This document shows positions 1 to 64,000 of a DNA stretch of 64,000 nt, in pieces. The position numbers and the translations under genes are program-made. The DNA comes from an uncultured Eubacteriales bacterium (GTDB lineage: Bacteria; Bacillota; Clostridia; Oscillospirales; CAG-272). The notes beneath the pieces were generated by a model. The model was not told where the DNA came from and did no database searches. It was given only the letters and a program-made list of their open reading frames with translations. The stretch spans positions 1 through 64,000 of the forward strand of contig CAOKER010000001.1 of assembly GCA_948467545.1 (NCBI GenBank). The letters run 5' to 3'. Positions within the stretch are counted from its first letter, which is position 1. Each line of letters begins with the position of its first letter.

Positions 1-212
1 AATCCGATTTTAAGCTGGCTCGTTACTGGATTGAACAGGCCGCTCTTTCCGGAGATGTCCGCGCTTACATCGAACAGGCTTATATGATAGCTTCAGGATT
101 GGGATATGAGGAGGACAGAGAATACGGTATAAAAAAGCTTAAAAAATACGCGGAACAGGGATATGATAAAGCTGTTGAATATCTTGAGTTTTTTGATTCC
201 GTAAATAAGTAA
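1..212 (+). CDS. Sel1-like repeat protein, C-terminal fragment
   Basis: The frame is open from the window edge (first full codon at base 3) and ends at TAA 210-212, so about 69 C-terminal residues are visible. They carry a helix-pair repeat of the Sel1 type: a Trp-Ile-x-x-Ala-Ala-x-x-Gly-Asp pattern, then a more diverged unit with Lys-Lys-Tyr-Ala-x-x-Gly-Tyr-x-x-Ala. Sel1 repeats are protein-interaction scaffolds. The partner and the N-terminal domains lie outside the window, so no function is assigned. Confidence 0.6.
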   Translation, partial: SDFKLARYWIEQAALSGDVRAYIEQAYMIASGLGYEEDREYGIKKLKKYAEQGYDKAVEYLEFFDSVNK

Positions 213-236
213 TTATATTTGTAACCGAATAAAATT

Positions 237-305
237 GTCTCCGACCGTCATGACGCGCGTCCGCTTAGGCGTTAGTCTTTACAGGTCGGAGACATCTTTA
301 TTTTT
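237..305 (+). terminator. Rho-independent terminator after the Sel1-like gene
   Basis: A perfect 10-bp inverted repeat (GTCTCCGACC at 237-246 and its complement at 284-293) is followed by an ATCTTTATTTTTTT tract. The loop is long (37 nt). It lies 25 bp after the stop codon. Confidence 0.7.
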
Positions 306-391
306 TTGGAGATTTTGAGATTCGGAGATTCAGATATTTTGAGATTTAGAGATTTTGAGATTTAGAGATTCAGAGATTCGGAGATTATGAA
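306..391. repeat. Intergenic short tandem repeat, GAGATT-type
   Basis: About ten degenerate copies of a 7-9 bp unit of the form GAGATT(T/C)(T/A) run head to tail just beyond the terminator. There is no reading frame and no obvious dyad. It is one of a series of private intergenic tandem repeats in this window. Confidence 0.75.
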
Positions 392-471
392 ATTCGTTTC
401 CGTGCGTCGCTGTGTCTTTTCGGTCTTTTTCCGAAAAACTGTCGCTTACAACAGCGCTTTGAAAATTTTTA

Positions 472-1068
472 CTAAAACAGCGTCTTGAGAATTTTTACAC
501 AGCCGTCTGTTCCGAGCGCGGAGCTGTTTAAAATAAGATCATAGCTGTTAATGTCGTCAAAACGGTTGGCGGTATTGGCATAGTAGTAACCTGCGCGCCG
601 CTTGTCGATGTGGTGCATTGTTTCATACGCTCTGTCCTCGTCTATGCCGTAATCGCGTATAATGCGCAGGCGCTTGTCTTCGTCTTCTCCCCTGATAAAA
701 ACTTTTACCGTATTCGGTTTATCCTTAAGTGCTTCGGCGGCGCAGTGACCGAGAAAGATTGCTCTGCCGCGCTCGGCAAACGCTTTAATTGCCGCTTGCT
801 CCGCTAAAAAAATTTTTCCCTCGTTTGACGTGAGATCATCGTCTCCGGACTGCGCTCTTGCAAGGCAGTAAAGGGTGTACAGAAAACTGCTTGTGGCTTT
901 TTCTTCATATTTCTCGATTTGAGAAATCGGAATTCCGTAGTCCGCCGAAACCTTTTCGAGAATCTCCCTGCCGAAGCAGGGAATTCCCGTTTCCTCCGAC
1001 AATTTTCGTGCGATTTCAGTTCCGCCGCTTCCGTATTCGCGCTCGATTGCAATGTAACTGCATTTCAT
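472..1068 (-). CDS. Cytidylate kinase-like family protein
   Basis: This 198-residue protein matches the cytidylate-kinase-like family (Pfam AAA_26/Cytidylate_kinase2 type) common in Clostridia. The P-loop region at residues 9-20 has the family's Glu-Arg-Glu-Tyr-Gly-Ser-Gly-Gly form instead of a classical GxxxxGKS, followed by Ile-Ala-Arg-Lys-Leu. An Arg/Lys-rich lid-like segment with a Tyr-Gly-Ile motif lies near residues 130-160. True CMP kinase activity is not established for this family. It is the last gene of a leftward run, 20 bp after the ABC exporter gene, with a GGGAG site ahead of ATG 1068. Co-transcription with the exporter is inferred. Confidence 0.8.
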   Translation of the reverse strand: MKCSYIAIEREYGSGGTEIARKLSEETGIPCFGREILEKVSADYGIPISQIEKYEEKATSSFLYTLYCLARAQSGDDDLTSNEGKIFLAEQAAIKAFAERGRAIFLGHCAAEALKDKPNTVKVFIRGEDEDKRLRIIRDYGIDEDRAYETMHHIDKRRAGYYYANTANRFDDINSYDLILNSSALGTDGCVKILKTLF

Positions 1069-1088
1069 TGACTGCTCCCGTCCTTTCC

Positions 1089-3047
1089 TTACGAAGCCCG
1101 ATCGAACTGGCTGTTATAAAGATCGGCATAGAATCCGTTCTTTTCGAGTAATTCGTCGTGAGTTCCGCTTTCTATAATGTCTCCGTCTTTCATCACAAGA
1201 ATCAAATCGGAATTTTTGATTGTCGAAAGTCTGTGCGCGATGACAAACGAAGTTCTGTTTTTCATAAGCTCATCCATTGCGTTCTGTATCTGCTGCTCGG
1301 TGCGTGTGTCTACCGAGCTTGTTGCCTCGTCAAGAATAAGCATCGGCTTGTCGGCTATAATCGCGCGTGCAATTGTGAGCTGCTGCTTTTGTCCCTGCGA
1401 AAGATTGACCTGATCGCTCAGTACCGTGTCGTAGCCTTTCGGCAGAGTCTTTACAAAATGGTCGAGGCCGACCGCTTTGCATGCCGCTTCCATCTTTTCC
1501 TCCGATACGTTTTCGGTGCAGTAGACGAGGTTTTCTCTGACCGTACCCTCAAAAAGCCATGTGTCCTGAAGCACCATGCAGAAACGGGAGCGAACATCTT
1601 CGCGGCGCATTTCGCTTGTCGGTACCCCGTCAATCCGAATGCTTCCGCCCTGAATTTCATTGAAACGCATTAAGAGATTGACAATTGTGGATTTTCCTGC
1701 GCCTGTCGGTCCGACAATCGAAACCTTTTGCCCGGGCTTTGCGGTTGCCGAAAAGTCGTGAATTATAGTTTTGTCTGAGTCCTCATAACCGAATTTTACA
1801 TGCTCAAATTCAACAAGGCCCTTTGTCTCTTTGTCGGTCGGCGATTTTTGCGATTCGTCTTCCATTTCCTCCGCTTCGAGAAATTCAAAAACACGCTCTC
1901 CCGCCGCCGCGGCCGACTGCATGGACTGCATCGCCTGCGCAATCTGCGAAAGAGGCTGAGTGAAGAAACGGACGTACATCATAAATGCGACAATTACGCC
2001 GAATTCAATTTTGCCGTTAAGCGCAAGCGCGGCGCCGACTATACAGACTGCTACATAACCGAAATTTCCGATAAATGTCATAATGGGCATCATAAGACCG
2101 GAAAGACACTGCGCCCTGAATGCGCTGTTCCTGAGATTTTCGTTCATGCGGTCGAATGTTTTTTTTGCTTCCGCTTCTCCGTTGTAAGCTTTTACAACAG
2201 TGTGTCCGGCGTAAATTTCTTCGACATGCCCGTTGATTTCTCCGAGGTGCTTTTGCTGACGGTTGAAGTATTTTTGCGAGCGGCCCATAATTGCAAGCAT
2301 AAGTATAAATCCGATCAGCGTTGCTCCTATGGCTGCCAGCGTCATAATTACATTGTTTTTCAGCATCATAACAAGTGAGCCGACAAAGAGCGTAACAGCC
2401 GAAACAAGGGTTCCTACGCTCATGTTGAGCGATTGACCTATTGTGTCCACGTCGTTTGTGACGCGGGATAGTACGTCTCCCGTAGAGGTACGGTTGTAAA
2501 ACCACATCGGAAGGCGGTTGATTTTAAGGTCGATGTCACTGCGCAGTTTTTTCGTGACCTTTTGAGTGACGACAGCCATGATAAGGTGCTGAACAATCGA
2601 CAGGACCGCACCCGTCGCGTACAGCACAACAAGTGTAAAGCCTATCTTTGCAACGCCGCTCATGTCGATACCTGTCATCAGACCGTTTGTTATAATATTT
2701 GTAAGCTCCTTGAGCTTGTCGGGACCTATAAGATTGAGAATCGTTCCCGAGATTGCACAGACGAGAGCTATTATGATTACTACGCCGTAACTGCGGATAT
2801 AGCCGAACAGCTTTTTCCATGTTCCGGTAAAGTCCTTTGCTTTCTCTCCTCCGCCTCTCATGCCGGGACCTCTCATGCCGGGGCCTCCCATGCCGGGACC
2901 TCTCATGCCGGGGCCTCCCATGCCGGGACCTCTCATGCCGGGGCCTCCCATGCCGGGACCTCCCATACCGGGTACTTTCATGCCGGAACCTCCTGTTCCA
3001 TTCCCGTCGGCGCGTGCCGCGGTTCTGAGTTCATTTCTGCTTTCCAT
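1089..3047 (-). CDS. ABC exporter half-transporter, catalytically complete subunit
   Basis: This 652-residue type IV ABC exporter half has an N-terminal tail of about 70 residues made of Gly-Met-(Gly/Arg)-Gly-Pro repeats, a six-helix membrane domain (about 90-360) and a C-terminal nucleotide-binding domain. Walker A (GPTGAGKST), signature (LSQGQ), Walker B (LILDEA, near 570-575, with the catalytic Glu) and an H-loop His near 605 are all present. The upstream gene's TAA shares a base with this ATG (TAATG), so the two are translationally coupled and probably form a heterodimer of the BmrCD/LmrCD type. The substrate cannot be read from sequence; drugs, lipids or peptides are all possible. Confidence 0.9.
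   Translation of the reverse strand: MESRNELRTAARADGNGTGGSGMKVPGMGGPGMGGPGMRGPGMGGPGMRGPGMGGPGMRGPGMRGGGEKAKDFTGTWKKLFGYIRSYGVVIIIALVCAISGTILNLIGPDKLKELTNIITNGLMTGIDMSGVAKIGFTLVVLYATGAVLSIVQHLIMAVVTQKVTKKLRSDIDLKINRLPMWFYNRTSTGDVLSRVTNDVDTIGQSLNMSVGTLVSAVTLFVGSLVMMLKNNVIMTLAAIGATLIGFILMLAIMGRSQKYFNRQQKHLGEINGHVEEIYAGHTVVKAYNGEAEAKKTFDRMNENLRNSAFRAQCLSGLMMPIMTFIGNFGYVAVCIVGAALALNGKIEFGVIVAFMMYVRFFTQPLSQIAQAMQSMQSAAAAGERVFEFLEAEEMEDESQKSPTDKETKGLVEFEHVKFGYEDSDKTIIHDFSATAKPGQKVSIVGPTGAGKSTIVNLLMRFNEIQGGSIRIDGVPTSEMRREDVRSRFCMVLQDTWLFEGTVRENLVYCTENVSEEKMEAACKAVGLDHFVKTLPKGYDTVLSDQVNLSQGQKQQLTIARAIIADKPMLILDEATSSVDTRTEQQIQNAMDELMKNRTSFVIAHRLSTIKNSDLILVMKDGDIIESGTHDELLEKNGFYADLYNSQFDRAS
2859..2993 (-). 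repeat. In-frame 15/30-bp tandem repeat encoding a Gly-Met-Pro tail
   Basis: Head-to-tail 15-bp units (CATGCCGGGACCTCT and the alternating form CATGCCGGGGCCTCC on the plus strand) run for about nine copies and give a 30-bp higher-order period. Because 15 is a multiple of three, gain or loss of units only changes the length of the Gly-Met-Pro tail of the ABC exporter subunit. Confidence 0.9.
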
Positions 3048-4804
3048 TACGCAAGTTCCTCCTTTGAAAGCTGCGATAATGCGATTTGCCTGTATACTTC
3101 GCAGTTTTGCATCAGCTCGTCATGCGTGCCGATTCCCGCTATCCTGCCTTCGTCAAGTACGATTATTCTGTCGGCGTCGCGTATAGTTCCGATTCGCTGT
3201 GCGACAACAAGCTTTGTCGAGTCCGCGCACTCTTTGCTCAGCGCTTCGCGGAGCTTACGGTCGGTTTTATAGTCGAGCGCGGAAAATGAATCGTCGAAAA
3301 CAAAAATTTCTGGGCGGCGGCAGACTGCACGCGCAATCGAAAGTCTTTGCTTTTGACCGCCGGAGAAATTGCTTCCGCCTTGGGAGACGTAACCGTCGTA
3401 TCCTCCGTCAAGTGCTTCAACAAAGTCGGACGCCTGCGCTGTATATACCGAGTCTACAATGTCCGACTGCAAAAAACCGTCCTTTCCGTTGTCTCCGTAT
3501 GCTATGTTTGAACGTACGGAGCCGCTGAAAAGAATTGCCTTTTGAGATACATATCCGATTTTGTTGTGAAGTTCGTTCTGCTTATATTCTTTTACGTCAA
3601 CTCCGTCAACAAGCACGGCGCCCTCAGTCGCGTCAAAAAATCGCGGTACGAGATTGACAAGCGTGCTTTTTCCGCAGCCGGTGGAGCCGATGATCGCAAC
3701 AGTCTCTCCCTGATGGGCTTTGAAGCTTATGTTTTCGATTACATTTTTGTCCGAGTCGGGATAACGGAAAGATACTCCGCGGAATTCAAGCTCTCCGCAG
3801 AGCCCATCCTTTCCGGATGTTTCCGCTCCGTCATGAATTGTCGTTTTTGTATCAATAACTTCGTTTATACGGCTTGCCGCAACCGATGCTCTCGGCAGAA
3901 GCATGAAAATCATGATTAGCATCATAAATGCCATGACGACCTGCATCGCATAAGACGAGAAAACCACCATGTCGGAGAAAATTCCCAGCCTGTCGGTGAT
4001 TTCGGCGGAATTTATCAGCGCCGCCCCTATCCAGTAGATGGCAAGCGATAAGCCGCTGTTTACAAGCGTGATGCCGGGCATCAGGAACGCCATAGTACAG
4101 TTGGCGAAGAGGTTGGTTTTTGTTACCTTTTCATTTGTGCGCTCAAATTTTTCTTCCTGATATTTTTCCGCGTTGTAGGCGCGTACAACGCGGATTCCGC
4201 TTATGTTTTCGCGCGTTACCCTGTTTAGATCATCCGTCAGTTTTTGAAGAAGCTTAAATTTCGGGCTTGCTATGGCAATGCATATTCCGACAATTACGAG
4301 CAATATTAGGACAGCTGCCGCGGTTGCAGCCATCCACTGCCAGCTTTTTCCGTATATTTTGCAGATTGCCCATACCGCCATAATAGGCGCTTTAATCAGC
4401 ATCTGCAGTCCCATAACGATAAACGTCTGAACTTGCGTTACGTCATTCGTAGACCGTGTAATCAGACTTGCGGTAGAAAATTTTCCTATCTCCTCCATCG
4501 AAAAGGACTGCACTTTGTCAAACAGCTTTGCGCGGAGATTGGCTGAAAAGTTTGCCGCGATTTTTGCCGCGCAAATCGCTGTGACTACCGAGGCGGCAAG
4601 ACTGCCGAGGGCGCAAAGAAGCATTTTCCCTCCTGCAATCCATATGTCGGACATGGCGCTTCCCGGAGTTTGAACATATGTGGTAATTTCGGACATGTAA
4701 TCCGGAAGCGTGAGATCGAGCCAGACCTGAAGCACTATAAATATAAGCGCTAAAAACGCAAATCCGAGCTCTTTTTTGGTTAGATTTTTAAATATCTTCC
4801 ACAT
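3047..4804 (-). CDS. ABC exporter half-transporter, degenerate-site subunit
   Basis: This is a 585-residue ABC exporter half with six membrane helices and one nucleotide-binding domain. Walker A is GSTGCGKST and the signature is FSGGQ, but the Walker B position after Asp is Asp instead of Glu (VFDDS, about 504-505), and the H-loop His is replaced by Gln (VAQRIG, about 536). These two changes are the known mark of the non-catalytic site of heterodimeric exporters, and the partner is the next gene. ATG 4804 is chosen as start because AAAGGA sits 9 nt upstream of it; an in-frame ATG at 4822 would place that site inside the gene. Tandem repeats fill the upstream gap. Confidence 0.9.
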   Translation of the reverse strand: MWKIFKNLTKKELGFAFLALIFIVLQVWLDLTLPDYMSEITTYVQTPGSAMSDIWIAGGKMLLCALGSLAASVVTAICAAKIAANFSANLRAKLFDKVQSFSMEEIGKFSTASLITRSTNDVTQVQTFIVMGLQMLIKAPIMAVWAICKIYGKSWQWMAATAAAVLILLVIVGICIAIASPKFKLLQKLTDDLNRVTRENISGIRVVRAYNAEKYQEEKFERTNEKVTKTNLFANCTMAFLMPGITLVNSGLSLAIYWIGAALINSAEITDRLGIFSDMVVFSSYAMQVVMAFMMLIMIFMLLPRASVAASRINEVIDTKTTIHDGAETSGKDGLCGELEFRGVSFRYPDSDKNVIENISFKAHQGETVAIIGSTGCGKSTLVNLVPRFFDATEGAVLVDGVDVKEYKQNELHNKIGYVSQKAILFSGSVRSNIAYGDNGKDGFLQSDIVDSVYTAQASDFVEALDGGYDGYVSQGGSNFSGGQKQRLSIARAVCRRPEIFVFDDSFSALDYKTDRKLREALSKECADSTKLVVAQRIGTIRDADRIIVLDEGRIAGIGTHDELMQNCEVYRQIALSQLSKEELA

Positions 4805-4823
4805 AAAGACCGTTCCTTTCATT

Positions 4824-4911
4824 GTTAGTTTGCAGATAGTTAGATAATTGGATAGTTAGATAAGTAGTTAGATAAATAATTAGATAGTTAAAAAGTTAGA
4901 AAGTTAGAAAA
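4824..4911. repeat. Intergenic tandem repeat, GTTAGATA-type
   Basis: Roughly ten degenerate copies of a 7-11 bp unit related to AGTTAGATA run upstream of the exporter operon, between its start and the neighbouring TTTTGATGC array. No coding potential was seen. Confidence 0.75.
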
Positions 4912-4917
4912 ACCGAT

Positions 4918-4976
4918 GTTTTTGATGCCTTTGATGCTTTTGATGCTTTTGATGCTTTTCATTTGATGCTTTTCGG
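4918..4976. repeat. Intergenic tandem repeat, TTTTGATGC unit
   Basis: Five to six near-perfect copies of the 9-bp unit TTTTGATGC lie head to tail, directly next to the unrelated GTTAGATA array. With the rest of 4977-5171, which is AT-rich and probably holds the promoter of the response-regulator gene (TATAAT at 5085-5090 and at 5099-5104, no clear -35), this fills the gap between the divergent operons. Confidence 0.8.
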
Positions 4977-5171
4977 CTGTTACCGAAATAATTTTACGTC
5001 CCTAATCTAAACTGAAACGAAACTTTTTTCGCCTGTATAACAATTCAAAAAAAATTAATGGCAAATACATCTTCATTTCAAGTATATAATATATAAGTTA
5101 TAATGGTTTCATAAAATATTCCATATTTCAGATGTTAAAAATATAAAATCGGGATAATAAGGGGTAATAAA

Positions 5172-5846
5172 ATGTTTCATATACTTGTCGCAGACGACGA
5201 TAAAAATACAAGAAAATTTATGAGGGCTGTACTCGAAGCTGAGGGGTATACCGTAAGTACCGCCGAAAACGGAGAAGACGCTCTTGCCGTTATGGAAAGT
5301 GAGTACATTGATCTCGCGGTTGTCGATATAACGATGCCGAAAATGGACGGCTACGAATTTACAGCCGCTTTGCGCGAAGTGAAAAGTAAGCTTCCGATTC
5401 TGATGGTGTCCGCAAAACAGCTTTCTGCGGACAGAAAAAAAGGCTTTATAGCCGGAATCGACGATTATATGTCAAAGCCTGTCGACGGCGAAGAACTGCT
5501 TCTCCATATTCGCGCGCTTCTGCGCCGGGCTCAGATAGCAAGCGAGAGAAAAATCACTTTTGGCAGCATATGTCTCGATTATGATTCCTTGACCGTTACG
5601 CGCGGCGATACGTCGGTGGAACTTCCGCAGAAAGAATTTCAGCTTCTCTATAAGCTTTTGTCCTCTCCTGGAAAAATATTTACCCGTATTCAGCTTATGG
5701 ACGAAATATGGGGGGTAGATACCGATACCGGATGGGAGACTGTAACCGTTCATATCGGACGCCTTAGAAAAAGATTTGAAAATTGGCCGGAGTTTGAAAT
5801 TCAGTCGATTCGGGGACTTGGATATAAAGCAGTGAAAAATGTGTAG
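5172..5846 (+). CDS. OmpR/PhoB-family response regulator
   Basis: This 224-residue two-component response regulator has an N-terminal receiver domain with acidic Asp8-Asp10, phosphoacceptor Asp52 (VVDITMPKMDG), Ser80 and Lys102 (SKP). A C-terminal winged-helix DNA-binding domain follows from about residue 128, ending in the typical VHIGRLRKRF and IRGLGYK segments. It is presumably phosphorylated by the histidine kinase encoded 281 bp downstream. The start follows an AAGGGG site. Its targets are unknown; the ABC operon at 7.5 kb is a candidate by proximity. Confidence 0.93.
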   Translation: MFHILVADDDKNTRKFMRAVLEAEGYTVSTAENGEDALAVMESEYIDLAVVDITMPKMDGYEFTAALREVKSKLPILMVSAKQLSADRKKGFIAGIDDYMSKPVDGEELLLHIRALLRRAQIASERKITFGSICLDYDSLTVTRGDTSVELPQKEFQLLYKLLSSPGKIFTRIQLMDEIWGVDTDTGWETVTVHIGRLRKRFENWPEFEIQSIRGLGYKAVKNV

Positions 5847-5860
5847 AACATAAAATATGG

Positions 5861-5950
5861 ATAAGTGAATATGAAAATGTATATAAGAATTTGAAGATGT
5901 ATAAAAGGAATTGAAGATGTATAAGAGAATATGAAAATGTATTGAAATGT
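5861..5950. repeat. Intergenic 20-bp tandem repeat
   Basis: Four consecutive 20-bp units with consensus ATAAGAGAATTTGAAGATGT, plus a partial fifth, fill the gap between the response regulator and its kinase. Copies differ at two to five positions. The unit is unrelated to the other intergenic arrays. Confidence 0.85.
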
Positions 5951-6127
5951 ATAGCCGAAAGCAAGATGTTTCCTGTCTCGCGGCGGTTTTCTAACTAAAA
6001 AATATTAATGTTTACAAAAATATTATAGCTGTTTTTGTTCAGAACACAGATTGCTATTATTCAACTCATGTTTTGATCAACACCGTAAAAAATTATTGAA
6101 ATTATTGCGAAAGGAAAGCTTTATGAT

Positions 6128-7165
6128 ATGAAGAAAATAAAGTATCGCTCAAAAGCAGTATTGACGCTGCTGTTTACAGGAATTAATCTGTCTATACATG
6201 TAATTACCGTAATAATCGTATCATTTGTCGGCTTTATTCTTTATCAGCTTGGAATTCTTCCGGAATCGGGCAGTAAATTTCTGTTTCTCGGAATGTTTAT
6301 CGTCTCAAGTCTTCTTGTCGGAATGGTCGTTTCATATTTCGTGGGTCGTTTTCCTCTGCACCCTGTTCATAAGCTTATTTATTCATTGAACCAGCTGTCT
6401 GAGGGAAACTATAAGATAAGAATAGATCTTGGAAACGCGAAAATAAGTCATGATCTTTCGGAGAGCTTTAATAAGCTTGCTCAGGAGCTTGAAAATACCG
6501 AAATGCTTCGTTCTGATTTTATAAATAATTTTTCCCACGAGTTCAAAACGCCGATTGTCTCGATTCTCGGTTTTTCAAAGCTGCTGCAAAAGGATACCTT
6601 GACTAAAGAACAGCAGCGTGAATATCTTGGTATAATCGAGGAGGAATCAGGCAGACTTTCCGCGATGGCAACCAATGTTTTAAATCTTACTAAAATTGAA
6701 AACCAAAGTATTCTCACGAGCGTTTCCGAATATAATCTCTCCGAACAGATACGGACATGCATTCTTCTTCTCGAAAAAAAGTGGAGTGAGAAGGAAATTA
6801 ATATAATACCTGATTTTTCTGAGCACAGTATTTGTGCTTGTGAGGACCAGCTTAAACAAGTGTGGATAAATTTAATTGACAACGCTGTAAAGTTTACACC
6901 CGAAAAGGGAAGAATAGAGATTGATGTACGGGAGACGGAGGACAAAATTACCGTTTCGGTTAAAAACAGCGGATCTGAAATTTCAGACGAAGATTTGCCG
7001 AATATATTCAGGAAATTTTATCGTTCTGATTCGGCAATTACGTCGTCCGGAAACGGACTTGGCCTTGCAATTGCCTCGGAGATTGTTGCGCTGCACAGCG
7101 GAACAATCGAAGCGCAGAGCGGCAGCGGATCAACCGCTTTTATCGTCACTTTGCCGAAAATGTAA
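6128..7165 (+). CDS. Sensor histidine kinase
   Basis: This 345-residue membrane kinase has two N-terminal transmembrane helices (about 12-40 and 51-72) separated by only about ten residues, so there is no extracytoplasmic sensor domain and an intramembrane or partner-dependent signal is likely. A HAMP-like linker (about 73-125), a HisKA dimerisation domain with phospho-acceptor His137 (FSHEFKTP) and an HATPase_c domain with N-box DNAVKFT and G-box GNGLGLAI follow. It pairs with the response regulator at 5172. The start is ATG 6128; an ATG six bases earlier runs straight into a stop. Confidence 0.93.
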   Translation: MKKIKYRSKAVLTLLFTGINLSIHVITVIIVSFVGFILYQLGILPESGSKFLFLGMFIVSSLLVGMVVSYFVGRFPLHPVHKLIYSLNQLSEGNYKIRIDLGNAKISHDLSESFNKLAQELENTEMLRSDFINNFSHEFKTPIVSILGFSKLLQKDTLTKEQQREYLGIIEEESGRLSAMATNVLNLTKIENQSILTSVSEYNLSEQIRTCILLLEKKWSEKEINIIPDFSEHSICACEDQLKQVWINLIDNAVKFTPEKGRIEIDVRETEDKITVSVKNSGSEISDEDLPNIFRKFYRSDSAITSSGNGLGLAIASEIVALHSGTIEAQSGSGSTAFIVTLPKM

Positions 7166-7360
7166 GGTACCGATATATGTGTGATAAATTTTCATTAGGA
7201 AATCACAAAATAATCACATAAGTGTTATAAAATGGTTTCACAGATAACAGATAAATGAAGATTTCCTTGTAAGGCGACTGTAAAAACGTTTAGTTCATAT
7301 GCGGAAAGCTGATTGTCATTTTTCAGAGGCGGTGCGACGCTTTGGCTAAATGCCTTATAA

Positions 7361-7420
7361 AAGATTTTCAAATCTGATTTAATTAAATACAAAGGATTTT
7401 CAAATCCAATTTAATTATAT
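7361..7420. repeat. Two 28-bp direct repeats with internal dyads upstream of the ABC operon
   Basis: Copies at 7361-7388 and 7393-7420 are spaced 32 bp apart, about three helical turns. Each contains the dyad GATTTTCAAATC followed by ATTTAATTA. They lie in the 335-bp gap ahead of the Gld-type ABC operon, which holds no gene. Paired direct repeats in phase on the helix are what OmpR-family regulators bind, so these are candidate operators. That link is inference. Confidence 0.55.
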
Positions 7421-7500
7421 TTATTAAAGCATGCTTATTTTTGTCCGTACTCTATTGACGAGTGGATATTATACAAAAAGGAAAGGATTATAGATAAACT

Positions 7501-8778
7501 ATGATTGAGGTTAAACATCTGACGAAGAAATATGCTTCGGAAACTGCGGTAAACGACATCAGTTTTACTGTGGAGTCGGGGAAAATATACGGATTCCTCG
7601 GACCTAACGGCGCAGGGAAAAGCACTACAATGAATATTATCACGGGATGTCTTGCGCCGACGGACGGACAGGTTCTTATTAACGGCTATGATATTACGGA
7701 AGAGCCGGAGGAGGCTAAGCGTTTTATTGGCTATCTGCCTGAGATTCCTCCGCTCTATCCTGATTTTACGCCGCTTGAATATCTTACCTTTGTAGGTAAG
7801 GCAAAGGGACTGCGCGGCGCTGAGCTTAAGACACAGCTTGATTATGTGATCGAGTCTACTTGCATCGGCGAAATGAAAAACAGACTTATTAAAAATCTTT
7901 CAAAGGGTTATAAGCAGCGCGTCGGAATTGCGCAGGCTATGCTTGGAAATCCGGAAATTGTAATTCTTGACGAGCCGACGGTGGGACTGGACCCGCGTCA
8001 GATAATATACATCCGCTCGCTTATAAAAAAACTCGGAGAAAATCATACAGTAATTCTTTCCAGTCATATCCTTTCCGAAATATCCGCTGTCTGCGATTAT
8101 GTAATTATACTTTCAAACGGCAAGGTTGTGGCAAGTGATACGCTTGAAAATCTTTCGGGTTCGCTTGAAAACGGAAGAATCACCAACATGACTGTACGTG
8201 CCGAGCCTGAAACATTAAAGGATGTGCTTTCCCGAATTGATGGAATAACAGAGTATGAAATCACCGCGTCTAAGGAAGACGGTGTATATGATATAAAAAT
8301 TACGGCGGAAGCAGAGACCGATATAAGAGACGAGCTGTTCGGCGTATTTGCAAAGCTCGGAGCTCCCGTTTATAAATTGGCGCCTGAAACTGTGTCACTT
8401 GAGGAAATGTTCCTGCGTCTGACGAACAACTTTACACCGGAAGAGATAGAAGAGGAACTTCCTGATAGTCCGGAAGATGTTTATTACGAATATGAAGACG
8501 AAAACGAAGATGAAAATGAAGATTTATACGACGATTTAAACAAAGACGAAAACAAAAATGAAAACGAAGATATAAACGACGTTGAAAACGAAAATGAAAA
8601 CGACGATTTATACGACGATGAAGAAGATTCCGTTACCGGGGATTCGGATTCCTTAAATCTGACATTGGAGGAGCAGCTGTCCAAAGATTTGTCCGTCGGG
8701 GATCAGTCCTCCGAAATCTTAGAATCTGAAGGGCAGTCATTTGGTGCCTCGGAATCCGGAGATGAAGAAAAGTTATAA
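7501..8778 (+). CDS. Gld-type ABC transporter ATP-binding protein with acidic C-terminal tail
   Basis: This 425-residue cytoplasmic ATPase powers the ABC-2 export complex encoded by the next genes. Residues 1-315 form a normal ABC ATPase: Walker A GPNGAGKST at 34-42, signature LSKGYKQR, Walker B IVILDEP and an H-loop in SSHILSE. The remaining ~110 residues are an extreme low-complexity tail of Asp, Glu and Asn (repeats such as DENEDENEDLYDD), then a Ser/Glu-rich end. ABC ATPases of this family normally stop near 300-320 residues, so the tail is an added feature. ATG 7501 follows an AAAGGAAAGG run. Confidence 0.92.
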   Translation: MIEVKHLTKKYASETAVNDISFTVESGKIYGFLGPNGAGKSTTMNIITGCLAPTDGQVLINGYDITEEPEEAKRFIGYLPEIPPLYPDFTPLEYLTFVGKAKGLRGAELKTQLDYVIESTCIGEMKNRLIKNLSKGYKQRVGIAQAMLGNPEIVILDEPTVGLDPRQIIYIRSLIKKLGENHTVILSSHILSEISAVCDYVIILSNGKVVASDTLENLSGSLENGRITNMTVRAEPETLKDVLSRIDGITEYEITASKEDGVYDIKITAEAETDIRDELFGVFAKLGAPVYKLAPETVSLEEMFLRLTNNFTPEEIEEELPDSPEDVYYEYEDENEDENEDLYDDLNKDENKNENEDINDVENENENDDLYDDEEDSVTGDSDSLNLTLEEQLSKDLSVGDQSSEILESEGQSFGASESGDEEKL

Positions 8779-8875
8779 GTTTATTCTTTCGGCAGCTGTA
8801 CAGTCAGATTTTGAAATACATTATGACAGGGTTTTGCCCGTTTTTAAAATAAAATAGAAAGGCGTAATCAAAGCT

Positions 8876-9739
8876 ATGCTTGTTATTTACAAAAAAGAGC
8901 TTCGGTCTTACTTTACTAACATGACCGGAATTATATTTGCGGCTTTTTTGCTGCTTGTCAACGGAATTTATACCGTTGCATATAATCTGAACGGCGGTTA
9001 TCCGCAGTATGAATATACTCTCAATTTAATCGAATTTGTATTTTTGATTTTAATTCCTATACTGACGATGCGTTCGCTGGCAGACGAACGTTCCCGAAAA
9101 ACCGATCAGCTTTTGTATTCGCTTCCCGTTAAAATGTCGGGAATAATTATCGGAAAATATCTTGCAATGGTTACGGTATTTACGCTTCCGATAATTCTCA
9201 TGGCAATTGTGCCTCTGATTCTTTCGATTTTCGGTACTGTTAATTTTGCTACGGCTTATTCATCTCTTTTTGCATTCTGGCTTATGGGAGCTGCTCTGAT
9301 AGCAATCGGAATGTTCTGCTCCTCGCTTACGGAAAGCGTGATAATTTCTGCAGTTCTGTCATTGGGAGCTTTGATTTTTTGCTTCCTTGCCGGAGGAATT
9401 TCATCTATGATTCCAAGTTCGGCAGCAGCTTCATTTGCCTGCTTTTCCGCACTCGCAGTTATAGCTGCGCTGATTTGCTATATGATGACAAATAATTCGA
9501 CTGTATCCGGTGTTCTGTTTGCTGTGATTGAGCTTGTTCTTTTAGTCGTATATCTTATTAATGCTTCGCTTTTTGAAGGTGCTTTTCCCGCCCTCGTTTC
9601 TTCTCTCGATGTTTTTGACAGAATATCGGGCTTTCGTGAAGGTATATTTGATTTAACCGGAGTTTTATATTATCTTTCTGTAATCTTTCTCTTTGTCTTT
9701 TTTACCGAGAAGAATATGGAAAAGAGAAGATGGTCGTAA
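8876..9739 (+). CDS. ABC-2 type permease (GldF-like)
   Basis: This 287-residue integral membrane protein has six hydrophobic segments and a conserved cytoplasmic stretch after the second helix (MRSLADERSRKTDQLLYSLPV) typical of GldF/ABC-2 permeases. It is the membrane channel partner of the ATPase encoded upstream and follows it by about 97 bp on the same strand. An AGAAAGG site precedes the ATG. The exported substrate is unknown. Confidence 0.88.
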   Translation: MLVIYKKELRSYFTNMTGIIFAAFLLLVNGIYTVAYNLNGGYPQYEYTLNLIEFVFLILIPILTMRSLADERSRKTDQLLYSLPVKMSGIIIGKYLAMVTVFTLPIILMAIVPLILSIFGTVNFATAYSSLFAFWLMGAALIAIGMFCSSLTESVIISAVLSLGALIFCFLAGGISSMIPSSAAASFACFSALAVIAALICYMMTNNSTVSGVLFAVIELVLLVVYLINASLFEGAFPALVSSLDVFDRISGFREGIFDLTGVLYYLSVIFLFVFFTEKNMEKRRWS

Positions 9740-9783
9740 ATTTTTGTATTGAAAGATTACGGAAGAAAGGATAGTAACTATAA

Positions 9784-11214
9784 ATGGAAGATAATAACAC
9801 CAACAAACAAAATAAAGCCGGCAGACGTAAAAGAACCCGTCTCGGAGGCTATAGTTTCCTTGTATGTATCATTGTTGCTGCAATTGTAATTATTATAAAT
9901 ATGATAGTGGGAAGCTTTCCTGCCACTGTGACCAAATTCGATATAAGCGATGAGGGACTTTACACTATTTCGGAAGAAACAGAGAAAATTGTATCTGCGG
10001 TTAATGAGGATATTACAGTTTATTATCTTAAGGGAGATTCAATCTCAGAGGAAGCGCAGATGATGCTTGACCTTTTGGATCGATACAAAGCAATTAACGG
10101 TCATATATCTGTGCAGACGGTTGATCCGGTTTTGAATCCTTCATTTTATATTAAATATACGGACACGACGCCAAGCGAAAACAGTCTTATCTTCGAATCG
10201 GCGAAAAGATACAAGCTTGTTGATTTCAGTAATATAATTGTAGCGAGCCAGTCATTTGATTCTTCAGCATATCAATATGTTACAAGCTATTCTTTTGCGG
10301 GAGAATCTGCGATTACAAGCGCAATAGAATATGTTACGAGCGATGATATTACTACCGTTTACGCAATTTCCGGGAACGGCGAAGCAAATATGTCCGAGCC
10401 GCTGATATCTGCTTTCTCTACTGATAATATTAATTATTCTACTATATCTTTAATTAACGGAGATGGAGGAGTCCCGGATGACGCGGATTGCATTATAATT
10501 TATGCACCGAGCTACGACCTTAGTGAAGAAGAAATAAGTTATCTGAATTCTTACATGGAAGACGGCGGCAGGATTATTCTTGTTACAAACTACAGAGTGT
10601 CGATGCCGAATGTCGAAGCATTTACAGAGAGCTATGGACTGACTTGGGAAAAGGGAGTTGTCTTCGAGACGGCTCAGAACTCTTTTTATCAGTATCCTTT
10701 TTATCTGCTTCCGCGAATTTCAAAGAATGATATAACGTCTCTGCTATCTTCTGATAATATCAATATTCTTATGCGGTATTCCCACGGGATTCTTGACTCA
10801 CAAAATTCAGACGGCCTGACTGTCGAACCGCTTCTTTATTCGTCAGATACATCCTTTTTGAAATCTGACCCGGAAAATTCATCTACTCTTGAAAAAGAAG
10901 ACGGAGACACGGAGGGAAGCTTTATGATCGGCGCAAGGTCAACGGATTCAGAGACAGGAGGTCAGCTTATATGGTTTTCCTCACCGGATATAGCTCAGAA
11001 CAGTGCCGGGAATCTTGAGTATTTTATAGCACTGATAAACTCTGCTTGCGAGAAAGAGGCGTCGGTAACGATCGCTGCAAAAACTCTTATGTTAGAAGCT
11101 CTTATCGTTCCTGAAGCTTCGGCAAATATGCTGATGATTGTTATGTGCGTGGTTATTCCGATTGCGGTTATGGCTTTAGGTCTCCTGATTTGGAATTATC
11201 GTCGCAAACGCTGA
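9784..11214 (+). CDS. GldG-family ABC auxiliary protein
   Basis: This 476-residue protein is of the GldG/ABC_transp_aux kind: an N-terminal membrane anchor (about 25-47), a long extracytoplasmic region and a C-terminal helix (about 448-470) followed by a short basic tail. The FDISDEGLYTISEET segment just after the first helix is the family's usual opening. Inside lies a DUF4350/GATase-like fold region (about 190-280). It lies 44 bp after the permease gene and is expected to be part of the same envelope complex. Confidence 0.85.
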   Translation: MEDNNTNKQNKAGRRKRTRLGGYSFLVCIIVAAIVIIINMIVGSFPATVTKFDISDEGLYTISEETEKIVSAVNEDITVYYLKGDSISEEAQMMLDLLDRYKAINGHISVQTVDPVLNPSFYIKYTDTTPSENSLIFESAKRYKLVDFSNIIVASQSFDSSAYQYVTSYSFAGESAITSAIEYVTSDDITTVYAISGNGEANMSEPLISAFSTDNINYSTISLINGDGGVPDDADCIIIYAPSYDLSEEEISYLNSYMEDGGRIILVTNYRVSMPNVEAFTESYGLTWEKGVVFETAQNSFYQYPFYLLPRISKNDITSLLSSDNINILMRYSHGILDSQNSDGLTVEPLLYSSDTSFLKSDPENSSTLEKEDGDTEGSFMIGARSTDSETGGQLIWFSSPDIAQNSAGNLEYFIALINSACEKEASVTIAAKTLMLEALIVPEASANMLMIVMCVVIPIAVMALGLLIWNYRRKR

Positions 11215-11252
11215 GCTGCTTTATGCGGGCATGAAAGGTATGGTCATATTTT

Positions 11253-12350
11253 ATGAAAGATAATGAACGTGATATACTTTCCGCCGACAATTCATCTGTC
11301 GGAGCGGAATATATCGACAATGGAGAAGAGCGGAGAAAAAAGAAAAGAGCGAAAAAGCTCGGCAGACTTGCCGCAATGCTCGCTGTATGCGCTGCTCTTG
11401 CTGTAACATATGCTATAGTTTCTCCGCTTCTCTCTGAAGATGATTCACAGAGCGGAGATACAGAAGATACTGCAAATATATCCGTTACAAGCTATAATAA
11501 AGATAATGCAAGATATATAAGCTATACGAACAGCGACGGAGAAACAGTCGGTCTTAATTTTGATACAGCTTCATCAACATGGCTTTGTGCCGATGATGCG
11601 GATTACCCGATAAATCAGACTACTGCAGCATCTATGGCTTCTGCCGCTTCTTCTGTTTCGGCAGTCCGTGAATTGACCGCTCCGGAAGCCGAAGATAGTT
11701 ATGGTCTTGATTCTCCGGTTTTGACAATAAGTGTTGCCTTTTCTGATGACAGTACGGTTACTTATAAAATCGGAGATTACAATTCCTATTCTCAAACATA
11801 TTATATGAGCGTAACAGGTTCAGATTCTGTGTTTGCAATTGAGTCTTCACTAAAAACCAAATTCAGCTATACGCTTGATGATTTGATTGTGCTTGATTCT
11901 TTGCCGTCAGGCGATTTAACATTTAAGGAATACAATGTAACAATGCCTGACGGAACCGAAAATTCATACAGCGATGAGAATTTGTTGTCATTGTTTGACG
12001 AGCTCGAGCTGACAGGCTGGGCTGATTATAAACCATCCGATGAAAAAAAGGCAGAGTACGGTCTTGATAATTTATCGTCTGTGAAGATGGTTGTTAATTA
12101 CGACGAGGCTAAGGCAATTAATACGGAGGAAAACAGCGATATGTCCAATACTTCTGTTTCTGTATCCGGAACATATACGCTGACTGTAGGTGCTTACGTA
12201 CTTGATGATAGCGGCGAAAACTCTTCTTCGCAGCGTTATTTGTTCTATGGTGATTCGCCGATTGTATATAAAGCTGATTCTTCAATTTTGGATGCACTGA
12301 TTTCCGGGATAGCGGATTCATCCGAAAGTGACGGGTCTGAAAGCGAGTAA
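11253..12350 (+). CDS. DUF4340 domain-containing membrane-anchored protein
   Basis: This 365-residue protein has a basic cytoplasmic N-terminus (KKKRAKKLGR), one membrane helix (about 47-65) and an exported part rich in Ser, Asp and Thr. The repeated beta-strand pattern with LTAPEAEDSYGLDSPVLTI and DEKKAEYGLDNL matches DUF4340, whose genes regularly follow gldG-like genes. The function is unknown, perhaps a structural or substrate-handling part of the ABC system. It is the last gene of the operon, before a strong terminator. Confidence 0.82.
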   Translation: MKDNERDILSADNSSVGAEYIDNGEERRKKKRAKKLGRLAAMLAVCAALAVTYAIVSPLLSEDDSQSGDTEDTANISVTSYNKDNARYISYTNSDGETVGLNFDTASSTWLCADDADYPINQTTAASMASAASSVSAVRELTAPEAEDSYGLDSPVLTISVAFSDDSTVTYKIGDYNSYSQTYYMSVTGSDSVFAIESSLKTKFSYTLDDLIVLDSLPSGDLTFKEYNVTMPDGTENSYSDENLLSLFDELELTGWADYKPSDEKKAEYGLDNLSSVKMVVNYDEAKAINTEENSDMSNTSVSVSGTYTLTVGAYVLDDSGENSSSQRYLFYGDSPIVYKADSSILDALISGIADSSESDGSESE

Positions 12351-12369
12351 AAAAGACGGGTATATAAAA

Positions 12370-12411
12370 AGCGGCGGTGAGGAAGTTATTCCTTGCCGCC
12401 GTTTTTTATAT
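12370..12411. terminator. Bidirectional terminator between convergent genes
   Basis: The inverted repeat GCGGCGGTGAGGAA / TTCCTTGCCGCCG is followed by TTTTTTA on the plus strand and preceded by an A run that becomes T-rich on the minus strand. It ends the ABC operon and overlaps the last codons of the leftward gene. Confidence 0.85.
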
Positions 12412-13270
12412 TATATGAAGCAAGAGCTTTTATTTCGGACTTTTTTCTGAGAAAGTATCTTTCACCTATTCTCATTTCCGTGCGCATCAGTAAAAAACCG
12501 AGTCCGGCAAAAAGAAACTGTACGGCAAAGTGAAGAATGACAGAAAGAAGCTCTTCGGTATAAATGGCTCTGTAATACTCATTATTAAGCTGATATATGA
12601 ATGAGATTGTATAGTACAATTCTGTTGAAACGCCGATTATAAGTCTGATGACCGATGATGCGGCAGCGGCTTTCAACAGTTTTTTAGGAAGCTGCATCTT
12701 TTTTCCGGCTTTACCCTTAGCAGATTTAATTTTATCTGCATCATTATTTTTTTTAAAGTTATTTTTTATATTATTATTTCCGTGTTTGTCTGACATGCGG
12801 ATAATAGGAATAAGAAGAATTATAACGGTTAAAATCGCGGCGTCAAACAGATAGAGAAGTGAGTACATTAAATAAGCACGGTAATATAATTTAATAGAAC
12901 CGAGAAAATATTCTATTAGAAAAAGAGACAAATACGGGATTAGAATTCCGATAAAGGACATGATAATTGAAAACTTGATTTTTTTACATCCGTATCTATA
13001 ACTACCCCAAAGAAGTATTCCAAAAATTGCGTACGGAATAAATTCCGACATTAGATTAACGGTATAATTTAAAATAACGGGCATTACTTGATGTTCAATA
13101 TCTCCGGCATAATATGTATACAAGAAATTTAGACCGAAACTGCACACTGCCGGAAGAATAATCATTAAGAGGAATGATGTTAGCTTGAAATGCGGCGGGA
13201 GAGGTATTTGAATTTTGTCAGATGTCTGGACGGGTAATTTTGTTTTAATACAATCATTGTTTTTATTCAT
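12386..13270 (-). CDS. Hypothetical multi-pass membrane protein
   Basis: I do not recognise the family of this 294-residue protein. It has about seven hydrophobic segments, including helices near residues 28-50, 62-85, 98-118, 130-155 and three after a Lys/Asn-rich cytoplasmic loop (about 165-200, rich in KNNFKKNN and KGKAGKK). The C-terminus is basic and ends inside the terminator hairpin. It is monocistronic and convergent with the ABC operon. An AAAGG site lies 12 nt before the ATG. No catalytic motif is visible. Confidence 0.7.
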   Translation of the reverse strand: MNKNNDCIKTKLPVQTSDKIQIPLPPHFKLTSFLLMIILPAVCSFGLNFLYTYYAGDIEHQVMPVILNYTVNLMSEFIPYAIFGILLWGSYRYGCKKIKFSIIMSFIGILIPYLSLFLIEYFLGSIKLYYRAYLMYSLLYLFDAAILTVIILLIPIIRMSDKHGNNNIKNNFKKNNDADKIKSAKGKAGKKMQLPKKLLKAAAASSVIRLIIGVSTELYYTISFIYQLNNEYYRAIYTEELLSVILHFAVQFLFAGLGFLLMRTEMRIGERYFLRKKSEIKALASYNIKNGGKE

Positions 13271-13766
13271 ATATTATCATGCCTTTTTATAAAATGACTT
13301 TTAGAGCTTCTTTTTTTAAGCGAAATCAAAGTAAAAACAAACCGTGAGTTTTGCTTATGCCGGGAATATCGGTGATAGGTATTACGGTCAAAGAACAGGC
13401 AAATACCGACTATAGGTATTAACAAACAATTTAAGTTTATCAATATATAAGATTTAAATCAAATTCAGGCGTATAAGTTAGTGTGAATTATATGTAAACT
13501 TTGATATTTCGGATTTTCTGCTTATGCTCATAAATTCCATGTCAGCGGCATATAGATTATTATATCTGGTTTTTCTGTTTGCCGCAGTTCAACATCAGCT
13601 TTTTGAGATCAGATTATATATCTTTATGGTTTTCCCGCAAGAATTATATGGCGTGTTTAGAGTGACGCTTAAATTCGGTATTTGTATTTAATTGATGGAT
13701 ATATTTATAAGATTCCGAAAAAGTTGTTTGCAGCTTCTTCGGAATTATTTTAGCGGAGGTATGTGT
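13271..13766. other. Long AT-rich intergenic region
   Basis: No gene was found in this ~500-bp gap. It holds two copies of ATAGGTATTA about 37 bp apart (near 13375 and 13412) and several TATATAAG-like stretches, but no promoter I would trust. The upstream regions of both divergent genes must lie here. Confidence 0.5.
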
Positions 13767-15053
13767 ATGGTTACTTATATTGTCAGAGATGGCGACAGTA
13801 TTTTTTCAATTGCAGAGAGTTTTGGCGTACCGGAGTCGCTGATTACGTCCTATAACGGACTTGCAAGTCAGCCCGGACTTGTTCCGGGGCAGGCAATTAT
13901 TATTTTAAGTCCGGATGTTACTGCTACCGTTCAGACAGGAGACAGTCTCGATTCGATTGCTGCCGCTTATGGGACAAATCTTAATTCGATTTTGAGAAAC
14001 AATCCGGGATTATCGCGTGGAGGCACCTTATATCCGGGACAAACGGTCGTAATTTCATACGAGGGTGAAAAGTTTGGAAATCTATCCGTAAACGGATATG
14101 CATATACCTATATTGACCGGAATCTTTTAAGCTCGGCGCTTCCGTTTCTCACGTATCTTACTATTTTTACATATGGATTTCAACCTGACGGCACACTTGT
14201 TGTACCCGAAGGAGATGAAGAGCTTATTGATATTGCCCGTTCATACGGTGTTGCGCCTGTTATGCTTCTTTCTACATTAACGGAGGAGGGCGTATTTTCA
14301 AATCAGCTGTCAAGTGTAATTTTTAATGATGCGGCGGCGCGTGAAAATCTGATTCAAAATGTGCTTTCGGTTATACGGGAAAAGAACTACTATGGTCTTG
14401 ATATAGATTTCGAGTATGTTTTTCCGTCCGAAGCTCAGGCGTACGTGGATTTTATCACACAATTCAGCGAAGCGCTGGCGGCGGAAAATATTCCTCTATG
14501 GGTTTCTCTTGCCCCAAAAACATCATCGAGCCAACCCGGAATTTTATATGAATCTCATAATTATGCCGCTCTCGGTGCGGCGGCAGATTTCAGCACGATT
14601 ATGACATATGAGTGGGGATATAAGTATGGTCCTCCGATGGCTGTCGCTCCTCTCAATAAAGTGCGTGAAGTGGTTTCATATGCGGTAACTCAGATTGAAC
14701 CTGCGAGAATTTTTATGGGAATTCCGAATTACGGCTATGACTGGACACTGCCGTATGTAAGAGGGGAGTCGGATGCTCCGAGCATCGGCGTTGAGGAGGC
14801 TCTTGGTATAGCGTATAATAACGGCGCACGTATTCAGTTTGACGAAACGGCGGCCGCTCCGTTTTTCAGATATTTTTTGGATGGAAGAGAGCACGAGGTT
14901 TGGTTTGAGGACGCCCGTAGTATTGAAGCAAAGCTTGGATTGATACGGGATTACGGACTGCGCGGCTGCGCGTGGTGGAATATAATGAGACCTTTTACAC
15001 AGAATTTGAGTACAATGAACGCGCTTTATAATATCGAACAGGTGGAGTTATGA
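13767..15053 (+). CDS. LysM-GH18 glycoside hydrolase (SleL/YaaH-like)
   Basis: This 428-residue protein has two N-terminal LysM domains (about 1-48 and 50-98) that bind peptidoglycan, then a GH18 TIM barrel. The GH18 active-site strand reads GLDIDFEY with the catalytic Glu at 216. The architecture matches spore-cortex lysins such as SleL/YaaH, which act as N-acetylglucosaminidases, and hints that the organism may sporulate. There is no signal peptide, as is usual for this group. ATG 13767 is chosen because GGAGG lies 7-8 nt before it; upstream in-frame codons have no such site. Confidence 0.9.
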   Translation: MVTYIVRDGDSIFSIAESFGVPESLITSYNGLASQPGLVPGQAIIILSPDVTATVQTGDSLDSIAAAYGTNLNSILRNNPGLSRGGTLYPGQTVVISYEGEKFGNLSVNGYAYTYIDRNLLSSALPFLTYLTIFTYGFQPDGTLVVPEGDEELIDIARSYGVAPVMLLSTLTEEGVFSNQLSSVIFNDAAARENLIQNVLSVIREKNYYGLDIDFEYVFPSEAQAYVDFITQFSEALAAENIPLWVSLAPKTSSSQPGILYESHNYAALGAAADFSTIMTYEWGYKYGPPMAVAPLNKVREVVSYAVTQIEPARIFMGIPNYGYDWTLPYVRGESDAPSIGVEEALGIAYNNGARIQFDETAAAPFFRYFLDGREHEVWFEDARSIEAKLGLIRDYGLRGCAWWNIMRPFTQNLSTMNALYNIEQVEL

Positions 15054-15138
15054 ATTCTGCCGCGTCTATACAGCGGTATTTTTTGCGGCATGATTGATCC
15101 GGTTAAGCGCTTTTATCTGTTAATTAATAAATTTACGG

Positions 15139-15172
15139 GCACCCGTGATATGTCATATGCGGGTGCCTTTGT
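15139..15172 (+). terminator. Probable weak terminator
   Basis: The stem GGCACCCG / CGGGTGCC with a 14-nt loop is followed by TTTGTGT, about 85 bp after the GH18 gene. Confidence 0.5.
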
Positions 15173-15289
15173 GTCAGAATGGACATTTTGTGTCGGAAAC
15201 GGTTGATGTTTAACGCTTATTATGTTAAGGATATATTCGGAAAAACGATTGTAAAAATGTAAATTAATTGTGTAAATAATAGTTTTATC

Positions 15290-15318
15290 TTTACATCATT
15301 TATAAAATAAGTTATAAT
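15290..15318 (+). promoter_or_regulatory. Promoter for the glycosyltransferase-led gene run
   Basis: TTTACA (15290-15295), a 17-bp spacer and TATAAT (15313-15318) form a near-consensus sigma-A promoter about 125 bp before the glycosyltransferase start. No other strong promoter was seen until 22.6 kb, so it may drive the following genes through asnB. Confidence 0.65.
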
Positions 15319-15442
15319 AACATTGAGAAATTGTTTCCTTCATATTCATGCTTTGAGGCATGTTTTTGTATAATGTGCAACAGACTTCTGTTTCAGATAT
15401 GGCGATAGATTATCTTAAGATATTAAAGAGCTGGAAATTGAA

Positions 15443-16648
15443 ATGAATAAAAATGATGAAAAATCTGATTTGGCATTAAAAGAGATAAACACAGCTTTCA
15501 GCGGAATTATTATCGTTATACCGTCGCTTAATCCGGACGGCAAATTAATAGCTGCCATCGAGGGGCTCATAGCGGTGGGATTTAGGGAAATAATTCTTGT
15601 AAACGACGGAAGCGCAGCCGATTATTGTGCGCCTTTCAGCAGGGTAGAAAGTGAGATTCCCTACTGTACGGTTTTAAAGCATGAGATTAATCGCGGAAAA
15701 GGAGCCGCTCTTAAAACTGCATTTGAATTTATTATAAATAACCGTCCTGAGGCAATCGGCGTAATTACTGTTGACGGCGACGGACAGCATGTCGCTTCGG
15801 ATGTGGCGAAGCTTGCAAAGAAGCTTTTATATTATTCAAATCTCAGAGCTTCGGATCTCAGCGCTTCGGAATGTAATAAACTTCCTGATTTTCAGGTCCG
15901 GCAAAAAAGCGATGTGAAAAAAATTCCGCTTATAATAGGAGCTCGTGATTTTTCCGTCAGAGATGTGCCGCGAAAAAGCCGTATAGGAAATCGTCTTACT
16001 TCAAAGCTGTTCAAAGCTTTTTTTAATATTAAAATTTCCGATACTCAAACCGGGCTCCGCGCAATTGGGGCCGAGTATCTTCCTCTGTTTTTGACTTTTA
16101 ACGGAGATCGTTATGAATATGAAACGAACATGCTGCTTGAATGCAGCCGCAGAAATATTCCGATTGAAGAGGTTTCCATATCAACTGTATACATAGATGA
16201 CAATTCGGAATCTCATTTTAATCCTGTTAGGGATTCTCTCAGAATTTACGGGCTTATGCTTAAATTTATGCTCAGCTCCGTGGTGTCAACTTTAGTTGAT
16301 TATTCTGTTTTTAATATATTGCTTTATCTTTTTGACGGTATCGGAGTTTTTTCGTCCCGCTGTCTTATGATAATGTTTATTACAGTGGCTGCAAGGCTTA
16401 TTTCATCTTTGTGTAATTTTCATTTTAATTACAATATTGTATTTTCGTGCTGCAGAGAGAAAATTCCGACGATTCTGCGATATTATTCCGTATGCATTCC
16501 TCAGATGATTGTTTCGGGTTTTCTTGTTTCGGAGGTGTCTCGGTTGCTTGGCAGCGATAATTTTGTTGTCAGTATTGTAAAAATTTTTGTCGATGTATTC
16601 CTATTCTTTATAAGCTTTAGAATTCAGCACCGATGGGTATTTGAATAA
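15443..16648 (+). CDS. Glycosyltransferase family 2 fused to a GtrA-like membrane domain
   Basis: The first ~260 of 401 residues form a GT2 domain of the dolichol/polyprenyl-phosphate sugar transferase type: an opening IIIVIPSLNPD, VNDGSA near 54-58 and the metal-binding DGDGQH at 111-116. Residues about 273-400 form a four-helix GtrA-like domain ending in RIQHRWVFE. GtrA proteins are thought to flip polyprenyl-phosphate sugars, so the fusion couples making and flipping a lipid-linked sugar. The sugar and the final acceptor polymer are unknown. The start follows a GAGCTGGAAATTGAA stretch with only a weak ribosome binding site. Confidence 0.9.
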   Translation: MNKNDEKSDLALKEINTAFSGIIIVIPSLNPDGKLIAAIEGLIAVGFREIILVNDGSAADYCAPFSRVESEIPYCTVLKHEINRGKGAALKTAFEFIINNRPEAIGVITVDGDGQHVASDVAKLAKKLLYYSNLRASDLSASECNKLPDFQVRQKSDVKKIPLIIGARDFSVRDVPRKSRIGNRLTSKLFKAFFNIKISDTQTGLRAIGAEYLPLFLTFNGDRYEYETNMLLECSRRNIPIEEVSISTVYIDDNSESHFNPVRDSLRIYGLMLKFMLSSVVSTLVDYSVFNILLYLFDGIGVFSSRCLMIMFITVAARLISSLCNFHFNYNIVFSCCREKIPTILRYYSVCIPQMIVSGFLVSEVSRLLGSDNFVVSIVKIFVDVFLFFISFRIQHRWVFE

Positions 16649-16766
16649 TGATTTTTAGATTTGCGGGAGCGTTTGGTGTAAGCGCTTTGAATTTTTTGGA
16701 TTGCGGAAGTGACTGTAATCTATGCAGATAAAATATCGGACAACAATTTGAGTATATACGAAAGGT

Positions 16767-17957
16767 ATGGTCGTGAGTATGATAAAGCGTACAAAAAAAA
16801 GCGGAGAAAAAAGGAGAGGCGCAGTAGTATCGGTTGTTCTAATAAGAATCGGTATTACGGCTGCCGTTACTCTACTTCTTTTAATAATCGCGTTATACGG
16901 TGTGATGCTTATTCTTACCCGCGGCCCTTCGGAGACTACCAAAAGGCTGTTTGTTATGACAGTAAAGGAAACAAGCGCCGGCGGTTTTCTTGCGCATATG
17001 TGTCTTTCCAGTGACGAGATAGACGAAATTATGTCTGTGAAGCTGTCGGCGGCGGATCAGACGGGCGGCAATATTACCGACAAGAATTTAATATCATTGC
17101 CGGAAAATGACAGCATTTCCGGAAATACCGGGATTTCAGATGAGACTAACGAAAACGCAATAAACACAGTTGCCGATGAATCCGGAGCGAACGCACCGGT
17201 TATTACGGAGATCGGGGAAGGAGAAAGCAATGAGACTGTATTGCCCGGCGGCAAGCCTTCCGATATGAATGACGGTATAGAGATTAAAGAAATCAAGGGC
17301 GATACATATAACGGGGTTATGATGATTATACATGACCCAAAAAGAGTATTTATCGGAGTACCTGATAAATACGGAGACGATGCTGAAGGACTTTCACTTA
17401 AATCCCTTATTGAAAAATACGGAGCACGCGGGGGTACAAATGCCGGAGGCTTTATCGACATCGGCGGCATGGGGAATGGAGGCAAACCTCTCGGTCCCGT
17501 AATCAAGGACGGAGAGATAATATGGGGCGATGCGGAGAAAACCTACAGTATGATTGGATTTGATTCCGACGGTATTCTTCATGTCGGAACAATGAGCTGC
17601 AATTCTGCAATTGCCGCAGGCGTAAAAGAAGCGGTTTGCTTTGGTCCTGCACTTATAATCAACGGTACGCCATGCAACAGCGCGGGAATTCTCAGCGGAG
17701 GACTCAATCCGAGAACCGCAATCGGTCAGCGCGGAGACGGCGCTGTTATGCTGCTCGTTGTAAACGGCAGATCTATCGGGAGTCTGGGAGCTACGCTCGA
17801 TGACCTTGTTGATATTATGATGTCGAATGATGCAGTAAACGCGTCTAATTTGGACGGAGGAGCTTCCTCACTTATGATGTATGACGGGGAGACAATGAAT
17901 AATTCCGCTTATGTGTACGGGGAACGTATTCTTCCGAATGCTATTTTGGTGCGCTGA
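16767..17957 (+). CDS. Phosphodiester glycosidase family (NAGPA-like) exported protein
   Basis: This 396-residue protein has one N-terminal membrane helix (about 23-48), a Ser/Asp/Glu-rich linker (to ~150) and a C-terminal phosphodiester glycosidase domain (NAGPA/DUF2233). The domain's hallmarks are clear: NPRTAIGQRGDG and NLDGGASSLM near the end. Relatives remove GlcNAc from phosphodiester-linked glycans. Next to the GT2-GtrA gene this suggests trimming of a sugar-phosphate polymer or wall decoration. The true start could be GTG 16773, which sits 7 nt after AAAGG, instead of ATG 16767. Confidence 0.88.
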   Translation: MVVSMIKRTKKSGEKRRGAVVSVVLIRIGITAAVTLLLLIIALYGVMLILTRGPSETTKRLFVMTVKETSAGGFLAHMCLSSDEIDEIMSVKLSAADQTGGNITDKNLISLPENDSISGNTGISDETNENAINTVADESGANAPVITEIGEGESNETVLPGGKPSDMNDGIEIKEIKGDTYNGVMMIIHDPKRVFIGVPDKYGDDAEGLSLKSLIEKYGARGGTNAGGFIDIGGMGNGGKPLGPVIKDGEIIWGDAEKTYSMIGFDSDGILHVGTMSCNSAIAAGVKEAVCFGPALIINGTPCNSAGILSGGLNPRTAIGQRGDGAVMLLVVNGRSIGSLGATLDDLVDIMMSNDAVNASNLDGGASSLMMYDGETMNNSAYVYGERILPNAILVR

Positions 17958-18033
17958 GATTAACGCTATTATAAAAGAGCGTGAATTATTGGCTGTTAGC
18001 AAAAACGTCAGCAAAGGAATGATCGTATTTTAA

Positions 18034-19962
18034 ATGGTAAAAAAAGAAAGATACAATCAGCTTGAATCGGAGAGACAAGCCGAAAGAAATTTGAAAGAGT
18101 ATTCAAAAGAATATATAGGAGAAGCCAAAGGATCTTTAACCGAAAAATCTTCCGGGGAGTATATTAGTCTTTCGGAAAGTTCTCAAAAAGAGCCTGCGGA
18201 TAAAATTCAAAATGATATGCCGAGTGTGCGGTCAGCACCTGTTTCGGACACTTTGGGAAAGCGTAAAGAAAAAAGCCGGCGGCAAAACAGAAACAGCAAA
18301 GCTGAGAAAAAGCAAATCTCCGGATTTTCCAAATTTCTTATGATTTATTCCTCACTCGCGATTGTACTTATTGCTGTTTTTTTGTTTGTTTTCTGTCAGT
18401 ATATTGCAGCTTATGAAAATACGAGAGACGAACATATAATTAAAAACAGACTTTCCGAGATAACAGCGTCGGAAATTGGTGATATGACCGGAGATTTTCC
18501 GATGTGCAAGTATGAAAACACGGCACTGATAGCCGAACGTTTGAATTCGGCTGTTAAATCAGGTACTTTTTCATGCTTGAAAGTTTCCTCCGATAATGAC
18601 GGGAATGTCCGTACCTATACTGTGTTTTCGGACGGAGCACGCCTTGCCGAGGTCACGGTTGAAAGCAACGGAGAGAAAGCGTCGTTCGGATTTGAAAAAT
18701 CTGATGTGACTTGTATATCGCTCGGTGCGGGCGGTACCGGCAATCGCAGCAATGTCAGGCTTATTTTTCCAAAGGAGAGCGAGATTTGGATTAACGGTCT
18801 TCGTGCAGACGAGCAGCTTTCTCTTTCGGAAACCGTATATCCGCTTGCCTCCGAATATGAAAAAAACAGCTCTGAGCTTCCCTGCATGTCGGTTTGTGAA
18901 ATGTCCGGATTTATTATCGAGCCTTCTGTTGAAGCGAGCTTGGATGGAACGGTACTCAAAGCGGTACGCAAAAATTCGGGTGAGTTTGATGAATATATTT
19001 TTGATTTTCCCGATGCTGAAAAATACAGTGTGATAATAACGGTTCCGGAGGAAGCATCGGTGTGTGTAGGAGGGGTTGAGCTTTCGGAGCGTGAGCTTAA
19101 AGAAAGCGGTATTCCTTATGACAGCTATGAGGACAATGCATTTAACCGAGCTGCGGGAGAGCTGCCTGTAAACTGCCGATACAGAGTAGACGGACTGATT
19201 ACAATACCCGAATGCGGTGTTTCAATGGACGGAGCCGTTATTCCGTGTTCCGAGAGCAATGTTCTGAATGGTGAAATATACTATACTTATTTACGCGGGA
19301 CAGAACAGCTTTTTCGTGCTGAAATACATGTGCCGGACGGAACCGCCGTGTATGTAAACGGTATTGAATTGGGAAACGAATTGCTGAAAAGCTCGGATTA
19401 CATATATGATGAGATATCGGACTTCAGGGACTTGATTGAAAGCCCTCTTACCGAACAGCTTTATATAGTAGAAGGACTTTATAAAAAACCTGTTGTTGAA
19501 GTCGAACAAAATGACGGCCGTACCGAAGTTTTAAACGAAGCTGACAAGGGCGTTTATAAAATTGAAAATATGCCGGACAATACCTTGAAAAGTTTAAACT
19601 GCGCTGTTGTCGAAGATTTTATTACAAAGTATGTGGAATATACTGCTGCAGGTTATACCGACAAGGGCAGTAAATCGAAGTTCGGGGCAATGCTTGACTG
19701 CGCAATGGAAAAAACTCAGGCGTACGAAATTCTATACTCTACCAGAAACAGCTTTGTTCAGAATCTTCCTTGTGATATTTTGTCTCTTGATATAAATACT
19801 TATGATTACAGAAAATGGGGAGATAACTGTTTTTCCTGCACTGCCGATTTTACCGCAGAGCTACGTAACTTCAGCTATAAAACCGATGAAATTACCGGAT
19901 GGAGGCTTTATTTTACCGAGAACAACGGTAAATGGTATCTTGTTAAGCTGAACTTTGAATAA
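18034..19962 (+). CDS. Membrane-anchored protein with three tandem extracytoplasmic repeats
   Basis: I do not recognise this 642-residue protein firmly. It has a charged cytoplasmic N-terminus (1-105), one membrane helix (about 108-130) and a long external part. Residues about 240-329, 330-427 and 428-525 are three diverged copies of a domain of the form (I/V)-x-V/F-P-x-x-(A/T)-x-V-x-(V/I)-N/G-G-x-E-L, then Tyr-x-V-x-G-L-(I/Y) and a closing Asp-Gly. The pattern recalls TcaA/PEGA-like beta modules. Residues 526-642 look like an NTF2-like alpha/beta domain. It lies 76 bp after the glycosidase gene, so an envelope role is likely. Confidence 0.8.
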   Translation: MVKKERYNQLESERQAERNLKEYSKEYIGEAKGSLTEKSSGEYISLSESSQKEPADKIQNDMPSVRSAPVSDTLGKRKEKSRRQNRNSKAEKKQISGFSKFLMIYSSLAIVLIAVFLFVFCQYIAAYENTRDEHIIKNRLSEITASEIGDMTGDFPMCKYENTALIAERLNSAVKSGTFSCLKVSSDNDGNVRTYTVFSDGARLAEVTVESNGEKASFGFEKSDVTCISLGAGGTGNRSNVRLIFPKESEIWINGLRADEQLSLSETVYPLASEYEKNSSELPCMSVCEMSGFIIEPSVEASLDGTVLKAVRKNSGEFDEYIFDFPDAEKYSVIITVPEEASVCVGGVELSERELKESGIPYDSYEDNAFNRAAGELPVNCRYRVDGLITIPECGVSMDGAVIPCSESNVLNGEIYYTYLRGTEQLFRAEIHVPDGTAVYVNGIELGNELLKSSDYIYDEISDFRDLIESPLTEQLYIVEGLYKKPVVEVEQNDGRTEVLNEADKGVYKIENMPDNTLKSLNCAVVEDFITKYVEYTAAGYTDKGSKSKFGAMLDCAMEKTQAYEILYSTRNSFVQNLPCDILSLDINTYDYRKWGDNCFSCTADFTAELRNFSYKTDEITGWRLYFTENNGKWYLVKLNFE

Positions 19963-20061
19963 TTGAGATACGGTTTTTATTCGGCTGAATTTTGTTTAAA
20001 TCATATTGTCGCGATACCGCCGGTCGGCTGACAGCGGATTATCGGAAAGGAATTTATAAAA

Positions 20062-20625
20062 ATGTTTAATGCGGTAACTTCATGGGATTTGTCTGTTTTA
20101 AATTTTATCTCGGAAAATCTTCGGTGTCCTTTTCTTGATACTTTTTTCAGTCTTGTTACAAAGCTTGGTGACGGGGGTATTTTTTGGATTGCGGTCACAT
20201 TTCTTCTTCTGATTATTCCAAGGCAGCGTAAAACCGGTTTAATGATGGCGGCTGCAATGATTTTGGGCTTGGTAATAGGCAATGGAATTCTGAAAAATGC
20301 GGTTGCAAGAGTAAGGCCTTATGACCTTGTTGAAGCGGAGATAATAATAAAACACCTCAGTGATTTTTCATTTCCGTCCGGACATACTCTTGTTTGCTTT
20401 GAAGCTGCAACCGTGCTTACGATAAGAAAGAGCAAGCTTTGGATTCCGGCTGCTGTTATCGCAGTACTTGTTGCTTTTTCGAGGCTTTACCTCTTTGTTC
20501 ATTATCCGACCGACGTTATTGCCGGTGCAGCCCTTGGAATACTGTTTGGTTTCTGCGGAGTATTTCTCGGAGGTAAGCTTTATGACTTTATGGCAGAGAA
20601 AAAAAGCAGTGCCGGAAAGGAATGA
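20062..20625 (+). CDS. PAP2-family membrane phosphatase
   Basis: This 187-residue integral membrane protein has the three PAP2 phosphatase motifs: K-N-A-V-A-R-V-R-P near 75-83, PSGHT near 107-111 and S-R-x-x-x-x-x-H-Y-P-x-D near 139-150, with five to six membrane helices. Such enzymes dephosphorylate undecaprenyl diphosphate or other lipid phosphates. Its stop codon lies only a few bases before the asnB start, so the two genes are co-transcribed. This supports a role in lipid-carrier recycling for wall synthesis. Confidence 0.92.
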   Translation: MFNAVTSWDLSVLNFISENLRCPFLDTFFSLVTKLGDGGIFWIAVTFLLLIIPRQRKTGLMMAAAMILGLVIGNGILKNAVARVRPYDLVEAEIIIKHLSDFSFPSGHTLVCFEAATVLTIRKSKLWIPAAVIAVLVAFSRLYLFVHYPTDVIAGAALGILFGFCGVFLGGKLYDFMAEKKSSAGKE

Positions 20626-20631
20626 AAATGT

Positions 20632-22464
20632 ATGTGTGGATTAGCCGGATTTACAGGAAGGCTTGACAACAGAAAAAGAATTATAGAAAAAATGATGGAC
20701 CGTATCGTCCATCGCGGCCCTGATATGGCCGGTGAATATCTTGGAGAAGGAATTACGCTCGGTTTTCGCAGGCTTAGTATAATTGATCTGAGTGAGGCGG
20801 GAAGACAGCCGATGGTAAGTGATGATGGCGGCGCAGCAATTGTTTTTAACGGAGAGATATATAATTACCGCGAAATGAGAGATGAGCTGCGCCGGAAGGG
20901 GCATGTGTTTCATGCCGAGAGCGATACTGAGGTGCTGCTTCATGCATGGCTTGAGTATGGACGCGGACTTCTTGACCGCGTCAGGGGAATGTTTTCTTTT
21001 GCGATTTGGGACGATCATACCAAAACGCTTTTTGCGGCTCGCGACTTTTTCGGAATAAAACCTTTTTACTATACCATGATTGGCAGGAATATTCTCTTTG
21101 GTTCTGAAATAAAGAGCTTTCTTGAGCACCCCGAATTTGTAAAAAGACTTAATACCGATTCCGTCAGACCGTATCTTACATTTCAGTATTCGGCTGCCGA
21201 CGAAACATTTTTCAGGGGGGTATATAAGCTTCCTCCCGCGCATTATCTTGTATGGAAGGATGGCAGAATAGAAACCGGACGGTATTGGGAGACGGATTTC
21301 GCGGCTGATGAGACAAAAAGTTTCGACGAATGGGTTGAGCTGCTTGACGCTCGTATTAATGAATCGGTTTCAGCTCATCGCATAGCCGATGTAAAAGTAG
21401 GGGCTTTTCTTTCAGGCGGTGTAGATTCAAGTTATATTACTGCCGCCATGCATCCCGATAAGACGTTTTCCGTAGGGTACGAATATGAAAAATTCAATGA
21501 AACTTCTTATGCAAAGGAGCTTTCGGAGATTCTCGGAATTCAAAACATAAGCCGTACGCTTACGGCTGAGGAATGCATGAATGCTCTTCCGAAAATTCAG
21601 TATCATATGGACGAACCTCAGTCAAATCCGTCCTCTGTGCCGCTGTATTTTCTTGCCGAGTTGGCGGCCGAACATGTAACTGTGGTTTTATCCGGAGAAG
21701 GCGCCGATGAAATTTTCGCAGGCTATGAGTGGTATAACGAAACGCCTCGGATGCACCGATATAGGAAAATTCCCGCACCGCTTCGTATTTTGGCAGCTCA
21801 TGCGGCAGGTCATATGCCATATTTTAAAGGTCATGATTTTATTATTAAAAACAGCGGCAGACCTGAAGAGTATTTTATCGGTCAGGCGCTTGTTTATTCG
21901 GAAAATGAGGCTGTTCAGATGCTCAATCCGGAATTCAGGGCGGGTATATCGCCTAAAGATATAACCGCGTCCGTTTATAAAAATGTGGCCGGCAGAGATG
22001 AGCTTACAAAAAAACAGTATCTTGATATGAAGCTGTGGCTTCCAGGGGATATTTTGTTAAAAGCAGATAAAATGAGTATGGCGCATTCTCTTGAACTGCG
22101 TGTCCCGTTTCTCGACAAAAGGGTGATGGAGCTGGCGGAAAAAATTCCGGCAGGATATAAAGTCAAAGACGGAATCACAAAATATGTTCTGCGCCAGGCG
22201 GCTAACCGCACGATTCCGGATGATTGGGCAAATCGACCGAAGGTGGGTTTTCCGGTTCCGATACGTTACTGGTTCCGCGAAGAGCGTTACTATAAATTAG
22301 CGCGTGAATATTTTACATCACCTGAGGCAAGGCAGTTTTTTAATTCGGATATGCTTGTTAAACTACTTGACGCTCACCGCGACGAAAAGTCAAATAACGG
22401 CAGAAAAATATGGACCGCTCTTGTATTTTTAATTTGGTATGAGCAGTTTTTTCTGAAAAAATAG
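20632..22464 (+). CDS. asnB: Asparagine synthase, glutamine-hydrolysing family
   Basis: This 610-residue protein starts Met-Cys-Gly, with Cys2 the nucleophile of the class II glutamine amidotransferase domain (about 2-200). The ATP-pyrophosphatase synthase domain follows, with SGGVDSS near 262-268. Family members make asparagine, but paralogues amidate peptidoglycan: AsnH on D-Asp in lactic acid bacteria, AsnB1/LtsA on meso-DAP. With PAP2 just upstream and a D-Asp-ligase-like and a MurE-like gene just downstream, peptidoglycan amidation is the more interesting reading. Sequence alone does not decide between the two. Confidence 0.92.
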   Translation: MCGLAGFTGRLDNRKRIIEKMMDRIVHRGPDMAGEYLGEGITLGFRRLSIIDLSEAGRQPMVSDDGGAAIVFNGEIYNYREMRDELRRKGHVFHAESDTEVLLHAWLEYGRGLLDRVRGMFSFAIWDDHTKTLFAARDFFGIKPFYYTMIGRNILFGSEIKSFLEHPEFVKRLNTDSVRPYLTFQYSAADETFFRGVYKLPPAHYLVWKDGRIETGRYWETDFAADETKSFDEWVELLDARINESVSAHRIADVKVGAFLSGGVDSSYITAAMHPDKTFSVGYEYEKFNETSYAKELSEILGIQNISRTLTAEECMNALPKIQYHMDEPQSNPSSVPLYFLAELAAEHVTVVLSGEGADEIFAGYEWYNETPRMHRYRKIPAPLRILAAHAAGHMPYFKGHDFIIKNSGRPEEYFIGQALVYSENEAVQMLNPEFRAGISPKDITASVYKNVAGRDELTKKQYLDMKLWLPGDILLKADKMSMAHSLELRVPFLDKRVMELAEKIPAGYKVKDGITKYVLRQAANRTIPDDWANRPKVGFPVPIRYWFREERYYKLAREYFTSPEARQFFNSDMLVKLLDAHRDEKSNNGRKIWTALVFLIWYEQFFLKK

Positions 22465-22484
22465 ATATCCTGTTTGCCTTTTTC

Positions 22485-22544
22485 GGCTGTATATTGATTT
22501 GTATGGCTGTATATTGATTTGTATGGCTGTATATTGTCTTGTAT
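22485..22544. repeat. Intergenic 20-bp tandem repeat
   Basis: Three head-to-tail copies of GGCTGTATATTGATTTGTAT, two identical and the third with two changes, lie about 20 bp after the asnB stop. There is no spacer structure, so this is not CRISPR-like. Confidence 0.92.
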
Positions 22545-22660
22545 GTATGTTTAAATTTTAGCGGAGCTTTTTACAAAAAGCGGCCGTGCTCTTCTTATCG
22601 TATATTATTATATCTCTATAGAATCCAGCCGTATTTTGTGTGGTTTTAGGAGGAATTTGA

Positions 22661-23926
22661 ATGAAAAATAATATGGCGAAGTCATCAGAGCTTGACGGAA
22701 TAAAAATTACGCCCGTGCTTCTCGGCGGTGATCTTAACTGCTATAACGTTGCGCGTGCGTTTCATGAAAAATACGGCGTCTGTTCGTATGCTTTCGGACG
22801 GTATAAAATCGGAGCTACGGAATACACGAAGATTATTAAATTTACTGTAAAGCCTGAAATGGACAATCCGAAGGTACTGATAAAAATTCTTGATGAGTTT
22901 GCAGACAGACACGCAGGAGAAAAGCTTATTCTTATTGGCTGTACCGATGACTATGCTTCAATGATTATAAAAAACAAGGAGTATCTTGGCAAAAAATATA
23001 TAACCCCGTGTACCGATGCGGCTCTCATGGATGACATAACTCTGAAAGACCGTTTCTATCAATATTGTGAAAAATATGAAATTCCGTATCCTAAAACTGA
23101 GGTAATATCGCCCGGTCAGTATCCCTCGCTTTTAGGTTTTGATTTTCCTGTTATTATCAAACCGTCCAGCAGTGTTCTTTACTGGAAATATCCGTTTTCG
23201 GGGATGAAAAAGGTATATCGAGCGCACAGCATGAAGGAAGCAGGCGTAATAATTGATGAAATATATGCGTCAGGGTATCCCGACAGACTGATTGTTCAGG
23301 ATACGATTCCGGGCGGAGATTCTTATATGTACACTATGACAGCATACTGCGGAAGTGACAGAAAGGTAAGAATGATGTGCCTCGGTCATGTTTTGCTTGA
23401 GGAGCATACGCCAAAGGGAATGGGAAACCATGCTGCTATTCTTACGGCGTATGACCGCCCATTGATGGAAAAGCTTCGATCCTTTCTTGAGGATATCGGA
23501 TATGTCGGATATGCTAATTTCGATATAAAGTACGACATCCGTGACGGAGTTTATAAGCTGTTTGAAATAAATGTTCGACAGGGCAGAAGCAATTATTATG
23601 TTACTGCTTCAGGATGTAATATAGCGGAGTATATCGTTGACGACTATATACTCAATAAGCCGTATAACGGCTGCTATTTCTGTGAAGAAAAAGCATATTG
23701 GAGCTATCTGCCGCTTAAGCTTGTACTGAGGTATGCAACTGAGGACGAGAAAAAACAGATAGTTTCATGTATTAAACGCAGGACGGCATTTTCTTCTATG
23801 CGATATTCACACGATACCTTTATTAATCCTCAGAGATGTTTTTATATTGCTATGCATGAACATAATCAGATAAAAAAATTTGAGAAATATTATCCTGCCG
23901 ACGAGGTGGAGAAGTATAACCGATGA
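22661..23926 (+). CDS. ATP-grasp ligase, D-aspartate ligase-like
   Basis: This 421-residue protein closely follows the D-aspartate ligase (Asl) family pattern: an N-terminal PVLLGGDLNCYNVARAF segment, then VQDTIPGGDS, VRMMCLGHVLLE, YANFDIKYD and KLFEINVRQGRSN, the last holding the Mg-ATP binding Glu and Asn of the ATP-grasp fold. Asl attaches D-Asp to the epsilon-amino group of Lys in the peptidoglycan precursor. The next gene is MurE-like and asnB precedes, matching a stem-peptide branching cassette. The amino acid used here is not proven. The start has a strong AGGAGG site. Confidence 0.85.
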   Translation: MKNNMAKSSELDGIKITPVLLGGDLNCYNVARAFHEKYGVCSYAFGRYKIGATEYTKIIKFTVKPEMDNPKVLIKILDEFADRHAGEKLILIGCTDDYASMIIKNKEYLGKKYITPCTDAALMDDITLKDRFYQYCEKYEIPYPKTEVISPGQYPSLLGFDFPVIIKPSSSVLYWKYPFSGMKKVYRAHSMKEAGVIIDEIYASGYPDRLIVQDTIPGGDSYMYTMTAYCGSDRKVRMMCLGHVLLEEHTPKGMGNHAAILTAYDRPLMEKLRSFLEDIGYVGYANFDIKYDIRDGVYKLFEINVRQGRSNYYVTASGCNIAEYIVDDYILNKPYNGCYFCEEKAYWSYLPLKLVLRYATEDEKKQIVSCIKRRTAFSSMRYSHDTFINPQRCFYIAMHEHNQIKKFEKYYPADEVEKYNR

Positions 23927-23975
23927 AAACTGTTATGATGTTTTTGGACAGTGACAGACTGCACGGGGTGTTAAT

Positions 23976-25469
23976 ATGAAGCTTACAGAGCTGTTTCCCG
24001 AAAATGAATTTAGAGATGTTTTGAGTTTTGCCGGATCGGAACTGAACGGTGAAACTGAAATTAAAACTCTTACATCTGATTCAAGAAAAGCGGGCAAGGA
24101 CAGTGTTTTTGTTTGTATAAACGGTTCGGAAGCCGACGGACATGAGTACGTGCCGAATGCTTATAAGAACGGATGCCGGATTTTTGTATGCGAGCATGCC
24201 GTTACCGTTCCCGGAGAGACGGCGCTTGTAATCGCAGTCCCTGACACAAGAAAGGCTCTTGCTTTGCTGGCGGAGCGGTTTTACGGCAGTCCCGCGAAGA
24301 AGCTTAAGCTTATCGGTATTACCGGAACCAAAGGGAAGAGTACGGTGGCGGAATTTATTTACCGCATTTTGAATGACAGCGGAAGAAAAGCCGGTATTAT
24401 CGGTACCTGCGGAATACGTTTTGGCACGGTAGAGCGTACTACCGGTAACACAACTCCCGACGCGCTTGAGCTTGCATCCGTTTTTTCGGAAATGTACAGT
24501 GCGGGAATGGAGTATGTTGTCATGGAGGTGTCCTCTCAGGCTTGTTTGCTTGACAGAATATACGGACTTCATTTTGACCGTGCGGTGTTTACCAATCTTT
24601 ATCATGATCATATCGGACCTTCTGAACATCCTACTTTTGAAAATTATAAGGAGTGTAAGAAGTCATTGTTCAGAATGGCTGATATTTCTGTTATAAACGG
24701 TGATGACTGTTATGCTCATGAGATGATTTCCGGAATTGCTCCGGAAAAATGTCTTTTTTTTGGATGTGATACGGAAAGCAGCCGAAAAGTCCCGTATTAC
24801 CGTGCGGAAAATATAACCCGATGGAATGAAAAAGGCATTTACGGTATGAGCTTTGATTGCCGAGGCGTACGTTTTTATATCAGGATGCCCGGTATTATCA
24901 ACGTGTCGAATGCAATGGCGGCGATTTCCGTCTGTGAATCGCTCGGACTTTCGCTTACGGTTATTTCGGATAAACTCAGAAGCGCTACGGTACGCGGCAG
25001 ATTTGAAACATATGAGTCCGGAGGAAGAACCTTTGTAATTGATTATGCTCATAACGGAACGAGCCTTGAAAGCGCCCTGAGGATTCTGAGAGATTATACT
25101 TCTGGCAGGCTCATTGTCCTTTTTGGTTCGGTCGGTGGGAGAACACAGCTGAGACGAAGTGAAATGGGAGAGGCTGCGGACCGTCTTGCGGATTTCTGTA
25201 TAGTTACAAGCGACAATCCTGATGCGGAATCGCCGGATGATATTATAGATGATATTGTTTTGCACATAAAGCATTGTCCTTATATCAGAATTTCGGACCG
25301 CGCCGATGCGATACGGTATGCGGTGGAGAATGCAAAGCGCGGAGATGTTGTCCTGCTTGCCGGAAAGGGACATGAAGAATATCAGCTTATTGACGGTAAA
25401 AAAATAAGTTTTTCGGAAAGAGATATACTTGGAAAAGTACTGGAGGAAATGTATTCTCCTGTTTCGTAA
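23976..25469 (+). CDS. murE: UDP-N-acetylmuramyl-tripeptide synthetase (MurE-like)
   Basis: This 497-residue Mur ligase has the P-loop GTKGKST at 117-123, a central TTPDALELA segment and a C-terminal domain with the family's DYAHN and KGHE motifs. It would add the third amino acid to UDP-MurNAc-L-Ala-D-Glu. The specificity motif that is DNPR in meso-DAP enzymes reads DNPD at 413-416, so the Arg that recognises meso-DAP is missing; L-Lys or another residue, or a paralogue role, is likely. It follows the ATP-grasp gene by 49 bp with a GGGGTG site. Confidence 0.88.
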   Translation: MKLTELFPENEFRDVLSFAGSELNGETEIKTLTSDSRKAGKDSVFVCINGSEADGHEYVPNAYKNGCRIFVCEHAVTVPGETALVIAVPDTRKALALLAERFYGSPAKKLKLIGITGTKGKSTVAEFIYRILNDSGRKAGIIGTCGIRFGTVERTTGNTTPDALELASVFSEMYSAGMEYVVMEVSSQACLLDRIYGLHFDRAVFTNLYHDHIGPSEHPTFENYKECKKSLFRMADISVINGDDCYAHEMISGIAPEKCLFFGCDTESSRKVPYYRAENITRWNEKGIYGMSFDCRGVRFYIRMPGIINVSNAMAAISVCESLGLSLTVISDKLRSATVRGRFETYESGGRTFVIDYAHNGTSLESALRILRDYTSGRLIVLFGSVGGRTQLRRSEMGEAADRLADFCIVTSDNPDAESPDDIIDDIVLHIKHCPYIRISDRADAIRYAVENAKRGDVVLLAGKGHEEYQLIDGKKISFSERDILGKVLEEMYSPVS

Positions 25470-25536
25470 TTCCGTATTTATACAAATGTAAACGACCTAT
25501 ACAGGCCGTTTCGGAGGGGAGAATAATTTACCTCGT

Positions 25537-25586
25537 AAATAAGATGTTCACGCCGTATTATGGCGTGAACATCTTATTTTGTTTCT
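25537..25586 (+). terminator. Strong terminator after murE
   Basis: A perfect 18-bp stem (AAATAAGATGTTCACGCC at 25537-25554 and its complement at 25562-25579) with a 7-nt loop is followed by TTTTGTTTCTTTG. Confidence 0.9.
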
Positions 25587-25677
25587 TTGTAAACGGAATT
25601 TAAAACTGTTAATTAAAATTGACGGCTGTTTACGGAATTATTTTGGAATTTGTATTATATTTGTCATTAAAATGCAT

Positions 25678-25716
25678 AATAAATAACGGATAACTAAAAA
25701 TAAATAACGAATAACT
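25678..25716. repeat. Intergenic two-copy direct repeat, 21-bp period
   Basis: AATAAATAACGGATAACT (25678-25695) recurs as AATAAATAACGAATAACT at 25699-25716. The rest of 25587-25818 is AT-rich with no gene and no convincing promoter. Confidence 0.7.
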
Positions 25717-25818
25717 GATCTGCTGGCTTTGTATAGAAAAGTCTGCAGATTAAGTTTGTACTTTAAATTAGCTTACAAAAGTGTTTAATAACTTAAATGC
25801 AAAGGATATTTTAAACTG

Positions 25819-26481
25819 ATGAAAACGAAAAAGCTTTTCAGTCTTAAAAATACAATCGCAGAATCATTGCTTGAAAAGTATGAGTATCCATGGCAAGCAC
25901 TTTCCGATATTAAAGCGTTTACGATTTGGCTTGGAAGAAATCTGAGCAAAGATTTTTTCGATGAAATTTCAGAGAATGTCTGGGCTGCCAAAAGTGCAAG
26001 GATATTTTCTTCTGCTTGTATATTATCTCCGTGTATAATTGACGAGAACAGTGAGGTGCGTCACTGTGCATTTATACGCGGCAGCGCGATAATAGGAAAG
26101 AACTGTGTTGTGGGAAATTCAACTGAGATAAAAAACAGTATAATATTCGATAATGTTCAAATTCCACATTATAATTATGTGGGAGATTCGATTCTTGGTT
26201 ATCACAGTCATCTCGGAGCTGGAGCCATAACATCTAATGTTAAAAGTGACAAAAGCCTTGTGTCGGTCAAAAGTGATAATAATATTATTGAAACAGGACT
26301 GAGAAAATTCGGAGCTATGGTAGGCGATTTTACCGAAATCGGCTGTAACAGCGTACTTTGTCCGGGGACTGTTATAGGAAAAAACTGTACTGTATATCCG
26401 CTGTCGCTTGTACGTGGTTGTATAGATGAAAACAGGATTTTTAAAACGTCTGAAAACATTGTGCGCAAATCGGTAAAATGA
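25819..26481 (+). CDS. Left-handed beta-helix (hexapeptide repeat) acyltransferase-like protein
   Basis: This 220-residue protein is mostly hexapeptide repeats (about 58-210) of the kind found in the acetyltransferase half of GlmU: IIGKNCVVGNSTEIKNS, YVGDSILGYHSHLGAGAITSN and VLCPGTVIGKNC. It has a short helical N-terminus but no uridylyltransferase domain. Such proteins are often annotated as UDP-GlcNAc pyrophosphorylase-related. With glmS and glmM directly downstream, an acyl- or acetyltransferase in amino-sugar metabolism is likely. Whether it acetylates GlcN-1-P is inference. Confidence 0.8.
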   Translation: MKTKKLFSLKNTIAESLLEKYEYPWQALSDIKAFTIWLGRNLSKDFFDEISENVWAAKSARIFSSACILSPCIIDENSEVRHCAFIRGSAIIGKNCVVGNSTEIKNSIIFDNVQIPHYNYVGDSILGYHSHLGAGAITSNVKSDKSLVSVKSDNNIIETGLRKFGAMVGDFTEIGCNSVLCPGTVIGKNCTVYPLSLVRGCIDENRIFKTSENIVRKSVK

Positions 26482-26713
26482 TTTATACGTTGAAAGAACA
26501 AACAGAAAAGAATAGATAAACAAGAATAAACAGAGATTTTGCTGCAAAAACTTTCTTTAGTTAAGATGAAAAACTCTGATGTAAATAGATGTAACTCTCT
26601 ATATATATGATGTAACTATATGAAAACGTTCTTTCCAATATGGCTGCAGCTGTTAAGTTCTATTTCAGGTTTTCAGTTTTTATTGAAGAAAAATTATGAG
26701 AGGAAATTTTATT

Positions 26714-28549
26714 ATGTGCGGAATTATCGGATATACCGGAAGTGAAAATGCAGTGCCGAAGCTTCTTGACGGACTTTCTGCTCTTGAATACCGCGGATAT
26801 GATTCGGCGGGAGTTGCGGTTTTTGATTCTGAAAATAAAGTCAAGATTATTAAGTCAAAAGGGAGGCTGTCTGTTCTCAGGGAAAAAATCAGCCTTATGC
26901 CCGATGAGCTGTATTCGGGGTGCGGTATAGGACATACGCGATGGGCGACGCACGGAGAGCCTTCCGATATCAATTCTCATCCTCACGGTACCTTTAATGT
27001 TAGCATAGTCCATAACGGAATTATTGAAAACTACGCCGATATTAAGGAAATTCTTATCGGGGAGGGCTATAAATTTGTTTCCGAAACCGATACCGAAGCC
27101 GCGGCAAAGCTTATCGACAGTATTTATCTTAAGACAAGAAATCCGGTTGACGCCATGCTTGAAGCTGCAAAGCTTCTTACCGGGTCGTTTGCTGTCGGCG
27201 CTGTATTTACGGATTATCCCGGTGTAATTTACGCAATGCGCAGAGAAAGTCCTTTAATAGCGGCAGTAAGCGATAAGGGATGTTTCATTGCATCGGATAT
27301 TTCAGCTGTATTAAAGTATACTAACCGATTTTACCGTATTAAGGAAAACGAAATAGCTATTATAAACGAGCGCGAAATTACGGTTTTGGGTGCTGACAAA
27401 ATGCCGGTATCCAAGCAATTGGAGACTGCGGATTGGGATATAGAGGCGGCAGAGAAGGGCGGTTATCCGTTTTTCATGATTAAGGAGATTCATGAGGAAC
27501 CGGAAGCGGTGCTAAAAACGCTGAGACCGCGTATTAAAGACGGAGTACCCGATTTAGGGATTCCCGAGCTTACCGATGAAAAGCTTATATCTTTTGAGAG
27601 AATTCATATCGTTGCCTGCGGAACAGCAATGCATGCAGGTATGATAGGGAAATATGCGATTGAAAAAATTGCGAGAATTCCGGTAAATGTTGAAATCGCG
27701 TCGGAGTTCAGATATAACAATCCTATACTTGGGGAAAAAGAGCTTGTGATTATTATTTCTCAATCGGGTGAGACTGCCGATACTCTTGCTGCGCTGAGAC
27801 TCGCAAAACTAAACGGAGTATACACGCTTGCAATTGTCAACGTTCCCGGATCGACAATTGCAAATGAAGCCGACAGTGTAATTTACACGTGGGCCGGCCC
27901 TGAAATTGCGGTTGCAAGTACAAAGGCTTATGAGGTTCAGCTCGCGATTATGTATCTTTTTGCATTCAAGCTGGCATATATTCACGGAATGCTTTCCGAA
28001 GCCGATACGAAAAAGTATCTTGACGAGCTTTTGAACGACGTACCGAAAAAGATTAAAAAGTCAATTGAACTTGAAAAAAAATGCTCTGAAATTGCGGAGA
28101 AGTACAAAAATCATAAAAATATTTTTTTTATCGGCAGAGGAGCCGATTATATTCTCAGTATGGAATCCGCGCTTAAGCTTAAGGAAATCTCATATATTCA
28201 CTGTGAGGCATATGCCGCAGGAGAGCTTAAACACGGGACAATATCGCTCGTGACCGACGGGACGCCTGTTTTTGCTATAGCCTGTCAGGACGGGCTTTTT
28301 GAAAAGATGGTAAGCAATATCGGCGAGGTACGCGCGAGAGGCGCAAGTGTTATCCTAATCTGTAAGGAAAGTACAGAGCTTCCCGACGGAATTGCGGAGG
28401 AAATTATACGTGTACCTGAGACTTCCGAGTTGTTTATGCCAATGCCGGTTATTACAATTTCTCAGCTTATTGCATATTACACATCTCTAAGGCTCGGACT
28501 TGATGTTGACAAACCGAGAAATCTTGCTAAATCGGTTACTGTAGAATAG
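26714..28549 (+). CDS. glmS: Glutamine-fructose-6-phosphate aminotransferase
   Basis: This 611-residue enzyme makes glucosamine-6-phosphate from fructose-6-phosphate and glutamine. The N-terminal class II amidotransferase domain begins Met-Cys-Gly-Ile with Cys2 as nucleophile, and includes ALEYRGYDSAG and GHTRWATHG. Two SIS domains follow (about 290-590), with CGTAMHAG and SQSGETADT, and the conserved PRNLAKSVTVE end. ATG 26714 is chosen because AGAGGA lies nine bases before it and it exposes Cys2; an upstream in-frame ATG would bury the nucleophile. glmM follows, making a GlcNAc precursor operon. Confidence 0.97.
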   Translation: MCGIIGYTGSENAVPKLLDGLSALEYRGYDSAGVAVFDSENKVKIIKSKGRLSVLREKISLMPDELYSGCGIGHTRWATHGEPSDINSHPHGTFNVSIVHNGIIENYADIKEILIGEGYKFVSETDTEAAAKLIDSIYLKTRNPVDAMLEAAKLLTGSFAVGAVFTDYPGVIYAMRRESPLIAAVSDKGCFIASDISAVLKYTNRFYRIKENEIAIINEREITVLGADKMPVSKQLETADWDIEAAEKGGYPFFMIKEIHEEPEAVLKTLRPRIKDGVPDLGIPELTDEKLISFERIHIVACGTAMHAGMIGKYAIEKIARIPVNVEIASEFRYNNPILGEKELVIIISQSGETADTLAALRLAKLNGVYTLAIVNVPGSTIANEADSVIYTWAGPEIAVASTKAYEVQLAIMYLFAFKLAYIHGMLSEADTKKYLDELLNDVPKKIKKSIELEKKCSEIAEKYKNHKNIFFIGRGADYILSMESALKLKEISYIHCEAYAAGELKHGTISLVTDGTPVFAIACQDGLFEKMVSNIGEVRARGASVILICKESTELPDGIAEEIIRVPETSELFMPMPVITISQLIAYYTSLRLGLDVDKPRNLAKSVTVE

Positions 28550-28592
28550 CTGAAATGACCGTGTAAAATAATGAAAGGAAGCTTCCACTGTT

Positions 28593-29960
28593 GTGGAGTA
28601 CAGGATTTATAAAGTGGGAAAATATTTCGGAACAGACGGCTTCCGCGGAGAGGCAAATAAAGTGCTTACCGTAGAACACGCCTTTAAGGTGGGCAGGTAT
28701 TTGGGATGGCATTACGGCAAGGAGCACAAATGTAAGGTTGTTTTGGGCAAGGACACGCGACGTTCAAGCTATATGCTTGAATATGCGCTTGTAGCCGGGC
28801 TGACGTCAAGCGGGGCTGATGCATATCTTCTTCATGTTACAACTACGCCTTCGGTCTCATATGTTGTAAGAACCGAGGACTTTGACTGCGGAATTATGAT
28901 CTCTGCCAGTCATAATCCGTATTATGACAACGGAATTAAGCTTATCAACAGCCGTGGTGAAAAGATGAGTGAATCTATTATAGCCGATATTGAAGCATAT
29001 ATTGATGGAATTATAGGCGAACTTCCGTATGCGACGAGAGAGAATATCGGCTGTACAATCGATTATGCGGGGGGAAGAAACCGTTATACCGGCTACATTA
29101 TTTCGCTCGCAAGAAATTCGTACAAGGATTTTAATATAGGCCTTGACTGTTCAAACGGCAGTACGTGGATGCTTGCAAAGAGTATTTTTGACGCGCTCGG
29201 TGCGCATACATTTGTAATCGGTAACAGTCCGACAGGTTTTAATATCAATAAGGACTGCGGTTCTACCCATATAGACAGCCTGCGTTCTCTTGTCAGAGAT
29301 AAAGGGCTCGATATCGGATTTGCTTTTGACGGGGACGCCGACAGATGTATCGCCGTTGACGACAAGGGACAGATTCTTACGGGAGATCATATACTGTATC
29401 TCTGCGGAAGCTATATGAAGGCCAAAGGAGAGTTAAAGAAAAATACTGTTGTAACAACAGTAATGTCAAATACCGGATTGTATAAAGCATTTGATGAAAA
29501 GAATATAGCCTGCGTTAAGACCGACGTCGGGGATAAGTATGTATACGAGGCTATGCAAAAAGGAGGATACTGCCTCGGTGGAGAGGAGTCCGGGCATGTG
29601 ATTTTTTCTAAATTTGCTTCAACCGGAGACGGACTTATATCGGCAATCAAGGTTATGGAGGTATTTATAGAGAGCAAGCTTCCTTCGTCGGGACTTTGTA
29701 CCGGGCTTGAGTATTATCCTCAGCTTACAAAAAATATCAAAGTGGACGACAAGGATGCCGCTGTCACCGACAGCGATGTGCTTGAAGCTGTAAAGTATGC
29801 GGAGGATAAGCTTGGTGATGACGGGAAAGTTCTTCTCAGAAAAAGCGGTACGGAACCGGTTGTTCGCGTAACTGTAGAAGCCAAGGGAGAAGATCTTTGC
29901 CGGACGCTTGCCGATCGAATTGCAGACACAATAATTAAAAAGGGCTATGAAGTAAAATAG
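28593..29960 (+). CDS. glmM: Phosphoglucosamine mutase
   Basis: This 455-residue enzyme converts GlcN-6-P to GlcN-1-P. The phosphoserine loop SASHNP places the catalytic Ser at 106. The Mg-binding loop DGDADR and the C-terminal phosphate-binding RKSGTEP are present, as is the sugar loop GGEESGH. It starts with GTG 28593; the nearest Shine-Dalgarno (AAGGA) is 13 nt away, so a slightly later start is possible, but the conserved FGTDGFRG at 12-19 must be included. It lies 43 bp after glmS. The last codons and stop lie inside a tandem repeat. Confidence 0.96.
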   Translation: MEYRIYKVGKYFGTDGFRGEANKVLTVEHAFKVGRYLGWHYGKEHKCKVVLGKDTRRSSYMLEYALVAGLTSSGADAYLLHVTTTPSVSYVVRTEDFDCGIMISASHNPYYDNGIKLINSRGEKMSESIIADIEAYIDGIIGELPYATRENIGCTIDYAGGRNRYTGYIISLARNSYKDFNIGLDCSNGSTWMLAKSIFDALGAHTFVIGNSPTGFNINKDCGSTHIDSLRSLVRDKGLDIGFAFDGDADRCIAVDDKGQILTGDHILYLCGSYMKAKGELKKNTVVTTVMSNTGLYKAFDEKNIACVKTDVGDKYVYEAMQKGGYCLGGEESGHVIFSKFASTGDGLISAIKVMEVFIESKLPSSGLCTGLEYYPQLTKNIKVDDKDAAVTDSDVLEAVKYAEDKLGDDGKVLLRKSGTEPVVRVTVEAKGEDLCRTLADRIADTIIKKGYEVK

Positions 29961-29988
29961 TTTTTAAGAAGTAAAATAGTTTTTAAAA
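29951..29988. repeat. 19-bp duplication spanning the glmM stop codon
   Basis: AGTAAAATAGTTTTTAAGA (29951-29969) is repeated with one change at 29970-29988. The first copy contains the last codons and TAG stop of glmM, so the gene's 3' end has been tandemly duplicated into the spacer. Confidence 0.85.
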
Positions 29989-30035
29989 TGTCCTCCGTAC
30001 GTATCCTTCACACGTCGGACATAATTTCTGTTTTT
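29988..30035 (+). terminator. Probable terminator after glmM
   Basis: ATGTCC..CCG pairs imperfectly with CG..GGACAT across a loop of about 15 nt and is followed by AATTTCTGTTTTTTG. Confidence 0.6.
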
Positions 30036-30070
30036 TGAATTTAGATTTCAAAAATATCAAGAGAATAATC

Positions 30071-30099
30071 TTGACTTATTTTATTAGATATGATAAAAT
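30071..30099 (+). promoter_or_regulatory. Promoter for the TerB-N gene
   Basis: TTGACT (30071-30076), a 17-bp spacer and TAAAAT (30094-30099), with TGA directly before the -10 (extended -10). It gives the TerB-N/ATPase/alaS run its own start. Confidence 0.65.
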
Positions 30100-30136
30100 A
30101 TTTTGATACAGATTTTGATTTAATTGTATTGGAGTG

Positions 30137-32092
30137 ATGAGTTTGGATGAGAAAGAATTCGGCGCACAGCTGCCGAACGATTCAGACTCATTTTGGAATC
30201 TGTCATCTGAATTTTCTAAGTCCGAAAAGGAAAAGAAACTAAAGACGTTTTCGGACGATACGGACGCTGTTCTTATAAATGTCGGCGAGGAAAACAACTG
30301 TGAAAATTCAAATAAAAGCTGTATTGTATCTGATTACGCTGTAAAAGATGCGAGGCAGAATCCTGACAAGCTTGAAATTATGTCGGATTCGGAAATAGCC
30401 GTCGGAAAATCGTATAAAAACAGTGAAGGCTCAGATGCTGATATAGAGAATAACGACCTTCATGAGCTTACAAAGCTGCTTTTAAGGCTTCGGGAAAGAG
30501 CTAAACACAATACATTTGTACAATCATCAAACGGAATTTGTGAAAAACACGAGAATTCGGAATATAATGTGGCTGTTCCTCGCTTTCATACGCTGAACCG
30601 AACAGGATTAATTCGTTCATATGAACCCGGCCATCCGCTTGTCCGCAGCGTCGAGGTGCTTGAATGGCCTTCGAGATACAGCTTTTACGAAAGATTCCGT
30701 CAAGACGCCGTCAGATACTTCGAGACCGAAGGAACCGAATGCAGCTATGCCGAGTTCAATTCCTTTGTACCTCAGTATTGTATGATGACGGAAAATCAAA
30801 GACGCTATTATTTATGGTGGAGAACCTGTATAAGAAACGGTAGAAATATCTATGTCTCCAAAAGCTATATTCTGCTGTTGCTTTATGAGATTATAAATCT
30901 TCCTGATTTACTTCCTCCGAATGACGGCGTGAAACTTATCTGCAGGCTTATCTGCGGATATCATGATAAGCTTTGCGGAATCAGAAATTCGGTTGCCGTT
31001 TGGCTTCGTGACTACTGCCTGATACATGAAGTCGAAATTCCGTCTGAATACATGGAGCAGATAGCAGAATATGCGGGCAAATATACTTCTTTTTCAGAGT
31101 TTTTTATCAAGTATGATCCGGAGACAAAGCAGCCTGATCCGCAAAGCTATATACAACTTCTGTCACGTTACTCATGGTGGGACAGTAAATATCTTTCCGG
31201 CGATAACAGACATATATTTGACAAGTGCATGTCCGGGGCTCTTTTGGCGGCATACCGCGCGGAAAACGGCAGCGGAATGTTTGATTTGTCACATATGCAG
31301 ACGGGAAAATATATTGCCGAATCATACAGCGGAGCGGTATGCACTTCTGAGATCAAATGCAGACTTCGTGTTTCATATTACAAGTGTACCGGTTGTGGAG
31401 ATTATAACTGTTCAACCGAAATTGTCAAATATGCTGAAAACCAGATAAGGCGTCTGATAGGAATAAAGGCGCGCTTTAAGGTCCCGGATCTTCCCAAACG
31501 AATTTCTTCTGCCGTTGACGCTTATTTTGCACCGTTTCTTGAAGAGGAGGACCGAAGAAAAAAGCTCGAAAAACGTAACCGTTTGTCATCGTCATCGGAG
31601 GAAATTTCGCCTGAATACAGCAAATTTTACGAGGCTGAAAGTACAGGAATTTCTTTTGAACACGCTTTGGAAATTGAAAAAAAATCATGGAAAATCACAG
31701 AAAAGCTTGTAGAGGCTTTTGACGGTTCGGATATAAATTCCGGCGGAGATGAAAAAACAGACGCAGACAGTATGCGGAATGCGGATTTCGGACAGGCTGA
31801 ACATCTTGATTTACAATTATCATCTGACGGCGGAGAAAAAGTTATCTCTGACGACGGTGACGCTGTTCTTCGGCGCGGAATTGAATTTTTGCTTAATGGA
31901 GACAATATGGGATTTGACGAGCTTGCAAAGTCCGAAAAAATGCTTCCGGACACGCTTGCCGAAAAAATCAACGATAGATTTACCGTACTTATCGGAGATA
32001 TTGTATTGCAGACAGACACTGATTCTTATACGATAATAGACGATTATCGGGATGACGCTGAAAGCTTTGCAAGAGGTACTATGATTGATTGA
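30137..32092 (+). CDS. TerB-N/TerB-C domain protein
   Basis: This ~651-residue protein has an acidic low-complexity start (1-110), a TerB-N domain (about 150-370) recognised by the pattern M-x-x-N-Q-x-x-Y-Y-x-W-W-R-x-x-x-R-N-G followed by SYILLLLYEIIN, and a TerB-C-like end (INDRFTVLIGDIVL). Four Cys in an x-C-x-x-C-x-x-x-x-C pattern near 415-425 could bind metal. TerB-N proteins occur in stress-response and suspected anti-phage loci with an ATPase and a helicase. Here the ATPase gene follows but no helicase is seen. The start is uncertain: ATG 30137 is very close to GGAG; TTG 30143, 8 nt away, or GTG 30134 are alternatives. Confidence 0.78.
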   Translation: MSLDEKEFGAQLPNDSDSFWNLSSEFSKSEKEKKLKTFSDDTDAVLINVGEENNCENSNKSCIVSDYAVKDARQNPDKLEIMSDSEIAVGKSYKNSEGSDADIENNDLHELTKLLLRLRERAKHNTFVQSSNGICEKHENSEYNVAVPRFHTLNRTGLIRSYEPGHPLVRSVEVLEWPSRYSFYERFRQDAVRYFETEGTECSYAEFNSFVPQYCMMTENQRRYYLWWRTCIRNGRNIYVSKSYILLLLYEIINLPDLLPPNDGVKLICRLICGYHDKLCGIRNSVAVWLRDYCLIHEVEIPSEYMEQIAEYAGKYTSFSEFFIKYDPETKQPDPQSYIQLLSRYSWWDSKYLSGDNRHIFDKCMSGALLAAYRAENGSGMFDLSHMQTGKYIAESYSGAVCTSEIKCRLRVSYYKCTGCGDYNCSTEIVKYAENQIRRLIGIKARFKVPDLPKRISSAVDAYFAPFLEEEDRRKKLEKRNRLSSSSEEISPEYSKFYEAESTGISFEHALEIEKKSWKITEKLVEAFDGSDINSGGDEKTDADSMRNADFGQAEHLDLQLSSDGGEKVISDDGDAVLRRGIEFLLNGDNMGFDELAKSEKMLPDTLAEKINDRFTVLIGDIVLQTDTDSYTIIDDYRDDAESFARGTMID

Positions 32093-32376
32093 AACAGAGC
32101 GGCAGCTATTTTCTAAACTCGGAGAATGACACAAGAAAAAATCATTTTTATATTACTTATGGCGAAAAAATGACAATAGAATTTTAAATTCAGCGAAAAA
32201 ACGATTTTTTTATGACATTATAAATTAAAGGGGAATATCGTCGCGATACATACTCTTTATATGCGTACAGAGAAAAGTTTTTGCAGTGTTGTGCGCATAT
32301 TATGCATAGAAAAGTCTGCGCGAAGATACGGAGATAATTGTTTGGCGCGATTATATTTCGTGCCGGAAAGGAATTT

Positions 32377-33771
32377 ATGCTAATGGACGGAGATGAAAGC
32401 AGTTTCAAAAACAAACCTGTTCCTAAACGTATTTTATCGTCGCTTATAGGTTCGGTTACGGCCGGTGTTGTGCCGAGAATCGGTGCGCCGTATATAGCAA
32501 TTGGACGCGGAGATGAAATTTCTGCTTTGCTTTCTGACCTTGAAAAGATCAGTGAAGGCGGTTCTGCAATGCGGTTTATTATAGGACGGTACGGAAGCGG
32601 AAAGAGCTTTTTAATGCAGCTTATCAGAGGATATGCGACCGAACGCGGTTTTATAACGGCAGATGCGGATTTGTCTCCCGAAAGAAGAATTTGCAGCGGT
32701 AACGGCGGAGGAATCGCAACCTATAGAGAGCTTATAAAGAATCTCGCGTGCCGCGCTTCCCCCGACGGAGGTGCGCTTCCGGTTATGATTTCCAAATGGC
32801 TTTCGGAGGTTCAGCGTGAAGTTGCGGAAACAGGAATAGATATAAACTCTCCCGGCTTTAGAAATGAAGTTTCAAAGAGAATATATTCCGCTGCAAGGCA
32901 GCTTCAGGATTATGTCGGCGGATTTGATTTTTCATCGGTTATATCAGAATATTATGAGGCTTTTTGTGCAGGAGACGACGAGAAAAGAAGTTGCTGTCTC
33001 AAATGGCTCCGCGGAGAATATCGGACTAAGACTGAGGCAAAGCATGATCTTCATGTCGGAGATATAATCGGTGATGAGAACTGGCAGGATATGATAAAGC
33101 TCCTTGCCGTTTTTGCACGTATGACCGGATATCGCGGAATGGTTGTATTCATCGATGAATGTGTAAATTTGTATAAGATAACAAACAGAATTTCGCGTGA
33201 AAACAACTATGAAAAGCTGCTGTCTCTCTTTAATGATACCATGCAGGGCAGATCAGAGGGACTTGCGTGGGTATTCGGAGGAACGCCGCAGTTTCTTGAG
33301 GATACGAGACGCGGATTATTCTCGTATGAGGCGCTTCGTTCCAGACTGTGTGACAGCAGATTTGATTCCGGAGAATACAAGAATATGCTCGGTCCCGTAA
33401 TTCGTCTCCGAAGACTTTCCGACAATGAGCTTCTTGCGCTTTTGGCACGCATGACGGACCTCCATGCTCAGTATTACAATTGGAAGCCGCCTGTCACTGA
33501 GAACGATATGCAGTCGTTCCTGAAAATTTGTCTTTCACGGGCGGGAGCTGACGCATTGCTTACTCCGCGGGAACTTCTGCGTGATTATATGGCTGTTCTC
33601 GGCATTTTGTTTCAGAATAAAAGCGCAGTCTTTTTAGATGTTGTCGGGGCTGAGCTTAAGGCCGACGGAGACGGAAATTCTTCCGTGCATGAAAGCGAAG
33701 GCCGTACGGCCGAGTCAAATGTTTCATACGGCGTTCAAATTGGCATACAGCCTGATGATATTATAATCTAA
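32377..33771 (+). CDS. BREX BrxD-like (DUF2791) P-loop ATPase
   Basis: This 464-residue cytoplasmic ATPase has Walker A GRYGSGKS at 70-77 and Walker B VVFIDE with Asp260-Glu261, followed by the NLYKI segment, and a downstream arginine-rich sensor region (GTPQFLEDTRRGLFSYEALRSRL). The block GAPYIAIGRGDEISALLSDL before Walker A is typical of DUF2791 proteins, which include BrxD of BREX type 2 systems. The partner here is the TerB-N gene 284 bp upstream. ATG 32377 is chosen because AAAGGA lies 4 nt before it, with ATG 32383 at 10 nt as alternative; the further upstream TTG has no site. alaS begins 27 bp later. Confidence 0.85.
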   Translation: MLMDGDESSFKNKPVPKRILSSLIGSVTAGVVPRIGAPYIAIGRGDEISALLSDLEKISEGGSAMRFIIGRYGSGKSFLMQLIRGYATERGFITADADLSPERRICSGNGGGIATYRELIKNLACRASPDGGALPVMISKWLSEVQREVAETGIDINSPGFRNEVSKRIYSAARQLQDYVGGFDFSSVISEYYEAFCAGDDEKRSCCLKWLRGEYRTKTEAKHDLHVGDIIGDENWQDMIKLLAVFARMTGYRGMVVFIDECVNLYKITNRISRENNYEKLLSLFNDTMQGRSEGLAWVFGGTPQFLEDTRRGLFSYEALRSRLCDSRFDSGEYKNMLGPVIRLRRLSDNELLALLARMTDLHAQYYNWKPPVTENDMQSFLKICLSRAGADALLTPRELLRDYMAVLGILFQNKSAVFLDVVGAELKADGDGNSSVHESEGRTAESNVSYGVQIGIQPDDIII

Positions 33772-33798
33772 AAAATTAAATTGGTAAGGAGAATAATC

Positions 33799-36441
33799 AT
33801 GGAGTGGACCTCCCTTAATGATCTTCGTGAAAAATATCTGTCATTTTTTGAATCAAAAGGACATCTCAGACATAAGAGCTTCCCGCTTGTTCCTATTGAC
33901 GACAAGTCAATTTTACTTATAAATGCCGGCATGACCCCCCTTAAGAAATTTTTTACGGGTGAGCTCGAACCGCCGAGACACCGCATGACAACATGTCAGA
34001 AATGTATCAGAACGCCTGATATAGAGCGTGTGGGTATTACCGCGCGGCATGGTACATACTTTGAGATGCTTGGGAATTTTTCGTTCGGTGACTATTTTAA
34101 AGAGGAAGCTATTCCGTGGGCGTGGGAATTTTGTACCAAGGTGCTCAAACTGCCGGAGGACAAGCTGTGGGTAACAATTTATCTCGATGATGATGAGGCA
34201 TTTGATATTTGGCATAATAAGGTCGGTGTTCCTGAAGAGCGTATTGTGCGCCTCGGAAAAGAGGATAACTTCTGGGAACACGGAAGCGGACCGTGCGGAC
34301 CGTGTTCGGAGATACATTTTGACCGCGGAGAAAAATTCGGATGCGGAAAGCCGGATTGCAAACCCGGATGCGACTGCGATCGGTTTATGGAATTTTGGAA
34401 TCTTGTTTTTACGCAGTTTGAGGGCGACGGGCACGGAGGATATGAAAGACTTTCGAATCCGAATATAGATACGGGAATGGGACTTGAACGGCTGGCCTGT
34501 CTTATGCAGGGTGTGAATAACCTTTTTGAGGTTGATACGGTACGTAATATTATGCTTGCGGTTTCGAAAGCGGCCGGAGTCGAATACGGAAAAGATGAAA
34601 AATCGGATATTTCTCTTCGCGTTATTACAGACCATATACGAAGTACGGTATTTATGATATGCGACGGAGTTGTTCCGTCAAATGAAGGCCGGGGGTATGT
34701 GCTTCGCCGTCTTTTAAGACGTGCGGCACGGCACGGACGGCTTCTCGGAATCGACGGAACATTTCTTGCGGATATTGTACCAGTTGTCGCAAGGGAAAAT
34801 ATCAGTGAATATCCTGAACTGACGGAAAAGCTTGAATATATTAAAAAGGTTGTATCTATTGAAGAGGAACGTTTCTCCGCTACAATCGACAGCGGATTAT
34901 CTATACTTGAAGGAATGATTAAAAACACAAAGTCAGAGAGGAAAAGCGTTCTTCCCGGAGAAGATATTTTTAAGCTTAGCGATACCTTTGGGTTCCCTGT
35001 TGACTTGACGAAAGAAATTGCGGCTGAATCAGGTCTTGAAATTGATATTTCGGGTTTTGATGCCCTAATGGCTCAACAAAAGCAGAGAGCGCGCGATGCC
35101 CGTGCCGCTATGGGAGACCTTGGTTGGGCGGCCGGCACGGTTGAGGCGATCGGCGATATAGCGAAAACGGAATTTGTGGGATATAATCGGACTTGTGCGG
35201 AATGTAAAGTAGTATCTATTATCGATTGTGAGACATCCGAGCAGCTTGATTCAGCGTCTGACGGCAAAGTTATTATAATTCTTGATCGTACGCCGTTTTA
35301 CGGTGAAAGCGGCGGTCAGGTTGGAGATACCGGTACAATTATCTGCGGTGATCGTAAAATTGTTGTAAATGATACGAAGAAAAATACGGGTATATACATG
35401 CATTTCTGTACGCTTGACGGTACACCAGTATCTGTTGGTGATACGGTTTCTGCTCAAATTGATGTAGACAGACGGGACGCAATACGAAGAAATCATTCTG
35501 CCTGCCACCTTCTTCAGGCTGCTTTGCGCAGGGTGCTCGGAAATCATGTTGAACAGGCGGGATCATATGTTGACGCAGACCGCGTGCGTTTTGATTTCAA
35601 GCATTTTTCCGCTATGACGGCAGAAGAAATCGCAAGGACCGAACAGCTTGTAAACACCGAAATTCTTCGAGGAACTTCAATTGACACTTTGGAAACCGAT
35701 ATTGAAACTGCGCGCAGAAACGGGGCTATGGCACTGTTTGGAGAAAAATACGGTGCTGTTGTCCGAATGGTTAAAATGGGTGATTTTTCATGCGAGTTGT
35801 GCGGAGGTACTCACGCGAGCAATACTGCCAAGCTCGGATTGTTTAAAATTTTGTCCGAATCGGGTGTTGCAGCCGGTGTCAGACGTATAGAAGGAACGAC
35901 CGGAATTGGAATTCTTGAGCTGCTTGCGCAGAGGGAGAAATTGATTTCTGAGACCGCGCGGGAGCTTAAGGCTACGAATACTAATGATATTGTCAGACGC
36001 GCCTCCGCGCTTTCGGAGGAGCTGAAAACGGCGCGGCACGATATTGAAATTCTAAACGGACGCATAGCATCGATGCAGATAACATCGATGCTTTCTGAGG
36101 CGGTTGACGTTGGACCTGTAAAGGTTATAACCAGGCAGACAAGCGGTTCTTCGGTTGAAACGGCACGTGCTGTATGCGATGAAATTAAGGGCTCGTATGA
36201 TAACTATGTCGTTGTAATATCTACGGATTTTGAGGGAAAACTTAATTTTGTGTGTTCATGCGGAAAGGCTGCGGTTAATGCCGGGGCCAATGCCGGAAAT
36301 ATTTTGAAGAATATCAGCGCGATTGCAGGAGGAAAAGGCGGCGGACGCCCTGACAGTGCAACTTCCGGAGCTAAAGATCGCGACAAGATAGCAGATGCGC
36401 TTTCCGCAGTTTCAGCTGCCGTTTCGCAGATGCTTAAATAG
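33799..36441 (+). CDS. alaS: Alanine-tRNA ligase
   Basis: This 880-residue class II tRNA synthetase charges tRNA-Ala. It begins with the conserved LREKYLSFFESKGH and has the catalytic-core KCIRTPDIERVG and the GRGYVLRRLLRRAARHG block. The editing domain has HSACH and CELCGGTH zinc-binding motifs, and a C-terminal DHHA1 domain ends with GGKGGGRPDSA. ATG 33799 follows AAGGAG at 33786-33791 (7 nt); upstream TTG 33781 is not needed. Its position 27 bp after the BrxD-like ATPase gene suggests shared transcription. No T-box leader is present, which is unusual for Firmicutes. Confidence 0.97.
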   Translation: MEWTSLNDLREKYLSFFESKGHLRHKSFPLVPIDDKSILLINAGMTPLKKFFTGELEPPRHRMTTCQKCIRTPDIERVGITARHGTYFEMLGNFSFGDYFKEEAIPWAWEFCTKVLKLPEDKLWVTIYLDDDEAFDIWHNKVGVPEERIVRLGKEDNFWEHGSGPCGPCSEIHFDRGEKFGCGKPDCKPGCDCDRFMEFWNLVFTQFEGDGHGGYERLSNPNIDTGMGLERLACLMQGVNNLFEVDTVRNIMLAVSKAAGVEYGKDEKSDISLRVITDHIRSTVFMICDGVVPSNEGRGYVLRRLLRRAARHGRLLGIDGTFLADIVPVVARENISEYPELTEKLEYIKKVVSIEEERFSATIDSGLSILEGMIKNTKSERKSVLPGEDIFKLSDTFGFPVDLTKEIAAESGLEIDISGFDALMAQQKQRARDARAAMGDLGWAAGTVEAIGDIAKTEFVGYNRTCAECKVVSIIDCETSEQLDSASDGKVIIILDRTPFYGESGGQVGDTGTIICGDRKIVVNDTKKNTGIYMHFCTLDGTPVSVGDTVSAQIDVDRRDAIRRNHSACHLLQAALRRVLGNHVEQAGSYVDADRVRFDFKHFSAMTAEEIARTEQLVNTEILRGTSIDTLETDIETARRNGAMALFGEKYGAVVRMVKMGDFSCELCGGTHASNTAKLGLFKILSESGVAAGVRRIEGTTGIGILELLAQREKLISETARELKATNTNDIVRRASALSEELKTARHDIEILNGRIASMQITSMLSEAVDVGPVKVITRQTSGSSVETARAVCDEIKGSYDNYVVVISTDFEGKLNFVCSCGKAAVNAGANAGNILKNISAIAGGKGGGRPDSATSGAKDRDKIADALSAVSAAVSQMLK

Positions 36442-36492
36442 TATTTTCGGAGAAATATTTTCTTTGTCCGAAAAAATAAATTTATGACTCAG

Positions 36493-36522
36493 TAAAGGCA
36501 AAATCGTTAAAGGCAAAGCCGT
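36493..36522. repeat. Two-copy 15-bp direct repeat downstream of alaS
   Basis: TAAAGGCAAAATCGT (36493-36507) is directly followed by TAAAGGCAAAGCCGT. Confidence 0.7.
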
Positions 36523-36600
36523 TTGGTTTGCGAGGCGTTTTTGCGGCGATTTCAATAAGGCGCAAAATGCAGTCATGACGCGCCGGGAGTAAGATTGTAA

Positions 36601-36658
36601 GATTGTACCGCCGTCCTAAAAAGCCGTTGGAACCCGGTGTAGGAGGCGGTGGACAATC
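36601..36658. other. Intergenic hairpin element
   Basis: GATTGT-ACCGCC-TCCTA pairs with TAGGA-GGCGGT-ACAATC over about 17 bp with two small bulges and a 21-nt loop. It lies just after a short GTAAGATT duplication. It has no T tract, so it is not an ordinary terminator; a structured RNA or mobile-hairpin remnant is possible. Confidence 0.5.
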
Positions 36659-36668
36659 CTGCTTATAA

Positions 36669-36756
36669 TTATACCGTCATGTAAAAAAATGAAAATGGAG
36701 ATGTCCCACGTCCATAGAGACAGTGGGACATCTTCATTTTGGTATTCACGGTATAA
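36669..36756. other. Nested inverted repeat / probable bidirectional terminator
   Basis: An 18-19 bp inner stem (36691-36709 with 36723-36741, around GATGTCCCAC) with a 13-nt loop sits inside a 9-bp outer inverted repeat (TTATACCGT at 36669 and ACGGTATAA at 36748). It separates alaS from the convergent glycosylase gene and can act as terminator both ways. The outer arms are unusual. Confidence 0.65.
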
Positions 36757-36783
36757 GTTAATAACCAAATTTATCCGAATTAT

Positions 36784-37263
36784 TTATATGAATAAAATTT
36801 CCGCCCAAGCTTTTTTCAATTTTTCGATTGTCCATGATGCATTTGCCGGACTTGTAGACGGCAAATATACTGCTTCGATATCGACTGTCCGGGATATATA
36901 CCGTGAATAAAGAGAAGCTGCGGTTCTGCCGTTCAAAAAAATTCTTTTTATTTTTGCCGTATTTATTATATCAGAGATGTCGTTCGGAACGGCTGTTTTG
37001 ATAGAACTGTCTGCGCTTCCGGTTATTTCACAGGCCGCTAATACATCCCAAAGGGCTATTTCATGTGATAACAAAAGCTTTTTCTTTTCATCAATGCTTT
37101 TCGGAATCGGTTCACCTAACAGCTGAGAGAGAATCAGCCAAAAACGATTTCTTGGGTGACCGTAGAAAAATCCTTCTTCTCTTGACTTAACTGACGGAAA
37201 GCTTCCGAGTATGAGTATTTTTGAATTTTTATTCCAGACCGGCGGAATCGGGTGCAATATCAT
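36784..37263 (-). CDS. DNA-deoxyinosine / mismatch-type uracil-DNA glycosylase family protein
   Basis: This 159-residue protein belongs to the uracil-DNA glycosylase superfamily, closest to family 6 (hypoxanthine-DNA glycosylase). It shows ILILGSFPS, then the GFFYGHPRNRFW block, ALWDVL and the C-terminal LPSTSPANA motif. Such enzymes remove deaminated bases such as deoxyinosine to start base excision repair. It lies 13 bp after the thiol peroxidase gene, so both form an oxidative/deamination damage pair. The start ATG 37263 follows AAGGAAAAA. Confidence 0.88.
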   Translation of the reverse strand: MILHPIPPVWNKNSKILILGSFPSVKSREEGFFYGHPRNRFWLILSQLLGEPIPKSIDEKKKLLLSHEIALWDVLAACEITGSADSSIKTAVPNDISDIINTAKIKRIFLNGRTAASLYSRYISRTVDIEAVYLPSTSPANASWTIEKLKKAWAEILFI

Positions 37264-37276
37264 TGTTTTTTCCTTT

Positions 37277-37741
37277 TCATTTTGCTGTATTCAATAATTC
37301 AAGAATATCCGCGGCATTAGTGTCGGGCTTTACCTTTGTCATAACTTTTTCTATATATCCGTTTTCGTCTATTATGAAAGTGGTTCGTACTACTCCCATG
37401 CTGGTTTTACCGTAGAGCTTCTTTTCTTTCCATACATCATAAGCTTTGATTGCCGTTAGATCGGGATCCGATAATAAAATGAACGGCAGGCTGTATTTTT
37501 CCGCAAATTTACTGTGCGATGCTTCGCTGTCCTTGCTGATTCCGATAACTGTGACGCCTTTATTTTCAAAATCTTTATACGATGCAGCAAAAGCACATGC
37601 CTGTCGGGTACATCCCGGAGTGTTGTCCTTGGGATAAAAATAAAGAACAACTTTTTTACCAATAAAGTCGGAAAGCGAAACCGGATTTCCGTTTTTGTCG
37701 TTTAAGGTAAAGTTATATGCTTTCATTCCCTTTTCTAACAT
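37277..37741 (-). CDS. bcp: Thiol peroxidase, BCP/PrxQ type
   Basis: This 154-residue peroxiredoxin reduces H2O2 and organic peroxides with thioredoxin. The peroxidatic Cys lies in DNTPGCT and the resolving Cys five residues later (QACAF), the two-Cys pattern of the BCP/PrxQ group. A FYPKDNTPG start and the later VRTTFIIDENG segment agree. It is first in a leftward two-gene operon under its own promoter. Confidence 0.95.
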   Translation of the reverse strand: MLEKGMKAYNFTLNDKNGNPVSLSDFIGKKVVLYFYPKDNTPGCTRQACAFAASYKDFENKGVTVIGISKDSEASHSKFAEKYSLPFILLSDPDLTAIKAYDVWKEKKLYGKTSMGVVRTTFIIDENGYIEKVMTKVKPDTNAADILELLNTAK

Positions 37742-37786
37742 TATAGTACTCCTTTGCTGTGGTCATTGCCACTTATTAATAATCTT

Positions 37787-37815
37787 ATTATACTATGAAT
37801 CTAAAATGTCTGCAA
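37787..37815 (-). promoter_or_regulatory. Promoter for the thiol peroxidase operon
   Basis: On the minus strand TTGCAG (37815-37810), a 17-bp spacer and TATAAT (37792-37787), about 45 bp before the ATG. Confidence 0.65.
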
Positions 37816-37889
37816 GGATATTTTTGCACATTTATTAATTTTATTAAAATGTGTTATATGATTTCTGATATTAATACAAAATATTTATT

Positions 37890-38213
37890 TTACTCGCATT
37901 TTTCGATTACAGAAATATTTATATTTCTCACATTTTTTAGCTTTTTATTGTTATGTTTCATGGTGTGGTAATAAGTTGAACTTTTTATGTCGAATGCCAC
38001 CGTGCAGTTTTTATGAAATCCGTCAAAACAGGCTGTGTGGTTCCAGTCTGCAAGCCAGTGCTGTTCAATACTCCATCGGGCAATAGCCTCTTCTGTTTTT
38101 TCGGAATTGTTGAGGCGGTTTTGAAGGATGGGAGCCATATCAAGTTTTTCGGATAAATGGTAGAAAATTGCGTCACCGCTTACATAGTAATCATCGACTT
38201 TTGCGAAATACAT
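37890..38213 (-). CDS. Hypothetical protein, 107 residues
   Basis: This 107-residue soluble protein is not recognised. It has aromatic- and His-rich patches (WSIEQHWLADWNHTACFDGFHKN), two Cys in the middle and a Lys-rich C-terminus. An AAAGGTGA site precedes the ATG and a plausible promoter lies upstream, so it is probably real and monocistronic. Confidence 0.6.
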   Translation of the reverse strand: MYFAKVDDYYVSGDAIFYHLSEKLDMAPILQNRLNNSEKTEEAIARWSIEQHWLADWNHTACFDGFHKNCTVAFDIKSSTYYHTMKHNNKKLKNVRNINISVIEKCE

Positions 38214-38245
38214 TTGTTATCACCTTTCCTTTAATATATGTTTTT

Positions 38246-38274
38246 ATTATAACGGTTATAAAAATTAATTTCAG
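38246..38274 (-). promoter_or_regulatory. Possible promoter for the 107-residue gene
   Basis: On the minus strand CTGAAA (38274-38269), a 17-bp spacer and TATAAT (38251-38246), about 33 bp before the start. Confidence 0.45.
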
Positions 38275-38293
38275 CTGATAAATCGGCAGACGG

Positions 38294-38800
38294 TTATACA
38301 GCTCTTACCGTAACCGAAATACAGCTGTAATCATAACCGATCGGAATCAGAATTCTCGTTATCAGAATGTTGAGCAAAGTCTCTGTATCATAGTGAGTTT
38401 CCATGAACAGGTTTTCTTCTATTTGAAGGGGACTTCGCATTCCGTCGGACGTTTTGGCAAGCAAAATGCGTTTTTTTCCGGATACTTTCCCGGCAAGCTC
38501 TTCAAGCTCTTTTTTATACTTTTCTGAAGTCATACATCCCTTCATAATCTCTTCGACCAGCTGTTTCCAGGTTCGGATTCGTATAATTTCTTTTCCTGTA
38601 ATTAAACTTGTAGGCTTTTTGCCCTTGAAAATTCCCGGCCCGGCTGTCAAAGGGTATTTCATTTCATACGGTTGTATGTGTTCATGCGGATTTTCATTCG
38701 AGTCTTTTGAAAGATTCTCAATAATAACATCAAATTCTGTATTAATTTCCTGCAAAATTCTTTTTCTCATATCTTCAAGCTCCTGAAAGATATTCATATA
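38294..38800 (-). CDS. Hypothetical protein, 168 residues
   Basis: The function is unknown. The protein starts with a helical segment (ELEDMRKRILQEINTEFD), then has a conserved-looking core with PGIFKGKKPTSL, an Arg-Thr-Trp-Lys motif and a Cys-Met-Thr-Ser segment, and ends in a beta-rich stretch (RILIPIGYDYSCISV). The core resembles small uncharacterised Firmicute proteins often seen near regulators. ATG 38800 is chosen because GGAGG lies 8 nt before it; a longer frame to 38944 would run over the promoter found upstream. Confidence 0.65.
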   Translation of the reverse strand, partial: YMNIFQELEDMRKRILQEINTEFDVIIENLSKDSNENPHEHIQPYEMKYPLTAGPGIFKGKKPTSLITGKEIIRIRTWKQLVEEIMKGCMTSEKYKKELEELAGKVSGKKRILLAKTSDGMRSPLQIEENLFMETHYDTETLLNILITRILIPIGYDYSCISVTVRAV

Positions 38801-38852
38801 GACTGCCTCCGTATTTATTAGCACGTGTTTTACTGTATAATGTTCTGCGTTG

Positions 38853-38881
38853 ATTATACTTCGGTTTGTTTTATTTGTCAA
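38853..38881 (-). promoter_or_regulatory. Perfect-consensus sigma-A promoter for the 168-residue gene
   Basis: On the minus strand TTGACA (38881-38876), exactly 17 bp, then TATAAT (38858-38853). Both boxes match consensus in full. Confidence 0.85.
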
Positions 38882-38933
38882 GATACTTTTCAAAATTTTT
38901 TGTGTAATAATGTTTTTAAAAAATAAAAAAGTG

Positions 38934-38962
38934 TTGAAATTCAAAATCTTTTGTGATATACT
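38934..38962 (+). promoter_or_regulatory. Promoter for the sugar isomerase gene
   Basis: TTGAAA (38934-38939), 17 bp, TATACT (38957-38962), with TGA just before the -10. The predicted start of the mRNA near 38969 rules out translation from any codon before about 38971 and favours ATG 39022. Confidence 0.75.
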
Positions 38963-39021
38963 TAAGCGCGATGAATTATATCGAAAGGAACTCCCGCAGT
39001 TTTGCAGGATATGGTATTGAT

Positions 39022-39783
39022 ATGAATAAGATTAATAAAATCGGTGTTCAGCTTTTTACGGTAGGCGCTTTTATGAAAACCGAGGAAGATATTAAAAGAA
39101 CCTTTGAAAAACTGAAAAAGCTTGGATATGATGAGGCTCAGACAGCAGGGATGCCTTGTTCGTACGATGTTTTTTCAAGGCTGGCCAAAGAAGCCGGAAT
39201 TGATATTGTCGGAACACATGAGGAATTTGATAAACTGATAGCTGATCCTGAAGAGACGATGAACAATCATAAAATATTGAATACAGATATTATCGGGATC
39301 GGAGGTCTGTGGGAAAATACTAAAGAGGGTTATCTCGGCTTTATTAACAAGGCTAATGAATTTGCAAATATAATTTCTGAAAAGGGATTTACATTCAGTT
39401 ACCATAATCACAGCTTTGAGTTTGAGAAGCTTCCGGACGGTACTATTCCGTTTGATATGCTTGTCGACAAGCTGGACGCTTCTAAGGTAAGTTTTGTTCT
39501 CGATACATACTGGGTACAGTATGGCGGCGGCGATGTTCGTCATTTAATTGAAAAACTTTCCGGAAGAATAAAAATTATTCATTTGAAGGATATGGGATAT
39601 ACACGTGATTCCGGTCCTTTTATTACTGAGATAGGAAACGGGAATCTCTACTGGAACGGTATTATAGAGACTGCTCTGAATTCCGGCGTTAAGCATTTTG
39701 TGGTTGAACAGGATTCTTGTCCCGGAGATCCTTTTGACAGTCTGAAAATCAGCAGTGACTATCTGCATGCAAACTTTTTCTGA
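39022..39783 (+). CDS. Sugar phosphate isomerase/epimerase (TIM barrel)
   Basis: This 253-residue protein of the xylose-isomerase-like TIM-barrel family (AP endonuclease 2 fold) starts MNKINKIGVQLFTV. Metal-ligand candidates are visible in YHNHSFEFE, VLDTYWVQYGG and IIHLKDMG, with a final Glu in FVVEQDSC. Family members isomerise or epimerise sugars or inositols; the substrate is unknown. ATG 39022 is chosen because the promoter -10 lies at 38957-38962 and homologues start near IGVQLFTV. The Shine-Dalgarno is weak (GCAGGA, 12 nt). Confidence 0.85.
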   Translation: MNKINKIGVQLFTVGAFMKTEEDIKRTFEKLKKLGYDEAQTAGMPCSYDVFSRLAKEAGIDIVGTHEEFDKLIADPEETMNNHKILNTDIIGIGGLWENTKEGYLGFINKANEFANIISEKGFTFSYHNHSFEFEKLPDGTIPFDMLVDKLDASKVSFVLDTYWVQYGGGDVRHLIEKLSGRIKIIHLKDMGYTRDSGPFITEIGNGNLYWNGIIETALNSGVKHFVVEQDSCPGDPFDSLKISSDYLHANFF

Positions 39784-39796
39784 TAAAAATTATTTA

Positions 39797-39822
39797 TGCC
39801 GTGACTTGGTCACGGCATTATG
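39797..39822 (+). terminator. Hairpin after the isomerase gene
   Basis: A perfect 9-bp stem TGCCGTGAC / GTCACGGCA with a 3-nt loop begins 14 bp after the stop codon. There is no clear T tract, so termination may be weak. Confidence 0.5.
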
Positions 39823-39964
39823 CAAATAAATTCGGTATAATAAAGACGTAAAAAATATTAAAGACGAGTGAAAAGCAGAAAAAATCATTTATTTGTATAG
39901 TTTTGTTTTTCAGTCTTTTATGAATTAAATACATGTAAACTAAAGAAAGGTATGGTGGATCATT

Positions 39965-40513
39965 ATGAAAAAATGGAGATGCACAGTATGCGGAGAAATT
40001 GTAGAGTCGGATGTCCGTCCCGATAAATGTCCGCTTTGCAAAGCACCCGGAGAAAAATTTGTCGAAGTCAAGGAAGAAGAAATGACATGGGCGGCAGAAC
40101 ACGTTGTCGGAATTGGAAAAAAAGATGCTTCAGAGGAAATTATAGAAGGTCTTCGTGCTAACTTTAATGGTGAATGCACCGAAGTCGGCATGTATCTTGC
40201 GATGGCAAGGGTTGCCCACAGAGAAGGCTATCCCGAAATCGGTCTTTACTGGGAAAAGGCCGCATATGAAGAAGCGGAGCATGCTGCAAAGTTCGCGGAG
40301 CTTCTCGGAGAGGTTGTAACAGATTCTACAAAAAAGAACCTTGAGATGAGAGTTGAGGCTGAGAACGGGGCAACTGCAGGAAAGTTTGAGCTTGCAAAAA
40401 TGGCAAAGGCCGCAAACCTTGATGCAATTCACGATACGGTTCATGAAATGGCTCGTGACGAGGCTCGCCACGGAAGAGCTTTCAAAGGTCTTCTTGAAAG
40501 ATATTTCGGCTGA
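39965..40513 (+). CDS. Reverse rubrerythrin (rubredoxin domain first)
   Basis: This 182-residue protein has an N-terminal rubredoxin domain with two Cys-x-x-Cys pairs (CTVCGE and CPLCKA, about 6-29), followed by a four-helix rubrerythrin domain carrying diiron ligand motifs (EEAEHAAKF and a C-terminal Glu-Ala-Arg-His-Gly). This order is reversed relative to classical rubrerythrin and is the form that acts as an NADH- or ferredoxin-linked H2O2 and O2 reductase in anaerobic Clostridia. The next small gene encodes a BFD-like [2Fe-2S] protein that could relay electrons. Confidence 0.92.
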
Positions 40514-40547
40514 GTTTTTTCATACGATATTGAGGTAGATAATTTTT

Positions 40548-40751
40548 ATGAAAAGTACAGTCAATGAGGTAATCTGTAAGTGCAAGCATGTTACAATGAT
40601 AGATATTGAAAAAGCTTTGCACAGTCATAATAAATTTGAGGATGTTGAAAAAGAATTTGACGAGGTACAGAAAATTACCGGCTGTTCGACCGGCTGCGGC
40701 GGATGTCATGATAAAATAATGGACGTGATTTCCGAAATTATAAGCGGTTGA
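40548..40751 (+). CDS. BFD-like [2Fe-2S]-binding small protein
   Basis: This 67-residue protein resembles bacterioferritin-associated ferredoxin (BFD). Cluster ligands are Cys-Lys-Cys near 10-12 and a later Cys-x-x-x-Cys-Gly-Gly-Cys (CSTGCGGC). It lies 35 bp after the reverse rubrerythrin gene on the same strand, so a role as electron carrier in the oxidative-stress response is likely. Which reductase feeds it is unknown. Confidence 0.85.
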   Translation: MKSTVNEVICKCKHVTMIDIEKALHSHNKFEDVEKEFDEVQKITGCSTGCGGCHDKIMDVISEIISG

Positions 40752-40781
40752 GTGACAGATTTGTTTTAAACCACCGTATTA

Positions 40782-40867
40782 AAGCAGGAATTTCCATGTG
40801 TGTTAGACGCCATAAGGATAGCCTGAAAAGGCAGCGGCATCTGCACGGCAGCGGAATTCCTGCTTTT
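40782..40867. terminator. Terminator of the rubrerythrin operon
   Basis: AAGCAGGAATTTCC (from 40782) pairs with GGAATTCCTGCTT and is followed by TTTT. The loop is long, about 57 nt, with its own inner pairing. It sits between convergent genes. Confidence 0.7.
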
Positions 40868-40868
40868 T

Positions 40869-41564
40869 TCAGCAGTTATTGAGCGCTTCAATCAGTTCGC
40901 TTGTATTGATTACATGACAGTATATATTATTAAGAATTTCCAATTCATTGTCGTGAATTTTTTGTGTTGCAGCCATGCAGGCGTCTTCGATCAGCCATAC
41001 TTTAAAGCTTTCGTCCGCGAGACTTCTTACAGTGCTCGATACACATTGATCTGTAAGAACTCCGGTGCATACGACAGTATCAATTCCCATATTATGCAGC
41101 CATAATCTCAGAGGAGAACCTGTAAGCGCGCTGTCTGTCGTCTTAGTTATAACGATTTCATCTTCAAAGGGTGACAGCTGAGGAACAATTTCGGATGATG
41201 GTGTGCCCGGAGGAAGCAGCAGACCATTATAACCGGTCGATTTTTGGTCAAGCGAACGGTCGCTTCCGGATTTTTTCTGGCATTGGATTTTGGCGAAACA
41301 TACCTCCATACCCTTTTGACGGAATACCTTTAAAATTTTTTCATTATTTGGAATTACAACCTTGTCGATTATCTCGTAGAACGGTTCCCATCTTTCGACT
41401 TCTTTTTTATCTTGTTTTATTTGATGTTGATAATCCGGGCGGGTAACAAATACGTGCTGCATATCGATTATGAGCAGTGCGGTTTTTTCGGGGACAATTT
41501 TAACCTTTCCGATATCATTATCGTTTTCATAGTAGAATGATACATGTCTGTCATTTACTCTCAT
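40869..41564 (-). CDS. Isochorismatase-family cysteine hydrolase
   Basis: This 231-residue protein has the isochorismatase/nicotinamidase fold. The catalytic Asp is in LLIIDMQHVF, a cis-peptide and nucleophile region reads VCTGVLTDQCVSSTVRSA-like, with the Cys of DQC as nucleophile. Family members hydrolyse nicotinamide, isochorismate or ureides; the substrate here is unknown. It follows the DUF4097 gene by 32 bp on the minus strand, so it may be part of the PadR-led operon. Confidence 0.88.
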   Translation of the reverse strand: MRVNDRHVSFYYENDNDIGKVKIVPEKTALLIIDMQHVFVTRPDYQHQIKQDKKEVERWEPFYEIIDKVVIPNNEKILKVFRQKGMEVCFAKIQCQKKSGSDRSLDQKSTGYNGLLLPPGTPSSEIVPQLSPFEDEIVITKTTDSALTGSPLRLWLHNMGIDTVVCTGVLTDQCVSSTVRSLADESFKVWLIEDACMAATQKIHDNELEILNNIYCHVINTSELIEALNNC

Positions 41565-41596
41565 TTTAATTTTCCTCTTATTTAATACCCAAGAAA

Positions 41597-42475
41597 TTAT
41601 TTTTGATTTATTATAACATCTCCGGAAACAGATTCAAAAGAGAGATCTGAATTTCCCTCTCCGCATATATATTTATCGCCGTAGTTAGTCGTCGGAAAGT
41701 CACATTTGAACTTGCCGGAAACGCTTGAAAAATCTGCCGTAAAGGAAGCTTCTCCGAAAATTGATAAATTTACTGCGCCGGAAATGGAATCAAAGCTGCC
41801 TTTTAACGGCAGAGTATCAAACGACAATTCTGTATCGCCTGAAACGCTGTCAACAGATATTTTTTCTGCCTTTCCGTTATAAGATGTAGCGCCTGATACG
41901 GAATCAATATTTACTGATAATGCGGAAACTCCGGTTATGATTGTGTTTCCCGAAGTTGTGTCGATTTCGAGTTCTTTTATACTAAGCTCGTTTTCGCGGA
42001 AGTCTATATTTATATCGGAGCTTACGGTGTCTATTTCAAGATCCTCTATCTCGGAAAGAGCAGCTTCGGGAATATATACATTTAATTTTTTATCCTTATG
42101 ATTGCTCCAAAATCCGAATTTAGAGGATTTGCCGAATGCTATTTTTAATGTTTTTTCTTCAAGCTTCCAGCATAGCATTAATTTTTCTTTGTTTCCGCTG
42201 TAATCGTCTTCGGCGCGGAAATATTCGTCATTGCTTTGACAGATATTTATTTCTCCTGATATCCAATTAATTTCAACAGAATTTATTTTATCCGGCGGCA
42301 GTTTTATCGGTTCTGTTGAATAATCGGCTGTATTTCCCATGTTTATAAAATTTCCGATATTAAAAATGGAATTTCCAAGAATTCCGCTGTTTGTAATTCC
42401 GCATATAAGTATTGCCGTAAGTACCATTATAACCGCAATATTTATTACAATTCTTGAAGCTGCGTTTCTTTTCAT
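41597..42475 (-). CDS. DUF4097 beta-strand repeat protein, membrane-anchored
   Basis: This 292-residue protein has one N-terminal membrane helix (about 10-30), then a beta-solenoid-like region of DUF4097/DUF4098 repeats: runs such as IDTVSSDINI, IDTTSGNTIITG, IDSVSGATSYNG and VDSVSGDTEL repeat with a period of about 20 residues. Such proteins follow PadR and DUF1700 genes in many Firmicutes and are probably envelope-stress factors. No catalytic residues are visible. Confidence 0.85.
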   Translation of the reverse strand: MKRNAASRIVINIAVIMVLTAILICGITNSGILGNSIFNIGNFINMGNTADYSTEPIKLPPDKINSVEINWISGEINICQSNDEYFRAEDDYSGNKEKLMLCWKLEEKTLKIAFGKSSKFGFWSNHKDKKLNVYIPEAALSEIEDLEIDTVSSDINIDFRENELSIKELEIDTTSGNTIITGVSALSVNIDSVSGATSYNGKAEKISVDSVSGDTELSFDTLPLKGSFDSISGAVNLSIFGEASFTADFSSVSGKFKCDFPTTNYGDKYICGEGNSDLSFESVSGDVIINQK

Positions 42476-42565
42476 ATTATATAACCATGCCTTTCGCGGT
42501 ATTGCCGAGACTGTATTAAAATTTTTTGCCGTAGGTTTTAAGTAAAAATTGATTTGTTTTTTTAT

Positions 42566-43228
42566 TTAACGCCCGTCTCTCATTTCCTGATATAAATCAA
42601 TTACTGCAATGATAAGTTTTGAGACGGAGGCCGCGATAAGAAAAATTATCCATGTGATATGCCATGCTCCGAATATAAAGCTGACTATGAAATATATTGC
42701 CGTGAAAAGCGAAAATACGGCACCTTTTATAGATTTGCGCAGACGCTGCTCGGAAGATAACGTATTATCGGAATATACGGACTCGGATTTTTCTCTGCTT
42801 AAATTAGGCCTGAATATTATAAGCGCGGTTGCTAATGCTATCATTACAAACATGAGGCAGACGCCTGCTTCATTTTGTATAATTATAACGGGAATTACGC
42901 AACAGATATATAGTATGACAGAGACGGCGAGCATAAGTTTCGACGCTGTTTTTTTATTTTCGTTTCTTTCATTATCATGTGGTACAGACATATCCGTAAC
43001 GCCTTTATTTTGTGTGCTGAACTCTCCTTTGTTCAGCATTTCCGAAACGTCCCCTATACCGGAAATTGCAAGGTTATATGCTGCTCCCGGCGCTTTTCCT
43101 GAAGAAATAAGATCGTCGTATCTTTCAAGAGTATTTTGCAGGACCTCGTTTTTAAGATCACGATTTTCTTGTGTTTCGGGCGCTCCTGCGAATAAGTAAT
43201 CGACGTAGGTAATTAATTTGTCTCTCAT
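42566..43228 (-). CDS. DUF1700/permease-prefix domain membrane protein
   Basis: This 220-residue protein has an N-terminal helical permease-prefix-like domain (about 1-65, with APETQENRDLKNEVLQNTLERYDDL) and two helical pairs in the membrane (about 95-140 and 170-210). The ATG directly follows the TAA of the PadR gene, so the two are coupled. Small PadR-DUF1700 pairs are common; the DUF1700 protein is probably an accessory or anti-regulator. The exact role is unknown. Confidence 0.78.
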   Translation of the reverse strand: MRDKLITYVDYLFAGAPETQENRDLKNEVLQNTLERYDDLISSGKAPGAAYNLAISGIGDVSEMLNKGEFSTQNKGVTDMSVPHDNERNENKKTASKLMLAVSVILYICCVIPVIIIQNEAGVCLMFVMIALATALIIFRPNLSREKSESVYSDNTLSSEQRLRKSIKGAVFSLFTAIYFIVSFIFGAWHITWIIFLIAASVSKLIIAVIDLYQEMRDGR

Positions 43229-43558
43229 TTAGGTATCTCCCTTCAATAGTTTATCCATAATTTGCTTTGTGTTTTCCCATTCGTATGACAGTCTTGCGTA
43301 CTCTTCACGTCCAAGCGGAGTGATTGCATAGTATCTTCGTCTTGCCGCGTCTCCATCCCCCCAGTACGATGTTATAAAGCCTGATGCTTCGAGACGTCTG
43401 AAGGCAGTGTAGAGTGTGGCTTCCTTAAGCTCAAGCTGTCCGTTTGAAATTGTCATAATATTTTTGTTGATTTCATACCCGTAGCTGTCGGAAATCATAA
43501 GTCTTGCAAGAATAACTGCTTCTGTGTGTCCTCTGATGAGATCTCCTGCAATTGACAT
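43229..43558 (-). CDS. PadR-family transcriptional regulator
   Basis: This 109-residue winged-helix regulator shows the family's start (LIRGHTEAVILARLM), DSYGYEINK and a central KEATLYTAFRRLEASGFI recognition helix region, then RRRYYAITPLGREEY. It probably represses its own operon with the DUF1700, DUF4097 and perhaps isochorismatase genes. ATG 43558 follows GGAGG with 6 nt; a longer frame to 43603 has no such site. Confidence 0.92.
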   Translation of the reverse strand: MSIAGDLIRGHTEAVILARLMISDSYGYEINKNIMTISNGQLELKEATLYTAFRRLEASGFITSYWGDGDAARRRYYAITPLGREEYARLSYEWENTKQIMDKLLKGDT

Positions 43559-43593
43559 GATGCGCCTCCTTTTGACATAGGTTTGCTTATTAG

Positions 43594-43622
43594 ATAATAT
43601 CACTTTTTACCTCGCCTGTCAA
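43594..43622 (-). promoter_or_regulatory. Promoter for the PadR operon
   Basis: On the minus strand TTGACA (43622-43617), 17 bp, TATTAT (43599-43594), with TGA before the -10. The ~35 bp between the -10 and the start would be the natural place for a PadR operator; I saw no clear dyad there. Confidence 0.8.
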
Positions 43623-43826
43623 TGTATATTATGAAATTTAAGTATATTTTTTTGCGAAGTATTGGCGCAAATAATTTTTTCGCTTTAAAAATGTTTGTCT
43701 GACAAGATGTTCGGATGTCAGAATTTTGGTATACAGAGATTTTGTTTTGTATGCTAAGATATAAATAATTTAATTTATTAATTGTATTTACTGTTTGAAA
43801 GCTCTGATTGGTCTTATCGGGATAAT

Positions 43827-43873
43827 AAAAAAATCGCGCCCGGCTTCGGTGAGGTTGCAGGCGCGATTTTTTT
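43827..43873. terminator. Terminator at the metal permease 3' end, bidirectional
   Basis: AAAAAATCGCGCC (43827-43840) pairs with GGCGCGATTTTTTT (43860-43873), with runs of A and T on both flanks. Confidence 0.85.
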
Positions 43874-43875
43874 GT

Positions 43876-44733
43876 TTAATTTGATTTATATTGTTTGACT
43901 TTTATCTGATAAATACCATTTTGAACTCTTTTAAGAATGCGGCATATAATAAGAAGTGAAAAATATACGAGAACTACAGTAGCTCCGGCAGGAGTTGACG
44001 CAGACAGAGAAATTATAAGTCCTGTTATAAAGCAGATAATTGATGATACTGCGGCAAAAACCGTAGTTGTGCGGTAGCATTTACATACCTGAACCGCTGC
44101 AAGCGTGGGAAAAGCGGTGAGGGCTGTAACGAGCATTACCCCCATAAATTTCATACCGATTACTATGGTGACAGCAGTAAAGACAGCCGTTATATAGTTG
44201 TATTTTCCCGTGTTTATTCCTATTGAGGACGCAAAGGCTTCATCAAAATTGACTGCGAAAATACGTCTGTAAAGTATGAAATAGCAGACTGCCGCAAGAA
44301 TTGAGCAGATAATACAGATGAGTGTATCGGAATTTGTCAGTGTAAACATCGAACCGAACATATAGTCGCTGACATCCATATTCATGCCTTTTGCCGCAGA
44401 AAGCACAAAAGTTCCGACTGCAAGTGCTCCTCCGGAAAAGAGTGCTATGGAGGCTTCGGAATCACTTCTGTCTTTGCCGCGCAGAATCAGAACGGCGGCT
44501 ATTATAACTGTGGGAATCGACAGTGCCATAGGTGCTATTCCTGCGGCGAGTGCAAACGATACGGCGCAGAAGCTTACATGGGATAAACCGTCACCTATCA
44601 TTGTGCGTCTGCTTGTGACGAGCGATACTCCGAGAAGTGCGGAGCAAACTGCGATAAGCGGTCCTGCAATCAAGGCTTTTTGGACAAAAGGATATGACAT
44701 CAGCAGCTGAAAATTTTGAAAAAATGTATTCAT
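43876..44733 (-). CDS. Metal ABC transporter permease (ABC-3/ZnuB-like)
   Basis: This 285-residue integral membrane protein of the ZnuB/MntB (ABC-3) family has about eight helices. GPLIAVCSALLGVSLVTSRRTMIGDGLSHVSF near the N-terminus and MKFMGVMLVTALTAFPTLAA are typical. The transport partner would be an ATPase and a metal-binding lipoprotein, usually encoded next door, but neither is found on either side. It is either an orphan or its partners lie elsewhere in the genome. Confidence 0.9.
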   Translation of the reverse strand: MNTFFQNFQLLMSYPFVQKALIAGPLIAVCSALLGVSLVTSRRTMIGDGLSHVSFCAVSFALAAGIAPMALSIPTVIIAAVLILRGKDRSDSEASIALFSGGALAVGTFVLSAAKGMNMDVSDYMFGSMFTLTNSDTLICIICSILAAVCYFILYRRIFAVNFDEAFASSIGINTGKYNYITAVFTAVTIVIGMKFMGVMLVTALTAFPTLAAVQVCKCYRTTTVFAAVSSIICFITGLIISLSASTPAGATVVLVYFSLLIICRILKRVQNGIYQIKVKQYKSN

Positions 44734-44934
44734 GGTTTTACCGTTCAGAAATAGTAAAATGTATTGTTATGTATGACAAGACAGTTATGCCGATAAACAG
44801 ACTTTTTCGGGAGACATGCGGAGAGGACGTCGGTTTTCCTGTAAGGCGTCTGCTCTTTAGATGAATTCCGCTTGATTTTTCGGTTATAGCAGTATTGACT
44901 GCTGAAACGCCTTATGATGATACGAAATATCTCA

Positions 44935-44962
44935 TTGAAAATGCCGTATTTTTTGGCATAAT
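44935..44962 (+). promoter_or_regulatory. Possible promoter for the MFS gene
   Basis: TTGAAA (44935-44940), a 16-bp spacer and CATAAT (44957-44962), about 33 bp before the start. Confidence 0.4.
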
Positions 44963-44995
44963 ACTTTTTGTTTTGAGGCAAAGGGGTTTTTACAT

Positions 44996-46207
44996 ATGAA
45001 AAATAATAAAAGTTACCGCGGCGCGGCCTGCGCGTGCTGTATCGGATGTATATGTCAGGCGGTTGCAGCTAATCTGCCTCCGCTTTTTTTTGTAATATTT
45101 TCGGAAATCTATAATCTAAGCGTATCGGAGCTTGCGGTAATTGTGCTGTGCGGTTTTACGGCGCAGATGGTATCCGATACATTTGCAGGCATGTTTTGTG
45201 ATAAAATCGGTGAGAAAACCTCAGGAATAATCGCACATATTTTTATTTTCTTCGGATTGATTTTGCTCGGGGTTCTTCCGGAGTTTGTTTCCGGTGAGTT
45301 TGTTTATCCGTGCCTGATAGCTGCTGTTTCCGTTACCCAAACGGGTGCGGGACTTATCGAGGTACTTGTAAATCCGCTTATGGATTCACTGCCCCGCGGA
45401 GAACATTCTTCTGCAATGAGGTTTAGTATTCTGCATTCTTTTTGCAGTATTGGTCAGGTTATGGTTATTATATTTACCTCTTTATCGCTGTGCTTTATTG
45501 ATGATAAAAACTGGAATTTGATACCTGTTGCATGGTCTTTGCTGCCTCTTATCAATTCAATATTTTTCTTTGTAGTTTCCCTTCCGGAAATTGGAGAAAA
45601 TATGGAGGATTACGAAGGAAAAAAAGAATACTCAGGAGCGGGAAAACGCGGAGGCCTGCTTCTCATACTTTTTATAATCGGATGCGGAGGAGCAGCCGAG
45701 CAGGGAATCGCACAATGGATTTCAGCATATGCGGAAAGAACATTGGGTATCTTCAAATTTGCCGGAGATCTTCTGGGACCGTGTGTCTTTGCCGCGCTTA
45801 TGGGAACCTCAAGAATTCTTTACGGAATATACGGAAAGCGGATTTCACTTTGCACGGCTCTGATTTTCAGCGGGAGCGGCGCGGCTGTGTGCTATATTAT
45901 TGCCGGTTTCTCCGGAATTCCGATTTTGTCGCTTACAGCGTGCAGCTTTACAGGTTTTTTTGTAGGACTTATGTGTCCCGGTGCCTTTGCTCTTGCCTCT
46001 CGTTTGTTCCCCGGAGGAGGAACAAAAATATCCGGAAAGCTTGCGCTTTTTGGAGACATAGGATGTGCGGTAGGTCCGTGGACGATTGGAGCTGTTTCCT
46101 CGAAAGCGGGTTTGAACATCGGATTTATGCTTGCATCACTTTATCCATTATTTTTCACTGCGGCAGTATTGTTTTATTTTTATATTTACAGCAAAAAGGG
46201 CAAATAA
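44996..46207 (+). CDS. MFS transporter
   Basis: This 403-residue protein has about twelve membrane helices and an MFS shape: the loop between helices 2 and 3 (DTFAGMFCDKIGEKTSG) carries a divergent motif A, and a charged central loop (about 205-220) separates the halves. Specificity is not evident; a sugar or organic-acid carrier is possible given the sugar genes that follow. The Shine-Dalgarno is AAGGGG, about 8 nt before ATG. Confidence 0.88.
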   Translation: MKNNKSYRGAACACCIGCICQAVAANLPPLFFVIFSEIYNLSVSELAVIVLCGFTAQMVSDTFAGMFCDKIGEKTSGIIAHIFIFFGLILLGVLPEFVSGEFVYPCLIAAVSVTQTGAGLIEVLVNPLMDSLPRGEHSSAMRFSILHSFCSIGQVMVIIFTSLSLCFIDDKNWNLIPVAWSLLPLINSIFFFVVSLPEIGENMEDYEGKKEYSGAGKRGGLLLILFIIGCGGAAEQGIAQWISAYAERTLGIFKFAGDLLGPCVFAALMGTSRILYGIYGKRISLCTALIFSGSGAAVCYIIAGFSGIPILSLTACSFTGFFVGLMCPGAFALASRLFPGGGTKISGKLALFGDIGCAVGPWTIGAVSSKAGLNIGFMLASLYPLFFTAAVLFYFYIYSKKGK

Positions 46208-46478
46208 AACCAATAATATTTTAACACTCTTCCATTATTATGTCAAGAAAAAATACTGACTTGAAATTGTTTAATTGCCGTCGCTTAATGAATAAAAGAG
46301 CAGTATTTTGCCGCAATTTGTCTATGGTGATAATACTTCCGATTTTGCCGATCGAAGCTGAAGATTTCTCTTTGTTCGGTTTGTATGTTATGTCGAATAT
46401 TTGTCGCTATGATGCTGTGATGACATTATCATTTAAATTTTATTACTTTCCATGAATCTTAAAATTTGTTTAATTGTA

Positions 46479-46507
46479 TTGAAATGTGTTTTTGAATGTG
46501 TTATACT
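46479..46507 (+). promoter_or_regulatory. Promoter for the isomerase/uxaC operon
   Basis: TTGAAA (46479-46484), 17 bp, TATACT (46502-46507). Both boxes and the spacing are the same as in the promoter of the other isomerase gene at 38934. Confidence 0.75.
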
Positions 46508-46547
46508 CAGGAAAAGAACCGGCATTGGGTAAACAAGGAAGTGATTT

Positions 46548-47399
46548 TTGCGGATGAACAATGGGATTTTTTGCTCTACCGGGGCGTACATAGGCTATGA
46601 AAATAATTATAATCCGGATCTTATACCGGTATACGGAAGTAAAATCCGTTGTGACGCTTTTGAATTTATGATTGTCAGTACGTGGGATGAGTCGCCCGAC
46701 AAGATAACCGAAAGGATTTGTAAGTCTCCGCTTGTATTTCGGATTCTTCACGCAGATAAGGACATAGGAAAACGTCTTTCCGACCATGATTCCGATGGGG
46801 CGTTTTCGCTTTTTATGCAAAGTCTTAAGTCAGCGGTCAATGTAGGCGCGGAAAAGTTGGTTCTTCACCTTTGGGGAGGTGTAAATTCCGACTGTGATAT
46901 TGAATACAATATCGGTCAGACAGAAAGGATGCTTTCCGCATGTCTTGAATTCGGAATTGAATTATGTATTGAAAATGTTCCGTGCAGATGCGGAGATCCG
47001 ATAGAACATTGGCGCAGACTTGCTGTGCGATATCCGGAAATCAGATTTGTATTTGATTCAAGATTTGCCGCGTTTGCCGACGAAATCAGTGCGGCAGGTG
47101 AAATATTTACGGTGCCTGAGCTTGCCGAACGCATTGTTCATATGCATATATCGGATTTTGTCGGTCCTCCTCACGATTTTAAAAAGCTGCGTCCTATTCC
47201 GCAGCCGGGGAAGGGAACAATAGATTTTGATAAGTTATTTTCCGTGCTTTCACCGATTTATGACGGAACAATTACCCTTGAATCACCGGCTCTTTATGAT
47301 TTCGGGAAGGTAGACACGGAGGAGCTTAATAATTCTCTTGACTATATCAGGAGCGGTATGAACTGTATAGACATTAAAAAGTCTGAGAAAGGAAATTAA
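46548..47399 (+). CDS. Sugar phosphate isomerase/epimerase (TIM barrel)
   Basis: This ~283-residue protein of the xylose-isomerase-like TIM-barrel family shows strand ends with ligand residues in LVLHLWGG, LCIENVPC, FVFDSRFAA and VHMHISDF and a final TITLESPA Glu. It lies just four bases before uxaC, so a role in hexuronate or related sugar use is likely. TTG 46548 has an AAGGA site 8 nt upstream, better placed than ATG 46554 (14 nt), so TTG is the probable start. Confidence 0.85.
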   Translation: MRMNNGIFCSTGAYIGYENNYNPDLIPVYGSKIRCDAFEFMIVSTWDESPDKITERICKSPLVFRILHADKDIGKRLSDHDSDGAFSLFMQSLKSAVNVGAEKLVLHLWGGVNSDCDIEYNIGQTERMLSACLEFGIELCIENVPCRCGDPIEHWRRLAVRYPEIRFVFDSRFAAFADEISAAGEIFTVPELAERIVHMHISDFVGPPHDFKKLRPIPQPGKGTIDFDKLFSVLSPIYDGTITLESPALYDFGKVDTEELNNSLDYIRSGMNCIDIKKSEKGN

Positions 47400-47403
47400 T
47401 ATT

Positions 47404-48819
47404 ATGAAAAAATTTATGGGCAAGGATTTTCTTTTGGATAATGAAACGGCAAAAATACTGTATCATAACTATGCTGAAAAGCTTCCTGTAATTGATTATC
47501 ACTGTCATGTGTCTCCGATGGAAATCGCAGAGGACAAGCGTTATGAAAATATAACCGAGCTTTGGTTAGGCGGAGATCATTATAAATGGAGGGCTATGCG
47601 TTCCTGCGGAGTCGATGAAAAATATATAACAGGTGACGCTTCGGATTATGAAAAGTTTAAAGCGTATGTTAATTGTATGCCAAAACTTATAGGTAATCCT
47701 CTTTATCATTGGTCGCACCTTGAACTCAGAAGATATTTTGGATATACGGGAATAATATGTGAAAAAAACTGCGATGAAATATGGCAGATTACAAGCGAAC
47801 GTCTCAAAAAGCCTTATATGAGCGTACGTAATATTATAAAGGCATCAAACGTAGATATAATATGTACTACAGATGATCCGACGGACACACTCGAATGGCA
47901 CGCTCAAATTGCTTCTGGCAGTGATTTTGATGTTAAAGTTTTTCCTGCCTTCAGACCTGATAAAGGCATTAATATCGACCGTGACGGCTGGCGGGATTAT
48001 ATTAATTTGCTTTCCGCCGTATCAGGGATTGAGATTACCGGGTTTGACTCGCTGAAAGATGCTTATAGGAACAGGATTTCTTATTTTGCGGAACATGGCT
48101 GTCATACGGCCGACCACGGAATTGACAATAAAGTTCCGTTTATTCCGGAGCGGAATATGAAGCATTTGGACGAGATTGTCAAATCGGCTCTTACTGTCGG
48201 AAAATGCATGGATTCCCGTGACGCAGAAATTTTCAAAACAGAAATGCACCGTTTTTTTGCAAGCGAATATACAACCCGCGGATGGGTTATGCAGATTCAC
48301 TACGGCGTATTGCGCAATTCCAACACGGCGATGTTTGAGAGGCTCGGAGCCGATTCCGGCTTTGATATAATTGACGGTCGTACAAGTACTCCGGAGCTTG
48401 CCGGACTGCTCGATTGGTTTGCCGAACGCGATGGTTTGCCGAGAACAATCCTGTATTCTATTAATCCTGCAGATAACGCGGCAATCGGAACGCTTCTCGG
48501 AGGCTTTCAGATGTCAGACGGTTCCGGTATGCCGAGAATTATGCAGGGAAGCGCGTGGTGGTTTAATGATAACAAACATGGTATGGAGGAGCAGATGGTA
48601 TCTCTCGCGAATTTGTCTGCTTTCGGATGCTTTACGGGTATGCTTACAGACAGCCGCAGTTTTCTCTCATATACGCGGCACGAATATTTTCGCAGAATTC
48701 TTTGCAATTTGATAGGCAATTGGGTGGAAAAAGGAGAATATCCGGCTGACATTGATTCACTGGCCGAGTTTGTGATGAATATTTGTTATAATAATGCGAA
48801 ACGTTATTTTGGCTTTTAA
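47404..48819 (+). CDS. uxaC: Glucuronate isomerase
   Basis: This 471-residue enzyme of the amidohydrolase superfamily interconverts D-glucuronate and D-fructuronate (also galacturonate/tagaturonate). The start KKFMGKDFLLDNETAKILY and the metal motif IDYHCHVSP are typical, and further conserved blocks (WHAQIASG, MQIHYGVLRN, GSAWWFND) are present at full length. It is second in an operon with the isomerase/epimerase. This implies growth on uronic acids from plant or host glycans. Confidence 0.97.
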   Translation: MKKFMGKDFLLDNETAKILYHNYAEKLPVIDYHCHVSPMEIAEDKRYENITELWLGGDHYKWRAMRSCGVDEKYITGDASDYEKFKAYVNCMPKLIGNPLYHWSHLELRRYFGYTGIICEKNCDEIWQITSERLKKPYMSVRNIIKASNVDIICTTDDPTDTLEWHAQIASGSDFDVKVFPAFRPDKGINIDRDGWRDYINLLSAVSGIEITGFDSLKDAYRNRISYFAEHGCHTADHGIDNKVPFIPERNMKHLDEIVKSALTVGKCMDSRDAEIFKTEMHRFFASEYTTRGWVMQIHYGVLRNSNTAMFERLGADSGFDIIDGRTSTPELAGLLDWFAERDGLPRTILYSINPADNAAIGTLLGGFQMSDGSGMPRIMQGSAWWFNDNKHGMEEQMVSLANLSAFGCFTGMLTDSRSFLSYTRHEYFRRILCNLIGNWVEKGEYPADIDSLAEFVMNICYNNAKRYFGF

Positions 48820-48870
48820 TAAAAAAACATATAATGCGGAGGTATATGTAGGTATATAATTATAAACAAG

Positions 48871-48902
48871 GTGTCCTTCGCCTCTGAGGAGGCGAGTTAC
48901 AC
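48871..48902. other. Small intergenic hairpin after uxaC
   Basis: CGCCTC (48879-48884) and GAGGCG (48889-48894) form a stem with outer GTGT/ACAC pairing. There is no T tract. The remaining sequence to 49030 is without a gene. Confidence 0.45.
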
Positions 48903-49030
48903 AGGATTTTCAGCGGCGGTATTATTCGCAGCTGAATCGTTTAATGGCGGCGTTTTTCGCTTTACTAAAGCGATGCTTTCCTTATATGCTTTTACCATGA
49001 ATTTAATTTGAAGGGATATGGACAAAATAA

Positions 49031-51751
49031 ATGATTGAAACAATTAATTTGTATAAGAAATATAAGCCTAAACGCGGGATTCCGGTTACGGCTATAAACG
49101 ATGTGTCGCTTAAATTTCCCGACCGCGGAATGGTGTTTCTGCTCGGAAAATCGGGAAGCGGTAAATCAACGCTTCTGAATCTTCTCGGCGGACTGGACAG
49201 ATATGACGGCGGCGAGATAATTATAAAGGGAGTATCGTCAAAGAATTTTTCACAGCAGTATTTTGATTCCTACCGTAATACATATGTCGGCTTTATATTT
49301 CAGGAATATAATATTCTTGACGAGTTTACTGTCGGAGCAAATATTGCTTTGGCGATTGAGCTTCAGGGAAAGCGCGCGACAAACGATCAGATTAATTCGA
49401 TTTTGCGTGAGGTCGATCTTGATGGGTACGGAAGCAGACGTCCCAACGAGCTTTCCGGAGGACAGAAGCAGCGCGTGGCGATTGCTCGTGCGCTTGTCAA
49501 GAATCCGGCGATAATTATGGCTGACGAGCCGACCGGAGCTCTCGATTCCAATACCGGAAAGCAGGTTTTTGATACGCTGAAAAGGCTTTCCTCCGATAAG
49601 CTGATTATATGTGTTTCTCATGACCGGGAATTCGCCGAACAGTATGCGGACCGTATAATCGAACTGTCTGACGGAAAAGTAATAGATGACGTTACTCTTG
49701 ATAATTCTGCACCTGCCGAGCAGAAGCTCAGCTTTAACGATAACGAGATAACCGTGCCTGCAGGATATGAGCTTACCGAAGAGGACAGGACTGCTATAAA
49801 CGAGTACATTCGTGCGATTCGTGACAAAGAATCACGGATTCTTGTTTCCGGAGGAGCTAAAAATAGATTTGCTAAGACGGATCAAAGTAAAATCGATTTG
49901 AAATCGGACGAAAAATTCGATTTGATCAAGTCAAAGCTTCCGATGAGAAATGCCGTAAAAATCGGAGCAAGCGGTATGAAGCACAAAAAATTCCGTCTGG
50001 TATTTACAATATTTCTCTCGGTTGTGGCGTTTTCGCTTTTCGGTCTTGCCGATACGTTTGGATCATACGATAATATATCGGCTTGTACGGAATCTATTTT
50101 AGATACCGGAGTCCGTTTTGCTTCCTTTTCAAGAAGTGAAAAAAAGTATTATGATGACGATGATACACAATACTATTATTATTCTACAGAACTTGATGAC
50201 GATGATATTTCGGAAATTAAGAAAAATACCGGGGTCGATGTAACCGGAGTATACTGTCCTTCGTTTTTAACCCTTTCTTTGAAAGAATATTATAATGGAG
50301 AGGTGTCCCTGACAGACAGTGATTATGATATTTATTCGTCATATCTCAGCGGTTTTGCCGAAATGACGCAGGAGAATATTGACGCTATGGGCTACAAGCT
50401 GGTTGCGGGAGAGCTTCCGAGGGGAGATAAGGATGAAATAGCAATAAGTTTATATGTTGCTCAAACGTTCTTGAAAGCAGGGCTTTTGTCCGAGGACGGG
50501 AGCTATGCTTCTGTCGACAGTCCCGCATCACTTGTAGGCTATGAATTTTCGTTCGGAGATAAAAGCTATAAGGTAACCGGAATAATTGATACAAAGCTTG
50601 ATTTTGACCGTTATCTCCCGCTTACAGAGGATGTTAAATATAATACGGTTACAGATAATCTGATAGATTATGTATTATACAATGAATTTAATTATGAGAG
50701 GAACTTCAGCTTTTGTAATACTGCTATAGTCGGAGCAGGATTTATCAACAGAATGATTGAACAGCTTCCGTCTTTTAAGTATATTAATAACGGACATATG
50801 TCTTTATACAGTGAATCTGACGATTTATATTTAAATGTCAGCTATGCCGCAAAGCTTTCCCAGATTGACGAATCATATATTGAATGGCTTGACGGTAAGC
50901 CGCGTACAGAGCTCGGTGAGAAAGAAATTATTATATCGCTTTGTATGCTGGATGGATATACTTCATATGGAATGGAGAATTACAGTTTTACTGCAAATTC
51001 TATGAACGGAGTTGACATTGACTCGCTTTACGAGAGTATTTTTGATTTAGACTGGTATCAGTCTCCCGGAACTTATGATACGGAAAACGGCTGGAAGATT
51101 GTAGGAATAATTAAGAACGAAGGAAAATACGAAAATATATATGATTCCGCGGTTTTACCCGACAGTATGTATTCTAAGTTTGTCACCGGTACCGGGTTAT
51201 ATTCCTTCGCCGTGGGAGCAATGCCTGAAAACCGCAGCGATATAAAAAATATTGTCGATTATTCTTACAGAGAAGATGATGTAAGATATGATCTTCAGAA
51301 TTCCGTTACCTATGAGCTTAACATGGTAAACGAGGCCTTGGAGATTTTTTCAAAGGTATTTTTGTATGTGGGAATCGGTTTTGCCGTTTTTGCCTCGCTG
51401 ATGTTTGCTAACTTTATTGGAACAAGTATTTCTTACAAGAGGCGTGAAATCGGAATTCTTCGTGCCATCGGCTCGCGTTCAAGCGATGTTTTCAGAATAT
51501 TCTTTTCAGAAAGCTTTATTATAGCTATGATTAACTTTCTTTTGTCATCCGCAGGAACAATTGCGGCGACGATGTTTATCAATTTTAAGATAAGAGAATC
51601 TTACGGAATTCTTATTACAGTACTTAATTTTGGTCTCAGACAGCTTTTGCTTATTTTCGCCGTTGCCGTTGCAGTGGCCTTTGTTGCGTCTTTTATACCG
51701 GTTATGAAGATTGCTTCAAAGCGTCCTATAGACGCTATCAGGAATAAATAG
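49031..51751 (+). CDS. ABC transporter, ATPase fused to FtsX-type permease
   Basis: This single 906-residue chain contains a MacB/LolD-like ATPase (1-215) with Walker A GKSGSGKST (about 37-45), signature LSGGQKQR and Walker B MADEPTGALD. A linker to ~320 and a first membrane helix (about 327-345) follow, then a large external domain (about 346-775) rich in Asp and Tyr, and three C-terminal helices (about 780-900) of the FtsX family. The arrangement is typical of Firmicute antimicrobial-peptide or lipoprotein exporters and mechanotransmitters. Here the fusion takes the place of separate genes. No two-component genes adjoin it. Confidence 0.9.
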   Translation: MIETINLYKKYKPKRGIPVTAINDVSLKFPDRGMVFLLGKSGSGKSTLLNLLGGLDRYDGGEIIIKGVSSKNFSQQYFDSYRNTYVGFIFQEYNILDEFTVGANIALAIELQGKRATNDQINSILREVDLDGYGSRRPNELSGGQKQRVAIARALVKNPAIIMADEPTGALDSNTGKQVFDTLKRLSSDKLIICVSHDREFAEQYADRIIELSDGKVIDDVTLDNSAPAEQKLSFNDNEITVPAGYELTEEDRTAINEYIRAIRDKESRILVSGGAKNRFAKTDQSKIDLKSDEKFDLIKSKLPMRNAVKIGASGMKHKKFRLVFTIFLSVVAFSLFGLADTFGSYDNISACTESILDTGVRFASFSRSEKKYYDDDDTQYYYYSTELDDDDISEIKKNTGVDVTGVYCPSFLTLSLKEYYNGEVSLTDSDYDIYSSYLSGFAEMTQENIDAMGYKLVAGELPRGDKDEIAISLYVAQTFLKAGLLSEDGSYASVDSPASLVGYEFSFGDKSYKVTGIIDTKLDFDRYLPLTEDVKYNTVTDNLIDYVLYNEFNYERNFSFCNTAIVGAGFINRMIEQLPSFKYINNGHMSLYSESDDLYLNVSYAAKLSQIDESYIEWLDGKPRTELGEKEIIISLCMLDGYTSYGMENYSFTANSMNGVDIDSLYESIFDLDWYQSPGTYDTENGWKIVGIIKNEGKYENIYDSAVLPDSMYSKFVTGTGLYSFAVGAMPENRSDIKNIVDYSYREDDVRYDLQNSVTYELNMVNEALEIFSKVFLYVGIGFAVFASLMFANFIGTSISYKRREIGILRAIGSRSSDVFRIFFSESFIIAMINFLLSSAGTIAATMFINFKIRESYGILITVLNFGLRQLLLIFAVAVAVAFVASFIPVMKIASKRPIDAIRNK

Positions 51752-51766
51752 CATAAAAAGACAGAA

Positions 51767-51808
51767 AACAGGAAGTCTGCGCGCAGTCTTGCGGACTCCT
51801 GTTTTTTT
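51767..51808 (+). terminator. Terminator after the fused ABC gene
   Basis: AACAGGAAGTCTGC pairs with GCGGACTCCTGTT, with an 11-nt loop, followed by TTTTTTTATT. Confidence 0.85.
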
Positions 51809-52042
51809 ATTAGATGTAACAAAATTGAGATGCTACCGCCGTATTATGGCTGCCGCCAAGCTGTACGGCTCTCAGATGGCGAATGTCAAAATATTCGGTG
51901 ATTCGGTGGCAGGGCATTGAAATCTGTGGATGATGTGTCTTTTGATTCATTTTGTTTGCTGTTCAATCTGTCGTAAAAACAAATGCTTATTTGCCTCATA
52001 ACCGTTTTCGGTCCTTTAGAAATTATGTATTCTTGAACGATG

Positions 52043-52071
52043 TTGACATAAATAAATATTTATGATATTAT
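52043..52071 (+). promoter_or_regulatory. Promoter for the small membrane protein
   Basis: TTGACA (52043-52048), 17 bp, TATTAT (52066-52071), with TGA before the -10. The stretch 51809-52042 before it holds no gene. Confidence 0.75.
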
Positions 52072-52112
52072 TCATATGATAACGTCGCAGTCAGATTAAG
52101 GAATGGATTTAT

Positions 52113-52331
52113 ATGAAGAGAGAAAATCTATATAAGTTCTTATATTTTATTGATATATTGCTTGTCATAGGCTTTTGTATAAGACTGGTGTCCGATTATT
52201 ACAAGTATAAAAAGGAAGTATATTCAGCTCCCTTTTATATTTTTATTTGCGTAAGGGCAATAGAGTTTTTGATCGCGGCTCTTATAGTTTTTGCAGCGGC
52301 GAGGATATTAAAGAAACGTACAAAAAAATAA
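52113..52331 (+). CDS. Small two-helix membrane protein
   Basis: This 72-residue protein has two membrane helices (about 8-27 and 42-64), a short Lys/Tyr loop and a basic end. The function is unknown. AAGGA lies 10 nt before the ATG and a strong promoter is just upstream. Its stop codon overlaps the T tract of the opposing tRNA terminator. Confidence 0.65.
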   Translation: MKRENLYKFLYFIDILLVIGFCIRLVSDYYKYKKEVYSAPFYIFICVRAIEFLIAALIVFAAARILKKRTKK

Positions 52332-52368
52332 AAAATCCGGAGCAGGCGATGAACCGTCTGCTCCGGAT
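52322..52368 (-). terminator. Terminator of tRNA-Thr
   Basis: A 12-bp stem (AATCCGGAGCAG at 52334-52345 with 52358-52369) is followed on the minus strand by TTTTTATTTTTTTG. The stem starts on the last base of the tRNA CCA end. Confidence 0.85.
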
Positions 52369-52443
52369 TGGAGCTAGTGGTGGGGATTGAACCCACGACC
52401 TGCTGATTACGAATCAGCTGCTCTACCACTGAGCCACACTAGC
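52369..52443 (-). tRNA. tRNA-Thr (anticodon CGT)
   Basis: A full 75-nt cloverleaf reads on the minus strand: acceptor GCTAGTG/CACTAGC, D-arm GCTC-AGTGGTA-GAGC, anticodon stem GCTGA/TCAGC with loop TTCGTAA giving anticodon CGT, and T-arm GTGGG-TTCAATC-CCCAC. The 3' TCCA is encoded. CGT reads the threonine codon ACG. Confidence 0.95.
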
Positions 52444-52472
52444 GCGGATTATTTATTTTCGGATGTTCCTTT

Positions 52473-52500
52473 ATTATAGCATAATTTTATAATTTGTCAA
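52473..52500 (-). promoter_or_regulatory. Consensus promoter for tRNA-Thr
   Basis: On the minus strand TTGACA (52500-52495), 16 bp, TATAAT (52478-52473), with TGC before the -10. Both boxes are perfect. Confidence 0.85.
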
Positions 52501-52518
52501 GAGTTTTTTGGTACTTAT

Positions 52519-53382
52519 ATGAATTTTATGAATTTAACCAACATAAGCGAAATAAAAAAAATAATGGAAAAACACGGTTTGCAGTTTCAAAAACAGTTCG
52601 GACAGAATTTTCTTATAAATCCTGCAATTCCGGGAAAAATTGCTGACGAGGCAGGGAAATATGTGCTTGAAATCGGTCCCGGAATCGGAACACTGACACG
52701 GGAGCTGTGCATGCGTGCTGAGAAGGTGGCTGCCGTGGAAATCGACCGCGGACTTATACCGGTACTTGATGAGACCCTTGCCGACTTTGATAATGTAGAG
52801 GTAATATGCGAAGATATAATGAGACTTAGCATTGCTGATTTTATTAATGATAGGTTCGGAGGAGAGAGAATTACAGTCTGCGCAAATCTGCCGTATTATA
52901 TTACTACTCCTTTGATAATGCTTTTGCTTGAATCCGGAGCTCCGATTGACAAAATTACCGTAATGGTTCAGAAAGAGGTTGCCCAGAGATTTTCGGCGAA
53001 TCCCGGAACTCCGCAGTACGGAGCTGTAACTGCTTCTGTCGCCTGGTATGGTTCCGTAAAAAAACTGTTTGATGTTCCTGCCGGAAATTTTATTCCTCGG
53101 CCTAAGGTGGATTCTTCCGTTATTCAAATCTCTGTGGGCGACGGACTTCGCGGTTCGGAATCGGTTAATGATGAAAAACTTTTATTTCGTGTGATTTCAG
53201 CCGCATTTGCTCAGAGAAGAAAAACGCTTGTGAATGCTTTATCTTTTGAATTTCCGAACGTTTCAAAAGAGAGAATTTCGGAAATTGTTTCGGAGTGCGG
53301 ATTTGTGCCGGGAATTCGCGGAGAAAAACTATCTGTCGGTGATTTTTTAAAGATTTCCGACAAATTGTCAGGTGAGCTTTGA
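52519..53382 (+). CDS. rsmA: 16S rRNA (adenine1518/1519-N6)-dimethyltransferase
   Basis: This 287-residue RsmA (KsgA) dimethylates two adenosines in helix 45 of 16S rRNA using S-adenosylmethionine. The opening FGQNFL, SAM-binding EIGPGIGTLT, VEIDRG and the catalytic NLPYYITTP motif are all present; a C-terminal helical domain contains QRRKTL. The start ATG 52519 has no strong Shine-Dalgarno; ATG 52528 is an alternative. Transcription must start within the ~75 bp that it shares with the divergent tRNA-Thr promoter. Confidence 0.97.
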   Translation: MNFMNLTNISEIKKIMEKHGLQFQKQFGQNFLINPAIPGKIADEAGKYVLEIGPGIGTLTRELCMRAEKVAAVEIDRGLIPVLDETLADFDNVEVICEDIMRLSIADFINDRFGGERITVCANLPYYITTPLIMLLLESGAPIDKITVMVQKEVAQRFSANPGTPQYGAVTASVAWYGSVKKLFDVPAGNFIPRPKVDSSVIQISVGDGLRGSESVNDEKLLFRVISAAFAQRRKTLVNALSFEFPNVSKERISEIVSECGFVPGIRGEKLSVGDFLKISDKLSGEL

Positions 53383-53489
53383 ATTTTCAGTATTTACTTT
53401 CAGCATGATTTTTGCAGGATTGTAAATGAAAAAATTCAATTGTATTTATTAACACGATGTTAATTTCAAGTCTTTTTTACTTATATGCC

Positions 53490-53518
53490 TTGATTTTTCC
53501 ATAGTTATGTAGTATGAT
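53490..53518 (+). promoter_or_regulatory. Promoter for pckG
   Basis: TTGATT (53490-53495), 17 bp, TATGAT (53513-53518), about 43 bp before ATG 53561. Confidence 0.65.
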
Positions 53519-53560
53519 AATTCTGGTTTGGAAAAAATATTTGAGAGGAGTTTACGGAAC

Positions 53561-55351
53561 ATGACAAGTAATAATTATATTAACAAGTGGATCGATGAAA
53601 TGGCTGCACTTACAACGCCTGATAAAATTGTATGGATAGACGGAAGCGCAGAACAGACAGATGCACTTAAAAAGCAGGCTGTAGAAGAGGGAACTCTTTA
53701 CGAGCTTAATCCTGAGCTTCTGCCGAATTGCTATCTTCACCGTACCGCAGTAAATGATGTTGCAAGAGTTGAAAATAGAACTTTCATTTGTACTACTAAG
53801 AAAGAGGATACCGGAAATATTAACAACTGGATGGCTCCAAAGGATTGTTATGAGAAGCTTTCAAAGCTTTTCCGCGGTTCTATGAAGGGACAGACAATGT
53901 ATGTTATACCATATTCTATGGGTATAGTAGGATCAGATTTTGCTAAAATAGGCATTGAGCTTACCGATTCAATATATGTTGTTCTCAATATGCTTATTAT
54001 GACGCGTGCAGGAAAACAGGTAATCGATGTTCTTGACGGAATCGGCGATAATTTTATAAAGGGACTTCATGCTCGTGCTGATCTTGATGAAGAGAATCGC
54101 TACATCTGTCATTTTCCTGAGGATAATACAATATGGTCTGTCAACTCCGGTTACGGCGGAAATGTACTTTTGGGAAAGAAATGCTTCGCGCTCCGTATAG
54201 CTTCTTACCTTGGCCGCAAAGAGGGATGGATGGCCGAGCACATGCTGATTCTTGGAATTGAATATCCTGACGGAGAAATAAAATATATATCTGCGGCATT
54301 CCCGTCGGCGTGCGGAAAGACAAATCTTGCAATGCTTATTCCGCCTGAGTTTTATCGTAAAAAAGGCTATAAGGTATGGTGCGTCGGTGATGATATTGCA
54401 TGGCTCCGCGTCGGCTCGGACGGAAGACTTTGGGCTGTAAACCCTGAAAACGGATTTTTCGGAGTTGCTCCGGGAACTAATGAAAAGTCAAATCCGAATG
54501 CGCTTGCTACAACGAAGCGTGACACTATATTTACGAATGTGGTTCATGATTTGGACAATAACACTGTTTGGTGGGAAGGACTTAATGATAATCCTCCTAA
54601 GAACGCAGTTGATTGGAAGGGCAATAAGTGGGATTATACCAAATATGACAAAAAGGATAAATCGACCTGCGGCGCTCATCCGAATTCGCGGTTTACTTCG
54701 ATGGCGGTTAATTGTCCTTGTGTTTCGGAGCATTTTAACGATCCTGCAGGTGTTCCTATTTCCGCAATTATTTTCGGAGGACGCCGGGCAAAGACTGCTC
54801 CGCTGGTTTACCAGTCGACAAGCTGGCAGAACGGTACTTTTGTAGGTTCTATTATGGCATCTGAGACAACTGCGGCAGCCGCCGGCGCGGTTGGTGTCGT
54901 ACGGCGTGATCCGATGGCAATGCGTCCGTTTGTCGGCTATGATATGGGCGATTACTTTGCTCATTGGCTTGAAATGGGAAGCAAAATCCCTCATGCGCCG
55001 AAGATTTTCCATGTAAACTGGTTCCGTACCGATGATGAGGGGCATTTCATATGGCCCGGATTCGGAGACAACATGCGCGTTCTTATGTGGATTCTTGACC
55101 GTTGTGCCGATAAGGTAGACGCTGTTCTTACTCCTATCGGTTATGTTCCGAAAGCTGAGGATATTGATATTACGGATCTTGAAGGGATTACCGTCGATAC
55201 AATCAGAGATCTTTTGGATGTAGATGTCGCTGCATGGTTGGACGATATTAAAAATATACGTGAATTTTATGGAGTTGTCGGAGAAAGAGTTCCGAGTGCT
55301 CTCTATGATGAGCTTGATGCTCTCGAAAGACGTCTTCAGGAATCTAAATAA
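53561..55351 (+). CDS. pckG: Phosphoenolpyruvate carboxykinase (GTP)
   Basis: This 596-residue GTP-dependent PEPCK interconverts oxaloacetate and PEP. The kinase-1a P-loop FPSACGKTNLAM, KVWCVGDDIAWL and ENGFFGVAPGT are diagnostic; the FVGYDMGDY and NWFRTDDEGHFIWPGFGDN blocks agree. In fermenting anaerobes the enzyme can also run towards oxaloacetate. ATG 53561 is chosen because AGGAG lies about 10 nt before it; upstream in-frame codons extend over that site. Confidence 0.97.
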   Translation: MTSNNYINKWIDEMAALTTPDKIVWIDGSAEQTDALKKQAVEEGTLYELNPELLPNCYLHRTAVNDVARVENRTFICTTKKEDTGNINNWMAPKDCYEKLSKLFRGSMKGQTMYVIPYSMGIVGSDFAKIGIELTDSIYVVLNMLIMTRAGKQVIDVLDGIGDNFIKGLHARADLDEENRYICHFPEDNTIWSVNSGYGGNVLLGKKCFALRIASYLGRKEGWMAEHMLILGIEYPDGEIKYISAAFPSACGKTNLAMLIPPEFYRKKGYKVWCVGDDIAWLRVGSDGRLWAVNPENGFFGVAPGTNEKSNPNALATTKRDTIFTNVVHDLDNNTVWWEGLNDNPPKNAVDWKGNKWDYTKYDKKDKSTCGAHPNSRFTSMAVNCPCVSEHFNDPAGVPISAIIFGGRRAKTAPLVYQSTSWQNGTFVGSIMASETTAAAAGAVGVVRRDPMAMRPFVGYDMGDYFAHWLEMGSKIPHAPKIFHVNWFRTDDEGHFIWPGFGDNMRVLMWILDRCADKVDAVLTPIGYVPKAEDIDITDLEGITVDTIRDLLDVDVAAWLDDIKNIREFYGVVGERVPSALYDELDALERRLQESK

Positions 55352-55470
55352 GACGTATAGCCGGATAAAATATTTTTCTGCAATAGGATATGCAAGTGTA
55401 TTTATCTGCGATATGCAAGTTTAGGCTGAATATCTGCCGCAGAGTTTTGCTGTTAATAAGAAATATCTCA

Positions 55471-55505
55471 AACGCTCCCGTTATTGACAATCGGGAGCGT
55501 TTCTG
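55471..55505 (+). terminator. Probable terminator after pckG
   Basis: AACGCTCCCG (55471-55480) pairs with CGGGAGCGTT (55492-55501) around an 11-nt loop and is followed by TCTG, so the T tract is weak. Confidence 0.6.
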
Positions 55506-55666
55506 TATATTCGTCGGAAATTTTGCAGTAAAACCGTACGCTGATAAAAATACTTTAAAGGTATTACAAGCGGTGTGAAGCTTGAAGAACCATGCAAATT
55601 TCAGTTAAATTTTTTATTTTTGTTTGTCTCGCGGTAAAAATTACAAAGAAAGGCATGTTAATTAAA

Positions 55667-56443
55667 ATGGCTGACTATAAATTAAATATTATTATATCCG
55701 ACCGTGCTAAAAAAAGCATAACTTTTCGTATTGTTTCGCCCGACACTGTTGAGGTTACAGTTCCGCGCGGAACTTCAAATGATTATATTCTCAGTCTTGC
55801 TGAGAAGAAGCGCGGTGTTATTGAGAAAAAACTTTTAGAATATGGTTATTTTATGAGAAAAAATGTATGTTTTGAACTCACATACGGATCCTATACTTAT
55901 CTTTTTGGAATTCGTTTTGGTATTTATTCCGAAGGAGATATATTTTCAGCTCCGGATATATCTGCGCTTTCAGGAACATTTGCGGAAAAGCTTCTGAGAG
56001 TACCTGTATCGTCCGTGGCGGGAAGATTTGACTGCGGTTTTGTAATAGCATCAGATCTTTTCGGAGAACAGATAGAGAAAGCTCTTGAATCGGTTTATAT
56101 TGCGTTGGCAAAACGTTATCTGCCGGTGCGTATGTCGGAAATTGCTTCTGAGCTTGGAACGGAGTGTCCTCCGGTTAAAATAACTTCAGCGAAAAAACAA
56201 TGGGGAAGTTGTATTCATGACAAACGTCACTCAAATGTACGAATTTGTTTTTCGTGGAGAGTAATGCTTGCATCTGTTTATGCGATTGATTCTGTTATAG
56301 TGCATGAACTTTGTCATATTTCCGAACCTAATCACGGAGAGCGTTTTTGGCGGCACGTTAAAAATTATATGCCTGACTATTCTAACGCGGCGGAAGAGCT
56401 TCGCCGCATCAGCGGGGTTATTGCGTCCTGCTGGCATATATAG
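55667..56443 (+). CDS. YgjP-like metallopeptidase domain protein
   Basis: This 258-residue protein has a C-terminal zinc-metallopeptidase domain of the YgjP/SprT-like (M48-related, DUF45) family, with the motif VIVHELCHISEPNHGERFW giving HELCH plus a downstream His as zinc ligands. The segment TSAKKQWGSC is also typical. The N-terminal part is beta-rich. The target is unknown. ATG 55667 is chosen because homologues start near here; the longer frame begins with a hydrophobic stretch not expected for the family, and ATG 55655 lies between. Confidence 0.85.
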   Translation: MADYKLNIIISDRAKKSITFRIVSPDTVEVTVPRGTSNDYILSLAEKKRGVIEKKLLEYGYFMRKNVCFELTYGSYTYLFGIRFGIYSEGDIFSAPDISALSGTFAEKLLRVPVSSVAGRFDCGFVIASDLFGEQIEKALESVYIALAKRYLPVRMSEIASELGTECPPVKITSAKKQWGSCIHDKRHSNVRICFSWRVMLASVYAIDSVIVHELCHISEPNHGERFWRHVKNYMPDYSNAAEELRRISGVIASCWHI

Positions 56444-56605
56444 AGTGATCTCGGTTTAAGCTAAATTAATGATAAAATGTTTTTTCAAGGGTTTAATTTT
56501 GAAATTTATGCTTTTAAGAAAATGTCTTACTTAAATCATAGAAATAATATTTTTGGGGCGGAGGCAATATTTTCACAAAATAATTAATTAGTTAATAAAT
56601 TCTTC

Positions 56606-56634
56606 TTGAGTGCAGTGATGTACTGTGATATAAT
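56606..56634 (+). promoter_or_regulatory. Promoter for the ABC exporter at 56793
   Basis: TTGAGT (56606-56611), 17 bp, TATAAT (56629-56634), with TGA before the -10. This leaves a ~150-nt leader. The region 56444-56605 is AT-rich with no gene. Confidence 0.7.
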
Positions 56635-56792
56635 AATCTCAAAGCTGCACTTTTCGATTGACGAGTATTGTTTCGCTGTCACAGACAGAGATTTTGCGTC
56701 TTATTTTGACTATGGCTATATGATTGTAAAATCTGAGGTGCATAAGAAACATCGAAAGTGAATTTTTGCAAAAATATGAAGGAGGAGTTTTT

Positions 56793-58733
56793 ATGAATCC
56801 CGGAGGACCGCCGCCTTTTATGAATGAGGCATCCGAAAAGCTTAAGGAACCAAAACCAAAATCGTTTCGTGAGACGCCTGATTATCTTAAAAGACTTATC
56901 GGAAAATTTTTGTTTCGTCTTTTTTACATATTTAAGATTGTTTGGGATACACGGCCATGGATATTGTTTGCCATGGTTTTCATGGCTGTCTTTAACGGAG
57001 TTACACCGATTGTCAGTGCTTTTGTCAATGCAAAGCTTCTGAATACTCTTGCGGATTCTTATACTTCATTTGTATCCGCCGGTGAAAATACATTCAAAAC
57101 CGTTATGTTTTGGCTTGTCATGACGTTTGTTATATCTTTTATTACCGCAATTGTATCAAGAGTAAACGGAATTATCACAAATATAGCCGGAGAGCTTGTT
57201 GTCAACAATGTCAATGTCAAAATTATGAATAAGGCAAAAAATGTAGATATATCAAGCTTTGACATACCTGACTTTTATGAAAAGCTGGAAAATGCCAGCA
57301 GAGAAGCCGGACATCGTCCTATACAGATATTAAACTCTAATTTTACTATTGTAAGTACCGCGATCAGTATGGTTTCGTTCATTGTAATTCTTTGGGCGAT
57401 TAGTCCGTTTGCACCTCTGATTATAACGCTTATAAGTATTCCGTCCGCTGTAATAAACTTTACATACAGACGTAAAAATTTTTTGTATATGCGTCATCGT
57501 TCCAAAGACCGCCGTCAAATGAGCTATTATTCGTCCTTAGTTACCGATAAGGATATGGCTAAGGAGCTTCGTATTTTCGGACTTGCCGATTTCTTTATCG
57601 AACGCTATAAAAAAGTATTTCGAAATTATTTTTCCGGTCTGAAAAAACTGTTTGTAAATGAAGGTATGCTTCATATAGCTATGACGCTGCTTTCAACTAT
57701 GATAAATTGCGGTTTATTTCTTTTTATTGCTCACGGAGTATGTAACGGTACCTACAAGGTGGGGGATTATTCTCTGTATACCGGTGCGCTTACTTCGATA
57801 TCGGCAGGAATTGCGACGCTTATCACTACAACGGCGTCTATTTATGAGGGTACACTGTTTATTGATAATATGATTTCTTTTATGAATGAAAGACCGACCG
57901 TTGTTCCGACTGTTGATAATCCAAGGCATCCGATTCACCACACCGGTCATAAACTGGAGCTTATAAACGTTTCATTTAGATATCCGAATACAAACAGGGA
58001 TGTCATTAAAAATATAAATCTTGTAATAGAGCCCGGTGACACGGTTGTACTTGTCGGACTTAATGGGGCCGGAAAAACTACACTTATTAAGCTGATTACC
58101 CGTCTGTACGATCCGACTGAAGGAGTAATATTGCTTGACGGGCATGATATACGGGAATATGATACCGAAGAACTGTATAGTATATACGGTATTATTTTTC
58201 AGGATTTTGGAAAGTATGCGGTGAACGCTGCTGAAAACATTGCGTTCGGCAATATCAGAGCCGATGCGGAACCTGAAATGATACAGCATGCGGCTCGGCA
58301 AAGCGGAGCGGATTTGTTTATCGAAAAGCTTCCGGATAAGTATAATACACCGCTGATGCGTTATTTTGAAAATAACGGTATTGAGTTGTCTGTAGGACAA
58401 TGGCAGAAGCTTTCAATCGCACGCGCATTTTATGCCGATTCAGACATAGTAATTCTTGACGAGCCTACGGCTTCGCTTGATGCGATTGCCGAACAGGAAA
58501 TTTATAATCAGTTTGATTCGCTTCGCAAGGATAAAACTACGATTTTTGTGTCGCACAGACTGTCAAGCGCAACTGTCGCAAATAAAATTGTGGTTCTTCG
58601 CAGCGGAAGTATAATTGAACAGGGAAGTCATGATGAACTTATGAATCTTCACGGGCATTATTATGAGCTTTTTTCTACTCAGGCAAAGAGATATATTGGC
58701 GGAAATGAGAAAGAGAAGCAGCCGCATATGTAA
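56793..58733 (+). CDS. ABC exporter, membrane and ATPase domains fused
   Basis: This 646-residue half-transporter has a Pro/Lys-rich start (MNPGGPPPF), six membrane helices (about 45-330) and an ATPase domain with Walker A GLNGAGKTT, signature LSVGQWQKLS, Walker B VILDEPTASLD and an H-loop in VSHRLS. All catalytic residues are present, so it may work as a homodimer; no partner is adjacent. ATG 56793 follows a strong AAGGAGG; the longer frame from 56766 would contain that site. The substrate is unknown, with peptide or lipid export most likely. Confidence 0.92.
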   Translation: MNPGGPPPFMNEASEKLKEPKPKSFRETPDYLKRLIGKFLFRLFYIFKIVWDTRPWILFAMVFMAVFNGVTPIVSAFVNAKLLNTLADSYTSFVSAGENTFKTVMFWLVMTFVISFITAIVSRVNGIITNIAGELVVNNVNVKIMNKAKNVDISSFDIPDFYEKLENASREAGHRPIQILNSNFTIVSTAISMVSFIVILWAISPFAPLIITLISIPSAVINFTYRRKNFLYMRHRSKDRRQMSYYSSLVTDKDMAKELRIFGLADFFIERYKKVFRNYFSGLKKLFVNEGMLHIAMTLLSTMINCGLFLFIAHGVCNGTYKVGDYSLYTGALTSISAGIATLITTTASIYEGTLFIDNMISFMNERPTVVPTVDNPRHPIHHTGHKLELINVSFRYPNTNRDVIKNINLVIEPGDTVVLVGLNGAGKTTLIKLITRLYDPTEGVILLDGHDIREYDTEELYSIYGIIFQDFGKYAVNAAENIAFGNIRADAEPEMIQHAARQSGADLFIEKLPDKYNTPLMRYFENNGIELSVGQWQKLSIARAFYADSDIVILDEPTASLDAIAEQEIYNQFDSLRKDKTTIFVSHRLSSATVANKIVVLRSGSIIEQGSHDELMNLHGHYYELFSTQAKRYIGGNEKEKQPHM

Positions 58734-58737
58734 GCAT

Positions 58738-59493
58738 TTAATTTGTTTTTATGTTGTCCAGGACTATTAGTTTACCGTCTTTTACCCGAAAAGGAATATC
58801 ATATATATCGAATTCAAGATGATATATTTTGTCCGAATCATTCACCGAATGTCTGTAACCGGGACGGGGGTCATCTTCAAGAACAGATATGAGCCGGGAA
58901 AGCTTTTCTTTAGGAATAACCGATCTGATATTTTCGGGGATGATTACCGATAGCATATGGTTTTGTGTAACAGATGTATACCCTTCCGACGCGTCAGGAT
59001 GGCAGTCTGTTATCGGTATATACGGTTTTATATCAAATATAGGCGTTTTATCTTTCATATCTATTCCGGATACAAGCAGTGATATGCCGCTGTGTTTTTT
59101 GCAGGATTCTTTTCCGAGCGGGCAGTACGGTATATTGCATGATTCTCTGTCGCTGCATATCTTCTCAAGCTTTACGCAGGACAGTCCGAGTGCATTGGGA
59201 CGATACGGAGACCGCGACGCAAAGACGCCTATGCGTTTATTTCCACCGAGTCTCGGCGGTCTTACTGTAAGCGAAGGTTCGTTTTTTTCCGTTTCCGTAA
59301 AATGCCATATAAGCCAGAGATGTGAAAATTCTTGAAGCCCGCGAAATGCCTCTTCATGACTGTATTTAGGCTCGAAAACTATGGAGCCGAATAAATTATT
59401 TTTAAGAGAGCTCTGCCTTGGGATACCGAATTTTGAGGGAAATTCGGTACGGATATATGCTATTGGTTTTATGATCTTTTCTTTATAGAGCAT
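58738..59493 (-). CDS. trmO: tRNA (N6-threonylcarbamoyladenosine37-N6)-methyltransferase
   Basis: This 251-residue TrmO (YaeB/TsaA family) methylates t6A37 of tRNA-Thr using S-adenosylmethionine. IAYIRTEFPSKFGIPRQ and FEGLQEFSHLWLIWHF-type segments and RPPRLGGNKRIGVFASRSPYRPNALGLS are the family marks. A short Cys-containing insertion (about 115-135, CNIPYCPLGKESCKK) is not usual and could bind metal. It ends 4 bp beyond the ABC exporter gene, convergent with it. Confidence 0.92.
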   Translation of the reverse strand: MLYKEKIIKPIAYIRTEFPSKFGIPRQSSLKNNLFGSIVFEPKYSHEEAFRGLQEFSHLWLIWHFTETEKNEPSLTVRPPRLGGNKRIGVFASRSPYRPNALGLSCVKLEKICSDRESCNIPYCPLGKESCKKHSGISLLVSGIDMKDKTPIFDIKPYIPITDCHPDASEGYTSVTQNHMLSVIIPENIRSVIPKEKLSRLISVLEDDPRPGYRHSVNDSDKIYHLEFDIYDIPFRVKDGKLIVLDNIKTN

Positions 59494-59647
59494 GGTTCAA
59501 ATACCGTCCGTATTGTGTGATTCATGATATTTTTCAACAAGTCTAAAAGCGCCGCCGCGGGGCAATTCGGCAGCGGAATATCACGCCGCTGAAAAAAGCC
59601 GAAACAGCCTGCCGTCTCATAAGCGGAGGAACGTCTGCTATACAGTT

Positions 59648-59676
59648 ATAATACTACTTTGTTTGTACAGTGTCAA
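59648..59676 (-). promoter_or_regulatory. Promoter for trmO
   Basis: On the minus strand TTGACA (59676-59671), 17 bp, TATTAT (59653-59648). The leader to the start is about 145 nt and GC-rich with hairpins. Confidence 0.75.
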
Positions 59677-59731
59677 GCTGCAATTCGTTATTAACATTTG
59701 AAAATTGCCGCGTATAAAATTTATTTTTTTA

Positions 59732-59760
59732 TTGATTTGCGGCTAAAGATATTGTATAAT
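59732..59760 (+). promoter_or_regulatory. Promoter for the DUF362 gene
   Basis: TTGATT (59732-59737), 17 bp, TATAAT (59755-59760), about 75 bp before the start and back to back with the trmO promoter. Confidence 0.65.
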
Positions 59761-59835
59761 TAAAGACATATCTGAGCAGGAAAAATCAGTTTTGCTTGTG
59801 ATGAAAGAATAGCCTTAAACAAAGGTGGTTTTAGT

Positions 59836-60957
59836 ATGATGAATTGCAGTGTATCTGTCAGGCGGTGCGATGATTATGATGCGTCTGAGATAGAAAAAAT
59901 ATTAAGAAAACAGCTTGCGGAGTTGGAAATTGATCTTTCCGATTTTGCGGGAAAACGTATTGCCGTTAAGCCTAATTTGGTAGTTGCTTCAAAGCCTGAT
60001 ACGGCATCCTGCACGAATCCTGCCATTATTGAAGCTGTATCGAGAATTGCGGTTTCATCCGGTGCGAGTGTTACGATTGCAGAGAGCCCCGGAGGCCCGT
60101 TTACGATTTCGCTTATGAAGCACAATTATAAGGTGAACAAAGTGGACGAGGCGGCAAAGAATTCCGGCGCGGTTCTTAATACCGATATGGGATTTCGTAC
60201 TATGTCTGCACCCAATGCTAAAAATTCCAAAAACTTTAATGTTATTAATGCTATTGCGGATGCAGACGTTATATTTAATGTTTGTAAGCTTAAAACGCAT
60301 ACTCTTACAGGAATGACTAATGCGGTAAAAAACCTGTTTGGGGTAATTCCCGGAACTCAAAAGGTTGAGATGCATGCCAGATTTTCAAATCAGCAAAAAT
60401 TCGGAGATGTACTTATTGATCTATGCGATATGCTTTGCAGTTCAAAGAGAGTAATAAGCTTTTGCGACGCCGTAGTCGGTATGGAGGGAAACGGACCTTC
60501 GGGCGGTACTCCCAGAAAAGTGGGCTGTCTGCTTGTCTCGGAAAACCCCTATGCTCTCGATTTGGCGGCTTCTCAAATTATATGCCATGACGGAGAGGTT
60601 CCGATGGTTGAAGAGGCAAAGCGGCGCGGTCTTTGTCCTAAAGAAGGTGAAATGCGTATTTTGGGGGATGACATTAATTCTTTCAGAGTCAAGGATTATC
60701 TTCATTCTGACGCAAAAAGGGGAAAAATATTTTCTTTGCTGCCTCCGTTTTTGCAGCCGAGACCTGATGTAATTTTATCAAAATGCGTAGGATGCGGAAG
60801 GTGCGCGGAGAATTGTCCGGCAAATGCAATTTCGATTAGCGGCGGGAAGGCTGTGATTGACAGGAAGGGATGCATAAAATGCTTTTGCTGTCAGGAGCTA
60901 TGTCCTATTCATGCGGTTGATATTAAAAAGAACATTATTTTTAAGCTTATTCGATAG
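59836..60957 (+). CDS. DUF362 domain protein with two 4Fe-4S clusters
   Basis: This 373-residue protein has a DUF362 domain (about 1-300), with AVKPNLV, TIAESPGGP and KLKTHTLTGMTNAVKNLFG, followed by a C-terminal ferredoxin domain with two Cys-x-x-Cys-x-x-Cys-x-x-x-Cys-Pro sets (CVGCGRCAENCP and CIKCFCCQELCP). Such proteins are common in anaerobes, and the redox partner and reaction are not known. ATG follows AAGGTGG. It precedes ispE by 81 bp, with a tandem repeat between them. Confidence 0.9.
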   Translation: MMNCSVSVRRCDDYDASEIEKILRKQLAELEIDLSDFAGKRIAVKPNLVVASKPDTASCTNPAIIEAVSRIAVSSGASVTIAESPGGPFTISLMKHNYKVNKVDEAAKNSGAVLNTDMGFRTMSAPNAKNSKNFNVINAIADADVIFNVCKLKTHTLTGMTNAVKNLFGVIPGTQKVEMHARFSNQQKFGDVLIDLCDMLCSSKRVISFCDAVVGMEGNGPSGGTPRKVGCLLVSENPYALDLAASQIICHDGEVPMVEEAKRRGLCPKEGEMRILGDDINSFRVKDYLHSDAKRGKIFSLLPPFLQPRPDVILSKCVGCGRCAENCPANAISISGGKAVIDRKGCIKCFCCQELCPIHAVDIKKNIIFKLIR

Positions 60958-60979
60958 TTTCGGAATAAGAATCTGGATT

Positions 60980-61027
60980 AAGAGATTAGGAAATTAAGAG
61001 ACTAAGAAATTAAGAGATTAGGAGATT
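60980..61027. repeat. Intergenic 16-bp tandem repeat
   Basis: Three copies of AAGAGATTAGGAAATT with two to three changes each lie between the DUF362 gene and ispE. The last copy may supply the AGGAG used by ispE. Confidence 0.85.
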
Positions 61028-61038
61028 ATAAGATTTAT

Positions 61039-61923
61039 ATGTCCGATGGCGTAAAAAAAAGAGTTGTTGAAAAGGCTTATGCTAAAATAAATCTTTTTCT
61101 TGAAATTACGGGTAAAAGGCAGGACGGCTATCATACTATTGACAGTATTATGCATAGAGTTTCACTTCATGACACGGTGGAGATTAGCTGTGATTTAAGT
61201 CTGCCGGACAGTATATCGGTTGTATGTGATCATCCGGAATTGAATAAAATCGGTTATGATAATTTGGCGTACACAGCGGCGGAGAAATTTGCATGTATGT
61301 ATCGAGAGAATATGAAAGTAGGCTGCGGAAGTATCGGTATAAGCATAAATAAAAATATACCGTTAGCAGCAGGATTGGCCGGAGGCAGTGCCGATGCAGC
61401 CGCTGTTCTTCGCGGTTTAAATGGTTTGTTTGATAATCCGTTTTCTGAAAAGACCCTTTTTAAGATTGCCGCATCGCTTGGGGCGGATGTTCCTTTTTGC
61501 CTGTCCAGGTCGCCGATGCATTGCCGCGGAATAGGGGACGATATGAGCCCTTGTCATGCTCTTCCGAACTGTACGATTTTGATTGTTGTAGGAAAATGGA
61601 AGAAAAAATCAACCGGAATTATGTATAAGGAGCTTGATGCGGCCAAATCGGGAATTTCGGCTGAAAACAGAATGCTTGCGGCTCTTGAAAGTCAAGATAT
61701 CAGTGAAATATGCGGAGCTATGTATAATACTTTTGAGCTTGTAAACCCTTATGCCGGACATGTGCGCAATGAGCTTATAAGATTGGGCGCATCCGGCGCT
61801 AACCTCAGCGGAAGCGGACCGAGTGTGTTTGGCATATATAAGTCGGAGAAAGATGCCGTGAATGCGGGGCACAGCATTATAAGTGACGGATTTCGGGTAT
61901 TTTACTGTACGCCTGTTGATTAA
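61039..61923 (+). CDS. ispE: 4-diphosphocytidyl-2-C-methyl-D-erythritol kinase
   Basis: This 294-residue GHMP kinase acts in the MEP isoprenoid pathway, phosphorylating CDP-ME with ATP. It has the N-terminal substrate/catalytic AYAKINLFLEITGKRQDGYH, the GHMP ATP loop PLAAGLAGGSADAAA and the C-terminal SGSGPSVFGIY. The length is normal. The Shine-Dalgarno seems to be AGGAG in the last repeat copy, about 14 nt before the ATG, which is long. Undecaprenyl carriers for the wall genes in this window depend on this pathway. Confidence 0.96.
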   Translation: MSDGVKKRVVEKAYAKINLFLEITGKRQDGYHTIDSIMHRVSLHDTVEISCDLSLPDSISVVCDHPELNKIGYDNLAYTAAEKFACMYRENMKVGCGSIGISINKNIPLAAGLAGGSADAAAVLRGLNGLFDNPFSEKTLFKIAASLGADVPFCLSRSPMHCRGIGDDMSPCHALPNCTILIVVGKWKKKSTGIMYKELDAAKSGISAENRMLAALESQDISEICGAMYNTFELVNPYAGHVRNELIRLGASGANLSGSGPSVFGIYKSEKDAVNAGHSIISDGFRVFYCTPVD

Positions 61924-62020
61924 ACGGTGCTGCAGAAGAACGGCGGAAAATATTTTGTTTTTTTTCGTTGTGAATACAGATTATTTGTACGTTTTAGCTG
62001 AAATGTAAAGTCTTTCTGTA

Positions 62021-62049
62021 TTGACAAGAAATTGATTTGATGATATAAT
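62021..62049 (+). promoter_or_regulatory. Perfect-consensus promoter for the polysaccharide operon
   Basis: TTGACA (62021-62026), 17 bp, TATAAT (62044-62049), with TGA before the -10. The leader to the first gene is about 145 nt. Confidence 0.85.
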
Positions 62050-62199
62050 AAATTGAATGTTTTTGTATAAAAGGAAATTTCATCGGCTCTGTCTGCGGCC
62101 GGCTGTTAATGAATTGCAGCCTGAGAGAGACAGATATGCGGCGTGTCGGAAACAATAAGATTTAGTTTTTTATGAAAGGGATTTCCGTAAGAATAGTAG

Positions 62200-62955
62200 G
62201 TGAAGCAATTGACGGGATTTATAGATATTCACAATCACATGATGTTTGGCGTGGATGACGGAGCGTCTTCGGAAGAAATGACGTGTGAAATGCTTGAAAT
62301 TGCTTATAAAGACGGTATTCGCGGAATTTGTCTGACACCTCATTTTTATAATCCTATGATAAAAAAACGAGAGGAAATTACTTTTTCGGCCGAAAAATTT
62401 GAAAGAATAAGAGCATATGCGTCGCAGCGTTATCCTGACATGAGGTTTTGGTGCGGAAATGAGCTTTTTTTTCATAATGACTGCTTGGAAAAGTTAGATT
62501 CCGGACGCTGTTTTACACTTGGAAACAGCAGATACGTGCTTGTTGAATTTTTTCCGGACGAGGAAAAACAGACTATATACAGCGGACTTCAGAAGCTTCT
62601 TAAAAGCGGATATGTTCCTGTGCTCGCTCATATCGAGCGTTACAGATGCTTTTACCGTAGATTTGACTGCATAAAGCTTTTGTCTGACGACGGTGTAAAG
62701 ATTCAGATAAATGCGTCTTCTGTTCTCGGAGATTTCGGAGTGTCATGCAAACATTTTACTCAAAAGCTTCTTCGCTGCGGTCTTGCTGATTTTGTCGCTA
62801 CCGACGCTCATAATAAAGAAGAGAGAGCTCCGCTCTTATCCGAATGCTTTGAATATGTCGAGAAAAAGTACGGCTTGAAATATGCTGAGGCATTATTCAG
62901 AGATAATGCACTTAAAATACTGAGAAGGAATGGTCATAATAATGGAAAAGAATGA
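62200..62955 (+). CDS. CpsB/CapC-type tyrosine-protein phosphatase (PHP domain)
   Basis: This ~251-residue manganese-dependent PHP phosphatase shows DIHNHMMFGVDDG, CLTPHFYNP, LAHIERYRCF and a late ATDAHN metal-ligand motif. In capsule operons CpsB removes phosphate from the tyrosine kinase CpsD. It begins a run with a Wzz-like and a CpsD-like gene. Either GTG 62200 or TTG 62209 starts it; TTG has AGGTGA about 6 nt before it. Confidence 0.92.
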   Translation: MKQLTGFIDIHNHMMFGVDDGASSEEMTCEMLEIAYKDGIRGICLTPHFYNPMIKKREEITFSAEKFERIRAYASQRYPDMRFWCGNELFFHNDCLEKLDSGRCFTLGNSRYVLVEFFPDEEKQTIYSGLQKLLKSGYVPVLAHIERYRCFYRRFDCIKLLSDDGVKIQINASSVLGDFGVSCKHFTQKLLRCGLADFVATDAHNKEERAPLLSECFEYVEKKYGLKYAEALFRDNALKILRRNGHNNGKE

Positions 62956-63670
62956 AATTGTAGCTACTGTGAGGAGCGCAGAAGGTGAAACTCCTGACAG
63001 TATAGAAAAGACTATAGATTTTACAGAACTTTTGCTTTTTTTTCTTAATAAGCTTTGGATAATTGTGCTTATAACATGTATATGCGGTGCAGGCGCTTAT
63101 TTTTATTCAAGATTTACCACCGTTCCTCTATATAAATCGACTGCGAAGATATATCTTATGGACAAGAACAGTGATAAAATCAACACAGCGAATATCAATG
63201 TTGCGAGCTCTACAGTTGAGGACAGTATGAAGCTGATAAAGGAAGAGGTCCTTGTCAGCGAGGCTCTTCAGAATCTTGCGCTTGATATTAGTTACAGCTC
63301 GGTCTCCCCGTATATAACTGTGTCAAACGAGTCGGACTCTCTTATAATCAATGTGTCTGTCAGCAATGCAGATCCTAAAATCGCATGCGCTATTGTCAAC
63401 GAGCTGTGCGATGTATCGACAGAAAAAATCAAAAACATTATCGGTATCGATCAGGTCAATGTTTTCTCATATGGTAAAGAAGCCACTGCTCCGAGTAATC
63501 TTGCATACTCGTCTACCGCGCTTAAGGCCGCACTGGTCGGATTTGCTCTGACATGCGCTGTGCTGTTTGTAATATTTTATTTTGATGATAAAATAAAATC
63601 TCCGGAGGATATAGAGCGCTATTTAGGCCTTACAGTGCTTGGCACTATTCCGAACTCAAAAAAGATGTGA
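62942..63670 (+). CDS. Wzz-type chain-length / CpsC-like kinase activator
   Basis: This 242-residue protein has two membrane helices (near residues 32-54 and 195-215) around an external coiled-coil-like domain, the polysaccharide co-polymerase layout. In Firmicutes such CpsC proteins activate the kinase CpsD. It ends in PNSKKM, with no kinase domain fused. ATG 62942 overlaps the end of the CpsB-like gene by 14 bp, with AAGGA upstream, so the two are coupled. Confidence 0.9.
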   Translation: MEKNEIVATVRSAEGETPDSIEKTIDFTELLLFFLNKLWIIVLITCICGAGAYFYSRFTTVPLYKSTAKIYLMDKNSDKINTANINVASSTVEDSMKLIKEEVLVSEALQNLALDISYSSVSPYITVSNESDSLIINVSVSNADPKIACAIVNELCDVSTEKIKNIIGIDQVNVFSYGKEATAPSNLAYSSTALKAALVGFALTCAVLFVIFYFDDKIKSPEDIERYLGLTVLGTIPNSKKM

Positions 63671-63726
63671 CTTATTGATTTTGATGGACAGTAATTGTCA
63701 TAGTTGTGCAAAGGAACGGTTATAAA

Positions 63727-64000
63727 ATGCAGGTTCAGAAAATTAATTTAAATAATATTGGCAGAAGTAAAGGCTTTGCCGCTGATGAGGCTTATAAATC
63801 GCTTTTGACTAATCTGCAGTTTTGCGGCAGCGAGGTACAGATTGTTACAATGACAAGCTGTATGCCTAATGAAGGAAAATCTACGATATCACTTGAGCTT
63901 TCCAAGGGACTGGCGTCAATCGGCAAGAAAGTTCTTTTTATTGACGCCGATATGCGTAATTCTGTTGTTGTCAATAAATATACAAATGCAAGAGGAATTA
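63727..64000 (+). CDS. CpsD/CapB-type BY-kinase, N-terminal part
   Basis: The first ~91 residues of a bacterial tyrosine kinase run into the window edge. Walker A is MPNEGKSTISLELS and the Walker A' motif is VLFIDADMRNS, the two marks of the CpsD/CapB/EpsB family. It follows the Wzz-like gene by 56 bp and would phosphorylate itself under that activator, reversed by the phosphatase at 62200. The rest of the polysaccharide operon must lie beyond the window. Confidence 0.92.
   Translation, partial: MQVQKINLNNIGRSKGFAADEAYKSLLTNLQFCGSEVQIVTMTSCMPNEGKSTISLELSKGLASIGKKVLFIDADMRNSVVVNKYTNARGI

Follow-up and report, generated by a model that had tools for sequence, protein, structure and literature searches.

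Shango is a three-gene anti-phage system known from Pseudomonas aeruginosa PA14 and E. coli, and its action against phages was shown by experiment in P. aeruginosa (PMC10250203). Its products are a TerB-like protein, an ATPase and a helicase of the DEAD/DEAH-box type. The nearest comparable pair, BrxD and BrxHI of BREX type 2, is described as a tight dyad, and loading or activation of the helicase has been proposed as the task of BrxD (PMC12839542). SngC falls into one helicase clade with BrxHI, DruE and DpdJ (PMC12278908).

In the window (the whole 64 kb stretch of DNA that was analysed), the two genes at 30134-32092 and ~32377-33771 were identified by profile searches as sngA and sngB of Shango. 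The first-pass annotation had taken them for a reduced defence or stress ATPase module that lacks a helicase. We found that the SngAB pair is part of a dispersed Shango and not a helicase-free module. All three component types match in this genome, each with the best HMM score. As described, Shango is a three-gene cluster in defence islands, whereas here the genes are found in unlinked chromosomal loci beside housekeeping genes, an arrangement common to a clade. Because sngAB is located on contig C1 and sngC on contig C2, the set was classified as a dispersed variant of Shango and not as a canonical locus. No earlier report of a split Shango was found in the literature searched (coverage incomplete). 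The components of Shango are already known; what appears to be new is their stable unlinking with joint retention.

The predicted sngA-sngB pair and its setting

In the ORF list of the window, sngA and sngB are on the + strand between glmM and alaS. Both ORFs of the pair and the 27 bp spacer to alaS (alaS ATG at 33799, counted from the sngB stop) are as first annotated. The features are as follows.

30071..30099, + strand, promoter-like site ahead of sngA, hexamers TTGACT and TAAAAT with a spacer of 17, TG preceding the TAAAAT (consensus scan, 10/12 matches)
30134..32092, + strand, sngA, TerB_N/TerB_C protein of 652 aa with a disordered N-tail carrying D-x-F-W (PADLOC SngA, Pfam TerB_N/TerB_C)
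30686..31042, + strand, TerB_N domain, residues 185-303 (Pfam match; F188, Y226 and E252 invariant in 56 homologues)
31853..32083, + strand, C-terminal domain, residues 574-650, predicted to fold much like a winged helix; overlaps the TerB_C match (AlphaFold2 model)
~32377..33771, + strand, sngB, BrxC/BrxD-type AAA+ ATPase of about 464 aa (PADLOC SngB, Pfam PF10923)
32584..32607, + strand, Walker A GRYGSGKS, residues 71-78 (motif search; YGSGKS invariant in 41 homologues)
33142..33159, + strand, Walker B VVFIDE, residues 257-262 (motif search; D261 and E262 invariant)
33799..36441, + strand, alaS, not a part of Shango but conserved as the gene after sngB in some members of the split clade (ORF list and neighbour comparison)

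SngA is the sole PADLOC-DB model that matches the 30134-32092 product (E 1e-28, residues 173-643). The TerB-N/TerB-C assignment was checked by HMM search: TerB_N was confirmed above the Pfam cut-off (E 1.5e-10), while TerB_C is a partial match below it (E 2.5e-4, 21.7 bits, cut-off 26.3), yet TerB_C is found in 47 of the 56 aligned homologues and TerB_N in all 56. SngA is fast-evolving (mean column identity 25% vs. 58% for SngB) and the window copy has the lowest score of the set. The AlphaFold2 model of SngA is confident at residues ~160-490 and 575-650. Residues 574-650 (pLDDT mostly 93-98) show the order of elements of a winged helix in the predicted model, and the best VIA-align match to LysR-type DNA-binding domains covers 73 residues with Z 6.7 and rmsd 3.3, a Z value below the safe level when taken alone. 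With this moderate Z, the C-terminal domain is the only part of SngA that resembles winged helices, a likeness that shows no function by itself. Foldseek with full-length SngA gave no match at E ≤ 0.001, and no solved structure matching SngA or SngB by sequence was found. D-S-F-W is located at residues 18-21, inside the N-tail predicted to be disordered. D-x-F-W occurs in 36 of the 56 aligned homologues, and many of the others are truncated stretches. This conserved motif is a candidate docking peptide. After the D-x-F-W (window 30134-30250), many relatives carry a hydrophobic pair and then P-K/R.

The putative sngB start, ATG at 32377, is preceded by GGAAAGGA, and the frame is open from 32338. 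The ATPase matches PADLOC SngB with 535.6 bits (E 2.5e-161) and BrxD with 154.6 bits, and PF10923 (BrxC_BrxD) covers it nearly end to end (E 2e-148). The description as a DUF2791-type P-loop ATPase with intact Walker A and B was therefore confirmed by the PF10923 match and both motifs. Its naming after BREX BrxD was not, since the SngB score is far above that of BrxD and the NCBIfam BrxD model gives 155.9 bits, under its cut-off of 350. In the AlphaFold2 model (mean pLDDT 86) SngB has an AAA+ ATPase fold, with HslU, TnsC and ORC/Cdc6 among its top Foldseek matches. No SngB relatives were found in phage records, or in viral contigs by pattern scan.

The gap between sngA and sngB is 284 bp; most relatives show shorter gaps. 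The first-pass annotation gave sngA its own promoter, and a candidate site is indeed present at 30071-30099. The surrounding AT-rich region yields 20 promoter-like matches vs. 8.4 in shuffles in the consensus scan, so the site is weak evidence and, judged from sequence only, may or may not serve as the sngA promoter. No Rfam family was found in 29900-33850. Upstream, the glmS-glmM pair (window 26714-29957) has close matches in only 14 of 32 (glmS) and 20 of 32 (glmM) related genomes. Those of glmM form two groups, one near (55-61%) and one far (about 40-46%).

The SngC helicase at a distant locus

The statement that no helicase accompanies the pair holds within the 64 kb window, where none was seen near sngAB, and fails at genome scale. 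A profile search of the window's own genome (G000) found a full-length SngC at C2:183817-186054 (E 4.2e-240). The translated protein (769 aa, L116:8791-11100) contains DEAD and Helicase_C domains and matches PADLOC SngC with 798.1 bits (E 2.5e-240), the next model being BrxHI with 415 bits. Its motifs TTASGKT, DEIH, SAT and QRLGRSGR are intact, and helicase motifs are intact in 68 of 71 SngC sequences, the other three being fragments. With SngA 30.1 kb from the C1 start and SngC 90.2 kb from the nearer C2 end, the two loci are separated by at least 120 kb in any contig order. In the Streptomyces coelicolor Pgl system, by comparison, a distance of only 6 kb separates the operons. A gene for a VanY-type D-alanyl-D-alanine carboxypeptidase with a long acidic N-terminus (L116:7379-8755 on the same contig) ends 35 bp before sngC. 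Besides G000, a VanY-type gene is found shortly upstream of SngC in G019 and in six genomes of genus g26.

The scores of both enzymes bear on a BREX origin of the locus. Like BREX type 2 BrxD-BrxHI, the ATPase belongs to the PF10923 AAA+ superfamily and is paired with a related Lhr/Ski2-like helicase, and SngB and SngC also match BrxD (154.6 bits) and BrxHI (415 bits), as a BREX type 2 fragment of BrxD plus remnants would. The Shango models give much better scores (535.6 and 798.1 bits), the NCBIfam BrxD cut-off is missed, the partner is a TerB_N protein, and a search of the whole genome for PglZ (PF08665) at E ≤ 0.001 gave no match. We regard a BREX fragment as extremely improbable. The BREX annotation itself is refuted by the sub-cut-off BrxD score and the genome without PglZ.

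Joint retention and split arrangement among relatives

Among 59 relatives, SngA, SngB and SngC were detected in the identical 28 genomes, and one more genome (G019) has SngC only. In a set of 246 family genomes, 157 encode all three, 73 none and 16 a partial set (seven A+B, six C only, two B+C and one A only). The 136 high-quality genomes (≥90% completeness, ≤5% contamination) divide into 99 with all three, 33 with none and four partial ones (A+B in G061; C only in G019, G149 and G249). The first-pass annotation had proposed to look at the neighbours of the pair and for a helicase in related genomes, and this comparison showed that A, B and C are kept or lost together, also where long distances separate them.

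These counts also bear on the first reading, that of a two-gene ATPase module for defence or stress which functions with its helicase lost. The 64 kb window without a helicase is what such a module would look like, and SngAB without SngC is seen in six genomes of lower quality and in G061, which is 96% complete. On the other hand, this genome does encode a full-length SngC, with its motifs intact, at another locus, and 99 of the 100 high-quality genomes with SngB also have SngC. The term "reduced" was abandoned for this reason, and a helicase-free module is considered very unlikely.

Both B and C could be placed in 135 genomes. The two genes are no more than 5 kb apart in 86 of these and on different contigs in the other 49 (about a third), 36 of which are clear of the contig start. 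The assemblies are drafts, and a few of the splits may come from breaks at the opposite end of a contig, as is possible for G077 and G084, where the contig ends 438 and 299 bp away from SngB. Contig breaks as the cause of all splits were rejected, since no order of the contigs brings the two loci of G000 closer than 120 kb. The component on another contig is SngA in genus g17 (G016, G102, G146 and G227). Full dispersal, with A, B and C on three separate contigs, is seen in four genomes of genus g76 (G127, G170, G211 and G245).

In a concatenated SngB+SngC tree of 65 genomes, the window falls within a clade of 22 genomes, all split (SH-aLRT 99). The clade is absent from the single-gene trees (short search), yet it is not rejected by them (p-AU 0.69 and 0.80). 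The split or linked state needs 8 changes on the SngB+SngC tree and 11 changes on the alaS tree, and the SngB and SngC trees agree only in part with that of alaS. The next gene after SngB is alaS in 11 genomes from six genera (G000, G007, G011, G013, G062, G088, G120, G135, G163, G178 and G241) and also at L127. SngC is unlinked in 11 of these 11 genomes. The idea that the pair has settled into a housekeeping operon is thus borne out as a genomic arrangement, in which the pair may be transcribed together with alaS.

Defence annotation seeks gene clusters, and dispersed systems are therefore likely to be overlooked or taken for orphan genes. Such a split appears to be present in at least 36 of the 135 genomes in which B and C were both located.

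Co-divergence and possible function of the three proteins

In 34 split genomes the tree distances of SngB and SngC are correlated (r 0.755). After regressing out the alaS distances in a partial Mantel test, r was 0.604 and none of 2000 permutations reached this value (maximum 0.316); alaS is the single control marker, and shared history beyond alaS could inflate r. The corresponding r in 25 linked genomes is 0.678. glmS and glmM could not be used as additional controls, having matches in 14 and 20 of 32 genomes and divergent groups. The correlation suggests that SngB and SngC go on tracking each other when unlinked.

We consider it quite probable that SngAB and the unlinked SngC still act together in trans as a dispersed Shango. 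The three products probably constitute one machine, and we infer that they form a complex. By analogy with the BrxD-BrxHI dyad, SngB, as an ORC/Cdc6-like AAA+ ATPase, probably loads SngC, a helicase of the Lhr/Ski2 type, onto invading DNA or switches it on there, so that the loader would act before the helicase and DNA would be the target. SngA, with its TerB_N domain and winged-helix-like C-terminal domain, probably serves as a scaffold or sensor signalling when or where. The first-pass annotation also called the locus defence-related, which is supported by homology to the Shango components; defence would then be the purpose of the machine, and activity in this lineage is presumed from that homology.

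The same genes could also belong to a domesticated Shango, i.e., a chromosomally inherited, vertically kept machine for genome maintenance or replication conflicts that takes no part in phage defence. It might be an AAA+-loaded helicase clearing replication or recombination intermediates, with its parts in the alaS and vanY transcription units. Domestication would explain the unlinking and the place beside alaS and vanY. It would also fit the occurrence of all three genes in about two thirds of the family genomes, the inheritance of the split state by a clade of many genera, the SngB-alaS neighbourhood in six genera, and eight sampled window proteins without a PADLOC match. A quarter to a third of the genomes (73/246) have none of the three genes, however, and homologues are carried by 692 plasmids, most of them conjugative. 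The low column identity of SngA relative to SngB is as expected of an arms-race sensor, and the partial match of the B and C trees to alaS also argues against domestication. We consider domestication rather unlikely, and retain a dispersed Shango acting in trans as the preferred explanation.

That SngAB and SngC are retained jointly although unlinked provides a natural test of the three proteins as one functional unit. This makes the unsolved mechanism of Shango approachable, by asking which contacts must survive without co-transcription. It also raises the question of whether a defence system can turn into a stable part of the chromosome. The SngC-only genomes (G019, G149 and G249) and the SngAB-only G061 indicate that partial function is possible. 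G019 (96% complete) keeps SngC (L124, G019:C49:5094-7256) without detectable SngA or SngB, and an SngC that lacks its partners in this way may serve a separate function.
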